DNA of 64,000 nucleotides from Mesorhizobium loti R88b (lineage in GTDB: Bacteria > Pseudomonadota > Alphaproteobacteria > Rhizobiales > Rhizobiaceae), in contig NZ_CP033367.1 of the NCBI RefSeq assembly GCF_013170845.1, forward strand, positions 3,163,001-3,227,000, written 5' to 3'. The translations under genes were made by a program, and so were the position numbers. Below, piece by piece: positions 1-64,000 of this stretch. Under the pieces are notes generated by a model. That model searched no databases. It worked only from the letters and a program-made list of their open reading frames with translations, and had not been told where the DNA came from. Numbering within the stretch: position 1 is the first letter of the stretch; each line of letters opens with the position of its first letter.

Positions 1-4
1 TGCC

Positions 5-874
5 GTGCGCGCGACCGTTCCCGAGGATGCCTTCACGGCCGGCGCGCTGGGCACGCTGAGGGAAGGCAGCGGCGTCGTCATCAGGGATGACGGGCTGGTG
101 CTGACCATCGGCTATCTCATCACCGAGGCCGAGGAAGTTTGGCTGACCGCGCATGACGGCCGTGTCATTCCCGCGCACGCGCTGGCCTATGACCAGGAAT
201 CGGGCTTCGGGCTTGTTCAGGCGCTGGCGCCGACCGGGCTGCCGGCCGTGGCGCTGGGCGATGCCGGCAAGGCCAGGATCGGCGATGCGGTGGTGCTCGC
301 CGACGGCATCGGCCGGGCGGTCGAGGCCAAGATCGTCACCAAGCAGGAATTCGCCGGCTATTGGGAGTATCTGCTCGACGAGGCGATCTTCATCGCGCCC
401 GCGCATCCGTCCTGGGGCGGGGCGCCGCTGTTTGGCGCCGATGGCGCGCTGCTCGGCATCGGCTCGCTGCGCCTGCAGATGAGCCGCGCCGGCGAGGTCG
501 CCGATATCAATATGATCGTGCCGATCGATCTGCTGCCGCCGATCCTCGACGATCTCCTGACGCGCGGCCAGGTGGCCAGGCCGCCGCGTCCGTGGCTCGG
601 CGCGCTGTCGGCCGAGAGCGACGGCAAGGTGGTGGTGATGAGCGTGACCGCGGGTGGGCCGGCCGCCAAGGCGGGCTTGCGCGAAGGCGACGTCATCTCC
701 GAGGTCCGCGACGGTGCGGTCGACGGGCTTGCCGATTTCTATCGCAAGCTGTGGGACAGCGGCTCGGCCGGCGCGGAAATCCCGATGCGGGTGGTGCGCG
801 ACGGTCGCGAGACCTGGCTGCGGGTGAAATCCGCCGACCGTGGCAGCTTCTTGAAGAAGCCGCAGTTGCAATAG
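5..874 (+). CDS. HtrA/DegP-like protein without catalytic residues, PDZ domain (5' end may be cut)
   Basis: The translation has a trypsin-like fold of the HtrA type (about residues 15-180) followed by a PDZ domain (about 195-275). Aligned by eye to DegP, all three catalytic positions are lost. The His of the NNHVV box is Tyr37 (TIGYL), the Asp is Gly67 (ESGFGL), and the Ser of GNSGG is Trp137 (PSWGGA). The fold-defining glycines and the PDZ core are kept, so this is probably a maintained pseudo-protease that binds peptides or scaffolds rather than cuts. The frame is open to base 2 and no signal peptide is visible, so the GTG at 5 may not be the true start. The product is probably envelope-associated; its partner is unknown. 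Confidence 0.8.
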   Translation: MRATVPEDAFTAGALGTLREGSGVVIRDDGLVLTIGYLITEAEEVWLTAHDGRVIPAHALAYDQESGFGLVQALAPTGLPAVALGDAGKARIGDAVVLADGIGRAVEAKIVTKQEFAGYWEYLLDEAIFIAPAHPSWGGAPLFGADGALLGIGSLRLQMSRAGEVADINMIVPIDLLPPILDDLLTRGQVARPPRPWLGALSAESDGKVVVMSVTAGGPAAKAGLREGDVISEVRDGAVDGLADFYRKLWDSGSAGAEIPMRVVRDGRETWLRVKSADRGSFLKKPQLQ

Positions 875-893
875 GCCTGATTTCGGCCAGGCG

Positions 894-1862
894 ATGCATC
901 CAAGACTGCTCAGGACTTTTCTCGCGGTGGCGCGCAGCCGCAACATCACGCGTGCGGCCGAGGCGGTTCACCTTGCGCAATCCAGTGTCAGCGACCAGAT
1001 CCAGGCCCTCGAGGCCGAACTGGGCACTGCCTTGTTCACGCGCTCCAAGTCAGGCCTGGACCTGACGCCGGCGGGGCTGGCACTGAAGCCGATCGCCGAA
1101 GAGCTGTTGCGGCTCGACGGTGAGGCGCGCGCGGCGGTGCTGCTGGCTGCCGGACAGACAAATGGAACGTTGACCATCGGCGCGCTGGAGACGATCGCCT
1201 CGGCGCGGTTGGCGCCCTGGCTGCCGGGGTTCCAGGCCATCCATCCCGAGATCACCGTGCGCATGAAGGTGGCCGACAGCGGTACGCTGCTGCGTCAGCT
1301 AGGGGATGGCGACATCGACGTCGCCTTCTGCTTCGAGCGTAGCGATCTTGCGAAGGCCGATGAACGCCTGGCCAGGCGAACCATTGTGGCCGAACCGCTG
1401 GTGCTGGTCGCGGCTCCGGGGCATGACGCCGCGCCACACGACCTGGCGGCGCTTGCCGCGCGGCACTTCGTGGTGACGGAGCCCGGATGTGTGTACCGGC
1501 ACATGTTCGACACCGCCTTTGCCGAGAGCACGGCACCCAGACTTGCCGCCGAGGTCGGCAGCATCGGTGCCATTGCCCGGCTGGTGGCGGCCGGCGCCGG
1601 CTTGAGTCTCGTTCCGCGTCTCGCCGTCAGCGACGCGCTTGAGCGTGGTGAGCTTGTCGAACTGCCGTGGCCCGGCCCGGTGCAGGCCGCGCCGCTAACG
1701 ATGATCTGGCGACGCCGGCGCGTCCACCCGCCGGCACTGCGGCAATTGCTCGCCGCCGCGCGTGATACGTTGGCGCGTCCCGAAGCGGGTTCAGGAGTTG
1801 AATCGGCGGATAGCGCCAAGCCCTTGTTTCCAAACAGACTGACGGAAGCCGCCGCCAGCTAG
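894..1862 (+). CDS. LysR-family transcriptional regulator
   Basis: This 322-residue protein has an N-terminal winged helix-turn-helix (residues about 3-60, with the family's N-I-T-R-A-A-E and Q-S-S-V-S-D-Q-I core). A periplasmic-binding-protein-like effector domain follows (about 90-290). The length is usual for the family. It starts 19 bp after the pseudo-protease gene, possibly in the same transcript. Its stop overlaps the stop of the convergent SDR gene by two bases. The effector and targets cannot be read from the sequence; the adjacent SDR is a candidate target. Confidence 0.9.
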   Translation: MHPRLLRTFLAVARSRNITRAAEAVHLAQSSVSDQIQALEAELGTALFTRSKSGLDLTPAGLALKPIAEELLRLDGEARAAVLLAAGQTNGTLTIGALETIASARLAPWLPGFQAIHPEITVRMKVADSGTLLRQLGDGDIDVAFCFERSDLAKADERLARRTIVAEPLVLVAAPGHDAAPHDLAALAARHFVVTEPGCVYRHMFDTAFAESTAPRLAAEVGSIGAIARLVAAGAGLSLVPRLAVSDALERGELVELPWPGPVQAAPLTMIWRRRRVHPPALRQLLAAARDTLARPEAGSGVESADSAKPLFPNRLTEAAAS

Positions 1863-2587
1863 ACCAGCCGGTGTCCGCCCTCGACATGCAGCGTGGTCCC
1901 CGTGGTAAAGCCATTGCCGATGAGGAACAAAAGCGCGTCGGCGATGTCGTCGGGCTGGCCGACCCTGCCGACCGGCAGCCGCTCGGCCATCGCGGCAAGC
2001 GTTTCGGCTTTGCGGTCGCCGGCAACCTGCGCCCAGATTTCGGTGTCGACCCAGCCGGGCGAAACGGCGTTGACCCTGATCGGCGCCAGCTCGACGGCCA
2101 GCGCCCGCACCAGGCCTTCGAGCGCGGCATTGACGGCGGCGACGACAGAGCCGCGCGCCGCGGGCCGGTAGGCAGCGATGCCGGAAACGAAGGTCATCGA
2201 GCCGGTCGCGGCAAGCCGTGGCGCACCATGCCTGGCGAGCAGCAGCGGGCCGAAGAGCTTGCTGTCGACAACGCGTTGCGCCGCCTTGAGGTCAAGCTCC
2301 GGCAGCAGCCTGTAGGCGCCTTCGATGTCGGCCGCCGTGCTGACGATGTGGTCGAGGCCGCCGATGCGGGCGAATAACGCTGCAACCTGCTCTTCCCGCG
2401 TGATGTCGACGACGGCGACGGTGAGGCGAGTGGGGTTGCCCAGCGCCTCGCGTGCCTGTCGCAGCCTGTCTTTGCTGCGCCCGGCGATGACGATCTCGGC
2501 ACCGGCCTCGACGCAACGCCTGGCCAGGGCCAGGCCCATGCCGGAACCGCCGCCGACGATCAGGATCTTCTGGTTTGAAATGCTCAT
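1859..2587 (-). CDS. SDR-family NAD(P)-dependent oxidoreductase
   Basis: This 242-residue classical short-chain dehydrogenase has an N-terminal cofactor loop GGGSGMG (near residue 12), then R-S-K-D around position 38. The C-terminal half has the P-G-W-V-D-T-E segment. The usual catalytic Tyr-x-x-x-Lys is not clear: the region after the SGIAAY segment lacks a standard YxxxK, so activity may be altered. The start at 2587 begins MSISNQK. The open frame extends upstream but loses coding character there. The gene converges tail-to-tail on the LysR gene, and a VOC protein gene lies upstream on the same strand. Confidence 0.85.
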   Translation of the reverse strand: MSISNQKILIVGGGSGMGLALARRCVEAGAEIVIAGRSKDRLRQAREALGNPTRLTVAVVDITREEQVAALFARIGGLDHIVSTAADIEGAYRLLPELDLKAAQRVVDSKLFGPLLLARHGAPRLAATGSMTFVSGIAAYRPAARGSVVAAVNAALEGLVRALAVELAPIRVNAVSPGWVDTEIWAQVAGDRKAETLAAMAERLPVGRVGQPDDIADALLFLIGNGFTTGTTLHVEGGHRLV

Positions 2588-2711
2588 GTCGCTCTGCCTT
2601 TGCTGATTGAGACAAGGGCAGGGGATTGGCAGGTCAGGGCGCCATGGGAAAACGGAAGAAATCGATGGTGCTATCGGAGAGTCCGATCGTGGTGCAGTGC
2701 GGGATGGAAGC

Positions 2712-3089
2712 TCAGCTAAGTCGCGCTTGAACGCCTGCCTGGCTTCTATCCCTCTCCGCACTGGCAAACACAACCAGATTCCCATCGGGATCGCGCATGC
2801 GCATGATCCAGAAATCCGTGGCCTCCTCGATGGGGCCAGGTTCCAGTCCCGCATCCAGCAGCCTCTGCCTTTCGGGCGCCAGCGGCAGCACGCCAAGCGT
2901 CAGTGTCGAGGTGCCGGCCTTGTCCTTGTCCTCGAATAGCTGCACTTCGGCGCTGTCGGTGAATTGCCATTCGGCCAGCCCCGGCATCGGCCGGCGCAGC
3001 GGCGGCTTGCCGAAGAGCTTTTCGTACCAGCCAATGCTGGCCTCGAGGTCGGAGCAACTGACATGAGCGAAAATGGTTTCGATCGCCAT
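2712..3089 (-). CDS. VOC-superfamily (glyoxalase/bleomycin-resistance fold) protein
   Basis: This 125-residue single-domain protein has the paired beta-alpha-beta-beta-beta units of the VOC fold. It includes the typical opening about the SDLEASIGWYEKLFG segment and the closing R-D-P-D-G-N-L-V motif. The start at 3089 is preceded by a GGAGGG ribosome site; the in-frame ATG 12 bases upstream would sit on that site. Members are metal-dependent lyases, dioxygenases or binding proteins, and the substrate cannot be told here. It lies 124 bp upstream of the SDR gene on the same strand and may be co-transcribed. Confidence 0.85.
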   Translation of the reverse strand: MAIETIFAHVSCSDLEASIGWYEKLFGKPPLRRPMPGLAEWQFTDSAEVQLFEDKDKAGTSTLTLGVLPLAPERQRLLDAGLEPGPIEEATDFWIMRMRDPDGNLVVFASAERDRSQAGVQARLS

Positions 3090-3283
3090 CGGACCCTCCA
3101 TCGCAGTGTACACTCTTTCCGCAACGCGGCACGGGATGGCACGTTCCGGTGCTTCCTGGCAGCATGCTCCATTGCTGACGAAAACTGACAGCGGACCATG
3201 CCATGATGCCGGCAATCAAGGGATGACGGAGGCAAGATGTTGGTGATGCAGGCGACAACAATTCCGAACCGGCGGGCCGCCTG

Positions 3284-3883
3284 ATGGCGCCGGTCAAGGT
3301 CGATCCCAACAAGGTCCGGGAGTTTCCGGACCCGGCCAGTTTCCACGCCTGGCTCGGCGAGCACCACGCCTCGGAAACCGAAGTGTGGATCAAGGTCCAC
3401 AAGGTGGGCTCGGGACTGAAGTCGATCACGCCGAAGCAAGCCATCGACGTCGTGCTGTGCTTCGGCTGGATCGACGCGGTGCGCAAGGGGCTGGACGACA
3501 ACAGTTTTCTCCAGCGCTACACGCCGCGCGGCAAAAAGAGCATCTGGAGCAAGATCAACATCGACAATGTCGCGCGGCTCATAGAGGAGGGCCGCATGAC
3601 AGAACGTGGGCTGAAACAGGTTGAGGCCGCCAAGGCCGACGGGCGCTGGGCGCGCGCCTATGGCAGCGGCAAGGAGATGAAAATCCCCGACGATCTGCAA
3701 GCGGCCATCGACGCCGAGCCTGCGGCAAAAGCGATGCTGGACAAACTCAGCGCGCAGAACCGCTTCTCGCTCGCCTTCCGCACCCACAACATGAAGACCG
3801 AGGCCGGACGCAAGAAAAAGATCGAGACCTTCGTCGCCATGCTGAAGCGTGGCGAGACGATCTATCCGCAGGGCAAGAAATAG
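3284..3883 (+). CDS. YdeI/OmpD-associated family protein
   Basis: This 199-residue cytoplasmic protein matches the YdeI-like family by overall layout. It has an N-terminal F-x-x-W-L segment, the C-F-G-W-I-D motif (about residues 63-68), R-Y-T-P-R and W-S-K-I-N segments, and a basic C-terminal helix with a R-K-K-K-I-E-T stretch. Members are linked to envelope stress or peptide resistance but have no firm biochemistry. The last 22 bases overlap the 3' end of the convergent LysR gene. Confidence 0.8.
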   Translation: MAPVKVDPNKVREFPDPASFHAWLGEHHASETEVWIKVHKVGSGLKSITPKQAIDVVLCFGWIDAVRKGLDDNSFLQRYTPRGKKSIWSKINIDNVARLIEEGRMTERGLKQVEAAKADGRWARAYGSGKEMKIPDDLQAAIDAEPAAKAMLDKLSAQNRFSLAFRTHNMKTEAGRKKKIETFVAMLKRGETIYPQGKK

Positions 3884-4857
3884 GGGCTTTCAGGCGCCGG
3901 AATGCGGGTCGACGGTTCGGTCTGCAAGGGCGCTGACGACGCCATCAAAATGTCCCCGCGGACGGCCTGGACAAGAAAGTCGCGGATCGTCGTCACACGC
4001 AACGGCATGTTTCGGCGCGAGGGATAAACGACGTTGATCGGCAGGCGCGTCGGCGGAAAATCCGGCATCAGCTTGACCAGCCTGCCGGCTTCGATGTCGG
4101 GTCCGGCCAGAATATGGGAGAGCACCGCGAGCCCGCTTCCGGCCAGTGCTGCACGATGGACGGCCATTGAATTGTTGGCGACCAGGCGGGGCTCAATCCG
4201 CACGACAATGTCATCCGCTCCACCGGAGAATGACCATGACCGGCCGTCGCCGCCACGGCTGTAACAAATGCAGGCGTGATCCCTGATGTCTTGCGGCGTT
4301 CGCGGTGTGTCGCGTGCCTTGAGATAGGCTGGCGAGGCGACGAGAAAGGCTGTTGTCCAGCCGATCCGGCGGCACATCAGGCTGCTGTCGCCGACCGGCC
4401 CGAGGCGCACCTCGAGATCGATTGCGTTGGCGATGAGGTCCGAGGGCTCGTCGCGAAGGAGCAGCTCGACTTGAAGTGCCGGATGGCGTTCCAGTAGCCC
4501 CGCCAGGCGGTCGCTGATGAAGAACCCGAGCGGCGTCGGCAGGCTGAGCCTCACCTTTCCGGATACGGCTCCGGCTTCGGCGCCGCTGACCTGGCCGAGC
4601 GCTTCGACCGCTTCGAGGACGCGCAGCGCCATCGGCAGCATCTGTTCACCTTCCGCCGTCAAGGCGAGCGCGCTGGTCGTGCGGTGCAGAAGGCGCGTCT
4701 TGAGATGCGATTCCAGTGCGGAGACCTGCCGCGATACTGCCGGCTGCGTCAGATTGAGGTCGAGCGCAGCCGCCGAGAAGGACTTTGTCTGCGCCACCCG
4801 CAGGAATGTTCGCAACGCCGATACGACGTCCATCCTCGCCCTCATACTTTTCGACAT
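3862..4857 (-). CDS. LysR-family transcriptional regulator
   Basis: This protein of 331 residues (323 from the alternative Met at 4833) has a typical LysR helix-turn-helix near the N-terminus, with the T-Q-P-A-V-S-R-Q-V-S-A-L-E core, and an effector-binding domain. It resembles the AaeR/DmlR-like group. It is divergent from the AhpD-SDR-cupin-MscS operon across a 103-bp intergenic region and so probably helps regulate that operon as well as itself. The C-terminal tail is Pro/Ser-rich and overlaps the YdeI-like gene. Confidence 0.88.
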   Translation of the reverse strand: MSKSMRARMDVVSALRTFLRVAQTKSFSAAALDLNLTQPAVSRQVSALESHLKTRLLHRTTSALALTAEGEQMLPMALRVLEAVEALGQVSGAEAGAVSGKVRLSLPTPLGFFISDRLAGLLERHPALQVELLLRDEPSDLIANAIDLEVRLGPVGDSSLMCRRIGWTTAFLVASPAYLKARDTPRTPQDIRDHACICYSRGGDGRSWSFSGGADDIVVRIEPRLVANNSMAVHRAALAGSGLAVLSHILAGPDIEAGRLVKLMPDFPPTRLPINVVYPSRRNMPLRVTTIRDFLVQAVRGDILMASSAPLQTEPSTRIPAPESPYFLPCG

Positions 4858-4909
4858 AAGCCTTATGTCCGCATCCTAGGCGGATGGCGCTTTACTGTCC
4901 AGATATTAC

Positions 4910-4943
4910 GGATATTTATTATCCTTAAGGACATAGGATATCC
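4910..4943. promoter_or_regulatory. Two tandem 15-bp palindromic operators (GGAYAT-N3-WTATCC)
   Basis: Site 1 (4910-4924) reads GGATAT-TTA-TTATCC and site 2 (4929-4943) reads GGACAT-AGG-ATATCC, with centres 19 bp apart. Site 2 ends 17 bp before the ATG of the AhpD-like gene. The same palindrome occurs once upstream of the Rrf2 regulator gene at 8340-8354 (GGATAT-GAA-ATATCC). The shared architecture suggests that the Rrf2 protein represses this operon. The divergent LysR protein is the alternative binder. Confidence 0.65.
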
Positions 4944-4960
4944 TCAAACAGGGAAAAACC

Positions 4961-5440
4961 ATGACACAGCGCCTGAACGCCGCCCAGCAATCGCCTGAAC
5001 TGTTCAAGAAGCTTCTCGATTTCAGCATGGCCGAGACACACAGCGCCATTGAAGAGAAGATCCGCGATCTGGTCCACATCAGGGCCTCCCAGATCAATGG
5101 CTGCGCCTTCTGCCTCGACATGCATGTCAAGGAAGCGAGGATCCATGGCGAGAGCGAGTTGCGCCTCTACCATGTCGCCGTCTGGCGGGAATCGACCCTT
5201 TTCAGTCCCCGCGAACGGGCGGCCCTTGCCTGGACCGAAGCCGTCACCAGGCTTCCCGAGGGCGGCATAGAGGACGAGCGCTATGAGCGCGTGCGCGGCC
5301 AGCTTTCGGAAAAGGAAATCTCCGACCTGACCTTCTCGGTCATGTCCATCAACGCCTGGAACCGGCTCAACGTCGCGTTCAAGACCGTGCCCGGCTCCGC
5401 TGACAAGCTCTACGGCCTCGACAAGGCCGGCCTGAACTAA
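4961..5440 (+). CDS. AhpD-like carboxymuconolactone decarboxylase-family protein
   Basis: This 159-residue protein has the CxxC-x3-H redox motif of the AhpD family (Cys48, Cys51, His55, in the segment NGCAFCLDMH). It is all-helical and of usual length. Such proteins act as thiol peroxidase reductants or remove reactive acyl compounds. It is the first gene of an operon with an NAD(P)-binding protein, a cupin and an MscS channel, and is preceded by two palindromic operators. The redox Cys pair fits control by an Rrf2 redox/Fe-S sensor. Confidence 0.88.
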   Translation: MTQRLNAAQQSPELFKKLLDFSMAETHSAIEEKIRDLVHIRASQINGCAFCLDMHVKEARIHGESELRLYHVAVWRESTLFSPRERAALAWTEAVTRLPEGGIEDERYERVRGQLSEKEISDLTFSVMSINAWNRLNVAFKTVPGSADKLYGLDKAGLN

Positions 5441-5503
5441 GCCTTCCCTGACAAACCCATCAAACGACGCGGCGCGAGATCGCGGCCGCAAATGGAGACC
5501 ATC

Positions 5504-6280
5504 ATGAAAATCGTCATCATCGGAGGCACTGGCCTCATTGGCACCAAGACCACCGAACGCCTGCGCAAGCAGGGCCACGAGGTGATCGCAGCCGCGCCGA
5601 ATACCGGCGTCAACACCATCACCGGCGAAGGCCTGCAGGAGACGCTCCAAGGCGCCGAGGTGGTGATCGACCTCGCCAACTCCCCGTCCTTCGAGGACAA
5701 GGCGTCGATGGACTTCTTCACGATTTCAGGCCGCAACCTGCTCGCGGCCGGCAAGGCTGCTGGCGTCAGGCATCATATCGCGCTGTCGATTGTCGGCACT
5801 GAACGCCTGCAGGATTGCGGCTATTTCCGCGCCAAACTCGTCCAGGAAAATCTGATCAAAGCCTCCGGCATTCCCTACACCATCGTTCATTCGACGCAGT
5901 TCATGGAGTTCCTGGCCGGCATCGCCAAGTCGGGCATGGTCGGCGAGGCGGTACATCTGTCGCCGGCCTATGTGCAGCCCATCGCATCCGACGACGTCGC
6001 CGACGTCATGGCCGGTGTCGCGCTCGCCGCGCCGATCAACGGCATGATCGAGATTTCCGGTCCGCAGCGTCTGCGCATGAGCGAGCTCGTCGCCCGCTAC
6101 CTCAAGGCTGTCGGCGATCCTCGCGAGGTCGTGGCTGATCCGGAGGCGCTCTACTTCGGCGCCCGGCTGAACGACACTTCGCTGGTCTCCGACAACAATC
6201 CCCGCCTCGGCCACATCAGCTTCGAGCAGTGGTTCGCCGCCTCGGCGCGGAAATCACCGCCAGCAAACGCGGCGGCTTAG
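5504..6280 (+). CDS. NmrA-like NAD(P)-binding oxidoreductase
   Basis: This 258-residue atypical SDR has the Rossmann motif GGTGLIG at residues 7-13. It has no classical YxxxK catalytic pair and resembles NmrA/HSCARG and NAD(P)H:quinone-oxidoreductase-like proteins. The start at 5504 is chosen because GGAGAcc lies at the right distance; the ATG 12 bases upstream overlaps that site. It is the second gene of the operon, 63 bp after the AhpD-like gene. A role in reducing quinones or sensing the NADPH/NADP ratio is inferred from family membership. Confidence 0.85.
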   Translation: MKIVIIGGTGLIGTKTTERLRKQGHEVIAAAPNTGVNTITGEGLQETLQGAEVVIDLANSPSFEDKASMDFFTISGRNLLAAGKAAGVRHHIALSIVGTERLQDCGYFRAKLVQENLIKASGIPYTIVHSTQFMEFLAGIAKSGMVGEAVHLSPAYVQPIASDDVADVMAGVALAAPINGMIEISGPQRLRMSELVARYLKAVGDPREVVADPEALYFGARLNDTSLVSDNNPRLGHISFEQWFAASARKSPPANAAA

Positions 6281-6312
6281 GCATACCGCTCAATGGAAAA
6301 AGGAGTTTTCAA

Positions 6313-6732
6313 ATGATCAAGTCCATCGTTGCCGCCGTCGTCGTGACGGCAGCCCTGGCGGTTCCGGCCGGAGCGCATGACGCCGGCGAAAAGGGGGCCA
6401 AGGTTACCCTCGTCTATGAGCATGAACTGCCGAATGTTCCGGGCAAGAGCATCAAGGGCATCCTTGTCGAATACGCCCCCGGCGGCACCTCGCCGGCGCA
6501 CACGCATCCGAGTTCAGCTTTTATCTATGCGACCGTTCTGGAAGGCTCCATCCGCAGCCAGGTCAACAACGACCCGGTCAAGCTCTACAAGGCCGGCGAG
6601 AGTTTTTCGGAGATGCCGGGCGATCGCCACAGCGTCAGCGAGAACGGCAGCAAGACCAAGCCCGCAAAGCTGCTGGCGGTGTTCGTGGTCGATACCGCCC
6701 AGAAGGAGCTGACCTATCCGGTCAAGAAGTAG
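6313..6732 (+). CDS. Secreted cupin-domain protein
   Basis: This 139-residue protein has an N-terminal signal peptide (MIKSIVAAVVV, cleavage about Ala-His near residue 22). A single cupin barrel follows, with a metal-site-like H-T-H segment (S-P-A-H-T-H-P) and a later G-D-R-H. It is predicted to be periplasmic. The start at 6313 follows an AGGAG site, and a longer in-frame reading overlaps the preceding gene. It is the third gene of the AhpD operon, with a 32-bp gap. The substrate is unknown. Genome neighbours of this kind often act on quinones or reactive electrophiles, which is only a suggestion here. Confidence 0.85.
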   Translation: MIKSIVAAVVVTAALAVPAGAHDAGEKGAKVTLVYEHELPNVPGKSIKGILVEYAPGGTSPAHTHPSSAFIYATVLEGSIRSQVNNDPVKLYKAGESFSEMPGDRHSVSENGSKTKPAKLLAVFVVDTAQKELTYPVKK

Positions 6733-6798
6733 GCGCAGAGGCCGGACGTCTTCCTGGGGGCCGGCCGTGCCTGCAAGCTCAAATCCACCGGTGAGTTC

Positions 6799-7830
6799 AT
6801 GTTCGGCGATTATCTGCCTCTGGTCCTGATCAATCTGCTCGGGGCTGCCGGCATTGTCGTCTGGTGTTTCCAGGGGCGTGGGCGTCCGATGGCGCGCCTG
6901 GTCGTCCAGATCCTGTTCTTCGCCGGCATGACCGCGGTGCTCGGCTTCAGCGGTATCCTGCCGCATTGGGTGGCCGAGACAGATCTTACAGAACTCCAGG
7001 GCGCGGGCGCATATCTGGCGACGTCGGCGCGCATCCTGTGGTGGGTACACCTGGCCTGGACGCTTGTCGGCTTCGTGCGCCTCTACATTGTCCTGGAACA
7101 CAGGCCGCAAGAGGCGCGCCTGCTCCAGGACCTGGTCGTTGCCGCCATCTATCTCGGCGTGGCGCTGTCGATAACAGGCTTCGTCTTCGGTGCTCCCATC
7201 GGAACGCTGGCGGCAACGTCGGGCGTGGTCGCGATCATTGTCGGGCTGGCGCTGCAGAACACGCTTGGTGATGTCTTCTCCGGCATCGCGCTGACGCTGG
7301 GCCGACCCTACACGCTCGGTGACTGGATCATGCTGGGCGACGGCACGGAAGGACGGGTCGTGGAGACGACCTGGCGCTCCACGCATCTGCTGACCGGCGC
7401 AAACAACATCGTCATCATGCCCAACAGCGTCCTGGCGAAGCTCAGCCTGACCAATCTCAGCCGTCCAGACGCGACGCAGCAGATGAGCCTGACGGTGCGG
7501 ATCGCGGCCACGCAGGCGCCGCACGTCATCGAAGCGGCCATGCTTACGATTCTCGCCAGCTGCCAACGGATCGTCCAGGAGCCGGCACCGCTTGTCGCGC
7601 TCAAGGAGATCGACGCGGTGGCAGTGGGGATGGACCTGCTCTTTTGCGTGGCCGGTCCGGGCGACCGGCTGCTGGCGAGGAATGAGGTGATCGACCTTGT
7701 CCATCGCCATTGCGAAGCGAGCGGCCTTTCCCTTGCCCTGCCGCCCCAGGCTTATGCCGGCGCCCTGTCCGTGACGAGAGACCTGCCGCCGGCGCCGGTC
7801 ATGCGTTCGCGGTCATCCGGCGCGCTCTAG
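6799..7830 (+). CDS. MscS-family mechanosensitive ion channel
   Basis: This 343-residue protein has about four N-terminal membrane segments, then the pore-lining helix with alternating Gly/Ala (around the TSGVVAIIVGLALQNT segment). The MscS beta domain follows, with a G-D-W-I motif and a T-x-L-x-x-x-x-N-x-x-x-x-M-P-N segment, then a C-terminal alpha/beta cap. It sits in the inner membrane and releases solutes under hypo-osmotic stress. It is the last gene of the AhpD operon (66-bp gap). Its end overlaps the convergent Rrf2 gene by 18 bp. Confidence 0.9.
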   Translation: MFGDYLPLVLINLLGAAGIVVWCFQGRGRPMARLVVQILFFAGMTAVLGFSGILPHWVAETDLTELQGAGAYLATSARILWWVHLAWTLVGFVRLYIVLEHRPQEARLLQDLVVAAIYLGVALSITGFVFGAPIGTLAATSGVVAIIVGLALQNTLGDVFSGIALTLGRPYTLGDWIMLGDGTEGRVVETTWRSTHLLTGANNIVIMPNSVLAKLSLTNLSRPDATQQMSLTVRIAATQAPHVIEAAMLTILASCQRIVQEPAPLVALKEIDAVAVGMDLLFCVAGPGDRLLARNEVIDLVHRHCEASGLSLALPPQAYAGALSVTRDLPPAPVMRSRSSGAL

Positions 7831-8301
7831 CACCCATTCGAAGCTGTTCTTCCAGAGCTCCTCCGGGATCTCCAGCGCCAGCGCTTCGGTAAGGTCGGAA
7901 AGCCTGACGCCGCGCAATTTTGCCCGCCAGGCCTCATCGGCTTCCCACATGATGCGCGACACCGCGCAAGGGCTGCTTTCACAATAGCCCTGCGGACGGC
8001 ACGGATTGTTTGCACGGATGTTGTTGCACACAAACGTCCGCGCCTTGCCCTCCACCGCCTCAACGATGTCGAGGAAGGTCAGTTCGGCCGGTGGCCGCGC
8101 CAATCGATACCCGCCCGATGGACCGAGCGTCGTATTCACCAGACCCGCCTGCGACAGGCTTTGCAGCGCCTTGGAAAGATATTCCTTGGGAAGGCCGTGG
8201 AATTCGGCGAGCGCTTTCGTCGAGAGATACCGTCCCTCAGGCAGACCGGCGAGAATGGCGCAGCAGTGCAGCGCCCATTCGACTTGGCTTTTCAGGATCA
8301 T
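7813..8301 (-). CDS. Rrf2-family transcriptional regulator, probable Fe-S or thiol sensor
   Basis: This 162-residue protein has an Rrf2 winged helix at the N-terminus, including the G-P-x-G-G-Y-R wing at about residues 60-66. A Cys-rich loop carries Cys92, Cys101, Cys107 and Cys112. IscR uses three Cys in this loop to ligate a [2Fe-2S] cluster, so redox, iron or NO sensing is likely. A perfect 15-bp palindrome lies 39 bp upstream of the start and recurs in front of the AhpD operon. This suggests autoregulation and control of that convergent neighbour. It is not a convincing IscR, because no isc/suf genes are near. Confidence 0.87.
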   Translation of the reverse strand: MILKSQVEWALHCCAILAGLPEGRYLSTKALAEFHGLPKEYLSKALQSLSQAGLVNTTLGPSGGYRLARPPAELTFLDIVEAVEGKARTFVCNNIRANNPCRPQGYCESSPCAVSRIMWEADEAWRAKLRGVRLSDLTEALALEIPEELWKNSFEWVLERAG

Positions 8302-8339
8302 CAGTGAATTCCAAGGCCGATGCTGATCGAATTCATTAA

Positions 8340-8354
8340 GGATATGAAATATCC
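8340..8354. promoter_or_regulatory. 15-bp palindromic operator upstream of the Rrf2 gene
   Basis: GGATAT-GAA-ATATCC is a perfect inverted repeat with a 3-bp spacer, placed 39 bp before the Rrf2 start codon. It matches the pair of sites at 4910-4943 and is most simply an Rrf2 autoregulatory site. The rest of the 175-bp gap between the Rrf2 and GST genes shows no gene. Confidence 0.65.
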
Positions 8355-8476
8355 CTATTTAGCCGGGGTGTAAACAGACAGGTTCCGCAGGACGGGATCG
8401 GCATGGTCTGTTGCCAGGGCGGCTTGGCGGCGCGACATGCGCAATGCCGATATCCGCAGGGCAAGATATAGCGGCT

Positions 8477-9106
8477 TCAGCCGCCCGAATGTGGGTCGAT
8501 GCTGTAGGGGTGGACGGGGTAGCCGGGGCCGATGGCGTCGGCCACGCGGCCGGTCCAGGCGAGGAATGCCGGGTAGTCCGCAAGCGAAAAGCCGCAATCT
8601 CCGGCGCGGTGGCTGTAGGCATAGACGGCGATGTCGGCGATGGTCAGGTCGTCGCCAGTGAGGAATGGCGTTTCGGCAAGGCTGCGGTTCAGGGCGGCGA
8701 GCGTGCGGGCGCCTGCCTCGCGCTTGCTGGCAACCATGGCCTGGTTGCGCTCAAGCCGTCCGGTCAAGGTCCAGAAGCGCAGCGAGCCGATGACGGGCTC
8801 GACATTGTATTGCTCGAAGAACAGCCACTGCATGATCTTGGCGCGCCGAGTGCGGTCGGCCGGCAGGAACGGCGTGCCTTCGGCGAGGTAGGTGAGGATC
8901 GCATTGGATTCGGCAATGGCACTGCCGTCTTCGAGCTGGAGCACGGGAACCGCACCGGCCGGATTGAGGTCGAGGAAAGCATCGGTGTGGCTCTCGCCTT
9001 CGAAGATCGAGACCATGCGCGTGTCGTATGGAATCTTCAGCAGGCCGAGCAGGACCCGGACTTTCCAGCCATTTTGCGATGGCAGATAATCGTGAAGCGT
9101 GAGCAT
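8477..9106 (-). CDS. Glutathione S-transferase family protein
   Basis: This 209-residue protein has a thioredoxin-like N-terminal domain (about 1-78), with P-V-L near 55 and the E-S-N-A-I-L-T-Y-L glutathione-binding segment. A helical C-terminal domain follows, with L-x-x-x-D-L-T-I-A-D near 150. It conjugates glutathione or acts as a peroxidase/isomerase in the cytoplasm. The start at 9106 has a GAGGAT site upstream. The reading frame stays open far beyond this start through neighbouring genes, which is a GC effect. It is divergent from the SDR gene at 9281. Confidence 0.9.
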   Translation of the reverse strand: MLTLHDYLPSQNGWKVRVLLGLLKIPYDTRMVSIFEGESHTDAFLDLNPAGAVPVLQLEDGSAIAESNAILTYLAEGTPFLPADRTRRAKIMQWLFFEQYNVEPVIGSLRFWTLTGRLERNQAMVASKREAGARTLAALNRSLAETPFLTGDDLTIADIAVYAYSHRAGDCGFSLADYPAFLAWTGRVADAIGPGYPVHPYSIDPHSGG

Positions 9107-9280
9107 GGCCGATCCTCGTGATGGGGGACGATCGCATGGTGAGATGTTGGGCGACACCCGATTCATGCGCGGCCAATTCATGCACTCCATCGCGCAATGA
9201 CTGCGATCGCCACTGCCTAATAAATCAATTCCACCTGTGCCATCTTTCCCTGAGATGATCGATACAAAGAGGCATCCGAT

Positions 9281-9979
9281 ATGAATCCGCCCCCCAACAA
9301 AATCGCCCTCGTCACCGGCGCCAATCGCGGTATTGGCCTGGAAACCGGGCGCCAGCTGGCGAAACTCGGCTTCATCGTGCTGCTCGGCGTGCGCGATCTC
9401 GCCAAGGGCGAGGCGGCGGCGAGGGGGCTTGATGGCCATGTCGAGGCCATCAAGCTCGATGTCGCCGCGCCAGACGCGGCAGCAAGCGCAGCCGCCGAAG
9501 TCGAGCGTCGGTTCGGCCGGCTCGACGTGCTGATCAACAATGCCGCCATCCACTATGACAGCGGCGCGCGCGCCTTGCGGGCCGACTGGACCGTGATCCG
9601 CGAGGCGTTCGAGACCAATGTCTTTGGCGCCTGGCGAACGGCGTCCGCCTTCGCGCCTCTGCTCCTGGCGGGCGGTCATGGCAGGCTGGTCAATGTGTCG
9701 TCGGAAGGCGGCTCGCTGGCCTCGATGGGGGCGGGGGCGCCGGCCTATTCGACCTCGAAAGCGACGCTCAATGCGCTGACCTGCGTGCTGGCGGCCGAAC
9801 TGCGCGGCTCCGGCGTGCTGGTCAACGCCATCTGCCCGGGCTGGGTCGCCACCGATATGGGCGGGCCGGGCGGACGACCGGTGGCGCAAGGGGCAGCCGG
9901 CATCGTCTGGGCCGCGACCTTGCCGGATGACGGCCCGACCGGCGGCTTTTTTCGCGACGGCAAACGGCTGCCGTGGTGA
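9281..9979 (+). CDS. SDR-family oxidoreductase, carbonyl-reductase-like
   Basis: This 232-residue classical SDR has the cofactor motif TGANRGIG at residues 13-20 and N-N-A near 86-88. The catalytic Ser in VSSEGG and Y-S-T-S-K (YxxxK) near 155-159 are present, as is P-G-W-V-A-T-D. It is predicted to be an NADPH-dependent carbonyl reductase. It is divergent from the GST gene and is followed after 23 bp by an NADP-binding protein gene, probably as a two-gene operon. Confidence 0.9.
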   Translation: MNPPPNKIALVTGANRGIGLETGRQLAKLGFIVLLGVRDLAKGEAAARGLDGHVEAIKLDVAAPDAAASAAAEVERRFGRLDVLINNAAIHYDSGARALRADWTVIREAFETNVFGAWRTASAFAPLLLAGGHGRLVNVSSEGGSLASMGAGAPAYSTSKATLNALTCVLAAELRGSGVLVNAICPGWVATDMGGPGGRPVAQGAAGIVWAATLPDDGPTGGFFRDGKRLPW

Positions 9980-10002
9980 GCGTGGTTGAACAGGAGGCGA
10001 AG

Positions 10003-10632
10003 ATGAAAATAGGAATTCTCGGCGCCGGCATGATCGGCGGCACGGTCGGACGGCTGTGGGCGCAGGCCGGACACAGCGTGACCTTCGGTGTGCGGCATCC
10101 CGAGCGGCTGCGCTCGATGCTTTCCGGCCTTGGCGGCAAAGCCAAGGCGGGCTCGGCCAGCGATGCCGTTGCCGACGCTGACATCGTGCTGGCCGCCATC
10201 CCGTTTCGCGCATGGCCCGATGTCGCGGCCGAGATCGAGGCAGCACTTGGCGACAAGGTGCTGCTCGACGCCACGGTGCCCGACCCGCCGCGCGACGGCG
10301 CCTTCGGCGACGCGGCACTTGCCCGCAAGGAGGGCGTGGCTTTTTCCGTGGCACCGCTGTTGGCGCGTGCAAAGCTGGTTCGTGCCTTCAGCACGGTGAT
10401 GTGGACGACGCTGCAATCGCAGGCGCATCGCGCCGGTGACCGGATCGGCATTCCGCTTGCCGGCGATGATGAAGAGGCTGTTGCCCTGGCGGCACTGCTG
10501 GTGGCGGATGCCGGCTTCGATCCGGTGGTGGTCGGACCGCTGTTACAGGCCCGCCGCTTCGACCCCGGCACTGAAGTCTTCGACAGCGGCATGAGCGGGC
10601 CGCAGGTTCGGGCAGCACTCGGCGTCGCATGA
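10003..10632 (+). CDS. NADP-binding protein, F420H2:NADP oxidoreductase-like (YqcI/NADP_Ox family)
   Basis: This 209-residue Rossmann protein starts MKIGILGAGMIGG, with the dinucleotide motif GxGxxG at residues 6-11 and a G-V-R-H segment for the NADP phosphate. The layout follows the coenzyme-F420-dependent NADP reductase family. Most bacterial members do not use F420, and the substrate here is unknown. The start at 10003 follows an AGGAGG site. A GTG in frame at 9973 would overlap the SDR gene but lacks a better site. Confidence 0.8.
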   Translation: MKIGILGAGMIGGTVGRLWAQAGHSVTFGVRHPERLRSMLSGLGGKAKAGSASDAVADADIVLAAIPFRAWPDVAAEIEAALGDKVLLDATVPDPPRDGAFGDAALARKEGVAFSVAPLLARAKLVRAFSTVMWTTLQSQAHRAGDRIGIPLAGDDEEAVALAALLVADAGFDPVVVGPLLQARRFDPGTEVFDSGMSGPQVRAALGVA

Positions 10633-10723
10633 GGCGGTTGACGATCTGATTCGTGGAATTGCTGTAAGTGCTTGTTTTGGTGCACTTTCAGCGACCTGGT
10701 TTGCGTAATTGCGCACAAGAAAA

Positions 10724-10751
10724 GCCGCCCTCGCTTTCTGCGAGTGGCGGC
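10724..10751. terminator. Bidirectional intrinsic terminator
   Basis: Hairpin with arms GCCGCC-CTCGC and GCGAG-T-GGCGGC, loop TTTCT, flanked by AAAA on the left and TTTT on the right. It lies between the convergent NADP-binding gene and the His-rich protein gene and can serve both strands. Confidence 0.8.
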
Positions 10752-10790
10752 CTTTTCCCGGGAGGAAGTCAGAAGAGAGGTCAGAGCAGC

Positions 10791-11147
10791 TTAAGCTGCC
10801 TTGGCGTGCTTGTGGGCGTGCTTCTTGTGGTGGTGCTTCCGGGCGACGTGCTTGTGGCCGTGCCTTTTGTGCGCGTGCCGGTGAGCGTGCTTGTGCCCAT
10901 GCCTGTGGTGCTTCTTGTGGTGGTGGTGACGCTTGTGCGCGGCTGCCTTGACCGGCGTCTTCGCCGCGTCCACGGCAGCGGGAGCCGCCGGAGCGGTCGT
11001 CGTCGCCGGAGCGGTCGCGGGGGCCGTCGTCGTGGCCGGAGCGGTCGTCGTGGTGGTGGTCGTGGCCGCATTGGCGGTGCCGACCACCGGCATGGCGAGA
11101 CCGAGCGCAATGGCCAGGCTGAGGGCGGAGAGGAGGGGCTTGTTCAT
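10791..11147 (-). CDS. Secreted Ala/Thr-rich, His/Lys-rich small protein
   Basis: This 118-residue protein has a clear signal peptide (MNKPLLSALSLAIALGLAMP, cleavage after T-A-N-A). A low-complexity Thr/Ala/Pro linker follows, then a C-terminal half made almost wholly of His, Lys, Arg and Ala. The His density suggests binding of Ni, Cu or Zn, or of anionic surfaces. It is predicted to be periplasmic or exported. The function is unknown; a metal-storage or envelope-binding role is inference only. It shares a terminator with the convergent gene to its left. Confidence 0.75.
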   Translation of the reverse strand: MNKPLLSALSLAIALGLAMPVVGTANAATTTTTTTAPATTTAPATAPATTTAPAAPAAVDAAKTPVKAAAHKRHHHHKKHHRHGHKHAHRHAHKRHGHKHVARKHHHKKHAHKHAKAA

Positions 11148-11178
11148 GATAGGCTTCCCTAGGGGTTGATGGTTGTTG

Positions 11179-11502
11179 TCACTGGTCGAGGTCGACTGGT
11201 GTCACGCCAAGAAGTTTCAGGGCGTTGGCGTAGGTCAGGATGCCTTGCGCCTGCTTGCGCTCGGAACAGAACCGGTTCGCCTTGTCCTGGAGTGCCGTTG
11301 CCTGCGCGATCTCACTCGCGTTGGCACCGGGTTGGGCTTTGGTCCGGATGGCTCCGTCGAGTTGAAGACCGAGCCGGCTGCAATATTCGCTCCGGGTAAC
11401 CGCCGCCTCGGCACCCGACTGTGCGACGGCAAGCATGGCGAGCGAAATGCCTGCGAGGGCAGCCATCCATCCGGTCGAACGTCGTTGCATTGTCGGGACC
11501 AT
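11179..11502 (-). CDS. Small secreted protein with two cysteines, unknown function
   Basis: This protein of about 107 residues starts MVPTMQRR, then has a hydrophobic signal segment (A-L-A-G-I-S-L-A-M-L-A) and a cleavage site after A-E-A-A. The mature part has one Cys near its start (S-E-Y-C) and one later (R-F-C-S-E), perhaps disulphide-linked. An ATG at 11490 is an equally good start by spacing from the GGG site. The upstream extension of the frame runs into a palindromic repeat and is not coding. It may be in the same transcript as the His-rich gene, 31 bp downstream. Confidence 0.7.
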   Translation of the reverse strand: MVPTMQRRSTGWMAALAGISLAMLAVAQSGAEAAVTRSEYCSRLGLQLDGAIRTKAQPGANASEIAQATALQDKANRFCSERKQAQGILTYANALKLLGVTPVDLDQ

Positions 11503-11558
11503 CCCTTTGCGTTCACGTGGCGACCGCTGTTCGGTCGCTACGAGGATGGTTATGACTG

Positions 11559-11614
11559 ACGATCTTTTCGCCAGTTTTTCCCGGATGTTGAATCTTGTTT
11601 CTGAAGTGTGTCTG
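11559..11614. repeat. 56-bp conserved intergenic repeat, copy 1
   Basis: This sequence matches 57168-57223 at 50 of 56 positions with no gaps and in the same orientation. It begins ACGATCTTTTC and ends CTGAAGTGTGTCTG. Both copies sit in intergenic regions between divergent genes. It has no open frame and could be a promoter element, a small-RNA piece or the edge of a mobile repeat. Confidence 0.7.
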
Positions 11615-11625
11615 CGAGGGTTTTT

Positions 11626-11855
11626 CCTTCTCCCCTTGTGGGGTGAGAAGCGGTTCGCGCAGCGAACGAAAAGCCAATTGCTTGGCTTTTCGAGCTTCGA
11701 ACGCCCTGAGCCGTGCGAAGGGCGGGGTGGTGCACTATCCACCTGCCGGGTCCCCGCTGCTTCGCAGCGTCCCAGCGTTAGCCGGCCTTTCATCGTGCCA
11801 CTGGCACGATGAATTCGCTTCGCGAACCGGCTGCTCACCCCACAAGGGGGGAAGG
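11626..11855. repeat. Palindromic repeat element (about 230 bp) with imperfect terminal inverted repeats
   Basis: The left arm (11626-11666) and right arm (11814-11855) are near-complementary over about 40 bp, each with CCCCTTGTGGGG-like cores and a GGTTCGCG/CGCGAACC pair. Internal perfect hairpins lie at 11669-11690 (AAAAGCCAA/TTGGCTTTT) and 11791-11811 (CATCGTGCC/GGCACGATG). No transposase is present. It resembles the non-autonomous RIME/REP-type palindromes that are common between rhizobial genes. Confidence 0.7.
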
Positions 11856-11962
11856 AAGGGCGTTTCGGCTGTCTGCGGCGCTTGTGCCTCTTCCCCCGGC
11901 AGCCTCATTCGCGTAAGGCGCCGGGCAAATCCTTTCAGCGCAGGCATAGTCCGGAAACCCGC

Positions 11963-13585
<1,623 letters not shown>

Positions 13586-13590
13586 CAAAA

Positions 13591-13618
13591 AGGGCGGCCG
13601 TCGAGCCGACGCCGCCCT
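13591..13618 (+). terminator. Intrinsic terminator of the ABC-F gene
   Basis: The hairpin has outer arms AGGGCGGC and GCCGCCCT and inner pairs GTCG/CGAC. CTTT follows it, and it starts 5 bases after the stop codon. Confidence 0.8.
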
Positions 13619-13641
13619 CTTTGGTATCCAGCGTGCCCCTT

Positions 13642-13687
13642 AAAGGGACGAGGCCCTTACTTCTGAAAGGGACGAGGCCCTTACTTC
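13642..13687. repeat. Perfect 22-bp tandem duplication with 24-bp period
   Basis: The 22-bp unit beginning AAAGGGACGAGG and ending CCCTTACTTC occurs at 13642-13663 and again at 13666-13687. Each unit can form an AAGGG/CCCTT hairpin. The second copy contains the stop codon (TAA on the minus strand) and last codons of the convergent secreted-protein gene. The duplication therefore sits exactly at its 3' end and copies its terminus into the trailer. Confidence 0.85.
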
Positions 13688-14121
13688 ATCGAGATGGCAA
13701 AGCCGCTGAGATCGGCGTTGACCTGCAGGCCAACCTGCTTGCCGGTGAGTTCGAGCTGGGCACCCTTGTCGTTGGTCATGACGATCACCTGGGCGCCCTT
13801 GCCGATCGTGCCGCCGCCACCCGCCGCGCCGTAGACCCCCGTTACATCCCGCGCGCGCCTGATGTGGGTAACGGTGCCGTGGAAATAAGTCTTTGAAACG
13901 CCAAAGGCGAGGCCGCCCGAAACGGCGCCGATGGAGATCGGATACGACTTGCCATGGAAGGTGAACGTGCCTTCGCCGCCGGAGCCGCCGATGAAGAAGG
14001 CCGCCTTGTAGACGGCAAAGCGGATCGTGCCGCTGTCAGCATGTGCCGCGCTGGCAAAGCCGATACCGGCAGTGGCGATGGCGGCAACCGCGATCTTACG
14101 AAATCCGGACGAAATGTTCAT
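13681..14121 (-). CDS. Secreted Gly-rich protein, possible EipA/DUF1134 relative
   Basis: This 146-residue protein has a signal peptide (residues about 1-31, cleavage after S-A-A-H-A). The mature domain is Gly-rich and beta-structured, with repeated G-G and a final segment about L-E-L-T-G-K-Q-V-G-L. That arrangement is reminiscent of EipA/DUF1134 envelope proteins, but I am not sure of the family. The start at 14121 follows GAGGAG; a TTG 15 bases upstream is less likely. Predicted to be periplasmic. Confidence 0.7.
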   Translation of the reverse strand: MNISSGFRKIAVAAIATAGIGFASAAHADSGTIRFAVYKAAFFIGGSGGEGTFTFHGKSYPISIGAVSGGLAFGVSKTYFHGTVTHIRRARDVTGVYGAAGGGGTIGKGAQVIVMTNDKGAQLELTGKQVGLQVNADLSGFAISMK

Positions 14122-14387
14122 GATGGAGCTCCTCAAGGTGGCCGCTTTGCCGGCTGGGATGTCAGCGTCGTGTCAAAGTTTCAACTGAACAGTCTCGGCA
14201 GTGATTTGGTTCCAGGCACGCGGCCTGAATCTGGTTATCGCCACGAAGCGGAGCCGAGGCAAGCGCCAGGGCTTGGTATCGCGTATACGTGATTGGCACG
14301 GCGGGCTCTGCCAGATTCTTGGCGTCCCCCATTTCGCTGCGCCCATGTGGACTTTAAGATGATGCGACCGAGGGGAAGGGGATTCGC
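14122..14387. other. Intergenic region, no gene seen
   Basis: This region lies between divergent genes for two exported proteins. It presumably holds both promoters. No credible open frame or strong hairpin was found. Confidence 0.5.
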
Positions 14388-14750
14388 ATGAGAATTGCGC
14401 TGGAAATTGCCATGTCCGCATTGGCCGCGACATTGGGCGGATGCGCGACCTCGCCAGTCGACTATGGCGCCTCGCTTTCGCAGCAAGATCCGAAATGGGC
14501 ATCGCCGCAATGCCAGCAGGCCCGCACCGCGGCTTCGGACTACCAGGCGCGTGAGAAACTCCACCCGGGCTGGGAATTCGCGGCGCTTGGCCCCTATGGG
14601 TTGGGGATCATCGCGGCCACCAAGGAGGCCGAGCACAAGCAGCGGAAGATATTCGCCCGCAATGTGCACCTGCAATGCTCGAGCCTTCCGCTGCCGAAGG
14701 AACTGGAAGGCGATTTGAGCCCGGCGGTCGCAAAGGCGAAATATCCGTAG
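14388..14750 (+). CDS. Small putative lipoprotein, unknown function
   Basis: This 120-residue protein has a short signal and the lipobox L-G-G-C (Cys19), followed by a polar domain with two further Cys (P-Q-C-Q and L-Q-C-S). It is predicted to be lipid-anchored in the envelope. No family was recognised. It has codon usage like its neighbours and a GGGG-rich ribosome site before the ATG. Confidence 0.7.
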   Translation: MRIALEIAMSALAATLGGCATSPVDYGASLSQQDPKWASPQCQQARTAASDYQAREKLHPGWEFAALGPYGLGIIAATKEAEHKQRKIFARNVHLQCSSLPLPKELEGDLSPAVAKAKYP

Positions 14751-15043
14751 CACTCCCTCTTCGTGGCGATTCGAGTCCGGGTGGCGGCGCTGGATGGAGT
14801 GCATGCAGGTTCGCCGCGATTTATCTCATGTCGCGGATGTTGCCGCCGACTATATGCGCCGTCACAGCAAAGGCAGTCCGGTCTAGGCTGTAGACTCATA
14901 AGCGCGAAGCCACAGCCGCAATGACCCGACTTGAAAGCCGCTAGTCGTCAAACGCTCCCAATCTGACCCTTGTGCGGTGATGAGAAAATCCGGCATTGAT
15001 CCAGTCGCTGCACGAAGCTTCGTGAAGGAAATGAGGTAGCCGG
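14751..15043. other. Intergenic region, no gene seen
   Basis: 293 bp without a supportable gene. A minus-strand peptide of the P-D-S-N-R-x-E type can be read here, a pattern common in false frames near structural RNAs, but no tRNA cloverleaf can be folded. Nothing further is seen. Confidence 0.45.
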
Positions 15044-15298
15044 ATGCAATACGCGACGGGGCAAACGATCAAGGTTGGCGACGAGGTTGTCGCCGATGGT
15101 ATGAAAGGAGTGATCGTCTGCGACTTCGATAATCGTGATTTCGCAGAAGGCTATGAGGAGTGGGACATGCCCATGATTGAAACGCTTGGTGGCGGCACCT
15201 TATCCTCAGGTGTCATGGTCGAAACCGTCGAGGCAGGCATGATCCACTACGTGGATGGAAGCGGCGTGATCGATTTCATCCAACCGGCAGCCCGATAG
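15044..15298 (+). CDS. Small acidic hypothetical protein
   Basis: This 84-residue cytoplasmic protein has a probable SH3-like or KOW-like beta fold: I-K-V-G-D-E-V near the start, then alternating hydrophobic strands and many Asp/Glu. The ATG is preceded by GAGGTAG. The start of the scarred low-coding patch lies just downstream. Function unknown. Confidence 0.6.
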   Translation: MQYATGQTIKVGDEVVADGMKGVIVCDFDNRDFAEGYEEWDMPMIETLGGGTLSSGVMVETVEAGMIHYVDGSGVIDFIQPAAR

Positions 15299-15589
15299 AA
15301 GATATCCAAAACCTACCAACCTCGATCGTTCCCGGTTTATGGGTTCACGGCCTAGTCACTGGCCCGAGGCATGGTCGTCTTGGTGAGGACTGCTTCTGCT
15401 TGATCAGCTTCAACTGACGCCTCTACGGTTTCGTAACTCTCCGACGGCACGGAAGAAGCTGGCGGCAGAATGAAAGGCGGGAAAGCCAATCGATTCTGTT
15501 GATGCCCCAACCCACCGCAGACATGGTCGCGACATAGACTAGGATGCACAGCAGCAGGGTCTTCAGCCCTTCAGTGCTGGCGATCCAAT

Positions 15590-15880
15590 GGGCAATTCTC
15601 AGCCATACCGGCGCACGAGCGTTTCGAGCAATGCATCCCATACACCTCGCTCGGCCCAGCGCTGAAAGCGCACATAGACCGAGTTCCATTTCCCATATCG
15701 CTCATGCATATCGCGCCATGGGCAGCCGACCCGCAGAACATGCTGCATCCCATCCAAAAAGAGGCGATTGTCCTACGCGGGTCGGGATTTCCTTCTTCGG
15801 TTCGCTGGCAACAGCGTCTCAATTATGCACCATTCTGAATCGGTCAGGTCTCCACGAGCCAAAGCATCCTCCTAAATGGA
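15590..15880 (-). pseudogene. IS5/IS427-type transposase N-terminal remnant
   Basis: Read on the minus strand, the region encodes the start of an IS5-family transposase (DUF4096 region). It has L-T-D-S-E-W, L-L-P-A-N-R-R, a G-C-P-W-R-D-M-H-E-R-Y-G-K-W segment and W-D-A-L-L-E-T-L. An in-frame TAG follows R-K-S-R-P-A, and a stop follows the V-R-R-Y-G segment, after which the family's catalytic DDE part is missing. The remainder to 15352 carries a hydrophobic stretch in another frame that I cannot assign. No terminal inverted repeats were found. Confidence 0.8.
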
Positions 15881-15896
15881 AGTCTTGAATCATGCT

Positions 15897-16472
15897 TCAG
15901 GCGATTTTGGAATCGGGGTTGGTGACGACTGGGGCCGTTTCCATCTCCAAGTCTTCATAAACCTTGCCATCACGAACTGCGATGTAGCCGGATTTATGCT
16001 GCTCGCCTGAACCATCAAATATGGTCCACGCTGGCTGGCCCTCGGCGGTCATGAACGAAGCTACATAAAGCCCATCTGTCAACGCAATCGAGAGTTCAGG
16101 GAGCCGCCCGTATATCGAGGCATCTTCAACCTTACGGCCGATCAGCGTCTCGAAAACCTTCTCCCAACCTTCTTCGTCGCTCCAGCTCCCGCACAGGATG
16201 GCGTCTTCGCTTTCAATTCGCCAACTCCACTCGATCATGACTGTGCAGTCGCCCTGTGAATTGCCGACAGATCCATTGCGCTTCACTTGGGGAGACAAGC
16301 GGCCAAACTCCAAGAAAATCGCCGAACCATGACCTCGCCAGACCGCTGACAACGGTTGCGATATGAGCGCAGATCGGTACTTCTCGAAAATTGCTGAAGA
16401 CGGCGGCAGCGCATCTCTCCAAACGCTTGGTGGGTCAAAACTTCTCCCAATAATGATGGAGAAATTTGTCAA
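15897..16472 (-). CDS. Hypothetical protein, AT-richer than neighbours
   Basis: This 191-residue cytoplasmic protein starts MTNFSIIIGRSFDPP. It has a W-R-G-H-G-S-A-I-F-L-E-F-G segment and a compact alpha/beta layout reminiscent of small immunity-type proteins, though no family is recognised. Base composition and codon use are less GC-biased than in surrounding genes. With the adjacent transposase remnant this suggests acquisition by transfer. Function unknown. Confidence 0.6.
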   Translation of the reverse strand: MTNFSIIIGRSFDPPSVWRDALPPSSAIFEKYRSALISQPLSAVWRGHGSAIFLEFGRLSPQVKRNGSVGNSQGDCTVMIEWSWRIESEDAILCGSWSDEEGWEKVFETLIGRKVEDASIYGRLPELSIALTDGLYVASFMTAEGQPAWTIFDGSGEQHKSGYIAVRDGKVYEDLEMETAPVVTNPDSKIA

Positions 16473-16748
16473 CAGGACTTAGCGGATCACTGTGACGTGC
16501 GGAAAGCCGAGGACGTGCCATCGGCTCCATCTCTTCCACGTCAGCCAACGGAGAGCCGAGTGGCTTGCCTAGTTACCTCACGGCGGGCCTCTCTTGCAGC
16601 GAGCGCGGCAGTTTGATCGGCTCTTATCCGACAAGCTTCTCTGCCGCCGGGAAGATCGGCTGAGCTAGCGTTTTTTGTCACCAGCCTCTGGAACGTAAAT
16701 GCGTCGGTCAAGTTCTTGGCTTCAGGACAAAGCGAAGGAACATTACAC

Positions 16749-16919
16749 ATGCTGACCGCCGTTCGAGCCATGATTGGCCAGGCCCGCTTCACCCCCGCCA
16801 AGGGCGAACCCGAAGCGCAGAGCATCCGGCAGATGCCGATCTCGAGGGAGATCGACACTCTGGCCGCGATCCGGCTGACCGACATGGCCGGCCTGGGGAC
16901 TTGGTCGCAGGAACGCTAA
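16749..16919 (+). CDS. Possible small protein of 56 residues
   Basis: The frame ATG-CTG-ACC-GCC to TAA has almost all third positions G or C, an AAGGA site 8 bases upstream and no competing better frame. It starts MLTAVRAMIGQARF and ends G-T-W-S-Q-E-R. No family was recognised. The 276 bp upstream (16473-16748) hold nothing credible. Confidence 0.4.
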   Translation: MLTAVRAMIGQARFTPAKGEPEAQSIRQMPISREIDTLAAIRLTDMAGLGTWSQER

Positions 16920-16934
16920 TTTGTTTCGATAGCG

Positions 16935-17582
16935 TCAGCAATTGGACGGGGCGTTGATCGCCAATTGCGCGGCGAAGGCCCTGGCATAGGCAGGCCGCGC
17001 TTCACCGCGCGCCACATAGGCGGCCAGGTTTTGATATTCGTCCAGAATGCCTGACATTCTCAGGCGCAGCAGCACCGATACCATCAGCAGATCGCCGGCG
17101 CTGAAGGCACCATCGAGCCAGTCGGCGGCGCCGAGGTAGGCCGAGAGCCTGTCCAGTGTCGCGCGAATACGGTCTTTCACCAGCGGCAGGCGCTGCCCGG
17201 CCCAGGGCCTGTCGGCTTCGAAGATCCTGGCCGTCGTCAAATCGAGGACCAGCGGCTCGACGGTGTTGAGCGCGGCAAACATCCAGGTGATGGCGCGGGC
17301 GCGAGCTTCGCGATCCCTGGGCAGCAGGCCGGCATGCTGCTCGGCAAGATGAAAGACGATCGAGCCGGTCTCGAAGAGGCTGAGAGATCCTTCCTCATAG
17401 GTAGGGATCTGGCCGAAGGGATGGATGGCCAGGTGCTCAGGCGCCTTCATCCCGGCGAAGGAAACAAGCCGAACCTCATAGGGCTGGCCCACTTCTTCGA
17501 GCGCCCAGCGGACGCGCGTGTCGCGCGCCAGTCCCTTGCCGCCATCGGGCGATCGTTCAAAGGCTGTGATGGTGGGGATCAT
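16935..17582 (-). CDS. Glutathione S-transferase family protein
   Basis: This 215-residue protein has a thioredoxin-fold N-terminal domain with G-Q-I-P-T-Y and the E-T-G-S-I-V-F-H-L glutathione site. An all-helical C-terminal domain follows, with L-L-M-V-S-V near the usual N-capping D-L-x-M position. The start at 17582 (MIPTITAFERSP) has GGAG about 9 bases upstream; the longer ATG at 17597 does not. Probably a cytoplasmic detoxification enzyme; substrate unknown. Confidence 0.88.
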   Translation of the reverse strand: MIPTITAFERSPDGGKGLARDTRVRWALEEVGQPYEVRLVSFAGMKAPEHLAIHPFGQIPTYEEGSLSLFETGSIVFHLAEQHAGLLPRDREARARAITWMFAALNTVEPLVLDLTTARIFEADRPWAGQRLPLVKDRIRATLDRLSAYLGAADWLDGAFSAGDLLMVSVLLRLRMSGILDEYQNLAAYVARGEARPAYARAFAAQLAINAPSNC

Positions 17583-17668
17583 TGGAAGGCTCCGCATGGT
17601 GTCCGGTTTGGTGCTTGCACACAGAGGACGAACGACCAGGGCAATTGCCGACAGGCTGCCTCGTTTTT

Positions 17669-18373
17669 TTAGCGCAGCAGGCCTTCCGCCTCGAACGTGT
17701 CCCAGCCTTCCAGCTTTGGCGTCTGAGGGTCATCCTTTCCCGATTTCCTGACGCTGCGGGCCGTGCGATCCCGCTTTCCCGCGCGCGTCAGCGCTGCCTT
17801 GCCGGCGCCGCGCCGCCTGTTCTCGGTTACCTCTTGTGCATCCTCCTCCCGCCAGCCTGTTGCGAGGTCACGATCGAGAATGTCCTCGATGTGGCGTGGA
17901 TCAAAGATATGGAAGGTGACGGCCTTGGATCGCCCACGCATCTTGACGGTGCGCGTGCCAATGCTTTTCAGGCGGCCATCCCTCAGCCATTTGTGACGCT
18001 CGCGGGCGGAGATGGTGAGAATGTCCTCCGCTTCTCGCGGCAGCACGGGCAGGGCCTCGATGCCCTCCAGCGTCCTGGAGATGGTTGCCGAGGCAGTCTC
18101 GAACGCATCCGCGTCTTTCTTCAACATGCGCAAGACAATGCGGCCCGTCTCGGCCTTGGCAAATGTCCTCACCGCCCATGGCAGGCGGGCTCGAATTTCG
18201 CGTTCGATGCCCTTCAGTCGCATGGAGGAGCCAAGCGTTGCCGATGGCGGCAGCGGCCATTCGGCGACCACCGACGCTTTGCCGCGCTCGGATTTGCGAT
18301 CGGGAGCGGTGGCAATTGCCGCGACGATGCCGCTCACGATCTTGCGCAGGGAACCGCGCTTCTTGTCTGCCAT
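17669..18373 (-). CDS. Hypothetical basic protein with possible helix-turn-helix
   Basis: This 234-residue basic protein starts MADKKRGSLRK. Around residues 145-200 is an excisionase-like element: E-D-I-L-T-I-S-A-R-E-R-H-K-W-L, then R-D-G-R-L, then a beta strand pair and R-H-I-E-D-I-L. This could bind DNA. The C-terminal part is rich in Lys/Arg. The start at 18373 has AAAGGAC upstream; ATG 18403 is a weaker alternative. It lies downstream of the deacetylase gene on the same strand with a 140-bp gap. No family is assigned. Confidence 0.6.
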   Translation of the reverse strand: MADKKRGSLRKIVSGIVAAIATAPDRKSERGKASVVAEWPLPPSATLGSSMRLKGIEREIRARLPWAVRTFAKAETGRIVLRMLKKDADAFETASATISRTLEGIEALPVLPREAEDILTISARERHKWLRDGRLKSIGTRTVKMRGRSKAVTFHIFDPRHIEDILDRDLATGWREEDAQEVTENRRRGAGKAALTRAGKRDRTARSVRKSGKDDPQTPKLEGWDTFEAEGLLR

Positions 18374-18513
18374 GTGTCCTTTTCGCTCATCAGGTGCCTT
18401 CATGGAACGATAGTTCGCACAGCGGACAACCGAAATCAGGCTCGAACGGTTCCTTTGGTCACGCCAGCTTAGACATTCCACGCTCGGGCGATGTGCGAGA
18501 ACGACGACCGCGA

Positions 18514-19215
18514 TCAGCCGGTGAGCCATTTGCGCAGGATGCTGTAGAAGCCGTCGTTTGGGCGCACGGATATGCGTGGGAGAAGCAGCAGATCGTCTCC
18601 CGGCTGCGCCCTGCCGCCGCGGATGGTTGTGGCACTGGTATAGCCCGCCTCCTCGACCACGCGCCTGATCTCCTCGGACACATCGCCGTAGGGGTAACAG
18701 AAAGCATCGACCGTATCGCCGATCAGATCTTCCAACTCGTGGCGAACATCGGTGATCTGACGCCGGGATTCGGCCGGCGCGGCAGCCGTGAGGCGAACGT
18801 GGTCCAACGTATGGGCGCCGACCTCATGACCTGAGCGCGCCCAATCCAGTACCTGGTCTTTCGACATACAGGCCGAGTGCGGGATGCCGAGCTCCGCATC
18901 CCATTTGTTGAAGCCACCAATCTGCCTGCTGACCAAGTAGTTGGTTGCCGTGAAACCACATCTCTCAAGGGTCGCAAGCGCGTTCGAATGCACATTGCGA
19001 AAGCCATCGTCGAACGTGATCCCAACCACCTTGCCGGACCTTTCTCCGCTCAAATAGGGTTTCAGGTCGCGCATCGACAGGCCCTTCCATCCCAGGCGCT
19101 TCAACCAATTCATCTGATGGCGGAAGGCGCTGGGGGAGACCGTCAAATGGCGGAATGGGCTGCCTTCTCCGGCGGCCTCATGGATTTGATGGTACATCAA
19201 GATTGGTATTGGCAT
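18514..19215 (-). CDS. Polysaccharide deacetylase (NodB-homology domain)
   Basis: This 233-residue protein is essentially one NodB domain. It has the metal-binding/catalytic T-F-D-D-G motif (Asp69, Asp70) and H-T-L-D-H (His135, His139). Later come F-C-Y-P-Y-G-D and a leucine-rich segment carrying the L-P-R-I-S motif. It would remove N- or O-acetyl groups from a surface polysaccharide. No signal peptide is seen. It overlaps the upstream glycosyltransferase gene by 38 bp, which implies coupled expression. Confidence 0.88.
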   Translation of the reverse strand: MPIPILMYHQIHEAAGEGSPFRHLTVSPSAFRHQMNWLKRLGWKGLSMRDLKPYLSGERSGKVVGITFDDGFRNVHSNALATLERCGFTATNYLVSRQIGGFNKWDAELGIPHSACMSKDQVLDWARSGHEVGAHTLDHVRLTAAAPAESRRQITDVRHELEDLIGDTVDAFCYPYGDVSEEIRRVVEEAGYTSATTIRGGRAQPGDDLLLLPRISVRPNDGFYSILRKWLTG

Positions 19216-20056
19216 TAAGCGGCGCCGGATGGTGTGTTGGATATTCCATCCGCTTCATGCCGCGCCGAATGCGCGCTCCATGGTGGTGGAACGGTATCGT
19301 CTTCTCCAGCCTCAGCCGGCAGATGTTGGCGATTTGCAAGCCTATCCGCCGCGCTTCGGTCTTGACGTTCGTCAATGGCGTTTTTCTGCGCCTTTTCGGG
19401 AGACTGCGCTTCATCTGGTAGGGCGATCGATCCGGCTCTATCTGGCTCGCCAATTCGATCGATTTGTCCTTGAGAAACAGTCCCTGCGCGCAAGCCGCCG
19501 GCAAGATTTGGTAGATGGTCTTGGACGATGACGTCGCGAGCGTGGGGTCGAAAAGCACGTGATCGACCGGAATGTTGAAATCTTCAGTTGCTTGAAGGAG
19601 GTCGCGGGCTGCCTTCCTTGAAATGATGTAGGCGCCGGCGCCAAGATGCATTCCGTAAAGCCTCGCCACCGAAAAACTGAAGCCGACATGCGACGGCATC
19701 ATCGCGATCACGGCCTTCCTGAAGACCGTCTCCAGCTTGATGATGCTTGCGTCGGCTGGTATCCAGCTGACATCGGCAAGCAACGGGCCAGCCTTGGCGG
19801 TGAAGACCGTGTCATCCTCGAAGACCGCGCCATAGGCTTCGTCGCCCTCCGCAATGATCTGCCAGCATGCCTTGTGGCTCAAAAAGCAGGCAATTTCGGT
19901 GGGTGACAGGATTTGCGACATTGCGGCGATCTCCGGCCGCCTCATTCCGTCAACGGCGCAAACACGCTCGAATTTGACCTGGATGCGTGCAAACTCGGCA
20001 GTCATGTGGCCAAGCCGACCAGGAGCTCGGTCCAGATTGATGACCAGGCACCTCAT
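19178..20056 (-). CDS. Glycosyltransferase family 25 (LOS biosynthesis type)
   Basis: This 292-residue protein starts MRCLVINLDRAPGR, the diagnostic GT25 opening. It continues with A-V-D-G, the L-S-P-T-E-I-A-C-F-L-S-H segment and F-E-D-D (donor/metal site). A Y-x-I-S-R-K-A-A segment comes near the middle. It adds a sugar to lipooligosaccharide or another surface glycan. The start at 20056 is chosen on homology; an in-frame ATG at 20089 is possible. The C-terminal tail is long and basic. It overlaps the deacetylase gene. The pair is somewhat AT-richer than its surroundings. Confidence 0.85.
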   Translation of the reverse strand: MRCLVINLDRAPGRLGHMTAEFARIQVKFERVCAVDGMRRPEIAAMSQILSPTEIACFLSHKACWQIIAEGDEAYGAVFEDDTVFTAKAGPLLADVSWIPADASIIKLETVFRKAVIAMMPSHVGFSFSVARLYGMHLGAGAYIISRKAARDLLQATEDFNIPVDHVLFDPTLATSSSKTIYQILPAACAQGLFLKDKSIELASQIEPDRSPYQMKRSLPKRRRKTPLTNVKTEARRIGLQIANICRLRLEKTIPFHHHGARIRRGMKRMEYPTHHPAPLNANTNLDVPSNP

Positions 20057-20229
20057 CGTACGACCGGCCACTTGGCCGCGCTTACGCATGGCAAGCAGTT
20101 CGCAGCCAAAGCGAATGAAAAAACATTGCGTCGCAAGTCACTACCCCAACCCGCCGTTTTTTATTACCACACGTCGCGGCGAGTCAAGTAGTAGGCCAGA
20201 TGGCGCAAATAGTATTTGCCGGCGCCTCC

Positions 20230-21762
20230 CTATTTGGATTCGCCAAACCATCGCGCGGCAGCCTGAGCAGCGCCCTCCGGATCAGGCTCGGCATCAGCGG
20301 CCCAGGCGACGACGCCATCGGGACGCACGAGCAAGGCACTCAGGCCGAGCCGCTCTTTGGCATTGCTGGCGATATAGGTGATCCGCCCGCTCCATCGGCT
20401 TGTGAGCGCTTGCAGGGCAGGACTGACATCGAAGTCCAGAAGCAAGCCTCGCCCATTCCTCAAGCGCTCGCCGAACCTCGTGCCGTCGGCCAGCTCGAAA
20501 TCGGGCGCGCTGCGGCCTATCAGCGGATGGTCGCCGCCAAGGTCGTAACGGAGCGAGACGCCCCACACCCGCTCGGCGAAATAGGTCGCGCCGTCGCGCG
20601 TGGCGATGAGATCACGGATGATGGCTTCGAGCGCCCGCGAATTCGGGCTCGGCCGCATCAGCGCGACCTGGGCGCGCGACCAGTCGAGCACCTGCGCACC
20701 CACCGGATGGCGTTCCTCGAAATAGCTGTCGAGCAGGCCTGCCGGCGCGTCGCCGCGGATGGTGGCGGCGAGCTTCCAGCCAAGGTTCATCGCGTCGCCA
20801 AGCCCGAGGTTCAGGCCCTGGCCACCCAGGGGCGAATGGATGTGCGCGGCGTCGCCGGCAAGCAGCACGCGGCCTTTGCGGTAAGCCGTCGCCTGGTAGG
20901 CGCGGTCCGTCCAGGTGGTGGCGAGCTTCAGCGCCGTCAAGGTGACGTCGGTGCCGGAGATGCGGCGCAACACCGCCTGCACATGCTCTGGTGTGACCGG
21001 CTGGCTGCGGTGGAAGGCGCCGCCGTCGAACTCGACCATGGCGATGGTGCCGGGGCGCGACTGGAAATACATGCCCGTCGGCGTGTAGATGCGGCCCTGG
21101 CCGAGCGTGTCGGGGTCAGCCATCTCGACTTCGACGGAATAGCCAGTGAATTCGGGATCGGTGCCGGTGAATTCGAAGCCAGCCGCCTTGCGCACCGTGC
21201 TGCGGCCACCATCGCAACCGACGAGCCAGCGTGCGTGAAAGGTCTCGTTGCCGGCGCGAACAGTGACGCCGTCGTCCGACTGGTCGAGGCTTTCGACGCC
21301 AAGGCCGCGCCTGATCTCGACGCCCATCGCGCCGGCGCGCGCGGCAAGCACGATTTCCAGATGCGCCATCTCGGCCGCCATGTTGGTGCCGGCGGGACCG
21401 GGCAGGCGATAGGGCCATTTCGCGCTGTCGATATTGTCATAGTCGAAAGAGATGCCGGCGAAATGACCGGCCTGGCGGCGCGGCTGGTTTTTCTCCTGGC
21501 CGGAAACGCCGCCTTTGCCGGAGCCGAGCTTTTGCTGCGGCATTGCGATGTCGTCCAGCAGACCGCGACGATCAAAGGCCTCGATGGTGGGCACGGAAAG
21601 GCCGCGCATGCCGAAGGGCAGCCGCTTCAGCGGCGAGCTGGGATTCTCGGCCTGCTCCAGCACCAGGACGGAAAGGCCCGCCAGGCGCAGCTCACAGGCG
21701 AGCAACAGGCCGACGGGGCCTGCGCCGGCAATGACGACGTCATAGGGAATGGGGTGGTGCAT
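20230..21762 (-). CDS. FAD-dependent aromatic monooxygenase (PHBH/PheA-like)
   Basis: This 510-residue protein has an N-terminal FAD-binding GAGPVGLLLA (residues about 11-20), the second flavin motif with D-G (G-C-D-G-G-R-S) near 160, and G-D-A-A-H near 285. A thioredoxin-like C-terminal domain follows, as in the phenol hydroxylase/pentachlorophenol monooxygenase group. It hydroxylates an aromatic or polyketide-like substrate with NAD(P)H and O2. The start at 21762 follows AGGAGT. A large perfect palindrome lies 58 bp upstream. Confidence 0.9.
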   Translation of the reverse strand: MHHPIPYDVVIAGAGPVGLLLACELRLAGLSVLVLEQAENPSSPLKRLPFGMRGLSVPTIEAFDRRGLLDDIAMPQQKLGSGKGGVSGQEKNQPRRQAGHFAGISFDYDNIDSAKWPYRLPGPAGTNMAAEMAHLEIVLAARAGAMGVEIRRGLGVESLDQSDDGVTVRAGNETFHARWLVGCDGGRSTVRKAAGFEFTGTDPEFTGYSVEVEMADPDTLGQGRIYTPTGMYFQSRPGTIAMVEFDGGAFHRSQPVTPEHVQAVLRRISGTDVTLTALKLATTWTDRAYQATAYRKGRVLLAGDAAHIHSPLGGQGLNLGLGDAMNLGWKLAATIRGDAPAGLLDSYFEERHPVGAQVLDWSRAQVALMRPSPNSRALEAIIRDLIATRDGATYFAERVWGVSLRYDLGGDHPLIGRSAPDFELADGTRFGERLRNGRGLLLDFDVSPALQALTSRWSGRITYIASNAKERLGLSALLVRPDGVVAWAADAEPDPEGAAQAAARWFGESK

Positions 21763-21819
21763 AAACGACTCCTGTGTCGGTGTTCGACCGGAGCGGTTCG
21801 TCGGTTCGAGAACCACACG

Positions 21820-21854
21820 GACGAACAATGGACGCCAAGCGTCCGATGTTCGTC
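21820..21854. promoter_or_regulatory. 35-bp perfect nested palindrome, TetR-type operator
   Basis: The order is GACGAACA, AT, GGACGC, CAA, GCGTCC, GA, TGTTCGTC, so both an outer 8-bp and an inner 6-bp pair are perfect. GGACG-N5-CGTCC with a short spacer is typical of TetR/AcrR operators. It sits upstream of the monooxygenase gene. No TetR gene occurs nearby, and bases 21855-22037 hold no gene. Confidence 0.6.
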
Positions 21855-22037
21855 GTGGGGATCTTATGCACGAGGCAGGAGACCAGAGCTTTCCCCGGCG
21901 AAAGGACTTCGCCTGCGAAAGGAATTGGGCTTACCAAACCAACTCTGCCTTTTCCGACACTGGCCATATAAGGCTATGGCGGCTGATCCGCAACAGGGTG
22001 GGGCGGCGGCCAAGGGCAACGCCAGAAGTAGGGCCAC

Positions 22038-24725
22038 CTACCCCGCGGCCAGCCATTTGCGCGACTGGGCGAATGCCTTGAAGGCCTTGGCCTCCATCGG
22101 GCGGCCAAAAAGGTAGCCCTGCAGGATATCACAGCCAAGTTCCTTGAGGATACGCGCGTGCTCCATCGTCTCGACGCCCTCGGCAACGACTTCGATCCCG
22201 AGCGATTTGCCGATATCGATGATCGACGCCACCAGCTGCCGTTGCGCCATTGAGCCGGAGATGGGTGTGATTAGTTGGCGGTCGATCTTGAGGCGACGCG
22301 GCCGCAGCTTAAGCAGCGAGACGATCGAAGCATGGCCGGTGCCGAAATCATCGATCTCGATGTCTATGCCGAGTTCCTTGATGTGGTCGATATTCCAAGT
22401 GACCAGATCGTCGTTTTCATCGAGAAAAATCGACTCCACCAGCTCGAACGACACGGTTCCCGCCTTGATGGCGAGCTTGCGCAGACCCTCGATCAGGTCC
22501 TTGTCCTCCAGCCGTCTGGCAGAGACGTTGACCGACACGCGCGGGATGTTGAGATGACTGCGCGACCAACGTTCGAAATTCTCCAGCGCGTGTTTGAGGA
22601 CGATGCGGTCGATCAGCGCCACGACGTTGAGTTCTTCGGCCACCTTGAGGTAGGCGTCGGGGGCCAGGATGCCCCGTCGCGGATGCCTCCAGCGCGACAA
22701 TGCTTCGACGCCGACGATCTCAAGCGTCCTGGCGTCGAACTGCGGCTGAAAGTAGGCGATGAATTCGTGTCGCTCCAGCCCGCCGAGAATCTCGTCGGCG
22801 ATCTGCTTGGTCCGCACGATCTCGCTCTGTAATTCCTCGTTGAAGAATTCGTAGCGGTTGCGGCCACGACTTTTCGCCCGGTAAAGCGCGAGATCGGCGT
22901 TGACCAGCAACTGCTTCACGTCGACGCCGCTGTTGGCGGCAATGCCGATGCTGACCCCGAAACGGCATGGATGGCCGCGATAATCTACAGGCTGGCGCAT
23001 ATCCTCGATGATGCGGTCGGCAAGCGCCGAGAGCTCGTCGTCGTCAATCCCACGACTCACCACGACGAACTCGTCGCCGCCGATGCGCGCAACGAAATCG
23101 TCAAGACCCGCATTGGCCTTGATAACCTTGGAGGCATGCATCAGCATGGCATCGCCCGCGGCGTGGCCGAGTGTGTCGTTGATCTGCTTGAAGCGGTCGA
23201 GGTCCAGATGCAGCAGTGCCGTGCGCCGGTCCGGTTCGCCGTTTTCGGCCAGCAGCTCATCGAGATAGCGGCGGTTGGGAAGGCCGGTCAGCGAATCGTG
23301 CAGCGCCGCATACTCAATATGTGCCTTGGCGAGATTGAGCTCGGCGTTCTTCGATTCCGTCAACTGGCGCTCGCGAATGAGGTTTTCGTTGAGCAGCACG
23401 TCGCTGGTTACGTCCCATTCGGCGCCGATCAACTTGGGTGTGCCGCCGATGTCCTGGAAGTAGGTTGCGCGCGTGCGCACATGGCGGACGGTGCCGTCGG
23501 GACGCAGGAGCCGGTATTGTGAGGAGTAGGGGCCTTTTCTGGCCGAGGCCGAATCAAAGTCCTGTCTTGCCCGCCCGAGATCTTCAGGATGGATCGTCTG
23601 CGCCCAGTCATCATAGCCGCGCGGCTTGCCGTCGGCTGACTTGCCGTAGATTTCGTTGACGCGGTCATCCCACACCATTTCGTTGGTGGTGAGGTCGTGT
23701 TCCCAAACGCCGATACCAGAGGCTTCAAGCGCCAGCTCCAGCCGTCCGGACAGGCGCCTCAGCTCGGCGTAGTTTTTCTGCCTTTCGCCGAATAGCCGGC
23801 CGGCCACCATGATCGGCAGCACCACCAGTGCGCCGGCGAGCAACATAAGCGACCGCAAGGTCCACTCGTTCTTCGGAGCCGTCGGCCAGCCGCCCTTGGG
23901 GATGGCCGAGATCTGCCAGGAGCCTGATGGCAGCTGCACATCGGCCGATACAGGATTTCCGGCGATGACATGGTCGCCGCCGAAAAAGCGTTCGCCGCCG
24001 CCGCCCAGCGCATCCTTGCCTGTGAGCGCGACATCGATGCTGAGATCCGGGTCGGTCAGCCCGCTCGCAGTGTAGAGGCGGTCGACATCGACCACCGCCG
24101 AGACGATGCCCCAGAAGCGGTCGCCGCCGCCCGCGGTCGGCACAAAGACCGGAATGCGGCCGATGAAGCCGCGTCCGCCTTGGGCAAGGTCGACCGGGCC
24201 GGCAAGCACCAGCACGCGCTGGTCGCGCGCCCGCAGCGCTGCCATGCGCTGCGCTTCGTTCTTGCGGTAATCGAGCCCGATCGCCTTCTCGTTGCCTTCC
24301 ATGGGGTACATCAGCGAGATGACGAGGTCGGGCGCGCCGGCAATGTTGCGCAATTGCGATTTTTGCTCGAACAGATTGCTGGCAAGCGAGGCAAATCTCT
24401 GCTGGCCCATATAGGGTTCCGTATCGATGGCCGAGACCAGCCCCTGAACAAGCTGAAGATTGCCCTTTATATTGCCTTCGAGCTTTGCGCGAATGATGTT
24501 GACCTTCGCCAGCACGTCGGCTCGCGCCAGTTGATCGGAGACCCTTCTGTTCTGCTGGTCGGCAACGACGGCGCAGACCAGAAGCACGACAAAAGCGATC
24601 GCCGCCGGCAAGTTGGCGGAAGAAAAAATGGCCCGGCTCGCGCGGCCAAGACTGAATCTCGTTGCGGTCAATTCAACCCGGATAGCTTTCCTGAACAATA
24701 GCTCATCGATCGAGCCTAGTAGCAA
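22038..24725 (-). CDS. Membrane GGDEF-EAL cyclic-di-GMP enzyme with CHASE-like and PAS domains
   Basis: This 895-residue protein has an N-terminal membrane helix (about 38-56), a periplasmic CHASE-type sensor and a second membrane helix near 290-305. A PAS domain (about 330-445), GGDEF domain and EAL domain follow. The GGDEF motif is intact (G-G-D-E-F). The EAL domain keeps E-A-L, E-L-V-E-S, D-D-F-G-T-G and E-G-V-E-T, so both synthase and phosphodiesterase activity are possible. It transcribes alone. The product would control the switch between motility and surface attachment. Confidence 0.92.
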
Positions 24726-24767
24726 ACGCTTAAATTTGCCCTTCCAGGCTGGCAGGAATTTTCAGCA

Positions 24768-25055
24768 TTGGCCTATGCGGGCCTCAGGAGCATCGATATC
24801 CGGGGACATGGCTCCCGATCAACCGGCGCAACCAACGTCTTGCGAACGCTGGGAAAAGGGCCTGCCCTGGTGGTGGTGCTGGTCGATGTGCTGAAAGGCG
24901 TGACGGCGATCATTCTCGTCTTTGGCATGGAGCAACCCTTGCCTTACCGGCTGCTGGTGATTGCCGGCGGCCTCTACGTGATCGCGCGCCATCGCGCCAA
25001 CATCCGGTGGTTGCTGTCCGGGACCGAGCCGCGCCTGGGGCAGAGCAGCCCGTAA
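24768..25055 (+). pseudogene. plsY: Internally deleted plsY (glycerol-3-phosphate acyltransferase) remnant
   Basis: The 95-residue frame starts like the middle of the PlsY N-terminal region (S-I-D-I-R-G-H-G, then [12 protein letters not shown], then V-D-V-L-K-G). It then jumps directly to the C-terminal end ([17 protein letters not shown]). PlsY is about 200 residues; the first membrane segment and the central catalytic part (the G-H-x-x-P and F-K-G-G-K-G motifs) are absent. The first active-site motif GSGNIGATN has decayed to GSRSTGATN. It is therefore a broken paralogue, and a functional plsY must lie elsewhere. It begins at a TTG with no clear ribosome site. Confidence 0.8.
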
Positions 25056-25114
25056 TCGCAAATCTAGCCTGCGCTCTCGGACTGCCGAAATCGCTGATGT
25101 CGAATCGCTACCTT

Positions 25115-26743
25115 CTATGCCGGCAATCCCGCCAGCCGCATCGCATCGGTAACCTCACCGGCAATCTCCGGCGCCAGCCCGACTGCCGCCGACCACCTGC
25201 CGATGGAAAAATGCGGGTCGAGCGCCAGCAGCCGCGCGGCCAACGCTCTTGCCTCGTCGAGCCGGCCGAGCCTGGCCAGCGGTGCGGCCAGCCAACCATG
25301 CAGCACGCTGAAGCCGGGGGTCATCTCCACCGCCCGTCGGCCTGCTTCTATGGCCTGCTCGTGCCGGCCGTTGAGGAAATTGCCGAAGCCGATAATGCCA
25401 TGCGGCACGCAGTTCATGGCATCCAGCGGGGAGAGCCGCAACGCCTGTTCGCCCCAGTCGATGGCGCGTGTCGGATCGCCGCCATAAGCCACCGACACGC
25501 AGCCAAAGGCATAGACGAAGGCGCAGGAGGCACTCAGCGAAAGCGCGGTCGCGAATGCCGCGTCGGCGAGCTTGCGGTCGTGCTCGACCATGCCGATGGT
25601 GAAGCCGGCGAGCGCCATCGCCATGGCGTCGCCCGGACCGTGTTCGATCGCCGCATGCGCATGGCGGGCTGCCTTGTCGCGATGCTCCGCCTGGAAGCCG
25701 CCGCGGATGAACAGCGTTTGATGCGCCCAGGCGGCAAAGCCGTGCGCAAGCGCGTAGCTCGGCTCGATGGCCAAAGCTTGGTCGAGCAACGGCAGGCCCT
25801 TGGCGGCGCCCTGCGGCATGAAGGTGTAGACATCGGGTAGCGCGCGCAGCAGCAGATCATAGGCATCGAGACTGTCGGGCCGCTCGCGCTTGACGCGCTC
25901 GATCTCGGCCCGGCGCAGATTGGGCTCGATGGCAGCGACGACACTGACGGTGATCTCGTCCTGCAGCGCGAACACATCGGTCAGTTCGCGATCGTAGCGC
26001 TCGGCCCAGATGTGGCTGCCGTCTTCGGCGTCGATGAGCTGGCTGGTGATGCGCACGCGGCTGCCCACCTTGCGCACGCTGCCTTCCAGAACGTAACGCA
26101 CGCCGAGCTCTTGCCCGATCTGCTTCACGTCGACGGCCCGGCCCTTGTAGGTGAAGGAGGAGTTGCGGGCGATGACGAACAGCCAGCGGATCCGCGACAG
26201 GCCGGTGATGATGTCTTCGACCATGCCGTCGGCAAAATAGTCATGTTCGGCATCGCCGCTCATGTTGGCGAAGCGCATGACGGCAATCGAGGGGCGGGCG
26301 GGGATGCCGAGGCCAGGCTTCGGCTGCTCCACCGGTGCTATCGCCCCGGCCTCCATCGCTCCAGCCCCCGCTGTCCCCGCTCTTGTCGCCTCGGTTTCCT
26401 CGCGGGCGGTGCCGACGAAGCGAAAGCCACGGCGCAGGATGGTGCGGATCAGCCGCTGTTCCTCGCCGCTGTCGCGGAGCGCGTTGCGGGCGGCGTTGAT
26501 GCGGCTGGCAAGCGTGGCGTCGGAGACGATGCGACCCTGCCAGACCGCATCGACCAGATCATCCTTGCTCACCACGCGCTCGCGGTTACGGATCAGGAAT
26601 TGCAGCAGATCGAACACCTGCGGCTCGACGGGGATCAGATCGTTGCCACGGCGCAATTCGCGCCGATCGCCGTCCAGAGCAAAATCCTCAAAATGATACG
26701 GCAAAACAACGCGCTCCAAAACCCGCAGCCAATATGCCGACAC
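25115..26743 (-). CDS. Winged-helix transcriptional regulator with TolB-like and TPR domains (CadC-like)
   Basis: This 542-residue protein has an N-terminal OmpR/PhoB-type winged helix (residues about 15-112, with V-F-D-L-L near 43 and W-Q-G-R near 68). An Ala/Glu linker follows, then a TolB-N-like domain (about 150-270; S-I-A-V-M-R-F-A-N-M, then L-E-G-S-V-R-K-V-G). The C-terminal TPR-like helical repeats run to the end. There is no membrane helix. This architecture is common in rhizobia as one-component regulators. It is divergent from the alpha/beta hydrolase across 170 bp and probably controls it. Confidence 0.85.
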   Translation of the reverse strand: MSAYWLRVLERVVLPYHFEDFALDGDRRELRRGNDLIPVEPQVFDLLQFLIRNRERVVSKDDLVDAVWQGRIVSDATLASRINAARNALRDSGEEQRLIRTILRRGFRFVGTAREETEATRAGTAGAGAMEAGAIAPVEQPKPGLGIPARPSIAVMRFANMSGDAEHDYFADGMVEDIITGLSRIRWLFVIARNSSFTYKGRAVDVKQIGQELGVRYVLEGSVRKVGSRVRITSQLIDAEDGSHIWAERYDRELTDVFALQDEITVSVVAAIEPNLRRAEIERVKRERPDSLDAYDLLLRALPDVYTFMPQGAAKGLPLLDQALAIEPSYALAHGFAAWAHQTLFIRGGFQAEHRDKAARHAHAAIEHGPGDAMAMALAGFTIGMVEHDRKLADAAFATALSLSASCAFVYAFGCVSVAYGGDPTRAIDWGEQALRLSPLDAMNCVPHGIIGFGNFLNGRHEQAIEAGRRAVEMTPGFSVLHGWLAAPLARLGRLDEARALAARLLALDPHFSIGRWSAAVGLAPEIAGEVTDAMRLAGLPA

Positions 26744-26913
26744 TCTAGCCGCGTCGTTGCCGCAAAATCAAAGCCATATCAATGCAAAATCAAGAGGTCC
26801 TGAAGGTCGCCTGAAAGCGCGGCACTCGGCTCTGTCGCATAGTCCTCCTGCAACAAACGCCCGACAAATTCGCAACCAACCCTCAATCAACGCTTTGAAA
26901 AGGAGAACTAGAA

Positions 26914-27615
26914 ATGTCCAACACCACAGCAAAATCCGTCGTCCTCGTGCATGGCGGCTTCGTCGATGGCTCCGGCTGGGACGGCGTCTACCAGATCCTC
27001 AAGAAGGACGGCTATGACGTCACCATCGTCCAGAACCCGACGACCTCGCTCGCCGACGATGTTGCCGTCACCAAGCGCGCCATCGCCGGCGCCTCCAGCG
27101 ATGTCATCCTGGTCGGCCACTCCTATGGCGGCGTCGTGGTGTCCGAAGCCGGCACCGATCCCAAGGTGGCCGCCGTCGTCTATATCGCGGCCTTCGCGGC
27201 GGATGCCGGCGAGTCGGTCGCGACCCTGATCGCCAACCCGCCTCCCGGCGCTTCAGTGCCGCCGATCCTGCCACCCGTCGACGGCTTCCTGCTGCTCGAC
27301 AAGGCCAAGTTCGCGGCGTCGTTCGCCGCCGACGTGCGTCCCTCGCTCGCCGCCTTCATGGCCGACTCGCAGGTTCCGTGGGGCATCCCGGCGCTCGAAG
27401 GCAAGGTCACCAAGCCGGCATGGCGGGTGAAGCCGAGCTGGTATCTCGTGGCCACCGACGACCACATGATCCCACCGCCGGCACAGCGCCAGATGGCAAA
27501 TCGCGCCGGCGCGACGACGGTCGAAGTGCCCGGCAGCCACGCTGTCTACGTTTCCGACCCTGCAGCTGTCGCCAACCTGATCAAGCAGGCGGCCGCCGGC
27601 GTCGGCAAGAACTGA
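26914..27615 (+). CDS. Alpha/beta hydrolase (esterase-like)
   Basis: This 233-residue protein has the oxyanion motif H-G-G near 14-16, nucleophile elbow G-H-S-Y-G-G (Ser near 70), catalytic Asp in A-T-D-D-H and His in G-S-H-A-V. It belongs to the group with plant methylketone-synthase/salicylate-esterase-like proteins. There is no signal peptide. AAGGAG precedes the ATG, and a strong terminator follows. It is divergent from the CadC-like regulator. Confidence 0.9.
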   Translation: MSNTTAKSVVLVHGGFVDGSGWDGVYQILKKDGYDVTIVQNPTTSLADDVAVTKRAIAGASSDVILVGHSYGGVVVSEAGTDPKVAAVVYIAAFAADAGESVATLIANPPPGASVPPILPPVDGFLLLDKAKFAASFAADVRPSLAAFMADSQVPWGIPALEGKVTKPAWRVKPSWYLVATDDHMIPPPAQRQMANRAGATTVEVPGSHAVYVSDPAAVANLIKQAAAGVGKN

Positions 27616-27638
27616 GAAAACATAGCCCGAAAGAAACG

Positions 27639-27667
27639 GCCCGGGTGCCTTGCGCCCGGGCTTTTTT
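27639..27667 (+). terminator. Intrinsic terminator of the hydrolase gene
   Basis: The arms GCCCGGG and CCCGGGC enclose a 9-base loop, followed by six T residues. Confidence 0.9.
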
Positions 27668-27792
27668 GCTGTTTTGACCCGCAGACGCCCTTCAGCTTAC
27701 CTTCAGGATAGGGAACCACTATCGGCATCTGACCGTGAAATTTGAATGGGTATTAAATCGAATCAATAGGTTGTGGTTCAGCAGGTTGACCG

Positions 27793-28557
27793 GTGATCAA
27801 ACGCGAAGATGATACCTACAATGATCATATGTGGACTTATCGCGAATATTTGAGGAGTCTAAATCGACCCTTGGCGGAGGAATACATACGCCAGCAAAGA
27901 CAGAGTTTGTCCACGATCACCGATGTGTTGGCCAAGGCTGTTCCGGTTGCTCAGGCCATTGCGCAGCTCCACGAAGCAATTCGCCGTTCGCCTGCGAAAA
28001 ATTTCTGGGCGGTAATCCGCGAAACCAAAGGTGTGCTCCTCGTTCGACCGACTGCCGCTGACCAAGAACGGTGTTGGCCATGGAAGCGAACCAAAAGTGG
28101 CAATATGAGCTACGAACTACCCGGCTATCTCCTGTTCTCACCCTGGCCGCCAAATTTCCACCGCATGCTTCAGAGTTGCATGGTCGAGCTTCAGCGGGTG
28201 ATGGCTGATATCGACGACCCGGAAAGCAAGAGTGATTTTTCGATCACTCACCTCCCTTATCGAATTTGGTCCGTAATGCTGCGACCAAAGCTCGTCATTC
28301 CCGAGATCCAACTGTTTCAAAGGTTTGCCATGCCGGACAGCATAGCGGCCCTAGATAGGTGGTCCAACGAACCACAGCGCGGTTCGAATATTGCGCTACG
28401 GATTTCGCAAGGAGTGCTCGTCTACAAGGACGGGTCAGATCGTTGCGAAATTGAAATTCCCGAGGCGCTCTTCAATCCTCTCTTCTTCCCGTCGGCGCCC
28501 AACCGACCATTGGACTTGCACTTGGTTCGAGCCGGAAGGCGATCCTATTACCCTTGA
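27793..28557 (+). CDS. Hypothetical protein, AT-richer, unknown function
   Basis: This 254-residue soluble protein has an N-terminal helical part rich in Gln/Arg (Y-R-E-Y-L-R-S-L) and a C-terminal alpha/beta part. There is no signal peptide or membrane helix. GC bias at third positions is weak compared with neighbours, and it stands alone between a terminator and the GlxA-type gene. This suggests horizontal acquisition. The start could be GTG 27793 or the ATG at 27829. No family was recognised. Confidence 0.6.
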   Translation: MIKREDDTYNDHMWTYREYLRSLNRPLAEEYIRQQRQSLSTITDVLAKAVPVAQAIAQLHEAIRRSPAKNFWAVIRETKGVLLVRPTAADQERCWPWKRTKSGNMSYELPGYLLFSPWPPNFHRMLQSCMVELQRVMADIDDPESKSDFSITHLPYRIWSVMLRPKLVIPEIQLFQRFAMPDSIAALDRWSNEPQRGSNIALRISQGVLVYKDGSDRCEIEIPEALFNPLFFPSAPNRPLDLHLVRAGRRSYYP

Positions 28558-28709
28558 AGCCGTGATGGCACGTGAGGAAGGAAGGCGCTCTGGACTGCGC
28601 GGTCGCAACAAGCAAGAAGTCCGGTGACGCTTTTGGCAAACACACCGTCTGGCGTTCCAGGATAATGTGCTGGCTGAATAAGCTTGAGACAAGGCGGTTC
28701 CGACACACC

Positions 28710-29687
28710 ATGGCCAGACGGTTTGCGTTTCTCCTGGTTCGCGACTTCACGCTGTCGCCATTGTCGCTGTTCATCGACACGCTGCGGCTGGCGGGCGATG
28801 AGGGCGACCGCAGCCGCCGGATCGAGTTCGACTGGGAGATCGTCGGCGAACGCGGCCTGCCGATCCGGGCAAGCTGTGGCGTCGAATTGCTGCCGACCAA
28901 AGCGATCGGCAATCCCGAGGATTTCGACAATGTCGTGGTGGTCGGTGGCCTGCTCGACACCAACCGCAGCCTGAGTTCCGACAAGGAGGCTTTTCTGTTG
29001 CGGGCCGCCGAGAAGGGGGTGCCGCTGACGGCGCTGTGCACGGGCAGCTTCGTTTTGGCGCGCTACGGCCTGCTCGATGGCTACGCCGCGGCTGTCAGCT
29101 GGTTCCACATCAAGGATTTCCGCAGCCAGTTCCCCGACGTGAATGCGCATGCCGACAGCCTGTTTTCCGTCGACCGTGGCCGCTCGACCTGCGCCGGCGG
29201 CACTGGGGCGGCCGACCTTGCCGGCCATTTCGTGTCGCAGTTCATCGGCCACAAGGCGGCGGAGAAGGCGGCCAAGATCCTGGTGCTCGACCGCATCCGG
29301 AGCAGCCGCGACGTGCAGCCCGTCGGCGACCTGTTTCCAGCGGCATCGAGCCGAGCGGTCAAGCGCGCTCTTCTCTTGATGGAAAGCAACCTCCAGGAGA
29401 CACTGTCGGTCGCCGAGATCGCAAGCCGCCTGAACTCTTCGCGGCGCCAGCTCGAGCGGCTTTTCCAGGCCGAACTCGGCATCGGCCCGATGGCGGCCTA
29501 CCTGGCGCTCAGGGTGCATCACGCGAAGTCGCTGCTGGAAGGTAGCGACCTGCAGATCGGCGACATCGCCTATCGCTGCGGCTTCACCAATGCCGGCCAT
29601 TTCAGCCGCGTGTTCCGCCAGCAGACCGGCATCACGCCAACCCATCTGAGGCATCCCAACCGCATGTCAGGCGCGGCGCACCACTGA
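28710..29687 (+). CDS. GlxA-family AraC-type transcriptional regulator
   Basis: This 325-residue protein has an N-terminal DJ-1/PfpI-like (class I amidotransferase fold) domain to about residue 185, with the nucleophile-elbow-like L-C-T-G-S-F. The C-terminal AraC double helix-turn-helix ends with A-Y-R-C-G-F-T-N-A-G-H-F-S-R-V-F. This matches regulators of amine and arginine catabolism. It converges on the polyamine-type transporter operon, whose substrate class would fit. The start at 28710 gives the family length; ATG 28665 is an alternative. Confidence 0.88.
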   Translation: MARRFAFLLVRDFTLSPLSLFIDTLRLAGDEGDRSRRIEFDWEIVGERGLPIRASCGVELLPTKAIGNPEDFDNVVVVGGLLDTNRSLSSDKEAFLLRAAEKGVPLTALCTGSFVLARYGLLDGYAAAVSWFHIKDFRSQFPDVNAHADSLFSVDRGRSTCAGGTGAADLAGHFVSQFIGHKAAEKAAKILVLDRIRSSRDVQPVGDLFPAASSRAVKRALLLMESNLQETLSVAEIASRLNSSRRQLERLFQAELGIGPMAAYLALRVHHAKSLLEGSDLQIGDIAYRCGFTNAGHFSRVFRQQTGITPTHLRHPNRMSGAAHH

Positions 29688-29694
29688 CCCTGCA

Positions 29695-30843
29695 TCACGA
29701 AATCCGCTGACCGTTCTCGTCGAGCAGGACGCAGCCTTCGGGATCGAACCCAAGATCGATCGCCTCGCCTTCGCCAAGGACGCGACCGCTGATCGGCGCG
29801 TTGGCGCGGATGCTGGTGTTGGCGCCAATGTCGATCTCGTAGATGGCACTGCCACCCAGATAGGACGCGGAGACGACGCGGCCGGACAGTCGGTTGCCGC
29901 CCGCTGCCGCGCCGACCGACAGTTTCTGCGGCCGCAGCACGACAGTGACCTTGCTGCCATCGGCAAGCGGCCTTGGGCAGGCCACGTTGATCGTCTGGCC
30001 GGTGGCAAGCACCACCGCCTTCCCGGATCGGCTCACGGTCCCGGCAAGCATGTTGGCCTTGCCGAGGAAATTGGCGACGAAGGCCGTGGCGGGCTCATCG
30101 TAGACCTCCTGCGGCGTGCCGATCTGCTCCACCGCGCCCGCGTTCATCACCACGATGCGATCCGACATGGAGAGCGCTTCTTCCTGGTCGTGGGTGACGA
30201 AGATGGCGGTGATGCCGGTTTCCTTCTGGATCTTCTTGATCTCGACGCGCATCTCCTCGCGCATGTTGGCGTCCAGCGCCGACAGCGGCTCGTCGAGCAG
30301 CAGCACCTGCGGCTCGAAGACGATGGCGCGGGCAAGCGCGATGCGCTGCTGCTGGCCGCCCGACAGCTGCGACGGCAGCTTCTTCTCGCTGCCCGGCAGC
30401 CGCACCATCTCGAGCGCCTGGCCGACCCTGCGCACGATCTCGGGCTTCGGCACATTGCGGTACTTCAGGCCGAAGGCGACATTGTCGAACACGGTCTTGT
30501 GCGGGAACAGCGCGTAGCTCTGGAAGACCAGCCCGATGTTGCGCTTGTAGATCGGCACGTCGTCGACCCGGCGCCCATCGATCATGATTTGGCCCTCCGA
30601 AATGTCGACCAGCCCTGCGATGGACCGCAGGATCGTGGTCTTGCCGCAGCCCGAAGGGCCAAGCAAGGTGACGAAGCTGCCCTTGGCGATCGAGAGCGAG
30701 AAATCGCGTACGGCGACGAACTTGCCATAGGCGATGTCGATGTCGCGGAACTCGACCGCCGGGCTGTTCGCCCCGGCGGCCGCGCCCGCGCCTGCTGCCC
30801 CCGCCGAGGCCGGCCGGGGAATGGATGTCGTGGCCTCAGGCAC
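29695..30843 (-). CDS. ABC transporter ATP-binding protein, polyamine (PotA-like)
   Basis: This 382-residue protein has Walker A GPSGCGKTT, Q-loop, signature LSGGQQQR and Walker B LLLDEPLSALD, plus a C-terminal TOBE domain. It begins with a Pro/Ala/Gly-rich tail of about 25 residues not usual in PotA, so a later start is possible. It overlaps the substrate-binding-protein gene by 8 bp. It powers the importer encoded by the three upstream genes. It is cytoplasmic. Confidence 0.92.
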   Translation of the reverse strand: MPEATTSIPRPASAGAAGAGAAAGANSPAVEFRDIDIAYGKFVAVRDFSLSIAKGSFVTLLGPSGCGKTTILRSIAGLVDISEGQIMIDGRRVDDVPIYKRNIGLVFQSYALFPHKTVFDNVAFGLKYRNVPKPEIVRRVGQALEMVRLPGSEKKLPSQLSGGQQQRIALARAIVFEPQVLLLDEPLSALDANMREEMRVEIKKIQKETGITAIFVTHDQEEALSMSDRIVVMNAGAVEQIGTPQEVYDEPATAFVANFLGKANMLAGTVSRSGKAVVLATGQTINVACPRPLADGSKVTVVLRPQKLSVGAAAGGNRLSGRVVSASYLGGSAIYEIDIGANTSIRANAPISGRVLGEGEAIDLGFDPEGCVLLDENGQRIS

Positions 30844-31978
30844 CCTTCGAGATCCTGTTCCACTGCTTGGTCCAGGCGTCCTCGTTGGTCGCCCAGTAGA
30901 CGGGGTCGGCGAAGGTCAGGGCCTTCATCGTGCCCGACTTGTCGAAGGCCGGCAGCTTCTCGATCTTCTCGGTGAGCTTGACCTTTGTCGGGTCGAGCGA
31001 CGGCGGGTAGCTCTGGCCCTCGGCCACCGCGATCGAGGTTGCCGGGTCGAGCATGAAGTTGATCAGCTCCTCGCACTCGGCCATCGGCGAACCCTTCAGG
31101 ATCAGCATGTCCTCCATCCAGGCATAGGAGCCGGCCGGATCGAGATAGCCGATCGGGGCGCCCTGATCCTGCAAGGCGGCGACGCGGCCCGACCATGCGT
31201 CGGTCACCACGATCTCGCCCTTGGAAAGCAGGTCCATCAGCTCAGCGCCGGAACTCCAGAACTTCTTGGCGAGGTCGCGCGTCTCGCGCACCTTGGCCCA
31301 GATCGCGTCCATGTCCTTGAGGTTGTTGGGATCCTGGCCGGTGGCAAGGGCCGCGTACCAGACGCGCGTGGTCATGTCGGAATAGCCGCCGACCTTGCCG
31401 GCATATTTCTTGTCGAGCAGCAGTGCGGCGCCCTTTTCCTTGGCTTCCTCGGGCGAGATCACCTTGGTGTTGTAGGCGATGCCTGTCGTGCCGTAGTCGT
31501 AAGGCACGGCCGACAGTTTCGGCGTTAGCTTGCGGAACGGCTCGATCATCGGCTGCAGCACATTGACCATGTTGGGAATGTTGGCCTCGTTGATCTCCGA
31601 GGTCAGGCCGGCATTCACATATTTGATGTAGTAGTTGACGCCCGAGGAATGGATGACCTGGTAGTCGCCGGGCTTGGAGGTCTTGATCTTGGTGATGATC
31701 TCGTCCTCGTCGCCGAACGTGCCCTGGACCACCTTGAGCTTGGTCTTGGCCGTGTAGGGCTGGAAGGCATATTTGTCGATCGCGTCCTGCACCGTGCCGC
31801 CCCAGCCGTCGAAGCGAACCTCTTCGACCGCGGCGAGCGCTTGCCGCATCCAGGGCATGTCGAGGCCCGCCGCGGCGGCCGCGGCCGCGGTCAGCGTCAG
31901 GAAGGTGCGGCGACTGAGATCGCCGTTCTGGTATCGGTCGTGCAGCCTTTCAAGCCGCTTGCTGTTGTTCAGTTTCAT
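30836..31978 (-). CDS. Tat-exported extracellular solute-binding protein (PotD/PotF-like)
   Basis: This 380-residue protein has a long n-region, then a twin-arginine motif S-R-R-T-F-L and an Ala-rich hydrophobic segment. Cleavage is near residue 49. The mature part has the PotD-like opening F-D-G-W-G-G-T and a P-Y-D-Y-G-T-T-G-I-A-Y-N segment. It binds a polyamine or similar cation in the periplasm. It overlaps the permease gene by 4 bp (ATGA). Confidence 0.9.
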   Translation of the reverse strand: MKLNNSKRLERLHDRYQNGDLSRRTFLTLTAAAAAAAGLDMPWMRQALAAVEEVRFDGWGGTVQDAIDKYAFQPYTAKTKLKVVQGTFGDEDEIITKIKTSKPGDYQVIHSSGVNYYIKYVNAGLTSEINEANIPNMVNVLQPMIEPFRKLTPKLSAVPYDYGTTGIAYNTKVISPEEAKEKGAALLLDKKYAGKVGGYSDMTTRVWYAALATGQDPNNLKDMDAIWAKVRETRDLAKKFWSSGAELMDLLSKGEIVVTDAWSGRVAALQDQGAPIGYLDPAGSYAWMEDMLILKGSPMAECEELINFMLDPATSIAVAEGQSYPPSLDPTKVKLTEKIEKLPAFDKSGTMKALTFADPVYWATNEDAWTKQWNRISKGA

Positions 31979-32814
31979 CGTGCTTCCTCCGTTGGTTGGC
32001 CGCGTCTTTTCAATCTGGTCAGGCTTTGCAGGATCAGGCCGCCGAGCAGCGGGATGCCGACGGTCACCAGGATCATCACGGTGCCGAGCGCGTTGATCTC
32101 CGGACTGATCGAGATCTTGAGCATCGACAGGATCTGGGTGGGCATGGTTTCGACACCGGCCGGCCGCCAGAACAGGCTGGCCGATGTGTTGTCGAACGAG
32201 ATGGTGAAGGCAAGCAGCGCACCGCCGACGACGGCGGGGATAAGCAGCGGCAGCGTGATCTCGCGGAAGGACGAGACCCTTGAGGCGCCGAGCGAAAGGG
32301 CGGCTTCCTCATAGACACGGCGGATGCCGACCATGCGCGCCTGGGTGATCAGCACCACATAGGGCACCGCCAGCAGGATATGGCCGAGCACCAGCAAAAG
32401 CATGGTCCGCGGCTGGTCGATCGCCTTGATCAGCACCAGCAGGCCGACGCCCAGAATGGTTTCCGGCACCAGCGCCGGCAGGATCACCAGCGTGCTCAGC
32501 GCCTGCTTGCCGGGGAATTCGAAGCGTACCAGCGCAAAGGCGGTGACGACGCCTATCGCCGTGGTGACGGCTGATGTGACCAGCGCGATCCACAGCGAGG
32601 TGCGGAAGGCGGTCAGCACTTGCTCGTTGGCCATCAGCTTGGCGTACCATTGCAGGGAAAAGCCGGTCATCGGGAAGCCGCCGAACATCGAGGCGTTGAA
32701 GGACAGGATCACCGTCGCCACGATCGGCGCGAACATGAAGATGTAGACGCAGAGCGTGACGAAGCCGGTCAGCCGCCAGGCCCATCTGCCTTCCTGCTTG
32801 CGCCTCGCCTTCAT
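31975..32814 (-). CDS. ABC transporter permease, PotC-like
   Basis: This 279-residue inner-membrane protein has six predicted helices and the permease EAA loop (Y-E-E-A-A-L-S-L-G-A). The start at 32814 is preferred because an AGGGGG site precedes it; the ATG at 32838 would overlap the upstream permease gene. It pairs with the PotB-like permease. Confidence 0.9.
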   Translation of the reverse strand: MKARRKQEGRWAWRLTGFVTLCVYIFMFAPIVATVILSFNASMFGGFPMTGFSLQWYAKLMANEQVLTAFRTSLWIALVTSAVTTAIGVVTAFALVRFEFPGKQALSTLVILPALVPETILGVGLLVLIKAIDQPRTMLLLVLGHILLAVPYVVLITQARMVGIRRVYEEAALSLGASRVSSFREITLPLLIPAVVGGALLAFTISFDNTSASLFWRPAGVETMPTQILSMLKISISPEINALGTVMILVTVGIPLLGGLILQSLTRLKRRGQPTEEAR

Positions 32815-32827
32815 CCATTCGCCCCCT

Positions 32828-33706
32828 TCATCCAGCAAGTCCTTTGACGATCTGCGACATGCCCATGTAGCGGGTGTAGACAGCGGCGAAGAAGCCGAGC
32901 ACGACGAACAGCACGATCGACAGCGTGGCGCCCATCGGCCAGTTCAGTTCGCCCATGATGGTGTCGTAGATCAGATTGCCGAACAGCGCGTCGCGGCCGG
33001 ACCCCAGCAATTGCGGCGTCACATAGCTGCCGGCGGCCAGCACGAAGCAGAGCAGCAGGCCTGCCGCTAGGCCAGGCAGGGACAGCGGCAGCGTCACTTC
33101 GCGAAATGCCTGCGCGCTGGTGCAGCCCATCGAGCGGGCCGCCGCGATCAACGTGCGGTCGATGCTCTCAAGGCTGACATAGACGTTGAGGATCATGTAG
33201 GGCAGCAGGAAGTGCAGCATGCCGAGGATCACCGCGCCCTCATTGTAGAGCATCGGCAGCGGCTCGTTGATGATCCCCAGCTTCAGCAGCGCGACGTTGA
33301 TGACGCCCTGTTCGCCCAGGATGTTGATCCACGAAAAGGTGCGGATGGTGAAGCTGATCCAGAACGGCACGATGAGCAGAAGCAGCAGCAGCCATTTGTG
33401 CTTGAAGGTCGTCGCCCAGATGAAATAGGCCGGAAAATAGCCTAGCACCCCGCAGAGCACCGCCGTCATGGCGCCGACCCGCAGCGTCTTCACAAGGAAG
33501 CCGGAATAGTAGCTGTCGGTGAAGAATTCATGCCAGTTCGCGGTCGTCAGCGCGCTGGTTTCCACCCCGGCGGTGACGAAGGTGAAGAAGGTGTAGGCGG
33601 TCATCACCGCGATCGGCAGAACCAGGAAGAAGATCAGCAGCAGGAACACCGGCGCGACGAGCATCCAGGCCAGCCGTGGATCATACAATGTCCATCGTCG
33701 TTTCAT
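32828..33706 (-). CDS. ABC transporter permease, PotB-like
   Basis: This 292-residue inner-membrane protein has six helices and an EAA-type loop (A-A-R-S-M-G-C-T). It is the first gene of the operon permease-permease-binding protein-ATPase. The start at 33706 (MKRRWTLYDP) is at the beginning of coding-type sequence; the frame remains open upstream but without a membrane or signal feature. The 124-bp gap to htpG holds a small GCGCTT/AAGCGC hairpin near 33720. Confidence 0.9.
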   Translation of the reverse strand: MKRRWTLYDPRLAWMLVAPVFLLLIFFLVLPIAVMTAYTFFTFVTAGVETSALTTANWHEFFTDSYYSGFLVKTLRVGAMTAVLCGVLGYFPAYFIWATTFKHKWLLLLLLIVPFWISFTIRTFSWINILGEQGVINVALLKLGIINEPLPMLYNEGAVILGMLHFLLPYMILNVYVSLESIDRTLIAAARSMGCTSAQAFREVTLPLSLPGLAAGLLLCFVLAAGSYVTPQLLGSGRDALFGNLIYDTIMGELNWPMGATLSIVLFVVLGFFAAVYTRYMGMSQIVKGLAG

Positions 33707-33830
33707 GAGCACCCGGTGCGCTTTCTTTGAAGCGCCTGTTTTGTTCCCGGTGCCAGATTGGGTGATCGCAGGCCCGATGTCTACACCAGGCGATTGAGCC
33801 AGTGTCGAGGACGGGTTGGTCGGCGCTGCC

Positions 33831-35717
33831 TCAGCCCTTGGAAATCCCCCGCGCAATCAACCGGGCGAGGCGCTCCGAAAACGCCCTGGCGTCGGCCGGC
33901 TTGTCGCCGTCGAGCACGCGGGCCTCGTCATAGAGAAGATGGGCGGCGTCGTCCTTGAAGGCCTGGTCGTCGTCGCCGAGGCTGGCCAGCGCCAGCACGC
34001 GTTCGTGGCGCGGGTTGATTTCCAGGATGGGCCTGGCTGCCTTGTCGAGGCGGCCGGCGGCGTTCATCAGCCGCTCGAACTGCCGGTCGGGACCATGCTC
34101 GGGGGCGACCAGGCAGACGGCACTTTCAGTCAGGCGGTCGGACGCCTTGACGTCGGAGACGGCGTCGCCAAGCGCCGATTTGACGAAAGCCAGGAAGCTG
34201 TCGACTTCCGGCGTCGCCGCTGTCTCCGGCTTGTTGGCCTCGTCGAGCAGCGGGATCTCGGACAGCTCAGCCCCGCCTTGCGTCACCGACTTGAACGGCT
34301 TGCCATCGAAGTCCGGCGCCATCGTCACCCAGAAACTGTCGACCGGGTCGGTCAACAGCAGGACCTCGATGCCGCGCGCCTTGAACCCTTCGAGCTGCGG
34401 CGAGGCTTCGAGCCGCGCGCGGTCGTCGCCGGCGATGAAGAAGATCGCCTTCTGGCCTTCCTTCATCGCGGCGACATAGTCGGCAAGGCCGCGCCAGCCT
34501 TCGCCCGACGCGGTCGAGTGGAAGCGGGCGAGCTTCAGCAATTGCTCGCGGCGCTCATGGTCCTCGTAGAGGCCTTCCTTGAGGACGACGCCGAAATTCT
34601 CCCAGATCTTGGCGTAGGCCTCGGCGTCGTTTTCGGCCAGCTTGACGAGGTCGCCGAGCACGCGGTTTGTCAGGCCCTTGCGGATCGCGGCCAGCAGCGG
34701 GCTTTCCTGGATCATCTCGCGCGAGACGTTGAGCGGCAGGTCGGCGGAATCGACCAGCCCGCGCACGAAGCGCAGATAGCGCGGCAGAAGGTCGGCATCG
34801 TCGGTGATGAAGACGCGGCGCACATAGAGCTTCATGCGGCCCTTGCGGTCCTGGTCGAAGAGGTCGAACGGCCGCGATCCCGGCACGAAGGCGAGCACGG
34901 AATATTCCTGCCGGCCCTCGGCGCGAAAATGGATGGTGGCGGCCGGCTCGTCATACTGGCCGGACAGACCGCGGTAGAAGTCGGTGTATTCTTCCGGCTT
35001 GATCTCGCTCTTCGGCCTGACCCAGAGTGCGGTGCCATCGGCGATGTCGCGCGCCTCGGCGCCGGGTTTTTCGATGAATGTAATCGGCACCGGCACGTGG
35101 CCCGACTGCGACTTGGCCAGTTGCTCGAGTTGGTAGGATCCGGTGTAGGAGGCGGCGTCGTCCATCAGATGCAGCACGACGCGGGTGCCGCGCTTGGGGG
35201 CGGCTTCGAGCGGGGCAGGGGCGATCTCGTAGGAACCCTTGCCGTCGGAGGACCAGCGCCAGGCCTCCCCGCTGCCCGCCAAGCGGCTGATGACGTCGAC
35301 GCGGTCCGCCACCATGAACGCCGAATAGAAGCCGACGCCGAACTGACCGATGAGCTGCGTGTCCTCGGAGCCGGAACCAAGGCGCTCGACAAAGGCACGC
35401 GTGCCAGAGCGGGCGATGGTGCCCAGCGCTTCCGCCATGTCGTCACGGCTCATGCCGATGCCATTGTCCTCGACGGTGATCTGCTTGTTGTCGGGATCGG
35501 CTGAAATCGAGATGCGCGGCTTGGGGTCGTCGCCCAGCAATTCCGGATGGCTGACGGCCTCGAAGCGCAGCTTCTCGCAGGCGTCGGCGGCGTTGGAAAT
35601 CAGCTCGCGCAGGAAGACGTCCTTATCGGAATAAACCGAGTGCACCATCATGTGCAGCAGCCGCGAAACATCCGCCTCGAACGCCCTGGTTTCCGTCGCT
35701 TTGGTATCCGTCGTCAT
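33831..35717 (-). CDS. htpG: Hsp90 chaperone HtpG
   Basis: This 628-residue protein has the full Hsp90 layout. The N-terminal GHKL ATPase has E-L-I-S-N-A-A-D, D-N-G-I-G-M and G-Q-F-G-V-G-F-Y-S. The middle domain has N-V-S-R-E-M-I-Q, and the C-terminal dimerisation domain is present. Length is as in E. coli (624). It assists folding of client proteins in the cytoplasm under stress. The start at 35717 begins MTTDTKATETR; the longer frame adds 21 residues not typical of the family. Confidence 0.96.
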   Translation of the reverse strand: MTTDTKATETRAFEADVSRLLHMMVHSVYSDKDVFLRELISNAADACEKLRFEAVSHPELLGDDPKPRISISADPDNKQITVEDNGIGMSRDDMAEALGTIARSGTRAFVERLGSGSEDTQLIGQFGVGFYSAFMVADRVDVISRLAGSGEAWRWSSDGKGSYEIAPAPLEAAPKRGTRVVLHLMDDAASYTGSYQLEQLAKSQSGHVPVPITFIEKPGAEARDIADGTALWVRPKSEIKPEEYTDFYRGLSGQYDEPAATIHFRAEGRQEYSVLAFVPGSRPFDLFDQDRKGRMKLYVRRVFITDDADLLPRYLRFVRGLVDSADLPLNVSREMIQESPLLAAIRKGLTNRVLGDLVKLAENDAEAYAKIWENFGVVLKEGLYEDHERREQLLKLARFHSTASGEGWRGLADYVAAMKEGQKAIFFIAGDDRARLEASPQLEGFKARGIEVLLLTDPVDSFWVTMAPDFDGKPFKSVTQGGAELSEIPLLDEANKPETAATPEVDSFLAFVKSALGDAVSDVKASDRLTESAVCLVAPEHGPDRQFERLMNAAGRLDKAARPILEINPRHERVLALASLGDDDQAFKDDAAHLLYDEARVLDGDKPADARAFSERLARLIARGISKG

Positions 35718-35887
35718 TTCGGTTTTCCCACGCTGTTCATCCGCCCGCCGCGCTGAAGCGCCTGCGGGACTTTCTTTCAACCATTTTTAAGGGCGCTGGC
35801 AACTCGGCAGGTGCCAGCGCGACGACAATATTGTGATGGGATGCGAGGGTGACAAGGGGTGAGAACTTTGCGCCGGCGGCGACGCTG

Positions 35888-35916
35888 CCAATCTCCCCCA
35901 CGAGGGGGGAGATTGG
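35888..35916. repeat. Perfect 12-bp-stem palindrome (REP-like hairpin)
   Basis: CCAATCTCCCCC pairs with GGGGGAGATTGG across a 5-base loop. It lies 17 bp beyond the stop of the minus-strand secreted-protein gene and could act as its terminator. The same type of CTCCCC palindrome is common between rhizobial genes. Confidence 0.7.
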
Positions 35917-35933
35917 AAGTTTCCGCGTCGCGC

Positions 35934-36818
35934 TTACTTCCCCGCCATCTTATCGGCCAGCGCCTGCGCCTGGGCGAGCAGTGCGGGGTAGACGGCATTC
36001 GCCGGCAGGTTCTTGCCCATGCAGTCGCGGAAGTCGTTGTCGGCTTTTTCCCAGGCGGCGTTGGCGGCGTCGGATGTGCCTTCGTCGCTGTCGTCGGTGG
36101 CCTGCTTGGCTAGTTTCTGGGCGGCGGCGTCGGCGGCGGCCCACCCGGCGTCGCAGGCAGCGATCTTCGGGACGGGCGGTGTCGCGGGCGCTTCGGCGAT
36201 CAGGACGCTGTTGCCCTTGACGACCGTGACGACGACCTGCTGGTCGTAATTCGGGCCGACATCCTGTGCCCAGCCGCCCAGGCGGGCGATCGCCATGTCG
36301 GCGCCCTCGGGTTTCTTCAGCGCGAAGTCGAGCGTGCCGGTGAAGGCGGCGTCGCTGCCGATGGCCTGGGTGTAGAAGGCGTCGAGCTTCAGCGCGGCGT
36401 CGAAGCTGGCGGGCAGTTTGAGGTCGGCATCCGTCTCCGAGGCGCGCGACTTGAGCCAGCGCTCGACCAGCCCGCGTGTCGAGGCCACGATGCTGGGGCC
36501 TTCGTCGGTGCCGTGGCGCAGCCCGTCCAGCATGCCGAAGCCGACATCGGAGGAGCTGAGGCTTTCCAAGTTGATCGTGCCGGCCGCCGGGAAATCCTTG
36601 ACCGTGAAGGGGCCAAGCAGGGCGTTGAGACGCGTTTCGAGATCGGCGCGGGCTTTTTCATTGGCCGCATCGACCGTTTCCACCGGGGTGTTGGCGCTGT
36701 CCATCGCAGCGATGGCCGCAATCGCCTTGTCGCGCGCGGCGATATAATCATCCTCGGGCGCGGCGGCGAAAGCCGTGGTGCTCGCGAGTGCAAACATGAC
36801 CGTCCAGACCAACCGCAT
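35934..36818 (-). CDS. Periplasmic hypothetical protein
   Basis: This 294-residue protein has a signal peptide (MRLVWTVMFALASTTAFA, cleavage before A-P-E-D-D). It is rich in Ala and acidic residues with helical segments, and ends D-K-M-A-G-K. Two Cys in the second half (A-A-C-D-A and R-D-C-M-G) may pair. No family was recognised. The start at 36818 follows an AAAGG site. It is upstream of htpG but separated by a hairpin. Confidence 0.75.
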   Translation of the reverse strand: MRLVWTVMFALASTTAFAAAPEDDYIAARDKAIAAIAAMDSANTPVETVDAANEKARADLETRLNALLGPFTVKDFPAAGTINLESLSSSDVGFGMLDGLRHGTDEGPSIVASTRGLVERWLKSRASETDADLKLPASFDAALKLDAFYTQAIGSDAAFTGTLDFALKKPEGADMAIARLGGWAQDVGPNYDQQVVVTVVKGNSVLIAEAPATPPVPKIAACDAGWAAADAAAQKLAKQATDDSDEGTSDAANAAWEKADNDFRDCMGKNLPANAVYPALLAQAQALADKMAGK

Positions 36819-37154
36819 GACAGAACCTTTCTTCGTGGCGATCAACAGGCAAGGCAGCCATCGGGCAGCTTTGCGGCTATTGCGCGGCAGGAAACGCCGA
36901 AGCGAAACATCCTGATCGGGGAGGCAGGCCAAGCGTCGCCATTAACCATCGATTAACTATCCATTCGCCTTTGAATCAAATCTGACGGATACTGTTTCCT
37001 GGCCAGACGAGGTTGCCCAAGAGGCCGGAGAAGACAGCAATCATCAGTCCTGTGCCGTTCAGTTCGCGCAGGGTCTGAACTCAAAAAAGAAGCGACGGAC
37101 CACCGTCGCCTTTACGGGGAGGCGTCAGCATCATTTTTGATGTGGAGCGCCAGA
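36819..37154. other. Intergenic region with one hairpin
   Basis: No gene was seen. A GCGACG/CGTCGC hairpin at 37092-37109 has an A-run on its left (AAAAAAGAA) and CTTTA on its right, so it could terminate a short transcript. A small RNA in 36960-37110 is possible but unsupported by other features. Confidence 0.4.
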
Positions 37155-37436
37155 ATGAAGATCGAAGACGCAGTTATGGCCGCGACAGCCGACGCCAACG
37201 CGCTGCTGTCATGCCTGGGACAGCCCGTCGTCGCCTACCACGTTACGGAGATCATGCGAGAGGCCGACCGGGAATACGCAAGGCTGATGCAGCTTGCCCT
37301 GATGCAACGAAGCATCGAGGCGCTGGTCGATGACGGGCTGGAGGATGCGGTGGCGGAGCGGTTTGCGGCGCAGTTCGGTGGACGGGTTGGTTCGGCCTGG
37401 AGGCTGCTGCACGCTGCGGATGGCGTGGCGCATTGA
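37155..37436 (+). CDS. Small hypothetical protein
   Basis: This 93-residue protein, predicted all-helical, starts MKIEDAVMAATADAN. GGAG lies about 9 bases before the ATG; an upstream ATG at 37137 is less likely. Codon third positions follow the genome bias. No family was recognised. It is alone between the secreted-protein gene and the ABC exporter. Confidence 0.55.
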   Translation: MKIEDAVMAATADANALLSCLGQPVVAYHVTEIMREADREYARLMQLALMQRSIEALVDDGLEDAVAERFAAQFGGRVGSAWRLLHAADGVAH

Positions 37437-37592
37437 GTTTGTGCAAGTGGACACATGGCGGCAATGCGCCTTATGTCGGCCGTTGAAGTCAGCTTTTCTA
37501 TCTTCCGCAAGCAGTCATCCAGTGTGATTGCTGGATCGGCATTTGCTCTAGAGGCGGACTTTGGACGATTGTCGGAGACAGGTCGGACTCAC

Positions 37593-39131
37593 CTATCCCG
37601 TCGCTTTTGGCGCGGCGAAATAAGTTACCACCAGCGTCAGCAGGGTCAGGATCCCGGCAACGACGCTGGCTGCTGTAAAGCCACCAGCGTAGAGGGCGGC
37701 GGTGCCTGCCCAGCCGACTGACGAAAACCCTTCGGCGAATGTCGCGATGCGCGAGGAGGTCTGGCGACGATGAAATTGGGCACGCCGCGCCTGCGCGCGG
37801 AACCAAAGCTGGATCATCGTCGCCGAGATCGCCGCCAGTGCCGACCCGGCTGCCAGAACCAACGCGTGTCGAGGCGAAACCATCGCGAAAGCCAGGACGA
37901 ATGGGGCGATGACAACTATGATCGCGCGCAAAACCGCCTCGACCTTTGCGCGTATGATGGTTGTCGCGGTCACCGGCGCGGTCGCCACCAGGTCGGGTGC
38001 ATCCTCACCGGAAATGGCAAGCCAGGCCAGACCGCCGGCCAACTGCCCAGATGCCATCACCAGCACGGGGATGATCAGAACCAGCGCGTCCGTGCCGTGG
38101 CCATAACTCTTCCATAGCAATATCGCGGGTGGCAGCATGTAGAGCAGTTGCATCAGGCTTTGCGATATGAGCCAGGGATCGCGCAGCAACAATGTCCATT
38201 CCTTGCGGCGCAAGGCGTGTCCCGGCGACGTCAGACGAAACGACGCTGCCTTGCCTTGGCGGATCGAACCGCTCTCGCCAATGTTGGCGGTGAGCGCCGT
38301 GTAGTGCACGAAGCGCCATGAGAAAATTGCAATGGCGGCGGTGGCCAGAGCCACAGCACAGAAAAGGACCCAGGCCAGCCTCTCGCCGTCGCCAAGCGCG
38401 GCTCGCGCCGGCCACCACACCAGGCTGTCCTCGGGCGGTGAAAGCGCAATTACCCACTCGTCCCTCAAGACCGCCAACTGCGAGAGCGTGTCGGTCGTGA
38501 AGATAGCGATGACCTGCAGCGAGATGACGAACAGCGCGCCGACGACTGCGGCCACAAACTGGGCGGCAAAGCGCGTGCGCCGCGGGCCGACGACGTTGAA
38601 CAAAAACGCGGTCAGCGTGATGGCCAGAGCAGCTGCAACGCACCCCGTCGAGAACACCACGCCATAGGCGGCCAGCCATTGAGCTCCCTGGCGCCAAGCT
38701 AAGACGTTGATGAAGGGCGATGCGATCAGCATCGCCATGGTGCCGATCGAAATCGCGATCATCGTCAGGCGCACGACAAAGACCCGCCGCAGCGCCACCG
38801 GGGATGAATGCAGCAATTCCAGATCGGCGCGGGCATACAGCACACGGGTCGCCGCTTCCATCGCCTGCGAGGTCATCAGGAAGAAATAGAGCAGCACACC
38901 GCTAGTCAGCAGTAGATAGTTGGCACGCAAAACGGGAAAATCGGCGGCGGTGAAACGTCCAATCACAAATAACGCAAAGGCATGCGCGAGCAGCACGCCG
39001 ACTATCAAGAATATGCCTAACCTGCGCGAACGCTTCTTGTTGCCCGCAGTGAAGAGATAGAACCAGTCGCGCCAGGAGAGGCGCAATTCATGTGCCGCCA
39101 GCCAACCGATCGTTGCGGGATCGGCGCTCAT
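37593..39131 (-). CDS. ABC-2-like transporter permease, multi-spanning
   Basis: This 512-residue inner-membrane protein has about twelve hydrophobic segments arranged in two halves. The soluble N-terminal E-L-R-L-S-W-R-D-W segment is typical of ABC-2/putative exporter permeases. It starts with ATGA overlapping the stop of the ATPase gene, so the two are translated together. The substrate is unknown. Confidence 0.85.
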   Translation of the reverse strand: MSADPATIGWLAAHELRLSWRDWFYLFTAGNKKRSRRLGIFLIVGVLLAHAFALFVIGRFTAADFPVLRANYLLLTSGVLLYFFLMTSQAMEAATRVLYARADLELLHSSPVALRRVFVVRLTMIAISIGTMAMLIASPFINVLAWRQGAQWLAAYGVVFSTGCVAAALAITLTAFLFNVVGPRRTRFAAQFVAAVVGALFVISLQVIAIFTTDTLSQLAVLRDEWVIALSPPEDSLVWWPARAALGDGERLAWVLFCAVALATAAIAIFSWRFVHYTALTANIGESGSIRQGKAASFRLTSPGHALRRKEWTLLLRDPWLISQSLMQLLYMLPPAILLWKSYGHGTDALVLIIPVLVMASGQLAGGLAWLAISGEDAPDLVATAPVTATTIIRAKVEAVLRAIIVVIAPFVLAFAMVSPRHALVLAAGSALAAISATMIQLWFRAQARRAQFHRRQTSSRIATFAEGFSSVGWAGTAALYAGGFTAASVVAGILTLLTLVVTYFAAPKATG

Positions 39132-39880
39132 GCCGCTTCGGCCACCAGAGCCAGGAAGGTATCTTCGAGGGTTCCCGCGCCATGGCCGGCCTGCCGCCGC
39201 AGCTGCTCGAAAGTGCCCTCGGCGATCAGCCTGCCCTTGGCAATGACTCCGATGCGTTCAGCCATGCGTTCGGCCACCTCCAGAATGTGCGTCGTCATTA
39301 TGACCGTTGCGCCGGCATCGACGCGTTCGCGCAACACCCGCTTGACCTGACGTGCCGAGCCGGCATCAAGGCCGGTCAGCGGCTCGTCAAGGATGATGAT
39401 TTCCGGGTCATGGACCAATGCTCCGGCCAACGCCACCTTCTGTCGCATGCCCTTCGAAAAGCCGCTGCAATGCGTGTGTGCATGCGGCGTCAGGTCCAGT
39501 AGATCGAACAGCTGCCTTGCCCGTTCCTGTGCCGTGCTTGCCTTGACGCTCCACAGACCGGCGACGAATTCGAGATACTCGAATGGCGTGAGCTTGTCGT
39601 AGATCATCGGTTCGTCCGATATCCAGGCAACGATGCGCTTGGCTTCGACCGGGCTTCGGAGCGCGTCGCGACCCGCAATGGTGATCGTTCCCGCATCCGG
39701 CAGGAGCAGCCCCGCGACCATGCGCAGCGTCGTTGTCTTTCCGGCGCCATTTGGGCCAAGAAGGCCGTAAAACTCGCCCGCCCTGACGGTCAGGTCGAGG
39801 CCAGCCACCGCAGGCTTGTCGAAGCTCTTGTAGAGTCCACGAATTTCGAGCGCGTTCGCAGTCGTCGTCTTATCGGCCAT
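39128..39880 (-). CDS. ABC exporter ATP-binding protein
   Basis: This 250-residue protein has Walker A GPNGAGKTT, signature F-S-K-G-M-R-Q-K and Walker B I-I-L-D-E-P-L-T-G-L-D. The FSKGMRQ form is typical of ABC-2 type exporters (CcmA/NatA kin). It partners the overlapping permease gene. The start at 39880 (MADKTTTAN) has GGAGA upstream. Confidence 0.92.
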   Translation of the reverse strand: MADKTTTANALEIRGLYKSFDKPAVAGLDLTVRAGEFYGLLGPNGAGKTTTLRMVAGLLLPDAGTITIAGRDALRSPVEAKRIVAWISDEPMIYDKLTPFEYLEFVAGLWSVKASTAQERARQLFDLLDLTPHAHTHCSGFSKGMRQKVALAGALVHDPEIIILDEPLTGLDAGSARQVKRVLRERVDAGATVIMTTHILEVAERMAERIGVIAKGRLIAEGTFEQLRRQAGHGAGTLEDTFLALVAEAA

Positions 39881-40216
39881 GGCAGTCTCCAATGGATGGA
39901 GTTGGTAGCCCGGCAACGGTTTCCCAGGGGTGAAGGCCGCATCCGTGCGTGAGACACCGTGTCCCATTGGTTAACGAACGGTCATCGGACCCCATGCCCG
40001 CCGATCATCCGGGCTAGGCTACCCTGGCAGGGTAGCGGATGAGCACGCTGCAGCGCTCGGTGTTGGCTGAGCATCTGTCTGGAGGCCTCGGCGCAGCCGG
40101 AGAACGGATCGCCATCCGATAGAATGCTTGCCACCTGGACCAAGGTCAGCTTTTCGAGATCATTCGCCGTTAAGCGGACAGTCAGCTATCGGCCCATAGC
40201 GGTCACAAAGCCTGGC
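39881..40216. other. Intergenic region with one hairpin, no gene seen
   Basis: A perfect GCTACCC/GGGTAGC hairpin with a 5-base loop is at 40018-40036. It could be an operator or a short structured RNA. The promoter of the exporter operon should lie left of it. Nothing else is supportable. Confidence 0.4.
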
Positions 40217-41191
40217 TCACCCCTTCTCCCTCACCAGCCGCTCCAGCGCATCCACGATCAGGTCGCAGAACTTCGCATGGTCGAGCTTCATCGCCACGGT
40301 GTGGCGGAAGTCGGTCTGCTCGCTCGCCGTGCCGCCGAAATGGTGCATGCCGCCCATTTTCTCGAAATTGCAGACCGTCATGCCCTTGGTCCAGCGGCCG
40401 GCAAGCTCGACGCGGATGTCGGCCTTCTCGGTGGTGAAGACGGTTGGATCGATCATGGCGGCGACGCAGCAGGCGTCATGGATGGCGGGATATTCGATCT
40501 GCAGCAGGCCGCCATGCGTGGTCGCTATGAACGCCCAGATGTCGAGGATGAACTTGGCCATCGGGCCGCCGATGGCGCGCACCCTGTCCTGCAGGTCCGG
40601 GGTGGCCAGCGCCTGGTGGGTGAGGTCGAGCCCCACCATGGTGACGTCCCAATTGGCGCGGAACACCACGTCGGCGGCTTCCGGGTCGCCATAGACGTTG
40701 AACTCGGCGGCCGGCGTGATGTTGCCGCGCGTGTAGGCGCCGCCCATGGCGACGACCCGCTTCACGCGGCTGACGATGCGCGGGTCCTTGCGCACGGCGA
40801 GCGCGATGTTGGTGTAGGGGCCGACCGGCACCAGCGTGACCGTCTTCGGCTCATGCGCCATGACGGTGTCGATGATGAAGTCGATTGCGTGGCGCTTGTC
40901 GAGGTCGAACGAGGCGGGCGGCAGTACGGGGCCGTCGAGCCCGGTGTCGCCATGGATTTCGACGGCCAGCACCTGGTCGATGAGGAGCGGACCGGGCGAG
41001 CCCTTGGCCACCGGCACCTTGATGCCATAGGCGGTGCAGACGGACAGCGCGTTGCGCGTGGTGTTCTCGACATTGTGGTTGCCCGAAACCGTGGTGATGC
41101 CGAGCAGGTCGATATCAGGGTTGCCTGCCGCGAGCAGGATGGCGATGGCGTCGTCGTGCCCAGGATCGCAGTCGAGAATGATCTTTTCCAT
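40217..41191 (-). CDS. Inosine-uridine-preferring nucleoside hydrolase family protein
   Basis: This 324-residue protein has the calcium-binding D-x-D-P-G-H-D-D motif at residues 7-14. The H-D-A-C-C segment near the C-terminal active site carries the His and Asp of the family. It splits purine or pyrimidine ribonucleosides into base and ribose in nucleoside salvage. A GGAGGT site precedes the ATG. It is monocistronic. The exact nucleoside preference cannot be told. Confidence 0.92.
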   Translation of the reverse strand: MEKIILDCDPGHDDAIAILLAAGNPDIDLLGITTVSGNHNVENTTRNALSVCTAYGIKVPVAKGSPGPLLIDQVLAVEIHGDTGLDGPVLPPASFDLDKRHAIDFIIDTVMAHEPKTVTLVPVGPYTNIALAVRKDPRIVSRVKRVVAMGGAYTRGNITPAAEFNVYGDPEAADVVFRANWDVTMVGLDLTHQALATPDLQDRVRAIGGPMAKFILDIWAFIATTHGGLLQIEYPAIHDACCVAAMIDPTVFTTEKADIRVELAGRWTKGMTVCNFEKMGGMHHFGGTASEQTDFRHTVAMKLDHAKFCDLIVDALERLVREKG

Positions 41192-41374
41192 GGCGGGCAC
41201 CTCCCTTGTCGGCCAAACCTGTCGCGACAAGAGACTGCCGCTCCGGGGCAGTCAAGGTTCTGGTGCTCGACCGATCCAGGCAGCAGCGTCGCCAGCACAC
41301 ACGCCGGTGGGAGCTGGTACTTGAACTGGTTCATGGCATAGTGTCAGCCGCTCGGAAAAGCAGGTGGCTTATCA

Positions 41375-41824
41375 ATGACCGACAATACCGGCGGCGCGGG
41401 GACGCCCAAAGTCGCGGAGCGGCCGATCTCTGACATCCTTCTGAATCAGCGTTACCGCAACCATTTGATCGGATATTTTGAGTGGGTATCGTCCCATGAA
41501 GAGCAGCGAAAATATCAAGCCGCTGTTCCGAATGTTCGCATCCCGCACGAAGCTTTCAATCAATGGGGTGACTATGCGTCCGATGAAGTCCTCGAGCACT
41601 ATGCTGAACCGGTGTTCTCCATCGACGAGCAGCAAGCACTTCGGGATTATCGCACTGTGTTGAACCGCGTATCTGATGATACGCCGAAAATGTTACCCCC
41701 GCTCGAGCAAGTGATAGGAACTGAGCCTTGGGAGCGGCTGAGACGTGCTGCGGCCAGAGCCTTGGAGGTTTTCATGCGCCGGGGGCCATTCGATTGGGAG
41801 GTCGAGCAATTCCCAGCGGTTTGA
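41375..41824 (+). CDS. Hypothetical protein, AT-richer
   Basis: This 149-residue soluble protein starts MTDNTGGAGTPKVAE, with a helical middle (Y-R-N-H-L-I-G-Y-F-E-W) and a C-terminal W-E-R-L-R-R-A-A-A-R-A-L segment. No motif was recognised. The codon bias is weaker than the genome norm. It lies next to a decayed ligase fragment, so the stretch may be a small insertion. Confidence 0.6.
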   Translation: MTDNTGGAGTPKVAERPISDILLNQRYRNHLIGYFEWVSSHEEQRKYQAAVPNVRIPHEAFNQWGDYASDEVLEHYAEPVFSIDEQQALRDYRTVLNRVSDDTPKMLPPLEQVIGTEPWERLRRAAARALEVFMRRGPFDWEVEQFPAV

Positions 41825-41839
41825 GACCCAACTGTTCCC

Positions 41840-41892
41840 TTAGGCCTTCCGCCTCTCGACCTCTGCCTTGCTCGGTAAGAACCGCTGGATCT
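41840..41892 (-). pseudogene. 3'-terminal remnant of an acyl-CoA synthetase gene
   Basis: The minus strand encodes I-Q-R-F-L-P-S-K-A-E-V-E-R-R-K-A followed by TAA. This corresponds to the last residues I-Q-R-F-L-L-R-K-A-E-V-E-K-R-K-G of the intact ligase at 42968-44614. The two DNA stretches (41845-41892 and 42973-43020) match at 41 of 48 bases in the same orientation. Only the tail survives. The methyltransferase gene lies between the two tails. Confidence 0.75.
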
Positions 41893-41938
41893 GGGAACTT
41901 GTTCGAAGCCGATCCTGGATGGAGGAAGGGGGTGTGAC

Positions 41939-42922
41939 ATGGTGGATTCCGATCGGATCGACAGGCTGATCGCAGCGGTGCCTGAGGCCCTGGCGCTTCG
42001 CGCCGGGCTGGAGCTTGGCATCTTCACCCGGCTCGCTGGCGATGCGGCGACCGCCGACAGCCTCGGGGCGGCGCTCAACGTCGAGCCCGATCGTCTGTCG
42101 CGGCTCCTCTACGCGCTCGCCAGCATCCGTCTCCTCGATGTCAAGGATGGTCAATTTCGCAACGGGGCCGAAGCGTCCGCCTTCCTCGACGCGTCCAAGC
42201 CGGCCTATCGCGGCGGCGATCATGCGCTGCTGCGCGAGCTCTGGGGAGCCGACCTCTTGACCGCGGAGTCGCTGCGGCAGAGCCGGCCGGCAGCACTACA
42301 CGACTTTTCCGAAGCGGGGCCTGAGTCCGCGGCGGCCTTCAGCCGCATGCTGGCACCGGGCGGGGTGATTTTCGGCCGAAACCTGGCCCGCGAGTTGGAC
42401 CTCTCGGCGATCCGTTCGGTGATCGATATCGGCGGCGGCGCCGGAACCATTCTCGTCGGACTTCGCGAGCAACGACCGCAGATCGCGGCGACGCTGATGG
42501 AACTGCCGACGGTCGCGGCGGTCGCGCCAGATATCCTGGCGGAATATGGTGCCAGCGACGTGGTTGTCGAAGAAGGCGACATCACTGTCGCGCCATCGAT
42601 CGGCCGGCACGATCTGGCGATCCTGAAGGCCGTCGTCCAAGTCCTTCCGCCGGACCAGGCACGCCGTTCGATCCTGAACGCGGCGCGTTGCCTCACGCAA
42701 GGAGGCGAGATCGCCATCGCGGGGTGGGGTGTCGTCGATGACGATCGCCTCGGCCCGCCCGAAGGGGTCTTTCTCAACCTCACCTTCCTGAACCTCTATC
42801 GCCACGGCGAATCCTATACGGAAGGCCAGTATCGCGCGTGGATGACCGAGGCTGGATTGCGGGACATTTCCAGGTCGCGGCTAAGCGACGGCACCACCTT
42901 GTTTCGTGGGCGCCTCGGCTGA
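41939..42922 (+). CDS. SAM-dependent O-methyltransferase-type protein
   Basis: This 327-residue protein has an N-terminal winged-helix dimerisation domain (A-L-R-A-G-L-E-L-G-I-F). The class I methyltransferase fold has the SAM motif V-I-D-I-G-G-G-A-G near residue 162 and a late W-G-V region. This is the plant/polyketide O-methyltransferase (Methyltransf_2) layout. The substrate is probably a phenol or polyketide hydroxyl. It lies between two copies of an acyl-CoA ligase tail, convergent with the ligase. Confidence 0.87.
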   Translation: MVDSDRIDRLIAAVPEALALRAGLELGIFTRLAGDAATADSLGAALNVEPDRLSRLLYALASIRLLDVKDGQFRNGAEASAFLDASKPAYRGGDHALLRELWGADLLTAESLRQSRPAALHDFSEAGPESAAAFSRMLAPGGVIFGRNLARELDLSAIRSVIDIGGGAGTILVGLREQRPQIAATLMELPTVAAVAPDILAEYGASDVVVEEGDITVAPSIGRHDLAILKAVVQVLPPDQARRSILNAARCLTQGGEIAIAGWGVVDDDRLGPPEGVFLNLTFLNLYRHGESYTEGQYRAWMTEAGLRDISRSRLSDGTTLFRGRLG

Positions 42923-42967
42923 CGATCAGAGTGGCCATGGAGTTGGTCGCCTGAAGGTGCGGCCCTC

Positions 42968-44614
42968 TCACCCCTTCCGCTTCTCCACCTCCGCCTTCCT
43001 CAGCAGGAACCGCTGGATCTTGCCGCTTGGCGTCTTCGGCAGTTCCGCGACGAAATCGATCTCGCGCGGATAGGCGTGGGCCGAGAGCCGCTTGCGGACA
43101 TGCTGCGCCAGCTCCTCGGCCAACTCCGGACTGCCCTTGTATGCGGGCGCCAGGATGACGAAGGCCTTGACGATTTCGGTGCGCTGCGGGTCGGGCACGC
43201 CGACCACGGCAGCTTCGTTGACGGCGGGATGTTCGATGAGCGCGCTTTCGACATCGAAGGGGCCGATGCGGTAGCCGGACGAGGTGATGACGTCATCGGC
43301 GCGGCCGATGAAGGAGACTGAGCCGTCCGGCTCGTATTCCACCGTGTCGCCGGTGCGGTAATAGCCATCCACAATCGCTGGCGTCTGCTCCTGATGGTAG
43401 CCGTCGAACCAGCGCAGCGGCGAATTGGCGATGTCCACGGCGAGGATGCCGGGCTGGTTGGGGCCGAGCTCGCGGCCTTCGTCGTCGAGCACCACCATGC
43501 GGTAGCCCGGCATGGCGAAACCGGCCGAGCCCGTGCGAACGGTGTGCGCGAGGCCATGATGGTTGTTGACCATCATGCCGTTCTCGGTCTGGCCGTAATG
43601 GTCGTGGATCGGCGCGGCGAGATGGGCGTCGAACCAGCGGATCACTTCCGGGTTGAGCGGCTCGCCGGCGCTGCTCACCACGCGCAGCCGGCCCTTGATG
43701 CGCGCGGCGGCCTCCGGCCCTTCGGCGAGCAGCAGACGGAAGGCGGTCGGCGAACCGGCAAGGCTGGTGACGCCGAGCCGCTCGATGACCTCATAGGTGC
43801 TTTTGGCGGTGAAGGCGCCCTCGTTGAAGGTGGTGGCGATGCCGAGCAGCAGTGGACCGGTGATGGCGTAATAGAGGCCGTAGGCCCAGCCGGCATCGGC
43901 GATGTTCCAGAAGATGTCGTCGGGGCGCAGCCCGATCGCATCGCGCATATAGGCGCCGAAAGCGAGCAGCGCGCTGAGCGGCACCGGCACGCCCTTGGGC
44001 AGGCCAGTCGTGCCCGAGGTCGACATCATCATGAACAGGTCGTCGCCCTGGCGCATCACCGGTTCGCAATCGGGGGAGGCGGCGGCGAGGGCGGCGCGGA
44101 AATCGATGTCGCCTTGGGGCAAGGCATCGCCGGCGCCAAGAATGATGGTGATCGGCGGTCCGTTCTCGATCTCGTCCAGCTTGCTGCGATTGGCCGGGTT
44201 GGTCACCACCAGTTTTGCGCCGCTGTAGCCGAGGCGATGCTCGATGGCCTTCGGGCCGAAGGCGGTGAACAGCGGCTGGTAGACGGCGCCGATGCGCCAG
44301 GTGCCGAGGATGAGCGCCACCAGTTCGGGAATGCGCGGCAGCATGCCGGCCACGACATCGCCGGGACCGACGCCGGTTGCCTTCAGGAGATTGGCGACGC
44401 GGCCCGACATATCGGCGAGGTCGTCGAAACTGAACTGCCTTAGTTCGCCACTGGCCGAGATCGCGCGCAGCGCCAGCCGGTTCTGGCCGGTATGGCGGCC
44501 GCAGCATTCGATATAGGCGTTTATGCCGGTCGCCGGGTCGCCGTCGAGCCTGGTGATTTCATCCTCGATGCGAAAGTTCGAAACGGCGTCCTCGTAGCGC
44601 GGCAAGCCGGTCAT
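42968..44614 (-). CDS. AMP-dependent acyl-CoA synthetase
   Basis: This 548-residue ANL-superfamily ligase has P-loop STSGTTGLPKG, the H-Y-G-Q-T-E-N motif, Y-R-T-G-D and the C-terminal K-T-P-S-G-K-I catalytic lysine region. It activates a carboxylic acid to the acyl-adenylate and CoA thioester. Short- to medium-chain acids are likely, since it resembles acetyl/propionyl-type members. A LysR gene lies 95 bp upstream on the same strand. Confidence 0.9.
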   Translation of the reverse strand: MTGLPRYEDAVSNFRIEDEITRLDGDPATGINAYIECCGRHTGQNRLALRAISASGELRQFSFDDLADMSGRVANLLKATGVGPGDVVAGMLPRIPELVALILGTWRIGAVYQPLFTAFGPKAIEHRLGYSGAKLVVTNPANRSKLDEIENGPPITIILGAGDALPQGDIDFRAALAAASPDCEPVMRQGDDLFMMMSTSGTTGLPKGVPVPLSALLAFGAYMRDAIGLRPDDIFWNIADAGWAYGLYYAITGPLLLGIATTFNEGAFTAKSTYEVIERLGVTSLAGSPTAFRLLLAEGPEAAARIKGRLRVVSSAGEPLNPEVIRWFDAHLAAPIHDHYGQTENGMMVNNHHGLAHTVRTGSAGFAMPGYRMVVLDDEGRELGPNQPGILAVDIANSPLRWFDGYHQEQTPAIVDGYYRTGDTVEYEPDGSVSFIGRADDVITSSGYRIGPFDVESALIEHPAVNEAAVVGVPDPQRTEIVKAFVILAPAYKGSPELAEELAQHVRKRLSAHAYPREIDFVAELPKTPSGKIQRFLLRKAEVEKRKG

Positions 44615-44709
44615 ATCAGTCCTCCCTGGCGGCGCCCCATCTCCCCATGGCGCGCTGTCGCGGCAACAATGACATCAGTTCGCGCCGATGGGCAACGGCG
44701 GAGCCGTCG

Positions 44710-45603
44710 CTAAAGATCCGCCTCGGCGAAGATGCGCGCTGCCCAGTCGAGGAAGACGCGCAGCCGGGGCGAGAGCTGCCGGTTCTGCGGGTAGAGCGCC
44801 GACAGCGGCGTGGGTGAGGGCGGATAGCCGGCCAGCACTTCGACCAGCGTGCCATCGGCGAGGTCCTTCTCGAAGCGATAGCGGGGCGCCTGGATGAGGC
44901 CGAGGCCAAGCCGCGCGAGGTCGGCGGCGGTGTCGGAATTGTTGGCGGCGACGCGGCCCGGTAGCCGGATCTCGCGCGTCTTGCCGCCGATGGTGAATTC
45001 GAAGGGCAGCACCTCGCCGGTGCGCGAGGAGACGAAGCCGATTGCCTGATGGCCATCGAGCGCATCGGGGGAGGCGGGAGTGCCGTGGCGAGAGAGATAG
45101 GCGGGACTGGCGCAAGTCATCTCGCGGATCATGGCGAGCCGCCGCATGATCATGCCGCTGTCGGGCGGTTCGCCGACGCGGATGACGCAATCGACGCCCT
45201 CGCGCACGAGGTCGACCAGCCGGTCGCTCTGGCCGATCTGCAGATCGATGCGCGGATAACGGGCCAAGAACTCCGGCAGGCGCGGCAAAAGGAAGGTGCG
45301 GGTGAGCAGCGTGCTGGCGTCGATGCGCAGCAGGCCGAAGGGCTCTGCCTTGCGGAAGGCGGCTTCCGCATCCTCGATCTCGGCCAGGATCGACAGGCAG
45401 CGCCGGTAATAGGCCTCGCCATCCTGCGTGGCGTTGACCTGCCGTGTCGTGCGCTCCAGCAGACGGGCGCCGAGATGTTCTTCGAGGCGGCGGATCGCCT
45501 CGGTTGCGGTTGACCTGGGCAGGCCGAGATCGGCGGCGGCAGCGGTAAAGCTGCGCCGCTCCAGCACGCGCACGAAGAGCCGCATCGTATCCAGGCGATC
45601 CAT
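44710..45603 (-). CDS. LysR-family transcriptional regulator
   Basis: This 297-residue protein has a LysR helix-turn-helix (residues about 3-60; F-T-A-A-A-A-D-L-G-L-P-R-S-T-A-T-E-A-I) and an effector domain. It is divergent from an SDR/SDR/tautomerase operon across 102 bp. Imperfect inverted TTCCGAATA and TATCCGGAA elements in that gap could be its binding site. It probably regulates that operon. Confidence 0.9.
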   Translation of the reverse strand: MDRLDTMRLFVRVLERRSFTAAAADLGLPRSTATEAIRRLEEHLGARLLERTTRQVNATQDGEAYYRRCLSILAEIEDAEAAFRKAEPFGLLRIDASTLLTRTFLLPRLPEFLARYPRIDLQIGQSDRLVDLVREGVDCVIRVGEPPDSGMIMRRLAMIREMTCASPAYLSRHGTPASPDALDGHQAIGFVSSRTGEVLPFEFTIGGKTREIRLPGRVAANNSDTAADLARLGLGLIQAPRYRFEKDLADGTLVEVLAGYPPSPTPLSALYPQNRQLSPRLRVFLDWAARIFAEADL

Positions 45604-45705
45604 GGCCTTTGTTCGCAGTTTCCGAATAGTGATGTCAAGAGACAGCTGATTATCCGGAAGTTGGCTTGGCCTATATCCGTGTCACTGACAAACGGAGAGA
45701 CTTCG

Positions 45706-46464
45706 ATGACAAACCAGCAGACAAGTACGGGTAACCCAACCAGAACCGCGATCGTGACCGGCGCCTCCAAGGGCATCGGTGCGGCGATCGCCCGGCGGCT
45801 CGCCCGCGACGGCATCGCCGTCGTCGTCAACTATGCACGGGGCCGTGCCGAAGCCGAAGCGGTCGTCGGCGCGATCGAAGCAGAAGGCGGCAAGGCGATC
45901 GCCGTGCAGGCCGATATCGCCGATCCCACGGGCATTGCCATCTTATTCGATGCCGGCGAGAAGGCCTTCGGCGGTGTCGATATCCTGGTCAACAATGCCG
46001 GCATCATGAAGCTGTCGCCGATCGCCGCGACCGACGATGCCGCGTTCGACACGCAGATCGCGATCAATCTCGGCGGCGTGTTCCGTGGCATGCGCGAAGG
46101 CGCAAAACGCCTGCGCGATGGCGGCCGCATCGTTAATTTCTCCTCGAGCGTCGTCGGCCTCTACCAGCCGGGTTACGGCGTCTATGCAGCCACCAAGGCG
46201 GCGGTCGAGGCGATGACGCACATCCTGGCCAAGGAGCTTGGCGCGCGCCGCGTCACCGTCAATGCGGTGGCGCCCGGACCGGTCGAGACCGCGCTGTTCA
46301 CGGACGGCAAGAGCGCCGCGCAGATCGAGGCGACGGCCAAGATGATCCCGCTCGGCCGGCTCGGCCAGCCCGACGACATTGCCGGCGTGGTCGCGTTCCT
46401 GGCCGGGCCGGATAGCTCTTGGGTCAACGGACAAATCATCCGCGCCAATGGCGGCGTAATCTGA
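45706..46464 (+). CDS. SDR-family oxidoreductase (FabG-like)
   Basis: This 252-residue classical SDR has TGASKGIG (about 17-24), N-N-A-G near 95, the catalytic S-S-S and Y-x-x-x-K (Y-A-A-T-K) near 165, and P-G-P-V-E-T. The start at 45706 is preceded by CGGAGAGA. It is the first of three co-directional genes with gaps of 10 and 30 bp. It is the likely target of the divergent LysR protein. Confidence 0.92.
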   Translation: MTNQQTSTGNPTRTAIVTGASKGIGAAIARRLARDGIAVVVNYARGRAEAEAVVGAIEAEGGKAIAVQADIADPTGIAILFDAGEKAFGGVDILVNNAGIMKLSPIAATDDAAFDTQIAINLGGVFRGMREGAKRLRDGGRIVNFSSSVVGLYQPGYGVYAATKAAVEAMTHILAKELGARRVTVNAVAPGPVETALFTDGKSAAQIEATAKMIPLGRLGQPDDIAGVVAFLAGPDSSWVNGQIIRANGGVI

Positions 46465-46474
46465 GGAGATGACT

Positions 46475-47365
46475 ATGAAAAAGACAATCCTGATTACCGG
46501 CGCTTCCAGCGGCTTCGGCGCGATGACGGCGCGTGCGCTGGCGCGAGCCGGCCACACCGTCTATGCCTCGATGCGCGACCCCTCGGCGCGTAGTGCTGCG
46601 GTAGCCGAGATGGAAAACTTCGCCCGTGACGAGGGTGTGGTGCTGAAGACCATCGCGCTCGACGTCACCTCCGATGCCTCGGCCGAAGCGGCGATCCAGC
46701 AGATTGTCACCGAGGCCGGCCAGCTCGACGTGCTGATCCACAATGCCGGGCATATGGGGTTCGGCCCGGCCGAGTCCTTCTTGCCCGAACAGCTGGTGCA
46801 GCTCTATGACGTCAATGTCGTCGGCACGCAGCGTGTCAACCGCGCCGCCCTGCCGCATATGCGGTCGCTCGGCCGGGCACAGATGATCTGGGTCGGTTCG
46901 AGCAGCACGCGCGGCGGCACGCCGCCGTTCCTGGCGCCTTACTTCGCCGCCAAGGCCGGCATGGACGCGCTGGCGCAGAGCTATGCGCTGGAACTCGCCC
47001 GCTTCGGCATCGAAACGACGATCGTCGTGCCGGGCGCCTTCACCAAGGGCACGGAGCACTTCCACCACGCGGCGGCTCCCGCCGATGCCGAGCGCGCCGG
47101 CGCTTATTGGTCCGGCCCATACGCCGGTGTCGATCAGCAGGTGCTGCAGGGGCTGGCATCGCTCGAGCCGGCGGATGCCGATCCGGCTGAAGTCGCGGCG
47201 GCAATCGTCGACCTCGTGGCCATGCCGTATGGCAGCCGTCCGCTGCGCGTGCATATCGATCCTTCCGACGATGGCGCCACCATCGTCAACGGCGTTGCCG
47301 ACCGCGTGCGCGCGCAACTCATGGAACGGATCGGCCTTGCCGACCTGCTTCATCCCAAAGCCTGA
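46475..47365 (+). CDS. SDR-family oxidoreductase
   Basis: This 296-residue classical SDR has TGASSGFG near the start. It has H-N-A-G in place of N-N-A-G, a catalytic S-S-S segment, Y-F-A-A-K near 160 and a long C-terminal extension. It is the second gene of the LysR-controlled operon. The ATG at 46475 is favoured because GGAG lies 7 bases before it; the ATG at 46469 is too close. Substrate unknown. Confidence 0.9.
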   Translation: MKKTILITGASSGFGAMTARALARAGHTVYASMRDPSARSAAVAEMENFARDEGVVLKTIALDVTSDASAEAAIQQIVTEAGQLDVLIHNAGHMGFGPAESFLPEQLVQLYDVNVVGTQRVNRAALPHMRSLGRAQMIWVGSSSTRGGTPPFLAPYFAAKAGMDALAQSYALELARFGIETTIVVPGAFTKGTEHFHHAAAPADAERAGAYWSGPYAGVDQQVLQGLASLEPADADPAEVAAAIVDLVAMPYGSRPLRVHIDPSDDGATIVNGVADRVRAQLMERIGLADLLHPKA

Positions 47366-47395
47366 AATCAGACCCTCAACAGAAAAGGAAAGATC

Positions 47396-47608
47396 ATGCC
47401 ATTCGCCAACATCAAGATGCCTCAGGCGGCGCTCTCCAAGGCGCAGAAGGAAGACCTCATCCATCGAACCACAGCCATGTTCGTCGACTTATTCGGCGAA
47501 GGCGTGCGGCCCTACACGATGGTGCTGGTGGAAGAAGTCGCCGACGGCGGCTACGGCCGCGCCGACGAGGTGTTCGTGATACCGGAAGCCTACCGCGCAA
47601 AAGAGTAG
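47396..47608 (+). CDS. 4-oxalocrotonate tautomerase family protein
   Basis: This 70-residue protein has the second residue Pro, which becomes the catalytic N-terminal Pro after Met removal. It shows the beta-alpha-beta layout of the family, with R-T-T-A-M-F near the usual helix and V-E-E-V. It acts as a tautomerase or isomerase of keto/enol intermediates. It is the third gene of the SDR operon. Confidence 0.88.
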   Translation: MPFANIKMPQAALSKAQKEDLIHRTTAMFVDLFGEGVRPYTMVLVEEVADGGYGRADEVFVIPEAYRAKE

Positions 47609-47639
47609 GACCGGAACAAACCTTCTGGGGACCAGTCGT

Positions 47640-47958
47640 CATATGACGACTGGTCGCTGCCTGCCGTAACGTTCACTTTGCTTGCCGGTGTCCTTTCGAT
47701 GCATGTCGGTTCCCTGAACTTCGATGCCCCCTTTGGGGCGACATGCATCAGGCGGGGGCCAGGTGGGCAGCCACGGGTTGTCCACCTGTCTCGCTTGCTT
47801 ACTCAGCGGTCCGCGGTGGGAGAGAACCACCTTCTGCAAAGTCTGCGCCAGCACCCCCACCCGGACCTCCGCCGGGGCGAGCCACGGGTCTCGCCCGTCC
47901 TTCGGCCCCCCAAGGAGGAGGTAGGGAGCTCCGCTTTTCGCGTCTCCACAGCCTGCGT
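47640..47958. other. GC-rich intergenic stretch with strong hairpins, no protein gene
   Basis: A perfect 11-bp pair GATGCATGTCG/CGACATGCATC spans 47698-47749 around a CCCCTTTGGGG core. Further pairs (CAGGTGG/CCACCTG near 47760-47790 and GGGCGAG/CTCGCCC near 47875-47895) make it highly structured on either strand. Long frames here look spurious. It may be an assembly of REP-type palindromes, or a structured trailer of the precursor gene to its right. Confidence 0.5.
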
Positions 47959-48066
47959 TCAGGTTTTCTCGGGCGCCTGGGAGTCGTTGGAATTGGTTGT
48001 CTGGGCCGTTACGGCCGAGAGTTTCTGGTGCTTTGCCAGCACCGGTTTGACGTAAGCTCTTTTCAT
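47959..48066 (-). CDS. Putative RiPP precursor peptide (lasso-type leader), 35 residues
   Basis: The peptide starts MKRAYVKPVLAKHQKLSAVT and continues with a short polar tail (A-Q-T-T-N-S-N-D-S-Q-A-P-E-K-T). The leader carries Y-x-x-P followed by L at +2 and a conserved Thr near the leader end. These features are recognised by the PqqD-like element of lasso-peptide systems and are also seen in orphan rhizobial precursor families. GGGGA lies 7 bases before the ATG. The core lacks an obvious Gly1 ring residue, so the lasso product is doubtful. No B1/B2 processing genes are in view. A LysR gene ends 80 bp upstream on the same strand. Confidence 0.55.
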   Translation of the reverse strand: MKRAYVKPVLAKHQKLSAVTAQTTNSNDSQAPEKT

Positions 48067-48146
48067 CGACTGTCCCCACCCAATGTGTGCGGACATTGGT
48101 GTGCCAAACCGCGCCGGAGTCAACAGCCCGGCTCAAGTCGCGCGGC

Positions 48147-49070
48147 CTATGCTCCGTTTTGGTCCATCCTGGACATCCCAACCCAGTCGGCCGTCACCTC
48201 GGCAAACAGCCAGTCGCGGAACGCCCTGATCTTCTTCTGGCGCAACGCGCCTTCGGGATAGACGAGGTAGTAGCTGGCTGCCGATTTCAGCGCGAGGTCG
48301 AACGGCCGCACCAGACGGCCTGCCGCGAGATCGGCCGAGACCAGCGCGCTGCGGCCGAGCAGAACGCCTTCGCCATGCACCGCCGCCTCGACGGCGAAGG
48401 TGGCGGAATCGAAGCGCACGCCGCGTTTGGGGTCGATGCCCTCGACGCCAGCCTGTTGCAGCCATGTCGCCCAGTCGATGCGAAAGGCGTCATGGATCAG
48501 CTTGTGGTGCCTGAGATCACCGGGCTGGCGCAGCGGATGGTCGCCCGCCAGCAATTCCGGGCTGCAGACGGGGAAGACCTCCTCGTCGGCGAGAAACTCC
48601 ACCGTCACGCCGGTGTAGCCGCCCTTGCCATAGCGGATGGCGATGTCGATGCCGTCGCTGACGAAATCGGCCAGCACGCCAGAGGTCGCCAGCCGCACGT
48701 CGATATCGGCATTGGCACGGTGGAAGCGATGCAGCCTTGGCACCAGCCAGCGGCCGGCGAAGCCGTCCGATGTGCTGACACTGAGGATACGCGTCGAGCG
48801 GTCGGGCGTGGCGGCGATGGTGGCGGCGGCGATCTGGTCGAGCGCCTTGCCGACCTCCAAGGCGTAGGCGGCACCCACGGCGGTCAGGCGCACGGACCTC
48901 GTGCCGCGATCGAACAGCTGGATGCCCAGCCTGTCCTCGATGTTGCGGATGGCGCGGCTGACCGCGCCATGGGTGAGATTGAGCTCGTCCGCCGCCCTGG
49001 AGAAACTCAGATGCCGGGCGGCGGCGTCGAAGGCGGGCAGAGCGGTGAGGGGCGGCAATCTGCGCGGCAT
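48147..49070 (-). CDS. LysR-family regulator, GcvA-like
   Basis: This 307-residue protein starts MPRRLPPLTALPAFDAAARH, the typical GcvA/AmpR-subgroup opening. The helix-turn-helix has N-L-T-H-G-A-V-S-R-A-I, and an effector domain follows. It is divergent from DUF1127 and NmrA-like genes and upstream of the putative RiPP precursor. The start at 49070 is chosen on this opening; 13 further residues can be read. Confidence 0.9.
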   Translation of the reverse strand: MPRRLPPLTALPAFDAAARHLSFSRAADELNLTHGAVSRAIRNIEDRLGIQLFDRGTRSVRLTAVGAAYALEVGKALDQIAAATIAATPDRSTRILSVSTSDGFAGRWLVPRLHRFHRANADIDVRLATSGVLADFVSDGIDIAIRYGKGGYTGVTVEFLADEEVFPVCSPELLAGDHPLRQPGDLRHHKLIHDAFRIDWATWLQQAGVEGIDPKRGVRFDSATFAVEAAVHGEGVLLGRSALVSADLAAGRLVRPFDLALKSAASYYLVYPEGALRQKKIRAFRDWLFAEVTADWVGMSRMDQNGA

Positions 49071-49274
49071 GATCTCGACCTGTGAGCGTTGCTCACAAAT
49101 CCTGCACAAAGAGTCGTTTGTCGTAAAGCCCGGAAATCCACAATATCAGGACGTACCGGCGCACAGACTTCAAGTTCACGATGCGCCTCATGAGCAGACA
49201 CAGTGTGAGCGATCGTCATGCTCGTCCTTGGGCGGCAGAGGCAAGCTTGCGCCAGGAAACACAGGAGACGGACA

Positions 49275-49457
49275 ATGAGCTTGACCCTTGGACCCATCGG
49301 CACCGCAATGAGCGGCCTTGCCATACGCAGCTCGGCGGCGTTCGAGCGCCGCCGCGCGCTGCGCCGGGTTGCCCGGCTTTCCGACCACCGCTTGCAGGAT
49401 ATCGGTCTGGAGCGCGACTGGGACGGTTCCATCCTGCGCAACGGGAGGGGAATATGA
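49275..49457 (+). CDS. DUF1127 small protein
   Basis: This 60-residue Arg-rich protein has the family's C-terminal D-I-G-L-x-R-x-D segment (L-S-D-H-R-L-Q-D-I-G-L-E-R-D). Small DUF1127 proteins in alphaproteobacteria are often tied to RNA turnover and to phosphate or carbon stress. Its stop codon overlaps the next gene's start (ATGA), so translation is coupled. Confidence 0.82.
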   Translation: MSLTLGPIGTAMSGLAIRSSAAFERRRALRRVARLSDHRLQDIGLERDWDGSILRNGRGI

Positions 49458-50350
49458 GCAGCACCCTGATCATCGGAGCGACGGGGCTTCTGGGCGCAGA
49501 GATGGCGAAGGCCAGCGCAGGCAATGGCGACCATGTGCATGTTCTGCTCCGGCCCTCGACAGCAGCCAATGAAGCACGGATACGCCCGCTGAGAGACATC
49601 GGCGCCACGGTGCATATCGGCGATCTCGACGACTATGACAGCCTTATGCGCGCCGTCGGCCAGGTGGATCGCGTCATCAGTTCGGTGCATGTCGGTTCGG
49701 CCAGCGAGATGACGCTGGTGCGGGCTGTAAAAGATGCGGGCGTCTCCCGCTATGTGCCTTCCGCCGGTTTCGGCCTCGACTTTGCCGCCGCCGCACCCGG
49801 CTCGATAGAACCTCTCGATATCAAGAGGGCTGTCTTCGACGCGGTCAGGCAGGCCGATCTGCCCTATACGGTGATCTACACCAACGGCTTCTTCTCGACC
49901 TGGCTGGCCACGCTTGGCGACCTGACCCGCTTCGGCTCGGCGCCCCTGCCGCCGGATGAGGTGACGCTCTATGGCGAGGGCAATGTGCTGGCGACCTTCG
50001 TCAGCGAAAAGGACATCGCCGCCGTCACCATGCGCGCGCTGGAGGATCCCAATGCTGTCCGCCGCGAAATCCGCATTGCGCAAAACAGGGTCACGCAGAG
50101 CGCGATGATCGATCTCTGGCGCCAGGTCAGCGGCCGCTCGCCGCGCATCGCGAGGATGAGTGCGGAGGAGCTTGAAGCGCTGATCGCGGTGGCGCCCGGC
50201 CTTGGTTTGCTCAGGGCATTCTGGATCCGCGGCGAGACCGCGCTGGAGACGGACACTCCGGAAGCGGGAGTGCTTTATCCGGAACTGCGGTTTGAGAGCA
50301 TTGAGAGTGCTTTTGTGGCGATGGCGGGGAAGGGTGGAAGGACTGGGTGA
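49454..50350 (+). CDS. NmrA/HSCARG-like NAD(P)-binding protein
   Basis: This 298-residue atypical SDR has a Rossmann start G-A-T-G-L-L-G and G-D-L-D-D-Y near residue 56. It is like isoflavone-reductase/aromatic-alcohol-reductase proteins. The start at 49454 overlaps the DUF1127 stop, which links a tiny RNA-binding-type protein to a redox protein. The divergent LysR is the probable regulator. Confidence 0.87.
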   Translation: MSSTLIIGATGLLGAEMAKASAGNGDHVHVLLRPSTAANEARIRPLRDIGATVHIGDLDDYDSLMRAVGQVDRVISSVHVGSASEMTLVRAVKDAGVSRYVPSAGFGLDFAAAAPGSIEPLDIKRAVFDAVRQADLPYTVIYTNGFFSTWLATLGDLTRFGSAPLPPDEVTLYGEGNVLATFVSEKDIAAVTMRALEDPNAVRREIRIAQNRVTQSAMIDLWRQVSGRSPRIARMSAEELEALIAVAPGLGLLRAFWIRGETALETDTPEAGVLYPELRFESIESAFVAMAGKGGRTG

Positions 50351-50510
50351 GCCGGCTACGTGGCAAACGCCAGCGTTCTGTCACACCCCCCTCTGTCCTG
50401 CCGGACAGAGGGGGGTGTGAAGGAACTCAACGCATGGCAGTCATCACTGCGACTGTTGACCCAACCGTCCATCCGGCCGATAGGTCCGCGCGAACAGCCT
50501 GAGACCTGCA

Positions 50511-51611
50511 ATGACCGACCTCAAAGACGCAACCCGCAATTCCGACGCTACCTGGCAGGACGATGTCCGCGAGGGCGTGCGCCACGTCCGCGATCTCGAC
50601 CGCCTGCCGCTGTCGCCCGCCGAGCGCGCGGCAGCCCAAGCTGCCGCCACACTCCACAAGGTGCGGGCGCCGAAAGCATATCTCGACCTGATCGACTGGA
50701 ACGACCCGGCCGATCCGATCCGGGCGCAGGTCATTCCGTCGCCCGATGAGCTGGTGGAAACGGAGGGCGAACTTGGCGACCCGATCGCCGACCATGAATT
50801 CAGCCCGGTGCCGCGCCTGACGCATCGCCATGCCGACCGGGTGCTGCTGTTCCCGACCTATCAATGCGCGGTCTATTGCCGGTTCTGCTTCCGCAAGGAA
50901 TCGCTGACCTCGATCGGCCGCGGCTATACGCGTGAGGCGCTGGAGCCGGCGCTGGCCTATATCGCGGACCATCCCGAAATCCGCGAGGTGATCCTGACCG
51001 GCGGCGATCCGCTGTCGCTGCCCGACAAGGCGCTGGCCGAAATCCGCGCCCGGATTGAGGCGATCGCCCATGTGCGGCTGTTGCGCATCCACACCCGCGT
51101 GCCGGTGGCGCTGCCGTCGCGCATCACGGCGGGGCTGGTCGAAGCGCTGCAGGGCCGCCTGATCGTCACTGTCGTGACCCATTTCAATCATGCACGCGAG
51201 ATCACCGATGCGACCGAGGCGGCCTGCCGGACGATGCGGCAGGCAGGCTTCGTGCTGCTCAACCAGAGCGTCCTGCTCAAGGGCGTCAACGACAGCGTCG
51301 AGGTGCTGGAAGAGCTCTGCCGCGAGCTGATGTACCGGCTGGGGGTAAAACCCTATTACCTGCACCATGGCGACCTGGCGCGCGGCATGGCGCACCGGCG
51401 CACCACCATCGCGCAGGGCCAGGCGCTGGTTGAGGCGCTGCGCGCACGGCTGTCGGGCATCTGCAACCCGGTCTATGTGCTCGACCTGCCGGAAGGCGGC
51501 GGCAAGGTGCCGCTGGGGCCGTGTCATGTCGAGGCGCGGGAGGGGGAGGACTGGCGCATTCGCGGGCTGGATGGCGCGGTGAGGGATTATACCGAGGTGG
51601 TGAGCGAATAG
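50511..51611 (+). CDS. Radical SAM lysine 2,3-aminomutase-family protein (KamA/EpmB-like)
   Basis: This 366-residue protein has the radical SAM Cys triad C-x3-C-x2-C at Cys119, Cys123 and Cys126 (C-A-V-Y-C-R-F-C). It has T-G-G-D-P-L and the PLP-lysine region E-G-G-G-K-V-P-L that corresponds to the G-G-G-G-K motif of lysine 2,3-aminomutase. Shorter members (EpmB) make beta-lysine for elongation factor P; longer KamA proteins make free beta-lysine. No efp or epmA is in view. It converges on the PPTase/GNAT/Pls cluster with 3 bp between stops. Confidence 0.87.
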   Translation: MTDLKDATRNSDATWQDDVREGVRHVRDLDRLPLSPAERAAAQAAATLHKVRAPKAYLDLIDWNDPADPIRAQVIPSPDELVETEGELGDPIADHEFSPVPRLTHRHADRVLLFPTYQCAVYCRFCFRKESLTSIGRGYTREALEPALAYIADHPEIREVILTGGDPLSLPDKALAEIRARIEAIAHVRLLRIHTRVPVALPSRITAGLVEALQGRLIVTVVTHFNHAREITDATEAACRTMRQAGFVLLNQSVLLKGVNDSVEVLEELCRELMYRLGVKPYYLHHGDLARGMAHRRTTIAQGQALVEALRARLSGICNPVYVLDLPEGGGKVPLGPCHVEAREGEDWRIRGLDGAVRDYTEVVSE

Positions 51612-51614
51612 GCG

Positions 51615-52283
51615 CTAGCGCGTATCTCCATCGACAAACGCCAACACCACAACACGCGGGGCAGTACAGTAGACGAGGCTGGCGCTGCGGCCTGTCGTTG
51701 TCGTCGCGCGGCCAGCCTTGAGGTCGACGGCGATATCCTCATAGCCCAGCACCTGGCGGTCCAGCGGATAGGCTGCCTTGTAGACCGCTTCCTTGGCGGC
51801 AAACAGGATGCGGCCGGCAAGATGCCGGTCGACCGTCTCCGTCCGATCCGCTGGACTAGCAACGAGCGCGAAAATGTCGTCGGGCAGGGGCAGGGCAGGC
51901 TCGACGTCGATGCCGAGCGAGCGGATCCGACCAATCTCTGCAACCGCCGCCACGGCCATGTCGTCATCATGCGCGAGCGAACCCGTGATCCCGCCGGGCC
52001 ATGCGGGCGCGCCGGATGGCGTGCGCAGGAGGGCGAAATCGTTGACGCCGGCATCCGCCAGCAGCCCGTGCACGATCCGCCGCGCCGCGCCGCTCGCCCT
52101 GCGCATGGCTGGCCGACGCGCGGGAATGGAGCACGCCTCCTCGGGCAAGAGGTGGGTCTCATCTCCGTCACGTATGAGCCGGCATCCGGTGCGGATCCCG
52201 TTCGGGGCGATGGCGGCCAGCGCCTGCGCGAGCGCGGTTTCCTCGGGCAGATCCGGGGGCGAAGGATTCGCGGGAAGCGTCAT
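51615..52283 (-). CDS. 4'-phosphopantetheinyl transferase (EntD-type)
   Basis: This 222-residue protein has the family motifs G-S-L-A-H (His105), G-I-D-V-E (Asp126, Glu128) and F-A-A-K-E-A-V-Y-K (Lys164, Glu165, Lys169). It activates carrier domains of peptide synthetases, here most likely the carrier domain of the Pls-like NRPS. It overlaps the GNAT gene by 4 bp, so the three genes form one operon. Confidence 0.92.
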   Translation of the reverse strand: MTLPANPSPPDLPEETALAQALAAIAPNGIRTGCRLIRDGDETHLLPEEACSIPARRPAMRRASGAARRIVHGLLADAGVNDFALLRTPSGAPAWPGGITGSLAHDDDMAVAAVAEIGRIRSLGIDVEPALPLPDDIFALVASPADRTETVDRHLAGRILFAAKEAVYKAAYPLDRQVLGYEDIAVDLKAGRATTTTGRSASLVYCTAPRVVVLAFVDGDTR

Positions 52284-52759
52284 CGGCCGGTCGATGCAGC
52301 GAGGGCGAGATCGGCGATCATTTCGCCGTCCTCGTCGAGCCCTTGTTCGACGAAACCGGCGGCGCGATAGAGCTGCCGTGCCGCTTCATTCTCCGGCTCG
52401 TAGCAGATGGAAACGTGCCTGATGTGGCCGAGCCCCCGGATTTCGCCCAGCACTTCACGCAAGGCGGCCTTGCCGTAGCCTCTGCCTTGCCAGGCGCGGT
52501 CGATCATGAAGCGGTAGATCCGCGCCTCGTCGTCGTCGCGTGGCGCCTCATACATCAGGAAGCCGACGACACGATCCCCGGCCATGACGACGCGCGGCCG
52601 TGCGTCCCTGTCGGTCTTGGCTTCGCGCAGCGAATCCGCATTGCTGGCGACGAAACCCACCTGCTCGGGCGCCAGCTGCAGTGCTGTGACCAAGGCGCGA
52701 TTGGCCGGGGTCACCGGGCCGATCCGGATGTCGATTGTGCTTCCGGATCGCTCTGTCAC
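52280..52759 (-). CDS. GNAT-family N-acetyltransferase
   Basis: This 159-residue protein has the acetyl-CoA pyrophosphate-binding Q/R-x-x-G-x-G/A motif (Q-G-R-G-Y-G-K) near residue 92 and the C-terminal A-R-Q-L-Y-R-A-A-G-F segment. It is the middle gene between the NRPS and the PPTase. Acetylation of a monomer or polymer amino group, or self-protection, is inferred from context only. Confidence 0.88.
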   Translation of the reverse strand: MTERSGSTIDIRIGPVTPANRALVTALQLAPEQVGFVASNADSLREAKTDRDARPRVVMAGDRVVGFLMYEAPRDDDEARIYRFMIDRAWQGRGYGKAALREVLGEIRGLGHIRHVSICYEPENEAARQLYRAAGFVEQGLDEDGEMIADLALAASTGR

Positions 52760-52788
52760 GTTGCCTCCGATACTATCGGGACCTGATG

Positions 52789-55700
52789 TCAGACCCTGGA
52801 GCCGTCATCCGAAATCGGCTCGACGAACCGGTGCAGCTTGGCCGGGTTGCCGCGCCAGATCGTGTTGGGCTCCAGCTCTTCGCCCTTCATGACGAAGGAA
52901 TCCGCATCGACCATCGATCCCTTGCCCATCACGACACCGTAATGGATAAAGGAGGACGGTCCAAGCGTGCAGCCATCGCCGATGCGGATGTAGTCGGACT
53001 TGAAGGCGCCTTCTTCCAGCGAATGGGCCTGGATGACCGAGCCCTCGTTCAGCGTGACGTCATCGCCGATCTCCACCAGGGAACGTTCGGTCAGGTTGGC
53101 GCCGCCGTCATAGACTCTGCTGCCGACCTTGACGCCCAGCAGGCGCAGGATCATCGGCCGGAACGGCGTGCCGGCGAACAGGTTCACGATCGGCGAATCC
53201 GCCAGCTTCCAGTGGCGTTCGTGGCGCCAGAACGCGACATCATGGACCGTCGTGATCTGAGGCTTCAGCCTCCTGAAACCAAGGCTTGCCCGCTCGACAA
53301 AAATGTAGAACGGAATGGCGATCACCGAGGTCAGGATCACGGCGACGAACAGGGCGACCTCCGCCCATTCGGTATAGTAGTTCAGCGCGCGGTCCCAGAT
53401 CGCCAGCGTGACGAACAGCACGACCCATTGCGTTGCCATGAACAGGAGGATCGTCACCAGGTTGTGGCGGTTCTTGAACGGGATGCGCTTGCGCCGGTCG
53501 GCCTCGTCGACGCCGGCGATGAGTTCCTTGTCGCGGTTGACCATGCGGGGGATTTCAAAGGCAGGTGACCCCAGGAGCCCGACATTCTCGCGCACCGGCC
53601 CGTCGATGGGGATCATCACCTTGGTGCCGAGCAGGACGTTGTCGCCCGTGCGCCCGTCCGGCGGATAGTAGATGTTGTTGCCGAGATAGTTGCGCTCGCC
53701 GATCCGTGTCGGCTCAAGCCGGAATGCCGTGGCGGACTTGTGCATGTTGATCATGAACAGGCCGTCCGACACCATGGTCCCGGTGCCGATCTCGCACAGA
53801 AGCGGGTTTTCGTGCTGCTGGTTGGAGCCGAAGTTGGAGCCGGTCTGCACCACCTTGTTGAGGTTCCAGCCGATGGCCTGCATGTAGTAGACGATGGCCG
53901 AGGAGTCGCCGAACAGCAGTCCCAGCACACGCGAGTTGCTGGAGAATTCGGAGACGGTCTGCAGCCAGTAGCGGAAGCCGTAGAGCGTATAGGTGCGGCC
54001 GGGCTTGAGGATCAGGCTGATGACGCGCGGCACCACCGTGGCAGCGAAAAAGGCGAGCGCGACATAGCCGAAAAGCGTGACCGTCGTGCCGATTGCGACC
54101 AGACCGATCGTCTCCTCATAGTCGTCGCCGACATACTCCCAATAGGTGTGGAACAGGAGCGGCAGCGGGGTGACAAGCAAAAACAACCCCACCAGTTGAA
54201 GGGCTTCATAGAGGAAGCGCCGGACCTGGTAGGGGTTTACGTTGCGCACCTTGCAATAGTCGGCCGTGGTCGGCACGGCCGGCGATCCATGCCAGTGCTC
54301 GCCGTCCGGAATGCTTTGTCCGCGCTGCAGCGAGGATGAATGGCCGAGCTGGCCGCCATCGCCGATCGAGGTGTCGATGTCGAGCGTGGAGCCGACGCCG
54401 ACAAAGGCATCGCGGCCGATGGTCAGCGGCCCGGTGTGGATGTAGCCGGCCTGGGCCCGATAGCCGAGGATCATCGATTCCTTGCGCAGGATGGTGTTGG
54501 CGCCGACCGAAATGAGATCCGTGCAGACGGGCACGGAACGCGATTCGATGACGGCGTTGTGGCCGAGCTTGGTGCCGAGCAGCCGCAGATACATGCTGTA
54601 GAGCGGGCTGCCGCGGAACAGCACGACAGGTGCCGAGCGGATCAGCGTCTTGACGACCCAGAAGCGGTAGTAGCGCCATCCCCAGATGGGAAACGTCTCG
54701 GCCTTCCAGCGGCCGATGAGCACCCATTTGGCGGCAACGGCAAAGCCCGACATGCCGAAGAACACGCCGGCCGAAAGCGCCACGCACCTGACGTAGAGTT
54801 GCAGCGGCTCGTCGAGCGCGTCATAGACCCAGTTGAGGCCGGTGTTGATCGCCCACAGCGCGACATAGCTGTAGGCGAGGTAGAACGAAAGCTGGGCCAT
54901 GCCGCAGGTCCAGTAGACAAGATTCGAGGCCCGGCGGGTCAGCACAGGCTCGAAGGTCGCCGTCGTCATCTCGCCTGGAATCGCCAGATGCTTGGCCAGG
55001 CGCGCGACCGTCGGATAGAGATAGATGTCGCGCATCGACGTCGTCGCCCATTCCTTGCGGGTGCGAACGCGGGCGCAGAAATGCGCCATCAGCAGCGAGT
55101 TGGCGCCGAGATCGTCGAAGAAATTGTCCTCGACGGACACCTCCTCGAATTTCAGGACCGCGGCCAGCGCATCGGCCAGGAAACGCTCGTCGTCATTGCC
55201 GGGCGCCACCATGGCGCGGTCGGCCGAAAGCCTGGTGCTGGTCGGCTTCGGCAGCTGGCGAAGGTCGACCTTGTTGGACACCGTCATCGGGATTGCCGGC
55301 AGTTCCTCCAGATAGGAGGGCACCATGTAATCGGGCAGGCGGCGCTTCATCACCTGGGCAATGTCGGCGCGCGAGATCGCCGGCTGGCCTGCCTTCGCTG
55401 CGTAATAGGCGACAAGCTCGACGCGGCCGGGCTCGATCTCCCAGGTGGTGACGGCGGCCTGCGCGATCTCGGGCTGGTCGAGCAGCACGGCCTCGATTTC
55501 GCCCAGCTCGATGCGGTAGCCACGGATCTTCACCTGCGTGTCGATGCGCCCGGCATATTCGATCTCGCCGTCATCGTTGATCCGGCCAAGGTCGCCGGTG
55601 CGGTAGATGCGCTTTGACGGGTTGTTGGGCAGGCCGACGAAATCGGCGATGAATTTCTGCTCCGTCAGGTCTTGCCTGTTGAGGTAGCCGACCGCCAGGC

Positions 55701-56913
55701 CGATGCCGGCAATGCCGATCTCGCCCAGTTCGCCAGGCTCGGCAAGCTGCGGCAGCGAAGCGTCGAGGATGACGATCGAATAGGTCGGCAATGGCGCGCC
55801 GATGGTCACGGGACGATCCGGCGTCAATTCGCCCATCGTTGCCGTCACCGTCGCTTCGGTCGGGCCATAGGTGTTGAGGATCTTGCGGCCGGGCCTGGAC
55901 CAGCGCACCACCAGATTGTGCGGGCAGGCTTCGCCGCCGACCAGCAGCGTGCGCAGGCTGGGCACGTCAGATGTCATCGACGACAGCAGGGTCGGGCTGC
56001 AGGCCATGCAGGTGATGGCGTGGTGGCGCAGGAAATCGGCGAGCTCCTCGCCGACCAGCGGCATCTGGCCGGGCGCGGGCACCACGGTCGCGCCGGCAAC
56101 GAACGGCACCCAGATTTCTTCCGAGGAAAAGTCGAAGGCGATGGTCATGCCCTGGTAGACGCGGTCGCCGGGCTGGTAGCCGTAGGACGCGGCGGCGACG
56201 CGGATGAAGTTGACGAAGCTCTGGTGGCGGACGGCAACGCCCTTCGGCCTGCCGGTCGTGCCCGACGTGTAGAGGATGTAGCAGATGTCATCAGCCAGCC
56301 CCTTGTGCGGCTTCAGCGGCGCGTCGGACTGGGCTGATATTTCGGCGGCGGCGCTGTCGATCAACAGATGCGGTACCGGCAACTGGCCGGCGCGCGAGGC
56401 ATAGGTGGCGATGGTGACGATCAGGCTGACGTCGGCGTCTTCGATGATGAGCGCCATGCGCTCTTCGGGGAATGCGGTGGCCAGCGGCACGAAGGCAGCG
56501 CCGGCCTTCACCACGGCGAGCAGGGCGACATAGGTTTCGGCGGAGCGGTCGAGAATGAGCCCGACGCGGTCGCCAGGCTTGACGCCGCGCTTGGCCAGCA
56601 GGCGGGCGAACTGGTTGGCTCGGCTGTCCAGCTCCTGATAGGTCCAGCTGCGGCCCTCGGAAATCACCGCCGGCAATGTGGCGAAGGTTTCGGCAAACCG
56701 CTCGAAGACCTTGTCCAGCCGCTCGCCCGGCTGACCCGCCTTGGCGAAATCGGCGCCGGTCAGGATCTGGCCGTGCGCGGCGAGGGACCGCTGGGCGCTC
56801 CTTATAAGCGCGTCGACGGTTGCCAAACCATTTCCGGCCACCCCGGCCTCAGGCTCTTCGCCTGGTCGTGCCGTGTCCCTGTCGAGTGCTGATATATCGA
56901 GACCGTGATCCAT
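52789..56913 (-). CDS. Pls/PosA-type non-ribosomal peptide synthetase
   Basis: This protein of about 1374 residues has an adenylation domain (about 65-560; motifs L-Y-T-S-G-T-T-G-R-P-K-G, N-T-Y-G-P-T-E-A-T and Y-R-T-G-D-L-G). A carrier domain follows (D-D-L-G-A-N-S, phosphopantetheine Ser near 605). A large membrane part then has about six helices and three hexapeptide-like soluble domains (near 810-890, 1040-1130 and 1285-1370). This A-T-(TM-C)x3 layout is that of epsilon-poly-lysine synthetase (Pls) and related PosA enzymes; it lacks classical condensation and thioesterase domains. The adenylated amino acid cannot be read with confidence. It is the first gene of an operon with GNAT and PPTase. 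Confidence 0.92.
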   Translation of the reverse strand: MDHGLDISALDRDTARPGEEPEAGVAGNGLATVDALIRSAQRSLAAHGQILTGADFAKAGQPGERLDKVFERFAETFATLPAVISEGRSWTYQELDSRANQFARLLAKRGVKPGDRVGLILDRSAETYVALLAVVKAGAAFVPLATAFPEERMALIIEDADVSLIVTIATYASRAGQLPVPHLLIDSAAAEISAQSDAPLKPHKGLADDICYILYTSGTTGRPKGVAVRHQSFVNFIRVAAASYGYQPGDRVYQGMTIAFDFSSEEIWVPFVAGATVVPAPGQMPLVGEELADFLRHHAITCMACSPTLLSSMTSDVPSLRTLLVGGEACPHNLVVRWSRPGRKILNTYGPTEATVTATMGELTPDRPVTIGAPLPTYSIVILDASLPQLAEPGELGEIGIAGIGLAVGYLNRQDLTEQKFIADFVGLPNNPSKRIYRTGDLGRINDDGEIEYAGRIDTQVKIRGYRIELGEIEAVLLDQPEIAQAAVTTWEIEPGRVELVAYYAAKAGQPAISRADIAQVMKRRLPDYMVPSYLEELPAIPMTVSNKVDLRQLPKPTSTRLSADRAMVAPGNDDERFLADALAAVLKFEEVSVEDNFFDDLGANSLLMAHFCARVRTRKEWATTSMRDIYLYPTVARLAKHLAIPGEMTTATFEPVLTRRASNLVYWTCGMAQLSFYLAYSYVALWAINTGLNWVYDALDEPLQLYVRCVALSAGVFFGMSGFAVAAKWVLIGRWKAETFPIWGWRYYRFWVVKTLIRSAPVVLFRGSPLYSMYLRLLGTKLGHNAVIESRSVPVCTDLISVGANTILRKESMILGYRAQAGYIHTGPLTIGRDAFVGVGSTLDIDTSIGDGGQLGHSSSLQRGQSIPDGEHWHGSPAVPTTADYCKVRNVNPYQVRRFLYEALQLVGLFLLVTPLPLLFHTYWEYVGDDYEETIGLVAIGTTVTLFGYVALAFFAATVVPRVISLILKPGRTYTLYGFRYWLQTVSEFSSNSRVLGLLFGDSSAIVYYMQAIGWNLNKVVQTGSNFGSNQQHENPLLCEIGTGTMVSDGLFMINMHKSATAFRLEPTRIGERNYLGNNIYYPPDGRTGDNVLLGTKVMIPIDGPVRENVGLLGSPAFEIPRMVNRDKELIAGVDEADRRKRIPFKNRHNLVTILLFMATQWVVLFVTLAIWDRALNYYTEWAEVALFVAVILTSVIAIPFYIFVERASLGFRRLKPQITTVHDVAFWRHERHWKLADSPIVNLFAGTPFRPMILRLLGVKVGSRVYDGGANLTERSLVEIGDDVTLNEGSVIQAHSLEEGAFKSDYIRIGDGCTLGPSSFIHYGVVMGKGSMVDADSFVMKGEELEPNTIWRGNPAKLHRFVEPISDDGSRV

Positions 56914-57167
56914 TTCCAAAACTTCCCGTCCTATCGATACTGCGACAGGCACATCGTGCCGCCGCTGAAGCATGCATTGCCGGCTGTTCTGCCGCTGTTA
57001 ACCGTTGTTGATGGAGGCGGAATGACTGACGCTTCCAAAACGGAAGAATCCGCAACCGCGACCGGCAATCCCTGACCGCCTGACCCCTTTTTTGGCCGGG
57101 CACTCAACACAATCTCGACCGCGCCGTCTTCACATATTCCGGAACTGTCGCAGGGTGCTTATCCCAC

Positions 57168-57223
57168 ACGATCTTTTCACCAGTTTTTCCGAACTGTTGA
57201 ATATTGTTTCTGAAGTGTGTCTG
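57168..57223. repeat. 56-bp conserved intergenic repeat, copy 2
   Basis: It matches 11559-11614 at 50 of 56 positions in the same orientation. It lies in the gap (56914-57387) between the NRPS and the first DUF680 gene. No gene is visible in the rest of this gap. Confidence 0.7.
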
Positions 57224-57387
57224 GCGCTCCCGCCCATTGGCTGTTTCGGGAGCCCGCGACCGCGAGTTTCCGCTTTTTCAAAAAAATCTCACGACCCCCG
57301 GGAATAAAGCACGGCCCTTCCGGGTCTTGTCATCAGCGGGGCCAAAACGGCCCGCGTCCCGAAGAAACGAAACAAGGATTTTTGGAG

Positions 57388-57624
57388 ATGACCAAGCTCG
57401 CTCTCAGCGTGGCTGCGATGTTGCTTGCCTCGAGTGCTGCCTTTGCCGGCAGCGACCATTTCGAAGGCATCAACCAGCCTTCCGTCGACACCAATGTCAC
57501 GGCCTCGATCTCCTACACGGCACCTCAGAACGGCGCCAACACCAAAGTGACGGCCGGCGCCGACCAGACCTCGGTGCAGGACATCATCGCCCAGCACAAT
57601 CGCGACAGCCTCTGGGGCCGATAA
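57388..57624 (+). CDS. DUF680 small secreted protein
   Basis: This 78-residue protein has a signal peptide (M-T-K-L-A-L-S-V-A-A-M-L-L-A). The mature start G-S-D-H-F is shared with its neighbour. DUF680 is a family found almost only in Mesorhizobium. Function unknown; predicted to be periplasmic or exported. AAGGA lies 10 bases before the ATG. Confidence 0.8.
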   Translation: MTKLALSVAAMLLASSAAFAGSDHFEGINQPSVDTNVTASISYTAPQNGANTKVTAGADQTSVQDIIAQHNRDSLWGR

Positions 57625-57673
57625 GCACACTGCCGGCCTTCAACGCGTCTCTCAATAAACAGGATCCATCGCC

Positions 57674-57916
57674 ATGAAAAACTTCACTCTTACGGTTGCG
57701 GCCATTCTGTTGGCCACCACCGGCGCCTTTGCCGGCAGCGACCACTTCAACGCCGACAACCAGCCGTTTGCCGGTGTCGACAGCAACGCCACCGCTTCGA
57801 TCCCCTACACGGCGCGTCAGAACAAGGTCGGCACCAAGGTGAAGACCGGTGCCAGCCAGACCGCTCACCAGACTGATGCGGGCGAATTCGTCGGCCCGCC
57901 TGTTCCGGGCAACTGA
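57674..57916 (+). CDS. DUF680 small secreted protein, paralogue
   Basis: This 80-residue protein has the same layout as the gene 49 bp upstream: a similar signal peptide, then G-S-D-H-F-N, then an N-Q-P-F region, a conserved A-S-I-P-Y-T-A segment (A-S-I-S-Y-T-A in the first gene) and a T-K-V-K-T-G-A segment. This shows tandem duplication with divergence of the tail. A hairpin terminator follows. Confidence 0.8.
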   Translation: MKNFTLTVAAILLATTGAFAGSDHFNADNQPFAGVDSNATASIPYTARQNKVGTKVKTGASQTAHQTDAGEFVGPPVPGN

Positions 57917-57965
57917 GTTCGGGGGTCGCGACCTCCCTCGAGTCCCGACCCCATCCGCCATCAGG

Positions 57966-57994
57966 ACGGAGGGCCATGTGGCGTGGCCCTCCGT
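57966..57994 (+). terminator. Hairpin downstream of the DUF680 pair
   Basis: ACGGAGGGCCA pairs perfectly with TGGCCCTCCGT across a 7-base loop. There is no long T-run, so termination is likely but weak. Confidence 0.6.
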
Positions 57995-58055
57995 CACCCC
58001 AGAATGTCTCGCCTTCCGACTTTTGCCACCACCCGCAACCCACAGGAGACCACCC

Positions 58056-59027
58056 ATGTTCAGCATGACACGCCGCACACTGCTTGGATCAGCCGCCGCC
58101 GCTGCCGCTTTCGGCCTTGCCGGCAAGCTTGAATTCACCCGCCCCGCTCTCGCAGGGCTGCTGGTGGAGCCGACCGTTGGCTTCTACAAATACACGGTCG
58201 GCGACATCGAGGTGACCGCCATCTATGACGGCATCTGGAAGAAGCCGCACGACCCCGCCTTCATCAAGGATGTTTCCGTCGACGACACCAAGGCAGCGCT
58301 TGCCAAGGCGGGGCTGACCACCGATTTCATGCCCATTCCGCTCACCGTCGTGGTGCTGAAGATGGGCGGCAAGCTGATCATGATGGATGCGGGCTCGGGC
58401 GTCGGCCAGTGGCAGACCAATGCCACGCATCTGCCGGCCAACATGGCCGCCGCCGGCATCGACTACAAGGCGATCGACACCATCATGATCTCGCATTTCC
58501 ACCCCGACCATGTCTGGGGCCTGATGGAGAAGGGCACCAATGCGCCGGTGTTCCCCAATGCCGAGCTGATCGTCAACGCCACCGAATACAATTGGTGGAC
58601 CGACCCGAGCCGCCTCGCCAAGCTGCCCGAGGGCCGCAAGCCGGCAGGCAAGCGCATCGCCGACAACTTCCCGAAATGGAAGAACTGGAAGCTGGTTGAG
58701 GACGGCGCCGAAGTGGCGCCCGGCATCCAGATCATCGCGGCCCCCGGCCACACGCCGGGCCATTCGGTGTACCTGGCCAATTCCGGCAATGAGCAGCTGA
58801 TGATCTCGGCCGACACCATGTATGTGCCCGCCCTTCTGGCGCCGCATCCGGAGTGGCAGGGCAGCTATGACCAGGATGGGCCGACGGCCATCACCACGCG
58901 CCACAAGATCATCGACCGGGTGATTGCCGACAACATCCGCATTTCCGGTTCGCACTTCCCGTTCCCGGGCACCGGCGTCTTCGTCAAGGACGGCAATGCC
59001 TACGGCTTCACTCCCGTTCAGATTTGA
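58056..59027 (+). CDS. Tat-exported metallo-beta-lactamase-fold hydrolase
   Basis: This 323-residue protein has a twin-arginine motif M-T-R-R-T-L-L-G, a hydrophobic segment and cleavage after A-L-A. The metal site is H-F-H-P-D-H (near 145-155), with a later G-H-T-P-G-H and a D-T-M-Y region. It is a binuclear zinc hydrolase folded before export to the periplasm. The substrate is unknown. It is followed after 31 bp by a TPR-protein gene and may be co-transcribed with it. Confidence 0.9.
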   Translation: MFSMTRRTLLGSAAAAAAFGLAGKLEFTRPALAGLLVEPTVGFYKYTVGDIEVTAIYDGIWKKPHDPAFIKDVSVDDTKAALAKAGLTTDFMPIPLTVVVLKMGGKLIMMDAGSGVGQWQTNATHLPANMAAAGIDYKAIDTIMISHFHPDHVWGLMEKGTNAPVFPNAELIVNATEYNWWTDPSRLAKLPEGRKPAGKRIADNFPKWKNWKLVEDGAEVAPGIQIIAAPGHTPGHSVYLANSGNEQLMISADTMYVPALLAPHPEWQGSYDQDGPTAITTRHKIIDRVIADNIRISGSHFPFPGTGVFVKDGNAYGFTPVQI

Positions 59028-59058
59028 ACGGGTAACCCAAACCTAAGCGAGAAAGACA

Positions 59059-59538
59059 ATGAAACAATCCTTTTGGGGCAAGCACGCCCTTTACGGCCTG
59101 CTCGGCGCCATTGCGGTGCTGACTGTGGTTCCCGTCGCCACAATCATGCCGGCCTATGCGGTGGACGATATCGAAGGCGCGGATGCGCCCGACCTGACCG
59201 CCGTCCAGGCCAAGATCGCCGCCAAGGACTACAAGGGCGCGCTGGCCGATCTGCGTGAGCTGGCGCAGGACAACCAGCAGGCCGACGTCTACAATCTGCT
59301 CGGCTTCACGCTGCGCAAGACCGGCGACTTCACCACCGCGCTGACCTATTACAACAAGGCGCTGGAGCTGAAGCCCGACCACAAGGCGGCCCGCGAATAT
59401 CTGGGCGAGCTCTATGTCGAGACCGGCGACATGGACAAGGCCAAGGAGCAACTGGCTTCGCTGCAAAAGCTCTGCCCCGCCGGCTGCGACGAGCTTGCCG
59501 ACCTGCAGAAGGCCATCGACACCAAGGTGACGCAGTAA
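59059..59538 (+). CDS. Periplasmic TPR protein
   Basis: This 159-residue protein has a signal peptide (cleavage after A-Y-A, near residue 34). Two to three TPR units follow, with D-V-Y-N-L-L-G-F and Y-Y-N-K-A-L-E-L-K-P. Two Cys near the C-terminus (L-C-P-A-G-C) are also present. It probably docks partners in the periplasm, perhaps for the metallohydrolase. Confidence 0.82.
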   Translation: MKQSFWGKHALYGLLGAIAVLTVVPVATIMPAYAVDDIEGADAPDLTAVQAKIAAKDYKGALADLRELAQDNQQADVYNLLGFTLRKTGDFTTALTYYNKALELKPDHKAAREYLGELYVETGDMDKAKEQLASLQKLCPAGCDELADLQKAIDTKVTQ

Positions 59539-59665
59539 GGCGGTGACCCGTTTCCTCTCCCTCCGCAAAGCGGGGGGAGAGGTGGCTCGGCGAAGCCGAG
59601 ACGGAGTGGGGCGCCAACCCATCCAACCCTATCCCAGTCAGGGCGCTCGTGGCTGGCGCCCCATT
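59539..59665. repeat. REP-type palindromes
   Basis: Short inverted pairs CTCTCCCTCCGC/GCGGGGGGAGAG and GGCTCGGC/GCCGAG occur in series between the TPR gene and its terminator. This is typical intergenic repeat DNA of rhizobia; no gene. Confidence 0.5.
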
Positions 59666-59707
59666 GCCGGAGCCGGCACCTCTCCCTCGAGCCGGCTCCG
59701 GCCTTTT
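59666..59707 (+). terminator. Strong intrinsic terminator
   Basis: GCCGGAGCCGGC pairs perfectly with GCCGGCTCCGGC across a 13-base loop. CTTTTC follows. It terminates the metallohydrolase-TPR transcript. Confidence 0.85.
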
Positions 59708-59791
59708 CGAACAATCGACATTGCAGCGCCATTCGCGCGCGCCCGACCGGCGCGTGGCGCCTGCCTGTGCTAGAAAATTGGAGGCTGACCC

Positions 59792-60313
59792 ATGACACTG
59801 ACCGAAATCGACGCGAAGCTCACCGGCCTCGCCACGCAATACCACATCAGGGACGTGACCCTGCTTGCCGGCCGCCTGCTGATGTCCTTCATCTTCCTGC
59901 ATGAGGGCGTGACGCTGACCATCCATTTCGACGGCGCCGCCAAGGCGATGGCCGCGCAAGGCGTCGGCCTGCCGCTGTTTGTCGCCACCATCGCGTTGCA
60001 GCTGGGGGCAGGGCTCTCGGTGGCAACGGGCGTGCTGACCAGGCTGGGCGCCATCGGCCTCGGCTGCTTCTGCCTGGCAACGGCCACGCTGTTCCACACC
60101 AACTTCGCCAGCCAGAGCGAGCTGTTGAATTTCGAGAAGGACCTGGCGATCGCCGGCGGCATGTTCGTGCTGGCCGTCGCCGGCGCCGGAAGGATCTCGC
60201 TGGACTGGCTGCTGATGAAATACCTGCAACAGCGCCAGCGCGACAAGGAAATGGTGGCCGCGCTGCTTGCGGTGGAGAACGAGTTCACGGTGGATGTAAG
60301 GCTGCCGGTTTGA
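59792..60313 (+). CDS. DoxX-family membrane protein
   Basis: This 173-residue inner-membrane protein has four predicted helices and the family layout (R-L-L-M-S-F-I-F-L near 30, then a G-V-G-L-P segment and a second half with F-x-x-N-F). Members accompany thiosulfate:quinone or catechol oxidation or redox stress systems. The role is not determined here. A hairpin follows the stop. Confidence 0.85.
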   Translation: MTLTEIDAKLTGLATQYHIRDVTLLAGRLLMSFIFLHEGVTLTIHFDGAAKAMAAQGVGLPLFVATIALQLGAGLSVATGVLTRLGAIGLGCFCLATATLFHTNFASQSELLNFEKDLAIAGGMFVLAVAGAGRISLDWLLMKYLQQRQRDKEMVAALLAVENEFTVDVRLPV

Positions 60314-60320
60314 GGCGCCG

Positions 60321-60353
60321 GAGCGGCCTGCCTTGCGCATGGGCAGGCCGCTC
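60321..60353 (+). terminator. Hairpin terminator downstream of doxX-like gene
   Basis: GAGCGGCCTGCC pairs with GGCAGGCCGCTC across a 9-base loop. TAATT follows it. Confidence 0.65.
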
Positions 60354-60451
60354 TAATTGCCGACCTTTCAATATGCCGCTTGCTGGAACCATTTTGCTGG
60401 AACCAGACCGCACGCTCCGCATTCTGTTAGCAGCGGCTTAAGGAGGGTGTG

Positions 60452-61075
60452 ATGAAAGCGGTTTTGGCAGTGGTCGGCGGCTTCGTGCTGACCCTTGCGG
60501 TCTTCGCCAGCGGGCTGGCTTTCGCGGCCTGGCTGATTGTCGCCAAGCCCGTGCATCAGGCGAAGCCCGCCGACAGTGTCTCGCAGCTTTGGACCAAGGA
60601 CGCCCAGCCCGTGGACAAGACAGCACAAGGCCTGGAGCGCATGGCCGCCGCGCTGCCCGCGGCGCCGGACGCCGCCGCAAGGATGCAGGCGCCCGACCCG
60701 ACCAATACAGGCGCGGCGGCGCCCGACGAGGGCGAGCAGCAAGCCAGGCTGCCATCTGCCCATGTCAGCTGGTGCGCGGATCGCTACCGCTCCTACAATC
60801 CCGACGACAACAGCTACAGGTCCTTTAGCGGACAGCAGCGGCCCTGCGTATCGCCCTATCTCGACACCGTTGCGACCGACCCGGCCGCGCAGCAGCCCGC
60901 CGAAGTCGGCCCCGCCGAAGTCAGCTATGTCGAAGGCGGCGCCGCGCCAATGGTTGCGACAGCGGACCTTTCGGACGATCACGTCCAGTCCTGCTTCAGC
61001 CGCTACCGGTCCTACCGCCCCGAAGACAACAGCTATCAGCCCTATTCCGGTGGGCCGAGGCGCCAGTGCGAATAG
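60452..61075 (+). CDS. BA14K-family protein with two domains
   Basis: This 207-residue protein has an N-terminal membrane helix or signal anchor and a Pro/Ala-rich linker. Two BA14K-type units follow: W-C-A-D-R-Y-R-S-Y-N and, near the end, C-F-S-R-Y-R-S-Y-R. Each has a second Cys at its end (R-P-C and R-Q-C). BA14K was first described as a Brucella lectin-like immunogenic protein. The repeated domain is the main oddity. Start ATG 60452 follows AGGAGGG. Confidence 0.85.
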   Translation: MKAVLAVVGGFVLTLAVFASGLAFAAWLIVAKPVHQAKPADSVSQLWTKDAQPVDKTAQGLERMAAALPAAPDAAARMQAPDPTNTGAAAPDEGEQQARLPSAHVSWCADRYRSYNPDDNSYRSFSGQQRPCVSPYLDTVATDPAAQQPAEVGPAEVSYVEGGAAPMVATADLSDDHVQSCFSRYRSYRPEDNSYQPYSGGPRRQCE

Positions 61076-61189
61076 GGGGCGCCGCCTGCTTAGATCGCAC
61101 GCGATGACTGGCCATTTCGATCACGCAAATTTTTTGGATCAATCCCCCCAACCCGACGTTCATCCCTCGACCCAACCGGAGGAATGGAC

Positions 61190-61513
61190 ATGACCGACGA
61201 CCGCAACGACAAGATCCGCGACCGCGCCTACGCCATCTGGCAACGCGAAGGCGGCGCGCATGGCGACCACGACCGCCACTGGCACCAGGCCCAGATGGAG
61301 ATAGACCGCGAGTCTGCTCTGCCGCTGACCGCTGACGATGCGCTGCCGGAAACAAGCGAGATCGCCAGCACCGACGTGTTGGAGGTCGAGCAGCTGGCCG
61401 TGCGCACCGGCATATCGGGCGACGAGGCGCAGGAGCTGATCGACCGCCTGGGCAGCGACCGTGCCGCCACCGAACAAGCCGCGCGCAGCCTCAAGACCAG
61501 GCGCAAGTCCTGA
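61190..61513 (+). CDS. DUF2934-domain protein
   Basis: This 107-residue acidic protein has N-terminal I-R-D-R-A-Y-A-I-W and H-x-x-H-W-H-Q-A segments of DUF2934, then a helical tail. GGAGGA precedes the start. It is a soluble small protein of unknown role, 25 bp upstream of another small basic protein. Confidence 0.8.
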   Translation: MTDDRNDKIRDRAYAIWQREGGAHGDHDRHWHQAQMEIDRESALPLTADDALPETSEIASTDVLEVEQLAVRTGISGDEAQELIDRLGSDRAATEQAARSLKTRRKS

Positions 61514-61538
61514 TCGATCCTGGACAAGGGAGAGCGAG

Positions 61539-61688
61539 ATGATCCGCAAACTGAAGGACGGAAAATACCGGCTTTATTCGCGCAAGAAGGACGAGAAGAC
61601 CGGGAAGCGGCGCAACCTCGGCACGTTCGACAACCGCGAGGCGGCGGAGAAGCATGAGCGCGAGGTGCAGTATTTCAAGCGGCATTGA
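61539..61688 (+). CDS. Small basic protein, duplicated downstream
   Basis: This 49-residue Lys/Arg-rich protein starts MIRKLKDGKYRLYSRKKDEK. It is short but has a frame-shifted second copy about 900 bp away, so it is a genuine gene type. Basic charge suggests nucleic acid or ribosome contact; this is a guess. Confidence 0.7.
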   Translation: MIRKLKDGKYRLYSRKKDEKTGKRRNLGTFDNREAAEKHEREVQYFKRH

Positions 61689-61715
61689 GGGCCTCCGCAG
61701 CGCCTGATGTGCGGC

Positions 61716-62213
61716 TCATTCCTTGGCCGGCTCTTCATAGATGCCGATGATCAGCAGCCATGCGCCCGAAATTAGGAAGGCGAAGAGAACGATGGTTCCA
61801 AGGGCCGCTATGTAAAGGCCCACACTGCGTCCGAGAACCAGCAGAAACGCGCCGATGACTTCGGCGAGGTAACATACCGTGCCGCCCGCGAGCCGGGGCA
61901 CGGTCAGCCCGATGGAACTCATCCCCGACTTGATGGCGACGACATAGCCTCTGACAAAGATGAATGTCGCGACGAGCCACAGCAAAAGCCATTCGAGGCC
62001 GAGCGCCGGAAGATATTGACCGCCCAGAAGCGCCAGGCTGCATGCCATGAAAATCGCGCTGAAGCCCGACAGCATGTTGATGGCCCGGTTCTTGTGCGTC
62101 GTGTTGCGGACAATGCGTTCGGGATTGATCGAGATGGCGACGAAGATCAAACCCGCAAGCCCCGCCGCGCCGCCGCCCACCATGACGAAGAAATTAGTCC
62201 ATTGATCCAACAT
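61716..62213 (-). CDS. Integral membrane protein, unknown function
   Basis: This 165-residue protein has four to five hydrophobic segments (M-V-G-G-G-A-A-G-L-A-G-L-I-F near the start; L-L-L-W-L-V-A-T-F-I-F; L-I-S-G-A-W-L-L-I-I-G). No known family motif was identified. It points leftward and its stop lies 27 bp from the small basic protein's stop. Confidence 0.75.
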   Translation of the reverse strand: MLDQWTNFFVMVGGGAAGLAGLIFVAISINPERIVRNTTHKNRAINMLSGFSAIFMACSLALLGGQYLPALGLEWLLLWLVATFIFVRGYVVAIKSGMSSIGLTVPRLAGGTVCYLAEVIGAFLLVLGRSVGLYIAALGTIVLFAFLISGAWLLIIGIYEEPAKE

Positions 62214-62447
62214 GACTTGCCCCCTCGAGCTTCAGCCGGCTGGGTGGAGGCTAGCATAGGCGGGGTGGCGAACTCTATGGGGTGGGAGACGGCTGGGCGG
62301 GAGGGGGTTGTTTGGGCGACGGGTCCGGGGTCTTGCGGCTTGGCGGCGCCGAGCAACAGTCAAGACCCGGGGATCGGCGGATGACGTGAAGGGCAAAGGC
62401 CGATAGCCATGGGAAATTCTGATCGAGGTCAAATCCTGACTGGCGAG

Positions 62448-62530
62448 ATGATCCGCAAACTGAAAGGTAGAAAATACCGACTTTGTTCCGCAAGAAGGAC
62501 TAGAATACTTGGGGCAGAGATATCCCGTCT
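62448..62530 (+). pseudogene. Frameshifted second copy of the small basic protein gene
   Basis: The stretch starts ATGATCCGCAAACTGAAAGG and translates M-I-R-K-L-K-G-R-K-Y-R-L-C before a one-base loss in the CGCAAGAAGGAC run shifts the frame. In 61539-61600 the same run reads R-K-K-D-E-K. It is therefore a decayed duplicate. Confidence 0.75.
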
Positions 62531-63022
62531 ATCTAGCCCCCGAGGCACCTCGCATCGGCGCGATCTCGCTAGACAGGCTGGTGGCTGGCTAGTGCAGATC
62601 GCAGCGCGGCCGATATATCGTCGCTGCCACCCGATCCCCAGTGCGCCGGCCTTGGCGACGAGGCGCAATCCCTGCGCGGCACAGACCCTTACCGGCGCCA
62701 CCACCTGCGTATAAGAGCTTGGCGTCGAGATTTGCGCTGGTCACAGGTCGGTCGAAAGTTGCGCACCCCAAGATCGCGGCCGGCGAACTCGGCGTAGCCA
62801 AAGACCTTGCCGGCCGCCTTGCGTTGTTCGGCGATTGGATTCACTCACGTGTTCAAACGCCATCATTCCTCGCTATTACGCCCGCGATGCCGAATAAGAA
62901 TTTGTGTGCCTGTTGTAGTTAGGGCGTTGTCGCCGCTTCGCGGTTTTCTATAATCTGAATCCACTTGTCGCCGATTAACACCCTGCTACTATGTTTTCGG
63001 GTGGATTTTTGGGGGGGCGCAG
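62531..63022. other. Probable decayed region at an island edge
   Basis: Several short overlapping frames, none credible. Composition turns clearly AT-richer after about 62870. Weak peptide similarity to anything known was not found. Confidence 0.4.
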
Positions 63023-63544
63023 TTGGACGATTTGGATAAATTTGCCGCGATTTTAGGTCGCTTGCTGTTTAAAATATTTCGTCTCTATTTTGACTTTCTT
63101 GAGCGGCTGTCCAAGGCGATAGACCCAGATTACCGACGCCCTAAATTTCTGGACTTGTTAGTTAATGCTGCCGGAATCGAGCGGCAAAACGTTACGATTG
63201 ACGAAAGAATCAGAAAGATAGATTCGGCCCGCGAGAACCTTCAGGACGCCATTTCCGCAATTGATGAGCTTCGCGTTCAAGCTGACACCAACAAACGCGA
63301 TCTTACAGATGCGCTGAAGAGAATTGAAGACGCCGAGTACCAAAAACAAGTAATTGGTGAGGAGCTGAACGCTCTCAAGCAGGTGGCAGAAACCGACACA
63401 GCGGCGTTTCGCCGGATAGTCGGCTTACCCACTAAAGCAGATGTGTGGCGCGAGCGACTGCTCGGGTTTGGAAGCGGCGTTCTAGCATCAACTATAGCCT
63501 CGATAATATTCTTCGCAGCTATAAAGATTTTCCATGTTTCCTGA
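63023..63544 (+). CDS. Coiled-coil protein with C-terminal membrane anchor
   Basis: The frame starts with TTG (LDDLDKFAAIL) after a G-rich run. It has 173 residues, long helices with heptad-type spacing (about 60-125) and a hydrophobic C-terminal segment (A-S-T-I-A-S-I-I-F-F-A-A-I-K-I-F). Codon use is AT-richer than in the rest of the window. It lies 53 bp upstream of the DUF1837/HamA-like gene and may belong to the same defence locus. Confidence 0.6.
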   Translation: MDDLDKFAAILGRLLFKIFRLYFDFLERLSKAIDPDYRRPKFLDLLVNAAGIERQNVTIDERIRKIDSARENLQDAISAIDELRVQADTNKRDLTDALKRIEDAEYQKQVIGEELNALKQVAETDTAAFRRIVGLPTKADVWRERLLGFGSGVLASTIASIIFFAAIKIFHVS

Positions 63545-63597
63545 CCTCGGTGTGGCAAGCTAGGGTTCAGTGACCCTAGAGGAAGACCGTCAAAGTT

Positions 63598-64000
63598 ATG
63601 GTTCAATACAACGACTGGTGCAATGCGACGGATACGAATGTCGTTGGCCACAACCTCAGGGTTCTTTCTGGTAATCCTGCAAACATCGATGTCGGCATCC
63701 AGGCGACTGCCGCTGTCGTCCCCGGCCACTACGCCGCCGAGGAGAGGATTGCGCACATTCTGCAACGCCTCGGAAAAACTGCAGCAGCAGCGTTCGTCAC
63801 CGAGAAACTACCCGAAGGCAAAAGCGATTCGCTCTGGAGATCTCGGCGAGATACTCGCGACTGAGTACATCACTGAACAGACTAGCTATGAAGCGCCAGT
63901 CAAGCGATTGCGTTGGAAGGACCACCGCAATATGGCGATGCGTGGTGACGACGTCATTGGCATTGTGAAAGACCCGGCAACGCAGAGGCTCCAGTTTCTC
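63598..64000 (+). pseudogene. DUF1837/HamA-like (Hachiman-type) gene, apparent frameshift, 3' end cut
   Basis: From the ATG the frame runs to a TGA at 63862-63864. It passes a plausible HamA N-terminal region and K-L-P-E-G-K near 63813. In the +1 frame from about 63822 the DUF1837 core is intact: R-S-G-D-L-G-E-I-L-A-T-E-Y, then V-K-R-L-R-W-K-D-H-R-N-M-A-M-R-G-D-D-V-I-G, running off the window end. An extra A in the run GGCAAAAGCG would explain it; with AAA the two parts join as E-G-K-A-I-R-S-G-D. HamA nucleases act with the helicase HamB against phage. Mutation, sequencing error or recoding cannot be told apart here. Confidence 0.7.

Follow-up and report, generated by a model that had tools for sequence, protein, structure and literature searches.

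A likely RsrR-type Rrf2 regulator and an operator shared with an ahpD-SDR-cupin-mscS operon in Mesorhizobium loti R88b

RsrR and the locus of M. loti R88b

The closest described counterpart of the Rrf2 regulator considered here is RsrR (Sven6563) of Streptomyces venezuelae. As described in PMC9218516, the ligands of RsrR are E8, H12, C90, and C110, and W9 acts as the switch. According to PMC5015018, RsrR has sites at its own promoter and at the nmrA promoter; the oxidised form is the best binder, and the apo form does not bind. The signal of RsrR in S. venezuelae is hard to read from that account because hundreds of places are bound (630 in Streptomyces by ChIP-exo) and, upon loss of RsrR, only the divergent nmrA-type gene responds clearly (PMC5015018).

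The 64-kb stretch of DNA that was analysed (the window) contains the genes and sites listed in Table 1, apart from the paralogous module, which lies elsewhere in the same genome. A preliminary description had named an AhpD protein with a CxxC motif, an NADPH-binding SDR, a cupin, an MscS channel, and an Rrf2 protein, and the Pfam profiles agree with these identities. The AhpD-like protein has PA0269 and Atu0492 as relatives in the PDB, while no PDB relative of the cupin, which is probably periplasmic, was found at E 1e-3.

Table 1. Features of the locus and of a paralogous module
Feature	Position	Strand	Remarks
LysR-family regulator gene	3862..4857	-	Pfam LysR_substrate and HTH_1; divergent from ahpD, intergenic doublet common to both
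Predicted -35 of ahpD operon, TTTACT	4891..4896	+	16-bp spacer to TATTTA (4913-4918) within operator 1; read from sequence
Operator 1 of doublet	4910..4924	.	GGATATTTATTATCC; overlaps predicted -10
Operator 2 of doublet	4929..4943	.	GGACATAGGATATCC; conserved together with operator 1
AhpD-like (CMD family) protein, 159 aa	4961..5440	+	CxxC = CAFC; PF02627 E 4.2e-22; ahpD_dom TIGR00778
NAD(P)H-binding, NmrA-like atypical SDR, 258 aa	5504..6280	+	From ATG 5504; PF13460 E 3.7e-11; PF05368 NmrA 37.9 bits
Cupin_2 protein	6313..6732	+	PF07883 E 6.6e-14; signal-peptide-like N-terminus (read by eye)
MscS-type mechanosensitive channel	6799..7830	+	PF00924 E 1.1e-14
Rrf2 regulator, RsrR-type, 162 aa	7813..8301	-	PF02082 E 4.1e-32
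rrf2 operator	8340..8354	.	GGATATTTCATATCC on coding strand; covers predicted -10
Predicted -35 of rrf2, TTTACA	8369..8374	-	17-bp spacer to TATTTC (8346-8351) within operator; read from sequence
Paralogous Rrf2-AhpD module of Mesorhizobium	G000:C1:3570116-3570595 (own genome)

In a phmmer search of the PDB, the best match of the regulator is RsrR (6hsd, E 1.8e-31), and the next protein other than RsrR follows at 3e-8; the Foldseek ranks 1 to 11 are all RsrR chains, followed by CymR at 2.9e-7. E8, W9, H12, and two C-terminal cysteines are present in both regulators. The operator core GGATA-N5-T(A/G)TCC, in an 11-3-11 frame, is also common to both, and the published RsrR oligonucleotide JM0141, as given in PMC5015018, holds GGATA-N5-TGTCC twice. 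Both regulators have a site at their own promoter, and an NAD(P)-binding NmrA-like gene, which is a target in the case of RsrR, stands behind the operator here.

On the other hand, two further cysteines, C101 and C107, are invariant in the regulator of R88b and its orthologs. C101 lacks a counterpart in RsrR; C107 is matched with C106 of RsrR by the HMMER alignment, whereas the MAFFT alignments do not pair them. Three strong sites are found here with the extended operator at up to three mismatches, as against hundreds in S. venezuelae, although such abundance is a property of the founding member RsrR and not clearly a defining trait of the type. The operator flanks are TTAA here and ACTC/GAGT in RsrR, the doublet period is 19 bp instead of 27 bp from start to start, and the putative targets here are AhpD, cupin, and MscS. 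Moreover, rrf2 is convergent with the ahpD-sdr-cupin-mscS operon, whereas rsrR is divergent from its target. The proposed regulon of AhpD, NmrA-like SDR, cupin, and MscS, the doublet, and the two extra invariant cysteines are new; no published work on a link between an RsrR-type Rrf2 protein and AhpD, SDR, cupin, and MscS was found in searches of open-licence literature.

Operator sites, their conservation, and the predicted promoters

Three 15-mers of the form GGAYAT-N3-WTATCC had been noted in the window, and all are present (Table 1). The site before rrf2 is a perfect 6-3-6 palindrome; the two before ahpD fit the degenerate consensus and lie 19 bp apart from start to start. A genome-wide search for the 15-mer, proposed earlier as a check, returned these three places as the only exact matches in the 7,207,166 bp of the single contig. 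Since about one exact match per genome is expected by chance in an i.i.d. estimate, rarity alone is weak evidence, and what counts is the clustering of all three sites within 3.4 kb together with their conservation. Plain chance as the source of the sites is ruled out, as all exact sites of the genome are located here and are kept in relatives.

When one mismatch is allowed, the consensus has 44 matches on both strands (the three sites included) versus 13 for the reversed control, and GGATA-N5-TATCC has at least 73 matches versus 46 in the same genome. The excess of one-mismatch matches may represent a few weak further sites or an effect of composition; two of these matches are the doublet of the paralogous module. 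The stricter pattern TTAAGGATA-N5-TATCCTTAA, searched through the whole genome at up to three mismatches, gives only the three known sites (3 forward, versus 1 for the control).

Conservation was followed in 80 named loci, recruited by two peptide patterns, of which one includes E8 and the other alone recruited 4 loci. In 79 of the 80, rrf2 has a site before it with no more than one mismatch in the core, and in 60 this site is exact; L134 has two mismatches there. Locus L141 belongs to the laboratory strain Rhizobium johnstonii 3841. In genome G040, rrf2 has no such site, the best match having three mismatches. The doublet with the 19-bp period is present once in each of 79 loci, in 77 of them before ahpD, and is absent from L113. 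Among pairs of sites in these loci with a total of two mismatches at most and a spacing of 15 to 40, the spacing is 19 in 73 of 75. The regulon genes are likewise near Rrf2 in most of the 80 loci: ahpD (at least 45% identity, within 6.5 kb) in 77, the SDR gene in 76, the cupin gene in 75, and mscS in 70.

At the rrf2 operator, the core columns average 1.87 bits, while those outside the extended operator and the -35 box hold 0 to 0.3 bits for the most part, so that recent shared descent cannot by itself account for the conservation at this site. The contrast between core and flank is smaller at the ahpD doublet because its flanks are more conserved, with about 0.1 to 0.7 bits on one side and 1.0 to 1.7 over the predicted -35 stretch.

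A search of 397 genomes of the order found the exact doublet in 11, and each of these belongs to the 18 with an Rrf2 ortholog (hypergeometric P 4e-17, with kinship between genomes ignored). The doublet also accompanies genes that lie elsewhere. In rearranged genomes (loci L059, L060, and L136), mscS is divergent from SDR-cupin and the doublet lies between them; in G365, ahpD is about 10 kb from rrf2 and still has the doublet; and in G017, a metallo-hydrolase gene on another contig carries it. The preliminary description had proposed that one operator ties rrf2 to the AhpD-SDR-cupin-MscS operon, and three lines of evidence give such a shared-operator regulon strong support: phylogenetic footprinting, co-occurrence, and these genes at other places. 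Rrf2 relatives of other classes with the E..H pattern have no site with one mismatch or less (0 of 10); two have a site with two mismatches. Beyond the Rrf2 loci, there is a single, unassigned site in G008 (C38:12457) and a weak one in G417 (C33:44859).

In 72 of the 80 loci, the divergent LysR gene lies no more than 6.5 kb from Rrf2, and in 71 the doublet lies between lysR and ahpD. This proximity would suit a reading in which the operon is driven by LysR bound to the doublet, with Rrf2 as a mere neighbour. We regard this as highly improbable, since rrf2, at a distance from lysR, is preceded by the same site, and the doublet is kept in 7 of the 8 loci in which no LysR gene was found within 6.5 kb. 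In addition, paralogous Rrf2-AhpD modules have a related doublet before rrf2 itself, and the core is the same as that of the RsrR operator.

Both predicted promoters have conserved counterparts in the alignments: the stretch CTTTACTGTCCAG, aligned with the -35 of ahpD, is kept across the 79 loci that have the doublet, and the -35 of rrf2 corresponds to a conserved block at -20 to -15 (1.5 to 1.9 bits in 80 loci). A consensus promoter scan listed neither of the two; it gave 2 minus-strand candidates versus 1.0 (sd 1.1) in shuffles, and one of the 2 candidates lies inside the doublet and points toward lysR (TTGAGG-18-GATAAT, 4947-4918, minus strand). Because the operators cover the predicted -10 boxes, they likely act by repression.

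Candidate ligand residues and proposed cluster type of the regulator

The regulator carries E8, W9, H12, C13, C14, C92, C101, C107, and C112, and thus has six cysteines. The preliminary description had placed four loop cysteines at 92, 101, 107, and 112; these positions are correct, and C13 and C14 are additional. All four loop cysteines and W9 are invariant in the 81 orthologs, as are E8 and H12, although the recruitment of 76 of the 80 named loci, which have the E8-containing pattern, may depend on E8. The ligand candidates common to the orthologs and the paralog group are E8, H12, C92, and C112 only (24 of 24 paralog loci, counted without requiring E and H in the pattern and with L033 included); C101 and C107 are absent from these 24 loci. 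Because the shared candidates coincide with the published ligand positions of RsrR and C101 and C107 are not shared, an RsrR-type sensor with a subunit-bridging cluster is the best reading, in preference to a plain four-cysteine switch. The earlier proposal that the four loop cysteines suit an Fe-S or thiol switch is thereby refined: the four are invariant in this clade, whereas the shared ligand candidates are the four residues at the RsrR positions. The AlphaFold prediction covers a single chain and has low confidence over residues 91-110, so that it does not represent the predicted cluster site.

With the same regulator and operators, a [4Fe-4S] or interconverting centre might instead be held by three loop cysteines and E8, as in NsrR/RirA, with NO, oxygen, or iron as the signal. 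The invariance of all four loop cysteines would fit such a centre, as would four Rrf2 proteins of the genus (L194, L195, L198, and L199) with cysteines in the same columns; NsrR uses three cysteines and Asp8, and RirA has four invariant cysteines, as described in PMC9218516. However, the four genus proteins have lysine at 8 and 12, the paralogs with a related operator dispense with C101 and C107 but keep the other four residues, and W9 is kept in every ortholog, so that this centre appears unlikely. Although RirA, NsrR, and IscR also belong to the Rrf2 family, the regulator scores far below the cut-off of their NCBIfam models: 39.4 bits for RirA (NF008886, cut-off 193), 41.5 for NsrR (NF008240, cut-off 182), and 31.9 for IscR (TIGR02010, cut-off 207.55). 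For L194 and L195, the two genus proteins tested, no NCBIfam equivalog model reaches its cut-off.

A switch free of any cluster, in which loop cysteines form disulphides and DNA is released on oxidation, as in HypR/SaiR, could draw on the six cysteines and on the AhpD and NAD(P)-linked targets, which suit a response to thiol oxidants; thiol-only Rrf2 proteins are also described in PMC9218516. It is nevertheless quite improbable, as the conservation of E8, H12, C92, and C112 in orthologs, paralogs, and RsrR would be difficult to account for if no metal cluster were present.

More tentatively, the regulators of this clade may be hybrid sensors, in which RsrR-like Glu/His ligands and a Trp switch are joined to a four-cysteine loop resembling that of other Rrf2 proteins in the genus. 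One protein could then accommodate a redox-active [2Fe-2S] cluster or, alternatively, a labile [4Fe-4S] one, and a single operator would respond to redox poise as well as to oxygen, NO, or iron. On this view, the RsrR box would be an ancient operator that Streptomyces and proteobacteria have both retained around a stress core of AhpD and NmrA.

Proposed control and related systems

We consider it likely that the Rrf2 protein is an RsrR-type autoregulated redox repressor of the ahpD-sdr-cupin-mscS operon. Its dimer would recognise GGATA-N5-TATCC (in the 11-3-11 form, ATTAAGGATAT-N3-ATATCCTTAAT), binding once across the -10 of its own promoter and, ahead of the operon, at two neighbouring sites that cover the -10 and the start region; the doublet probably acts on the divergent lysR as well. 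By analogy with RsrR, [2Fe-2S] clusters would bridge the subunits, with E8 and H12 from one and C92 and C112 from the other, and repression would come from the oxidised holo form bound to DNA. Once the cluster is reduced or lost, the protein would leave the DNA, W9 serving as a mechanical switch. This would induce the AhpD-like CxxC protein, the NAD(P)-binding NmrA-like SDR, the putative periplasmic cupin, and the MscS channel, which plausibly act against redox stress of the electrophile, quinone, or reactive-chlorine type.

In these genetically tractable rhizobia, the same protein type and operator core are found with a compact regulon that comprises two transcription units, and sensing by an RsrR-type Glu/His-ligated cluster is therefore directly testable. 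The locus also provides a regulatory context for AhpD-like, cupin, and MscS proteins.

The paralogous Rrf2-AhpD module resembles this locus in E8, H12, and the cysteines aligned to C92 and C112 (24 of 24 loci), in a doublet of NGATA-N5-TATCC-like sites, located before rrf2, and in an AhpD-like gene downstream (23 of 23 loci). It differs in position 9, which is alanine in 23 of 24 loci and glutamine in one instead of W9, in the lack of the middle cysteines, in a 16-bp period, and in an AhpD that is only 43-50% identical.

YwnB binds NAD(P). Its gene is among the targets of SifR, and SifR/YwnA of Firmicutes are Rrf2 proteins as well, but they are described in PMC9218516 with one conserved reactive cysteine, no reported cluster, and the operator TGTAA-N9-TTACA. 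RclX of Pseudomonas aeruginosa is likewise an AhpD-like CxxC protein, protective against HOCl/HOSCN according to PMC7950407; it is, however, under RclR, the homologue of the reactive-chlorine regulator of E. coli, and not under an Rrf2 protein.

Operator sites and promoter geometry

The preliminary description proposed that a 15-nt inverted repeat, GGAYAT-N3-WTATCC, links an Rrf2 regulator to the ahpD operon (ahpD-sdr-cupin-mscS), in front of which it occurs twice. All three sites were confirmed in the window sequence at the positions listed in the table, the two before ahpD forming a doublet with a 19-bp period, and the genome-wide search suggested at that time finds no other exact match in the 7.2-Mb genome. 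The tighter form GGATA-N5-TATCC has two exact palindromic places in the genome (4910 and 8340), both in the window. Because a few exact matches are expected by chance (approximately 1.0 and 2.8 per genome, respectively, by an i.i.d. estimate), the argument is one of position and conservation and not of absolute rarity. When one mismatch is allowed, the whole genome holds 44 matches to the first motif versus 13 to its reversed control, and 73 versus 46 for the tighter form; among these matches is the doublet of a paralogous Rrf2-AhpD module. When extended to TTAAGGATA-N5-TATCCTTAA and allowed up to three mismatches, the operator matches the same three sites only (3 forward matches, 1 in the control). 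Genes for GST, SDR, and an F420-type NADP oxidoreductase lie directly beyond rrf2 (8477-9106, minus strand; 9281-10632, plus strand), and a scan of the window with up to two mismatches shows no further operator from 8355 to 15292.

Features of the ahpD-rrf2 locus (window coordinates)
Feature	Coordinates	Strand	Support or remark
LysR	3862-4857	-	Pfam, NCBIfam
TTTACT, upstream of ahpD	4891-4896		16-bp spacer
Operator 1	4910-4924		ahpD doublet
TATTTA	4913-4918		inside operator 1
Operator 2	4929-4943		ahpD doublet
AhpD/CMD	4961-5440	+	Pfam, NCBIfam
NAD(P)H-binding/NmrA-like SDR	5504-6280	+	Pfam, NCBIfam
Cupin_2	6313-6732	+	Pfam; no NCBIfam match
MscS	6799-7830	+	Pfam, NCBIfam
Rrf2	7813-8301	-	Pfam, NCBIfam; convergent with mscS, 18-bp overlap with its end
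rrf2 operator	8340-8354
TATTTC	8346-8351		inside rrf2 operator
TTTACA, upstream of rrf2	8369-8374		conserved; 17-bp spacer

The intergenic gaps inside the ahpD operon are 32 to 66 bp, and a terminator scan found no terminator-like site between the operon genes and one within mscS (2.5 in shuffles). At both predicted promoters, i.e., those of rrf2 and ahpD, the -10 region would be occluded once the protein binds, and repression is therefore the simplest reading of the sequence. A consensus promoter scan missed both proposed promoters and called one promoter within the doublet, directed toward lysR.

The Rrf2 sensor and its likeness to RsrR

The closest PDB sequence match of the window Rrf2 protein is RsrR of Streptomyces venezuelae (6hsd; E = 1.8e-31), and the next match has an E value of 3e-8. 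With the AlphaFold model (15 sequences; mean pLDDT of 79.6, weak at residues 91 to 110), all of the top 11 Foldseek matches are RsrR. In PMC9218516, the ligands of RsrR are E8, H12, C90, and C110, and W9 is the switch. The residues E8, W9, H12, C92, and C112 of the window protein are kept in 81 of 81 orthologs, where E8 is contained in one of the two patterns used to recruit loci and 4 of the 80 loci were recruited by the other pattern alone. In an eight-sequence alignment including RsrR, no Glu, His, or Cys residue other than E8, H12, C92, and C112 is invariant. In the paralog group, which was found by similarity, E8, H12, and both cysteines are present in 24 of 24 loci; position 9 is Ala in 23 and Gln in 1, and C101 and C107 are absent.

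Every member of the window's clade retains C101 and C107; C106 of RsrR is aligned with C107 by HMMER but not by MAFFT. The same two columns hold cysteines in four other Rrf2 proteins of the genus, which have K8 and K12; the two of these that were tested have no NCBIfam equivalog. Since both cysteines are invariant and align with those of the K8/K12 proteins, the sequence leaves room for another cluster type.

The EMSA oligonucleotide of the rsrR/nmrA promoter in PMC5015018 holds GGATACCCGATGTCC and GGATAGTCTGTGTCC, 27 bp apart, which have the same GGATA-N5-T(A/G)TCC core as the window operators. The same paper describes the RsrR class 1 site as 11-3-11, places the sites between rsrR and its NmrA-type neighbor, and reports that the oxidized holo form binds DNA tightly, the reduced form weakly, and the apo form not at all. 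The window footprint, ATTAAGGATAT-N3-ATATCCTTAAT, is consistent with 11-3-11. With direction and signal both taken from RsrR, an oxidized cluster would hold the regulator on DNA, and a reduced or lost cluster would release it.

In PMC7950407 and PMC9218516, respectively, the AhpD-like RclX protects Pseudomonas aeruginosa against HOCl and HOSCN, and ywnB is under the control of the quinone sensor SifR. The likeliest role of the ahpD operon is that of a redox or electrophile stress operon. The regulator is probably of the RsrR type, with extra cysteines, and the proposed regulon is compact and new; no prior description of it was found in searches of the open-licence literature.

Conservation and co-occurrence with the regulator

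The operators were compared in 80 named loci, the best 80 of 143 relatives from a search of genome contigs. These are mostly from Mesorhizobium, Rhizobium, Sinorhizobium/Ensifer, Labrys, Shinella, Neorhizobium, and Aureimonas, and also take in Nguyenibacter, Ancylobacter, Phyllobacterium, and the gammaproteobacterium Rudaea. The set overlaps the order sample of genomes in at least L066 (G017), L068 (G008), L077 (G220), and L104 (G155). In the 150 bp preceding rrf2, the closest match to the core has no mismatch in 60 of these best 80 loci, one in 19, and two in 1. The 19-bp-period doublet (total mismatches of ≤3) is present as a single copy in 79 of the 80 and absent from one; with spacings of 15 to 40 scanned and total mismatches of ≤2, 73 of 75 site pairs have a spacing of 19. 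Gene starts within 160 bp of the doublet are those of ahpD and lysR (71 loci), ahpD alone (6), SDR (1), and MscS and SDR (1). Partners of at least 45% identity within 6.5 kb of rrf2 are AhpD (77/80), SDR (76/80), cupin (75/80), LysR (72/80), MscS (70/80), and an MBL-fold hydrolase (18/80). The rrf2 operator core averages 1.87 bits, and columns outside the extended operator and the -35 box are mostly at 0 to 0.3.

In the order sample, the exact doublet occurs in 11 of 397 genomes, one copy each (reversed control, 0 matches in the genomes listed), and all 11 are among the 18 genomes with an Rrf2 ortholog (E ≤ 1e-40; hypergeometric P = 4e-17, relatedness ignored). Six of the seven remaining regulator genomes have a looser doublet (≤4 core mismatches) adjoining AhpD; one of the six, G040, lacks a site in front of rrf2, where the best match has 3 mismatches. 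In the seventh, G210, two Rrf2 genes stand in tandem with two sites 25 bp apart, near the RsrR spacing of 27. These genes (L191, 5525-6714), 45% and 35% identical to that of the window, are located behind both operators.

The doublet also accompanies displaced predicted targets. In G025, G035, and L136 (Mesorhizobium plurifarium), it lies between MscS and a divergent SDR-cupin pair, with no AhpD detected in the examined stretch. In G365, AhpD is approximately 10 kb away from rrf2 with the doublet at AhpD, and in G017 the doublet is approximately 50 bp upstream of an MBL-fold hydrolase gene on a different contig from rrf2. Across 18 selected genomes that bear the regulator, the extended operator (≤2 mismatches) is found in 17, with 48 forward matches versus 3 in the control; the only matches beyond Rrf2 loci are the doublet of G017, one unassigned site in G008, and a weak site in G417.

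Two further exact sites in L087 (Nguyenibacter), 31 bp apart at approximately 6638 and 6669 as counted from the start of rrf2, directly precede a 333-residue membrane-protein-like ORF, a possible additional target. The MscS homologue of L118 (Rhizobium leguminosarum; 9507-11021, minus strand) has a C-terminal cyclic-nucleotide-binding domain, PF00027, which has no match in the 343-residue MscS protein of the window.

Breadth and paralogous modules

An RsrR-like match at 1e-25 is present in 30 of 398 genomes of the phylum; the 30 loci retrieved, the window's gene among them, comprise 20 of the same class and 10 of other classes. A site with at most one mismatch lies within 200 bp upstream in 17 of the 20 same-class loci (random windows of the same loci, 101/2000) and in none of the 10 others. 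In two of the three same-class misses, L200 and L208, ahpD directly precedes rrf2 and the locus contains a doublet with two mismatches, positioned before ahpD in L200 (G319). All 23 paralogous modules counted have AhpD downstream, and 22 of the 23 carry a doublet with a 16-bp period (≤3 mismatches), L033 being outside this count. The core thus looks like Rrf2(E8/H12)-AhpD, with SDR, cupin, MscS, and MBL as additions.

The paralog in the window genome (L061/L196, G000:C1:3570065-3571500) encodes an RsrR-like Rrf2 protein with A9, 40% identical to that of the window. It has separate tandem near-operators and is followed by an AhpD-like gene, and further genomes of the genus contain this module as well. 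In L189 (4804-5807) and L190 (3618-4656), the module is reduced to two genes, ahpD and then directly rrf2 (66% and 63% identical), with one doublet in front, a minimal form that is perhaps the ancestral arrangement. L228 and L229, Rrf2 relatives of the VEY..H type from other classes, have no GGATA-N5-TATCC upstream. A long palindrome, CTTGTCGGAGTTAACTCCGACAAG, lies approximately 70 to 100 bp upstream of the Rrf2 gene in L228, is nearly retained in L229, and possibly represents a separate operator class.
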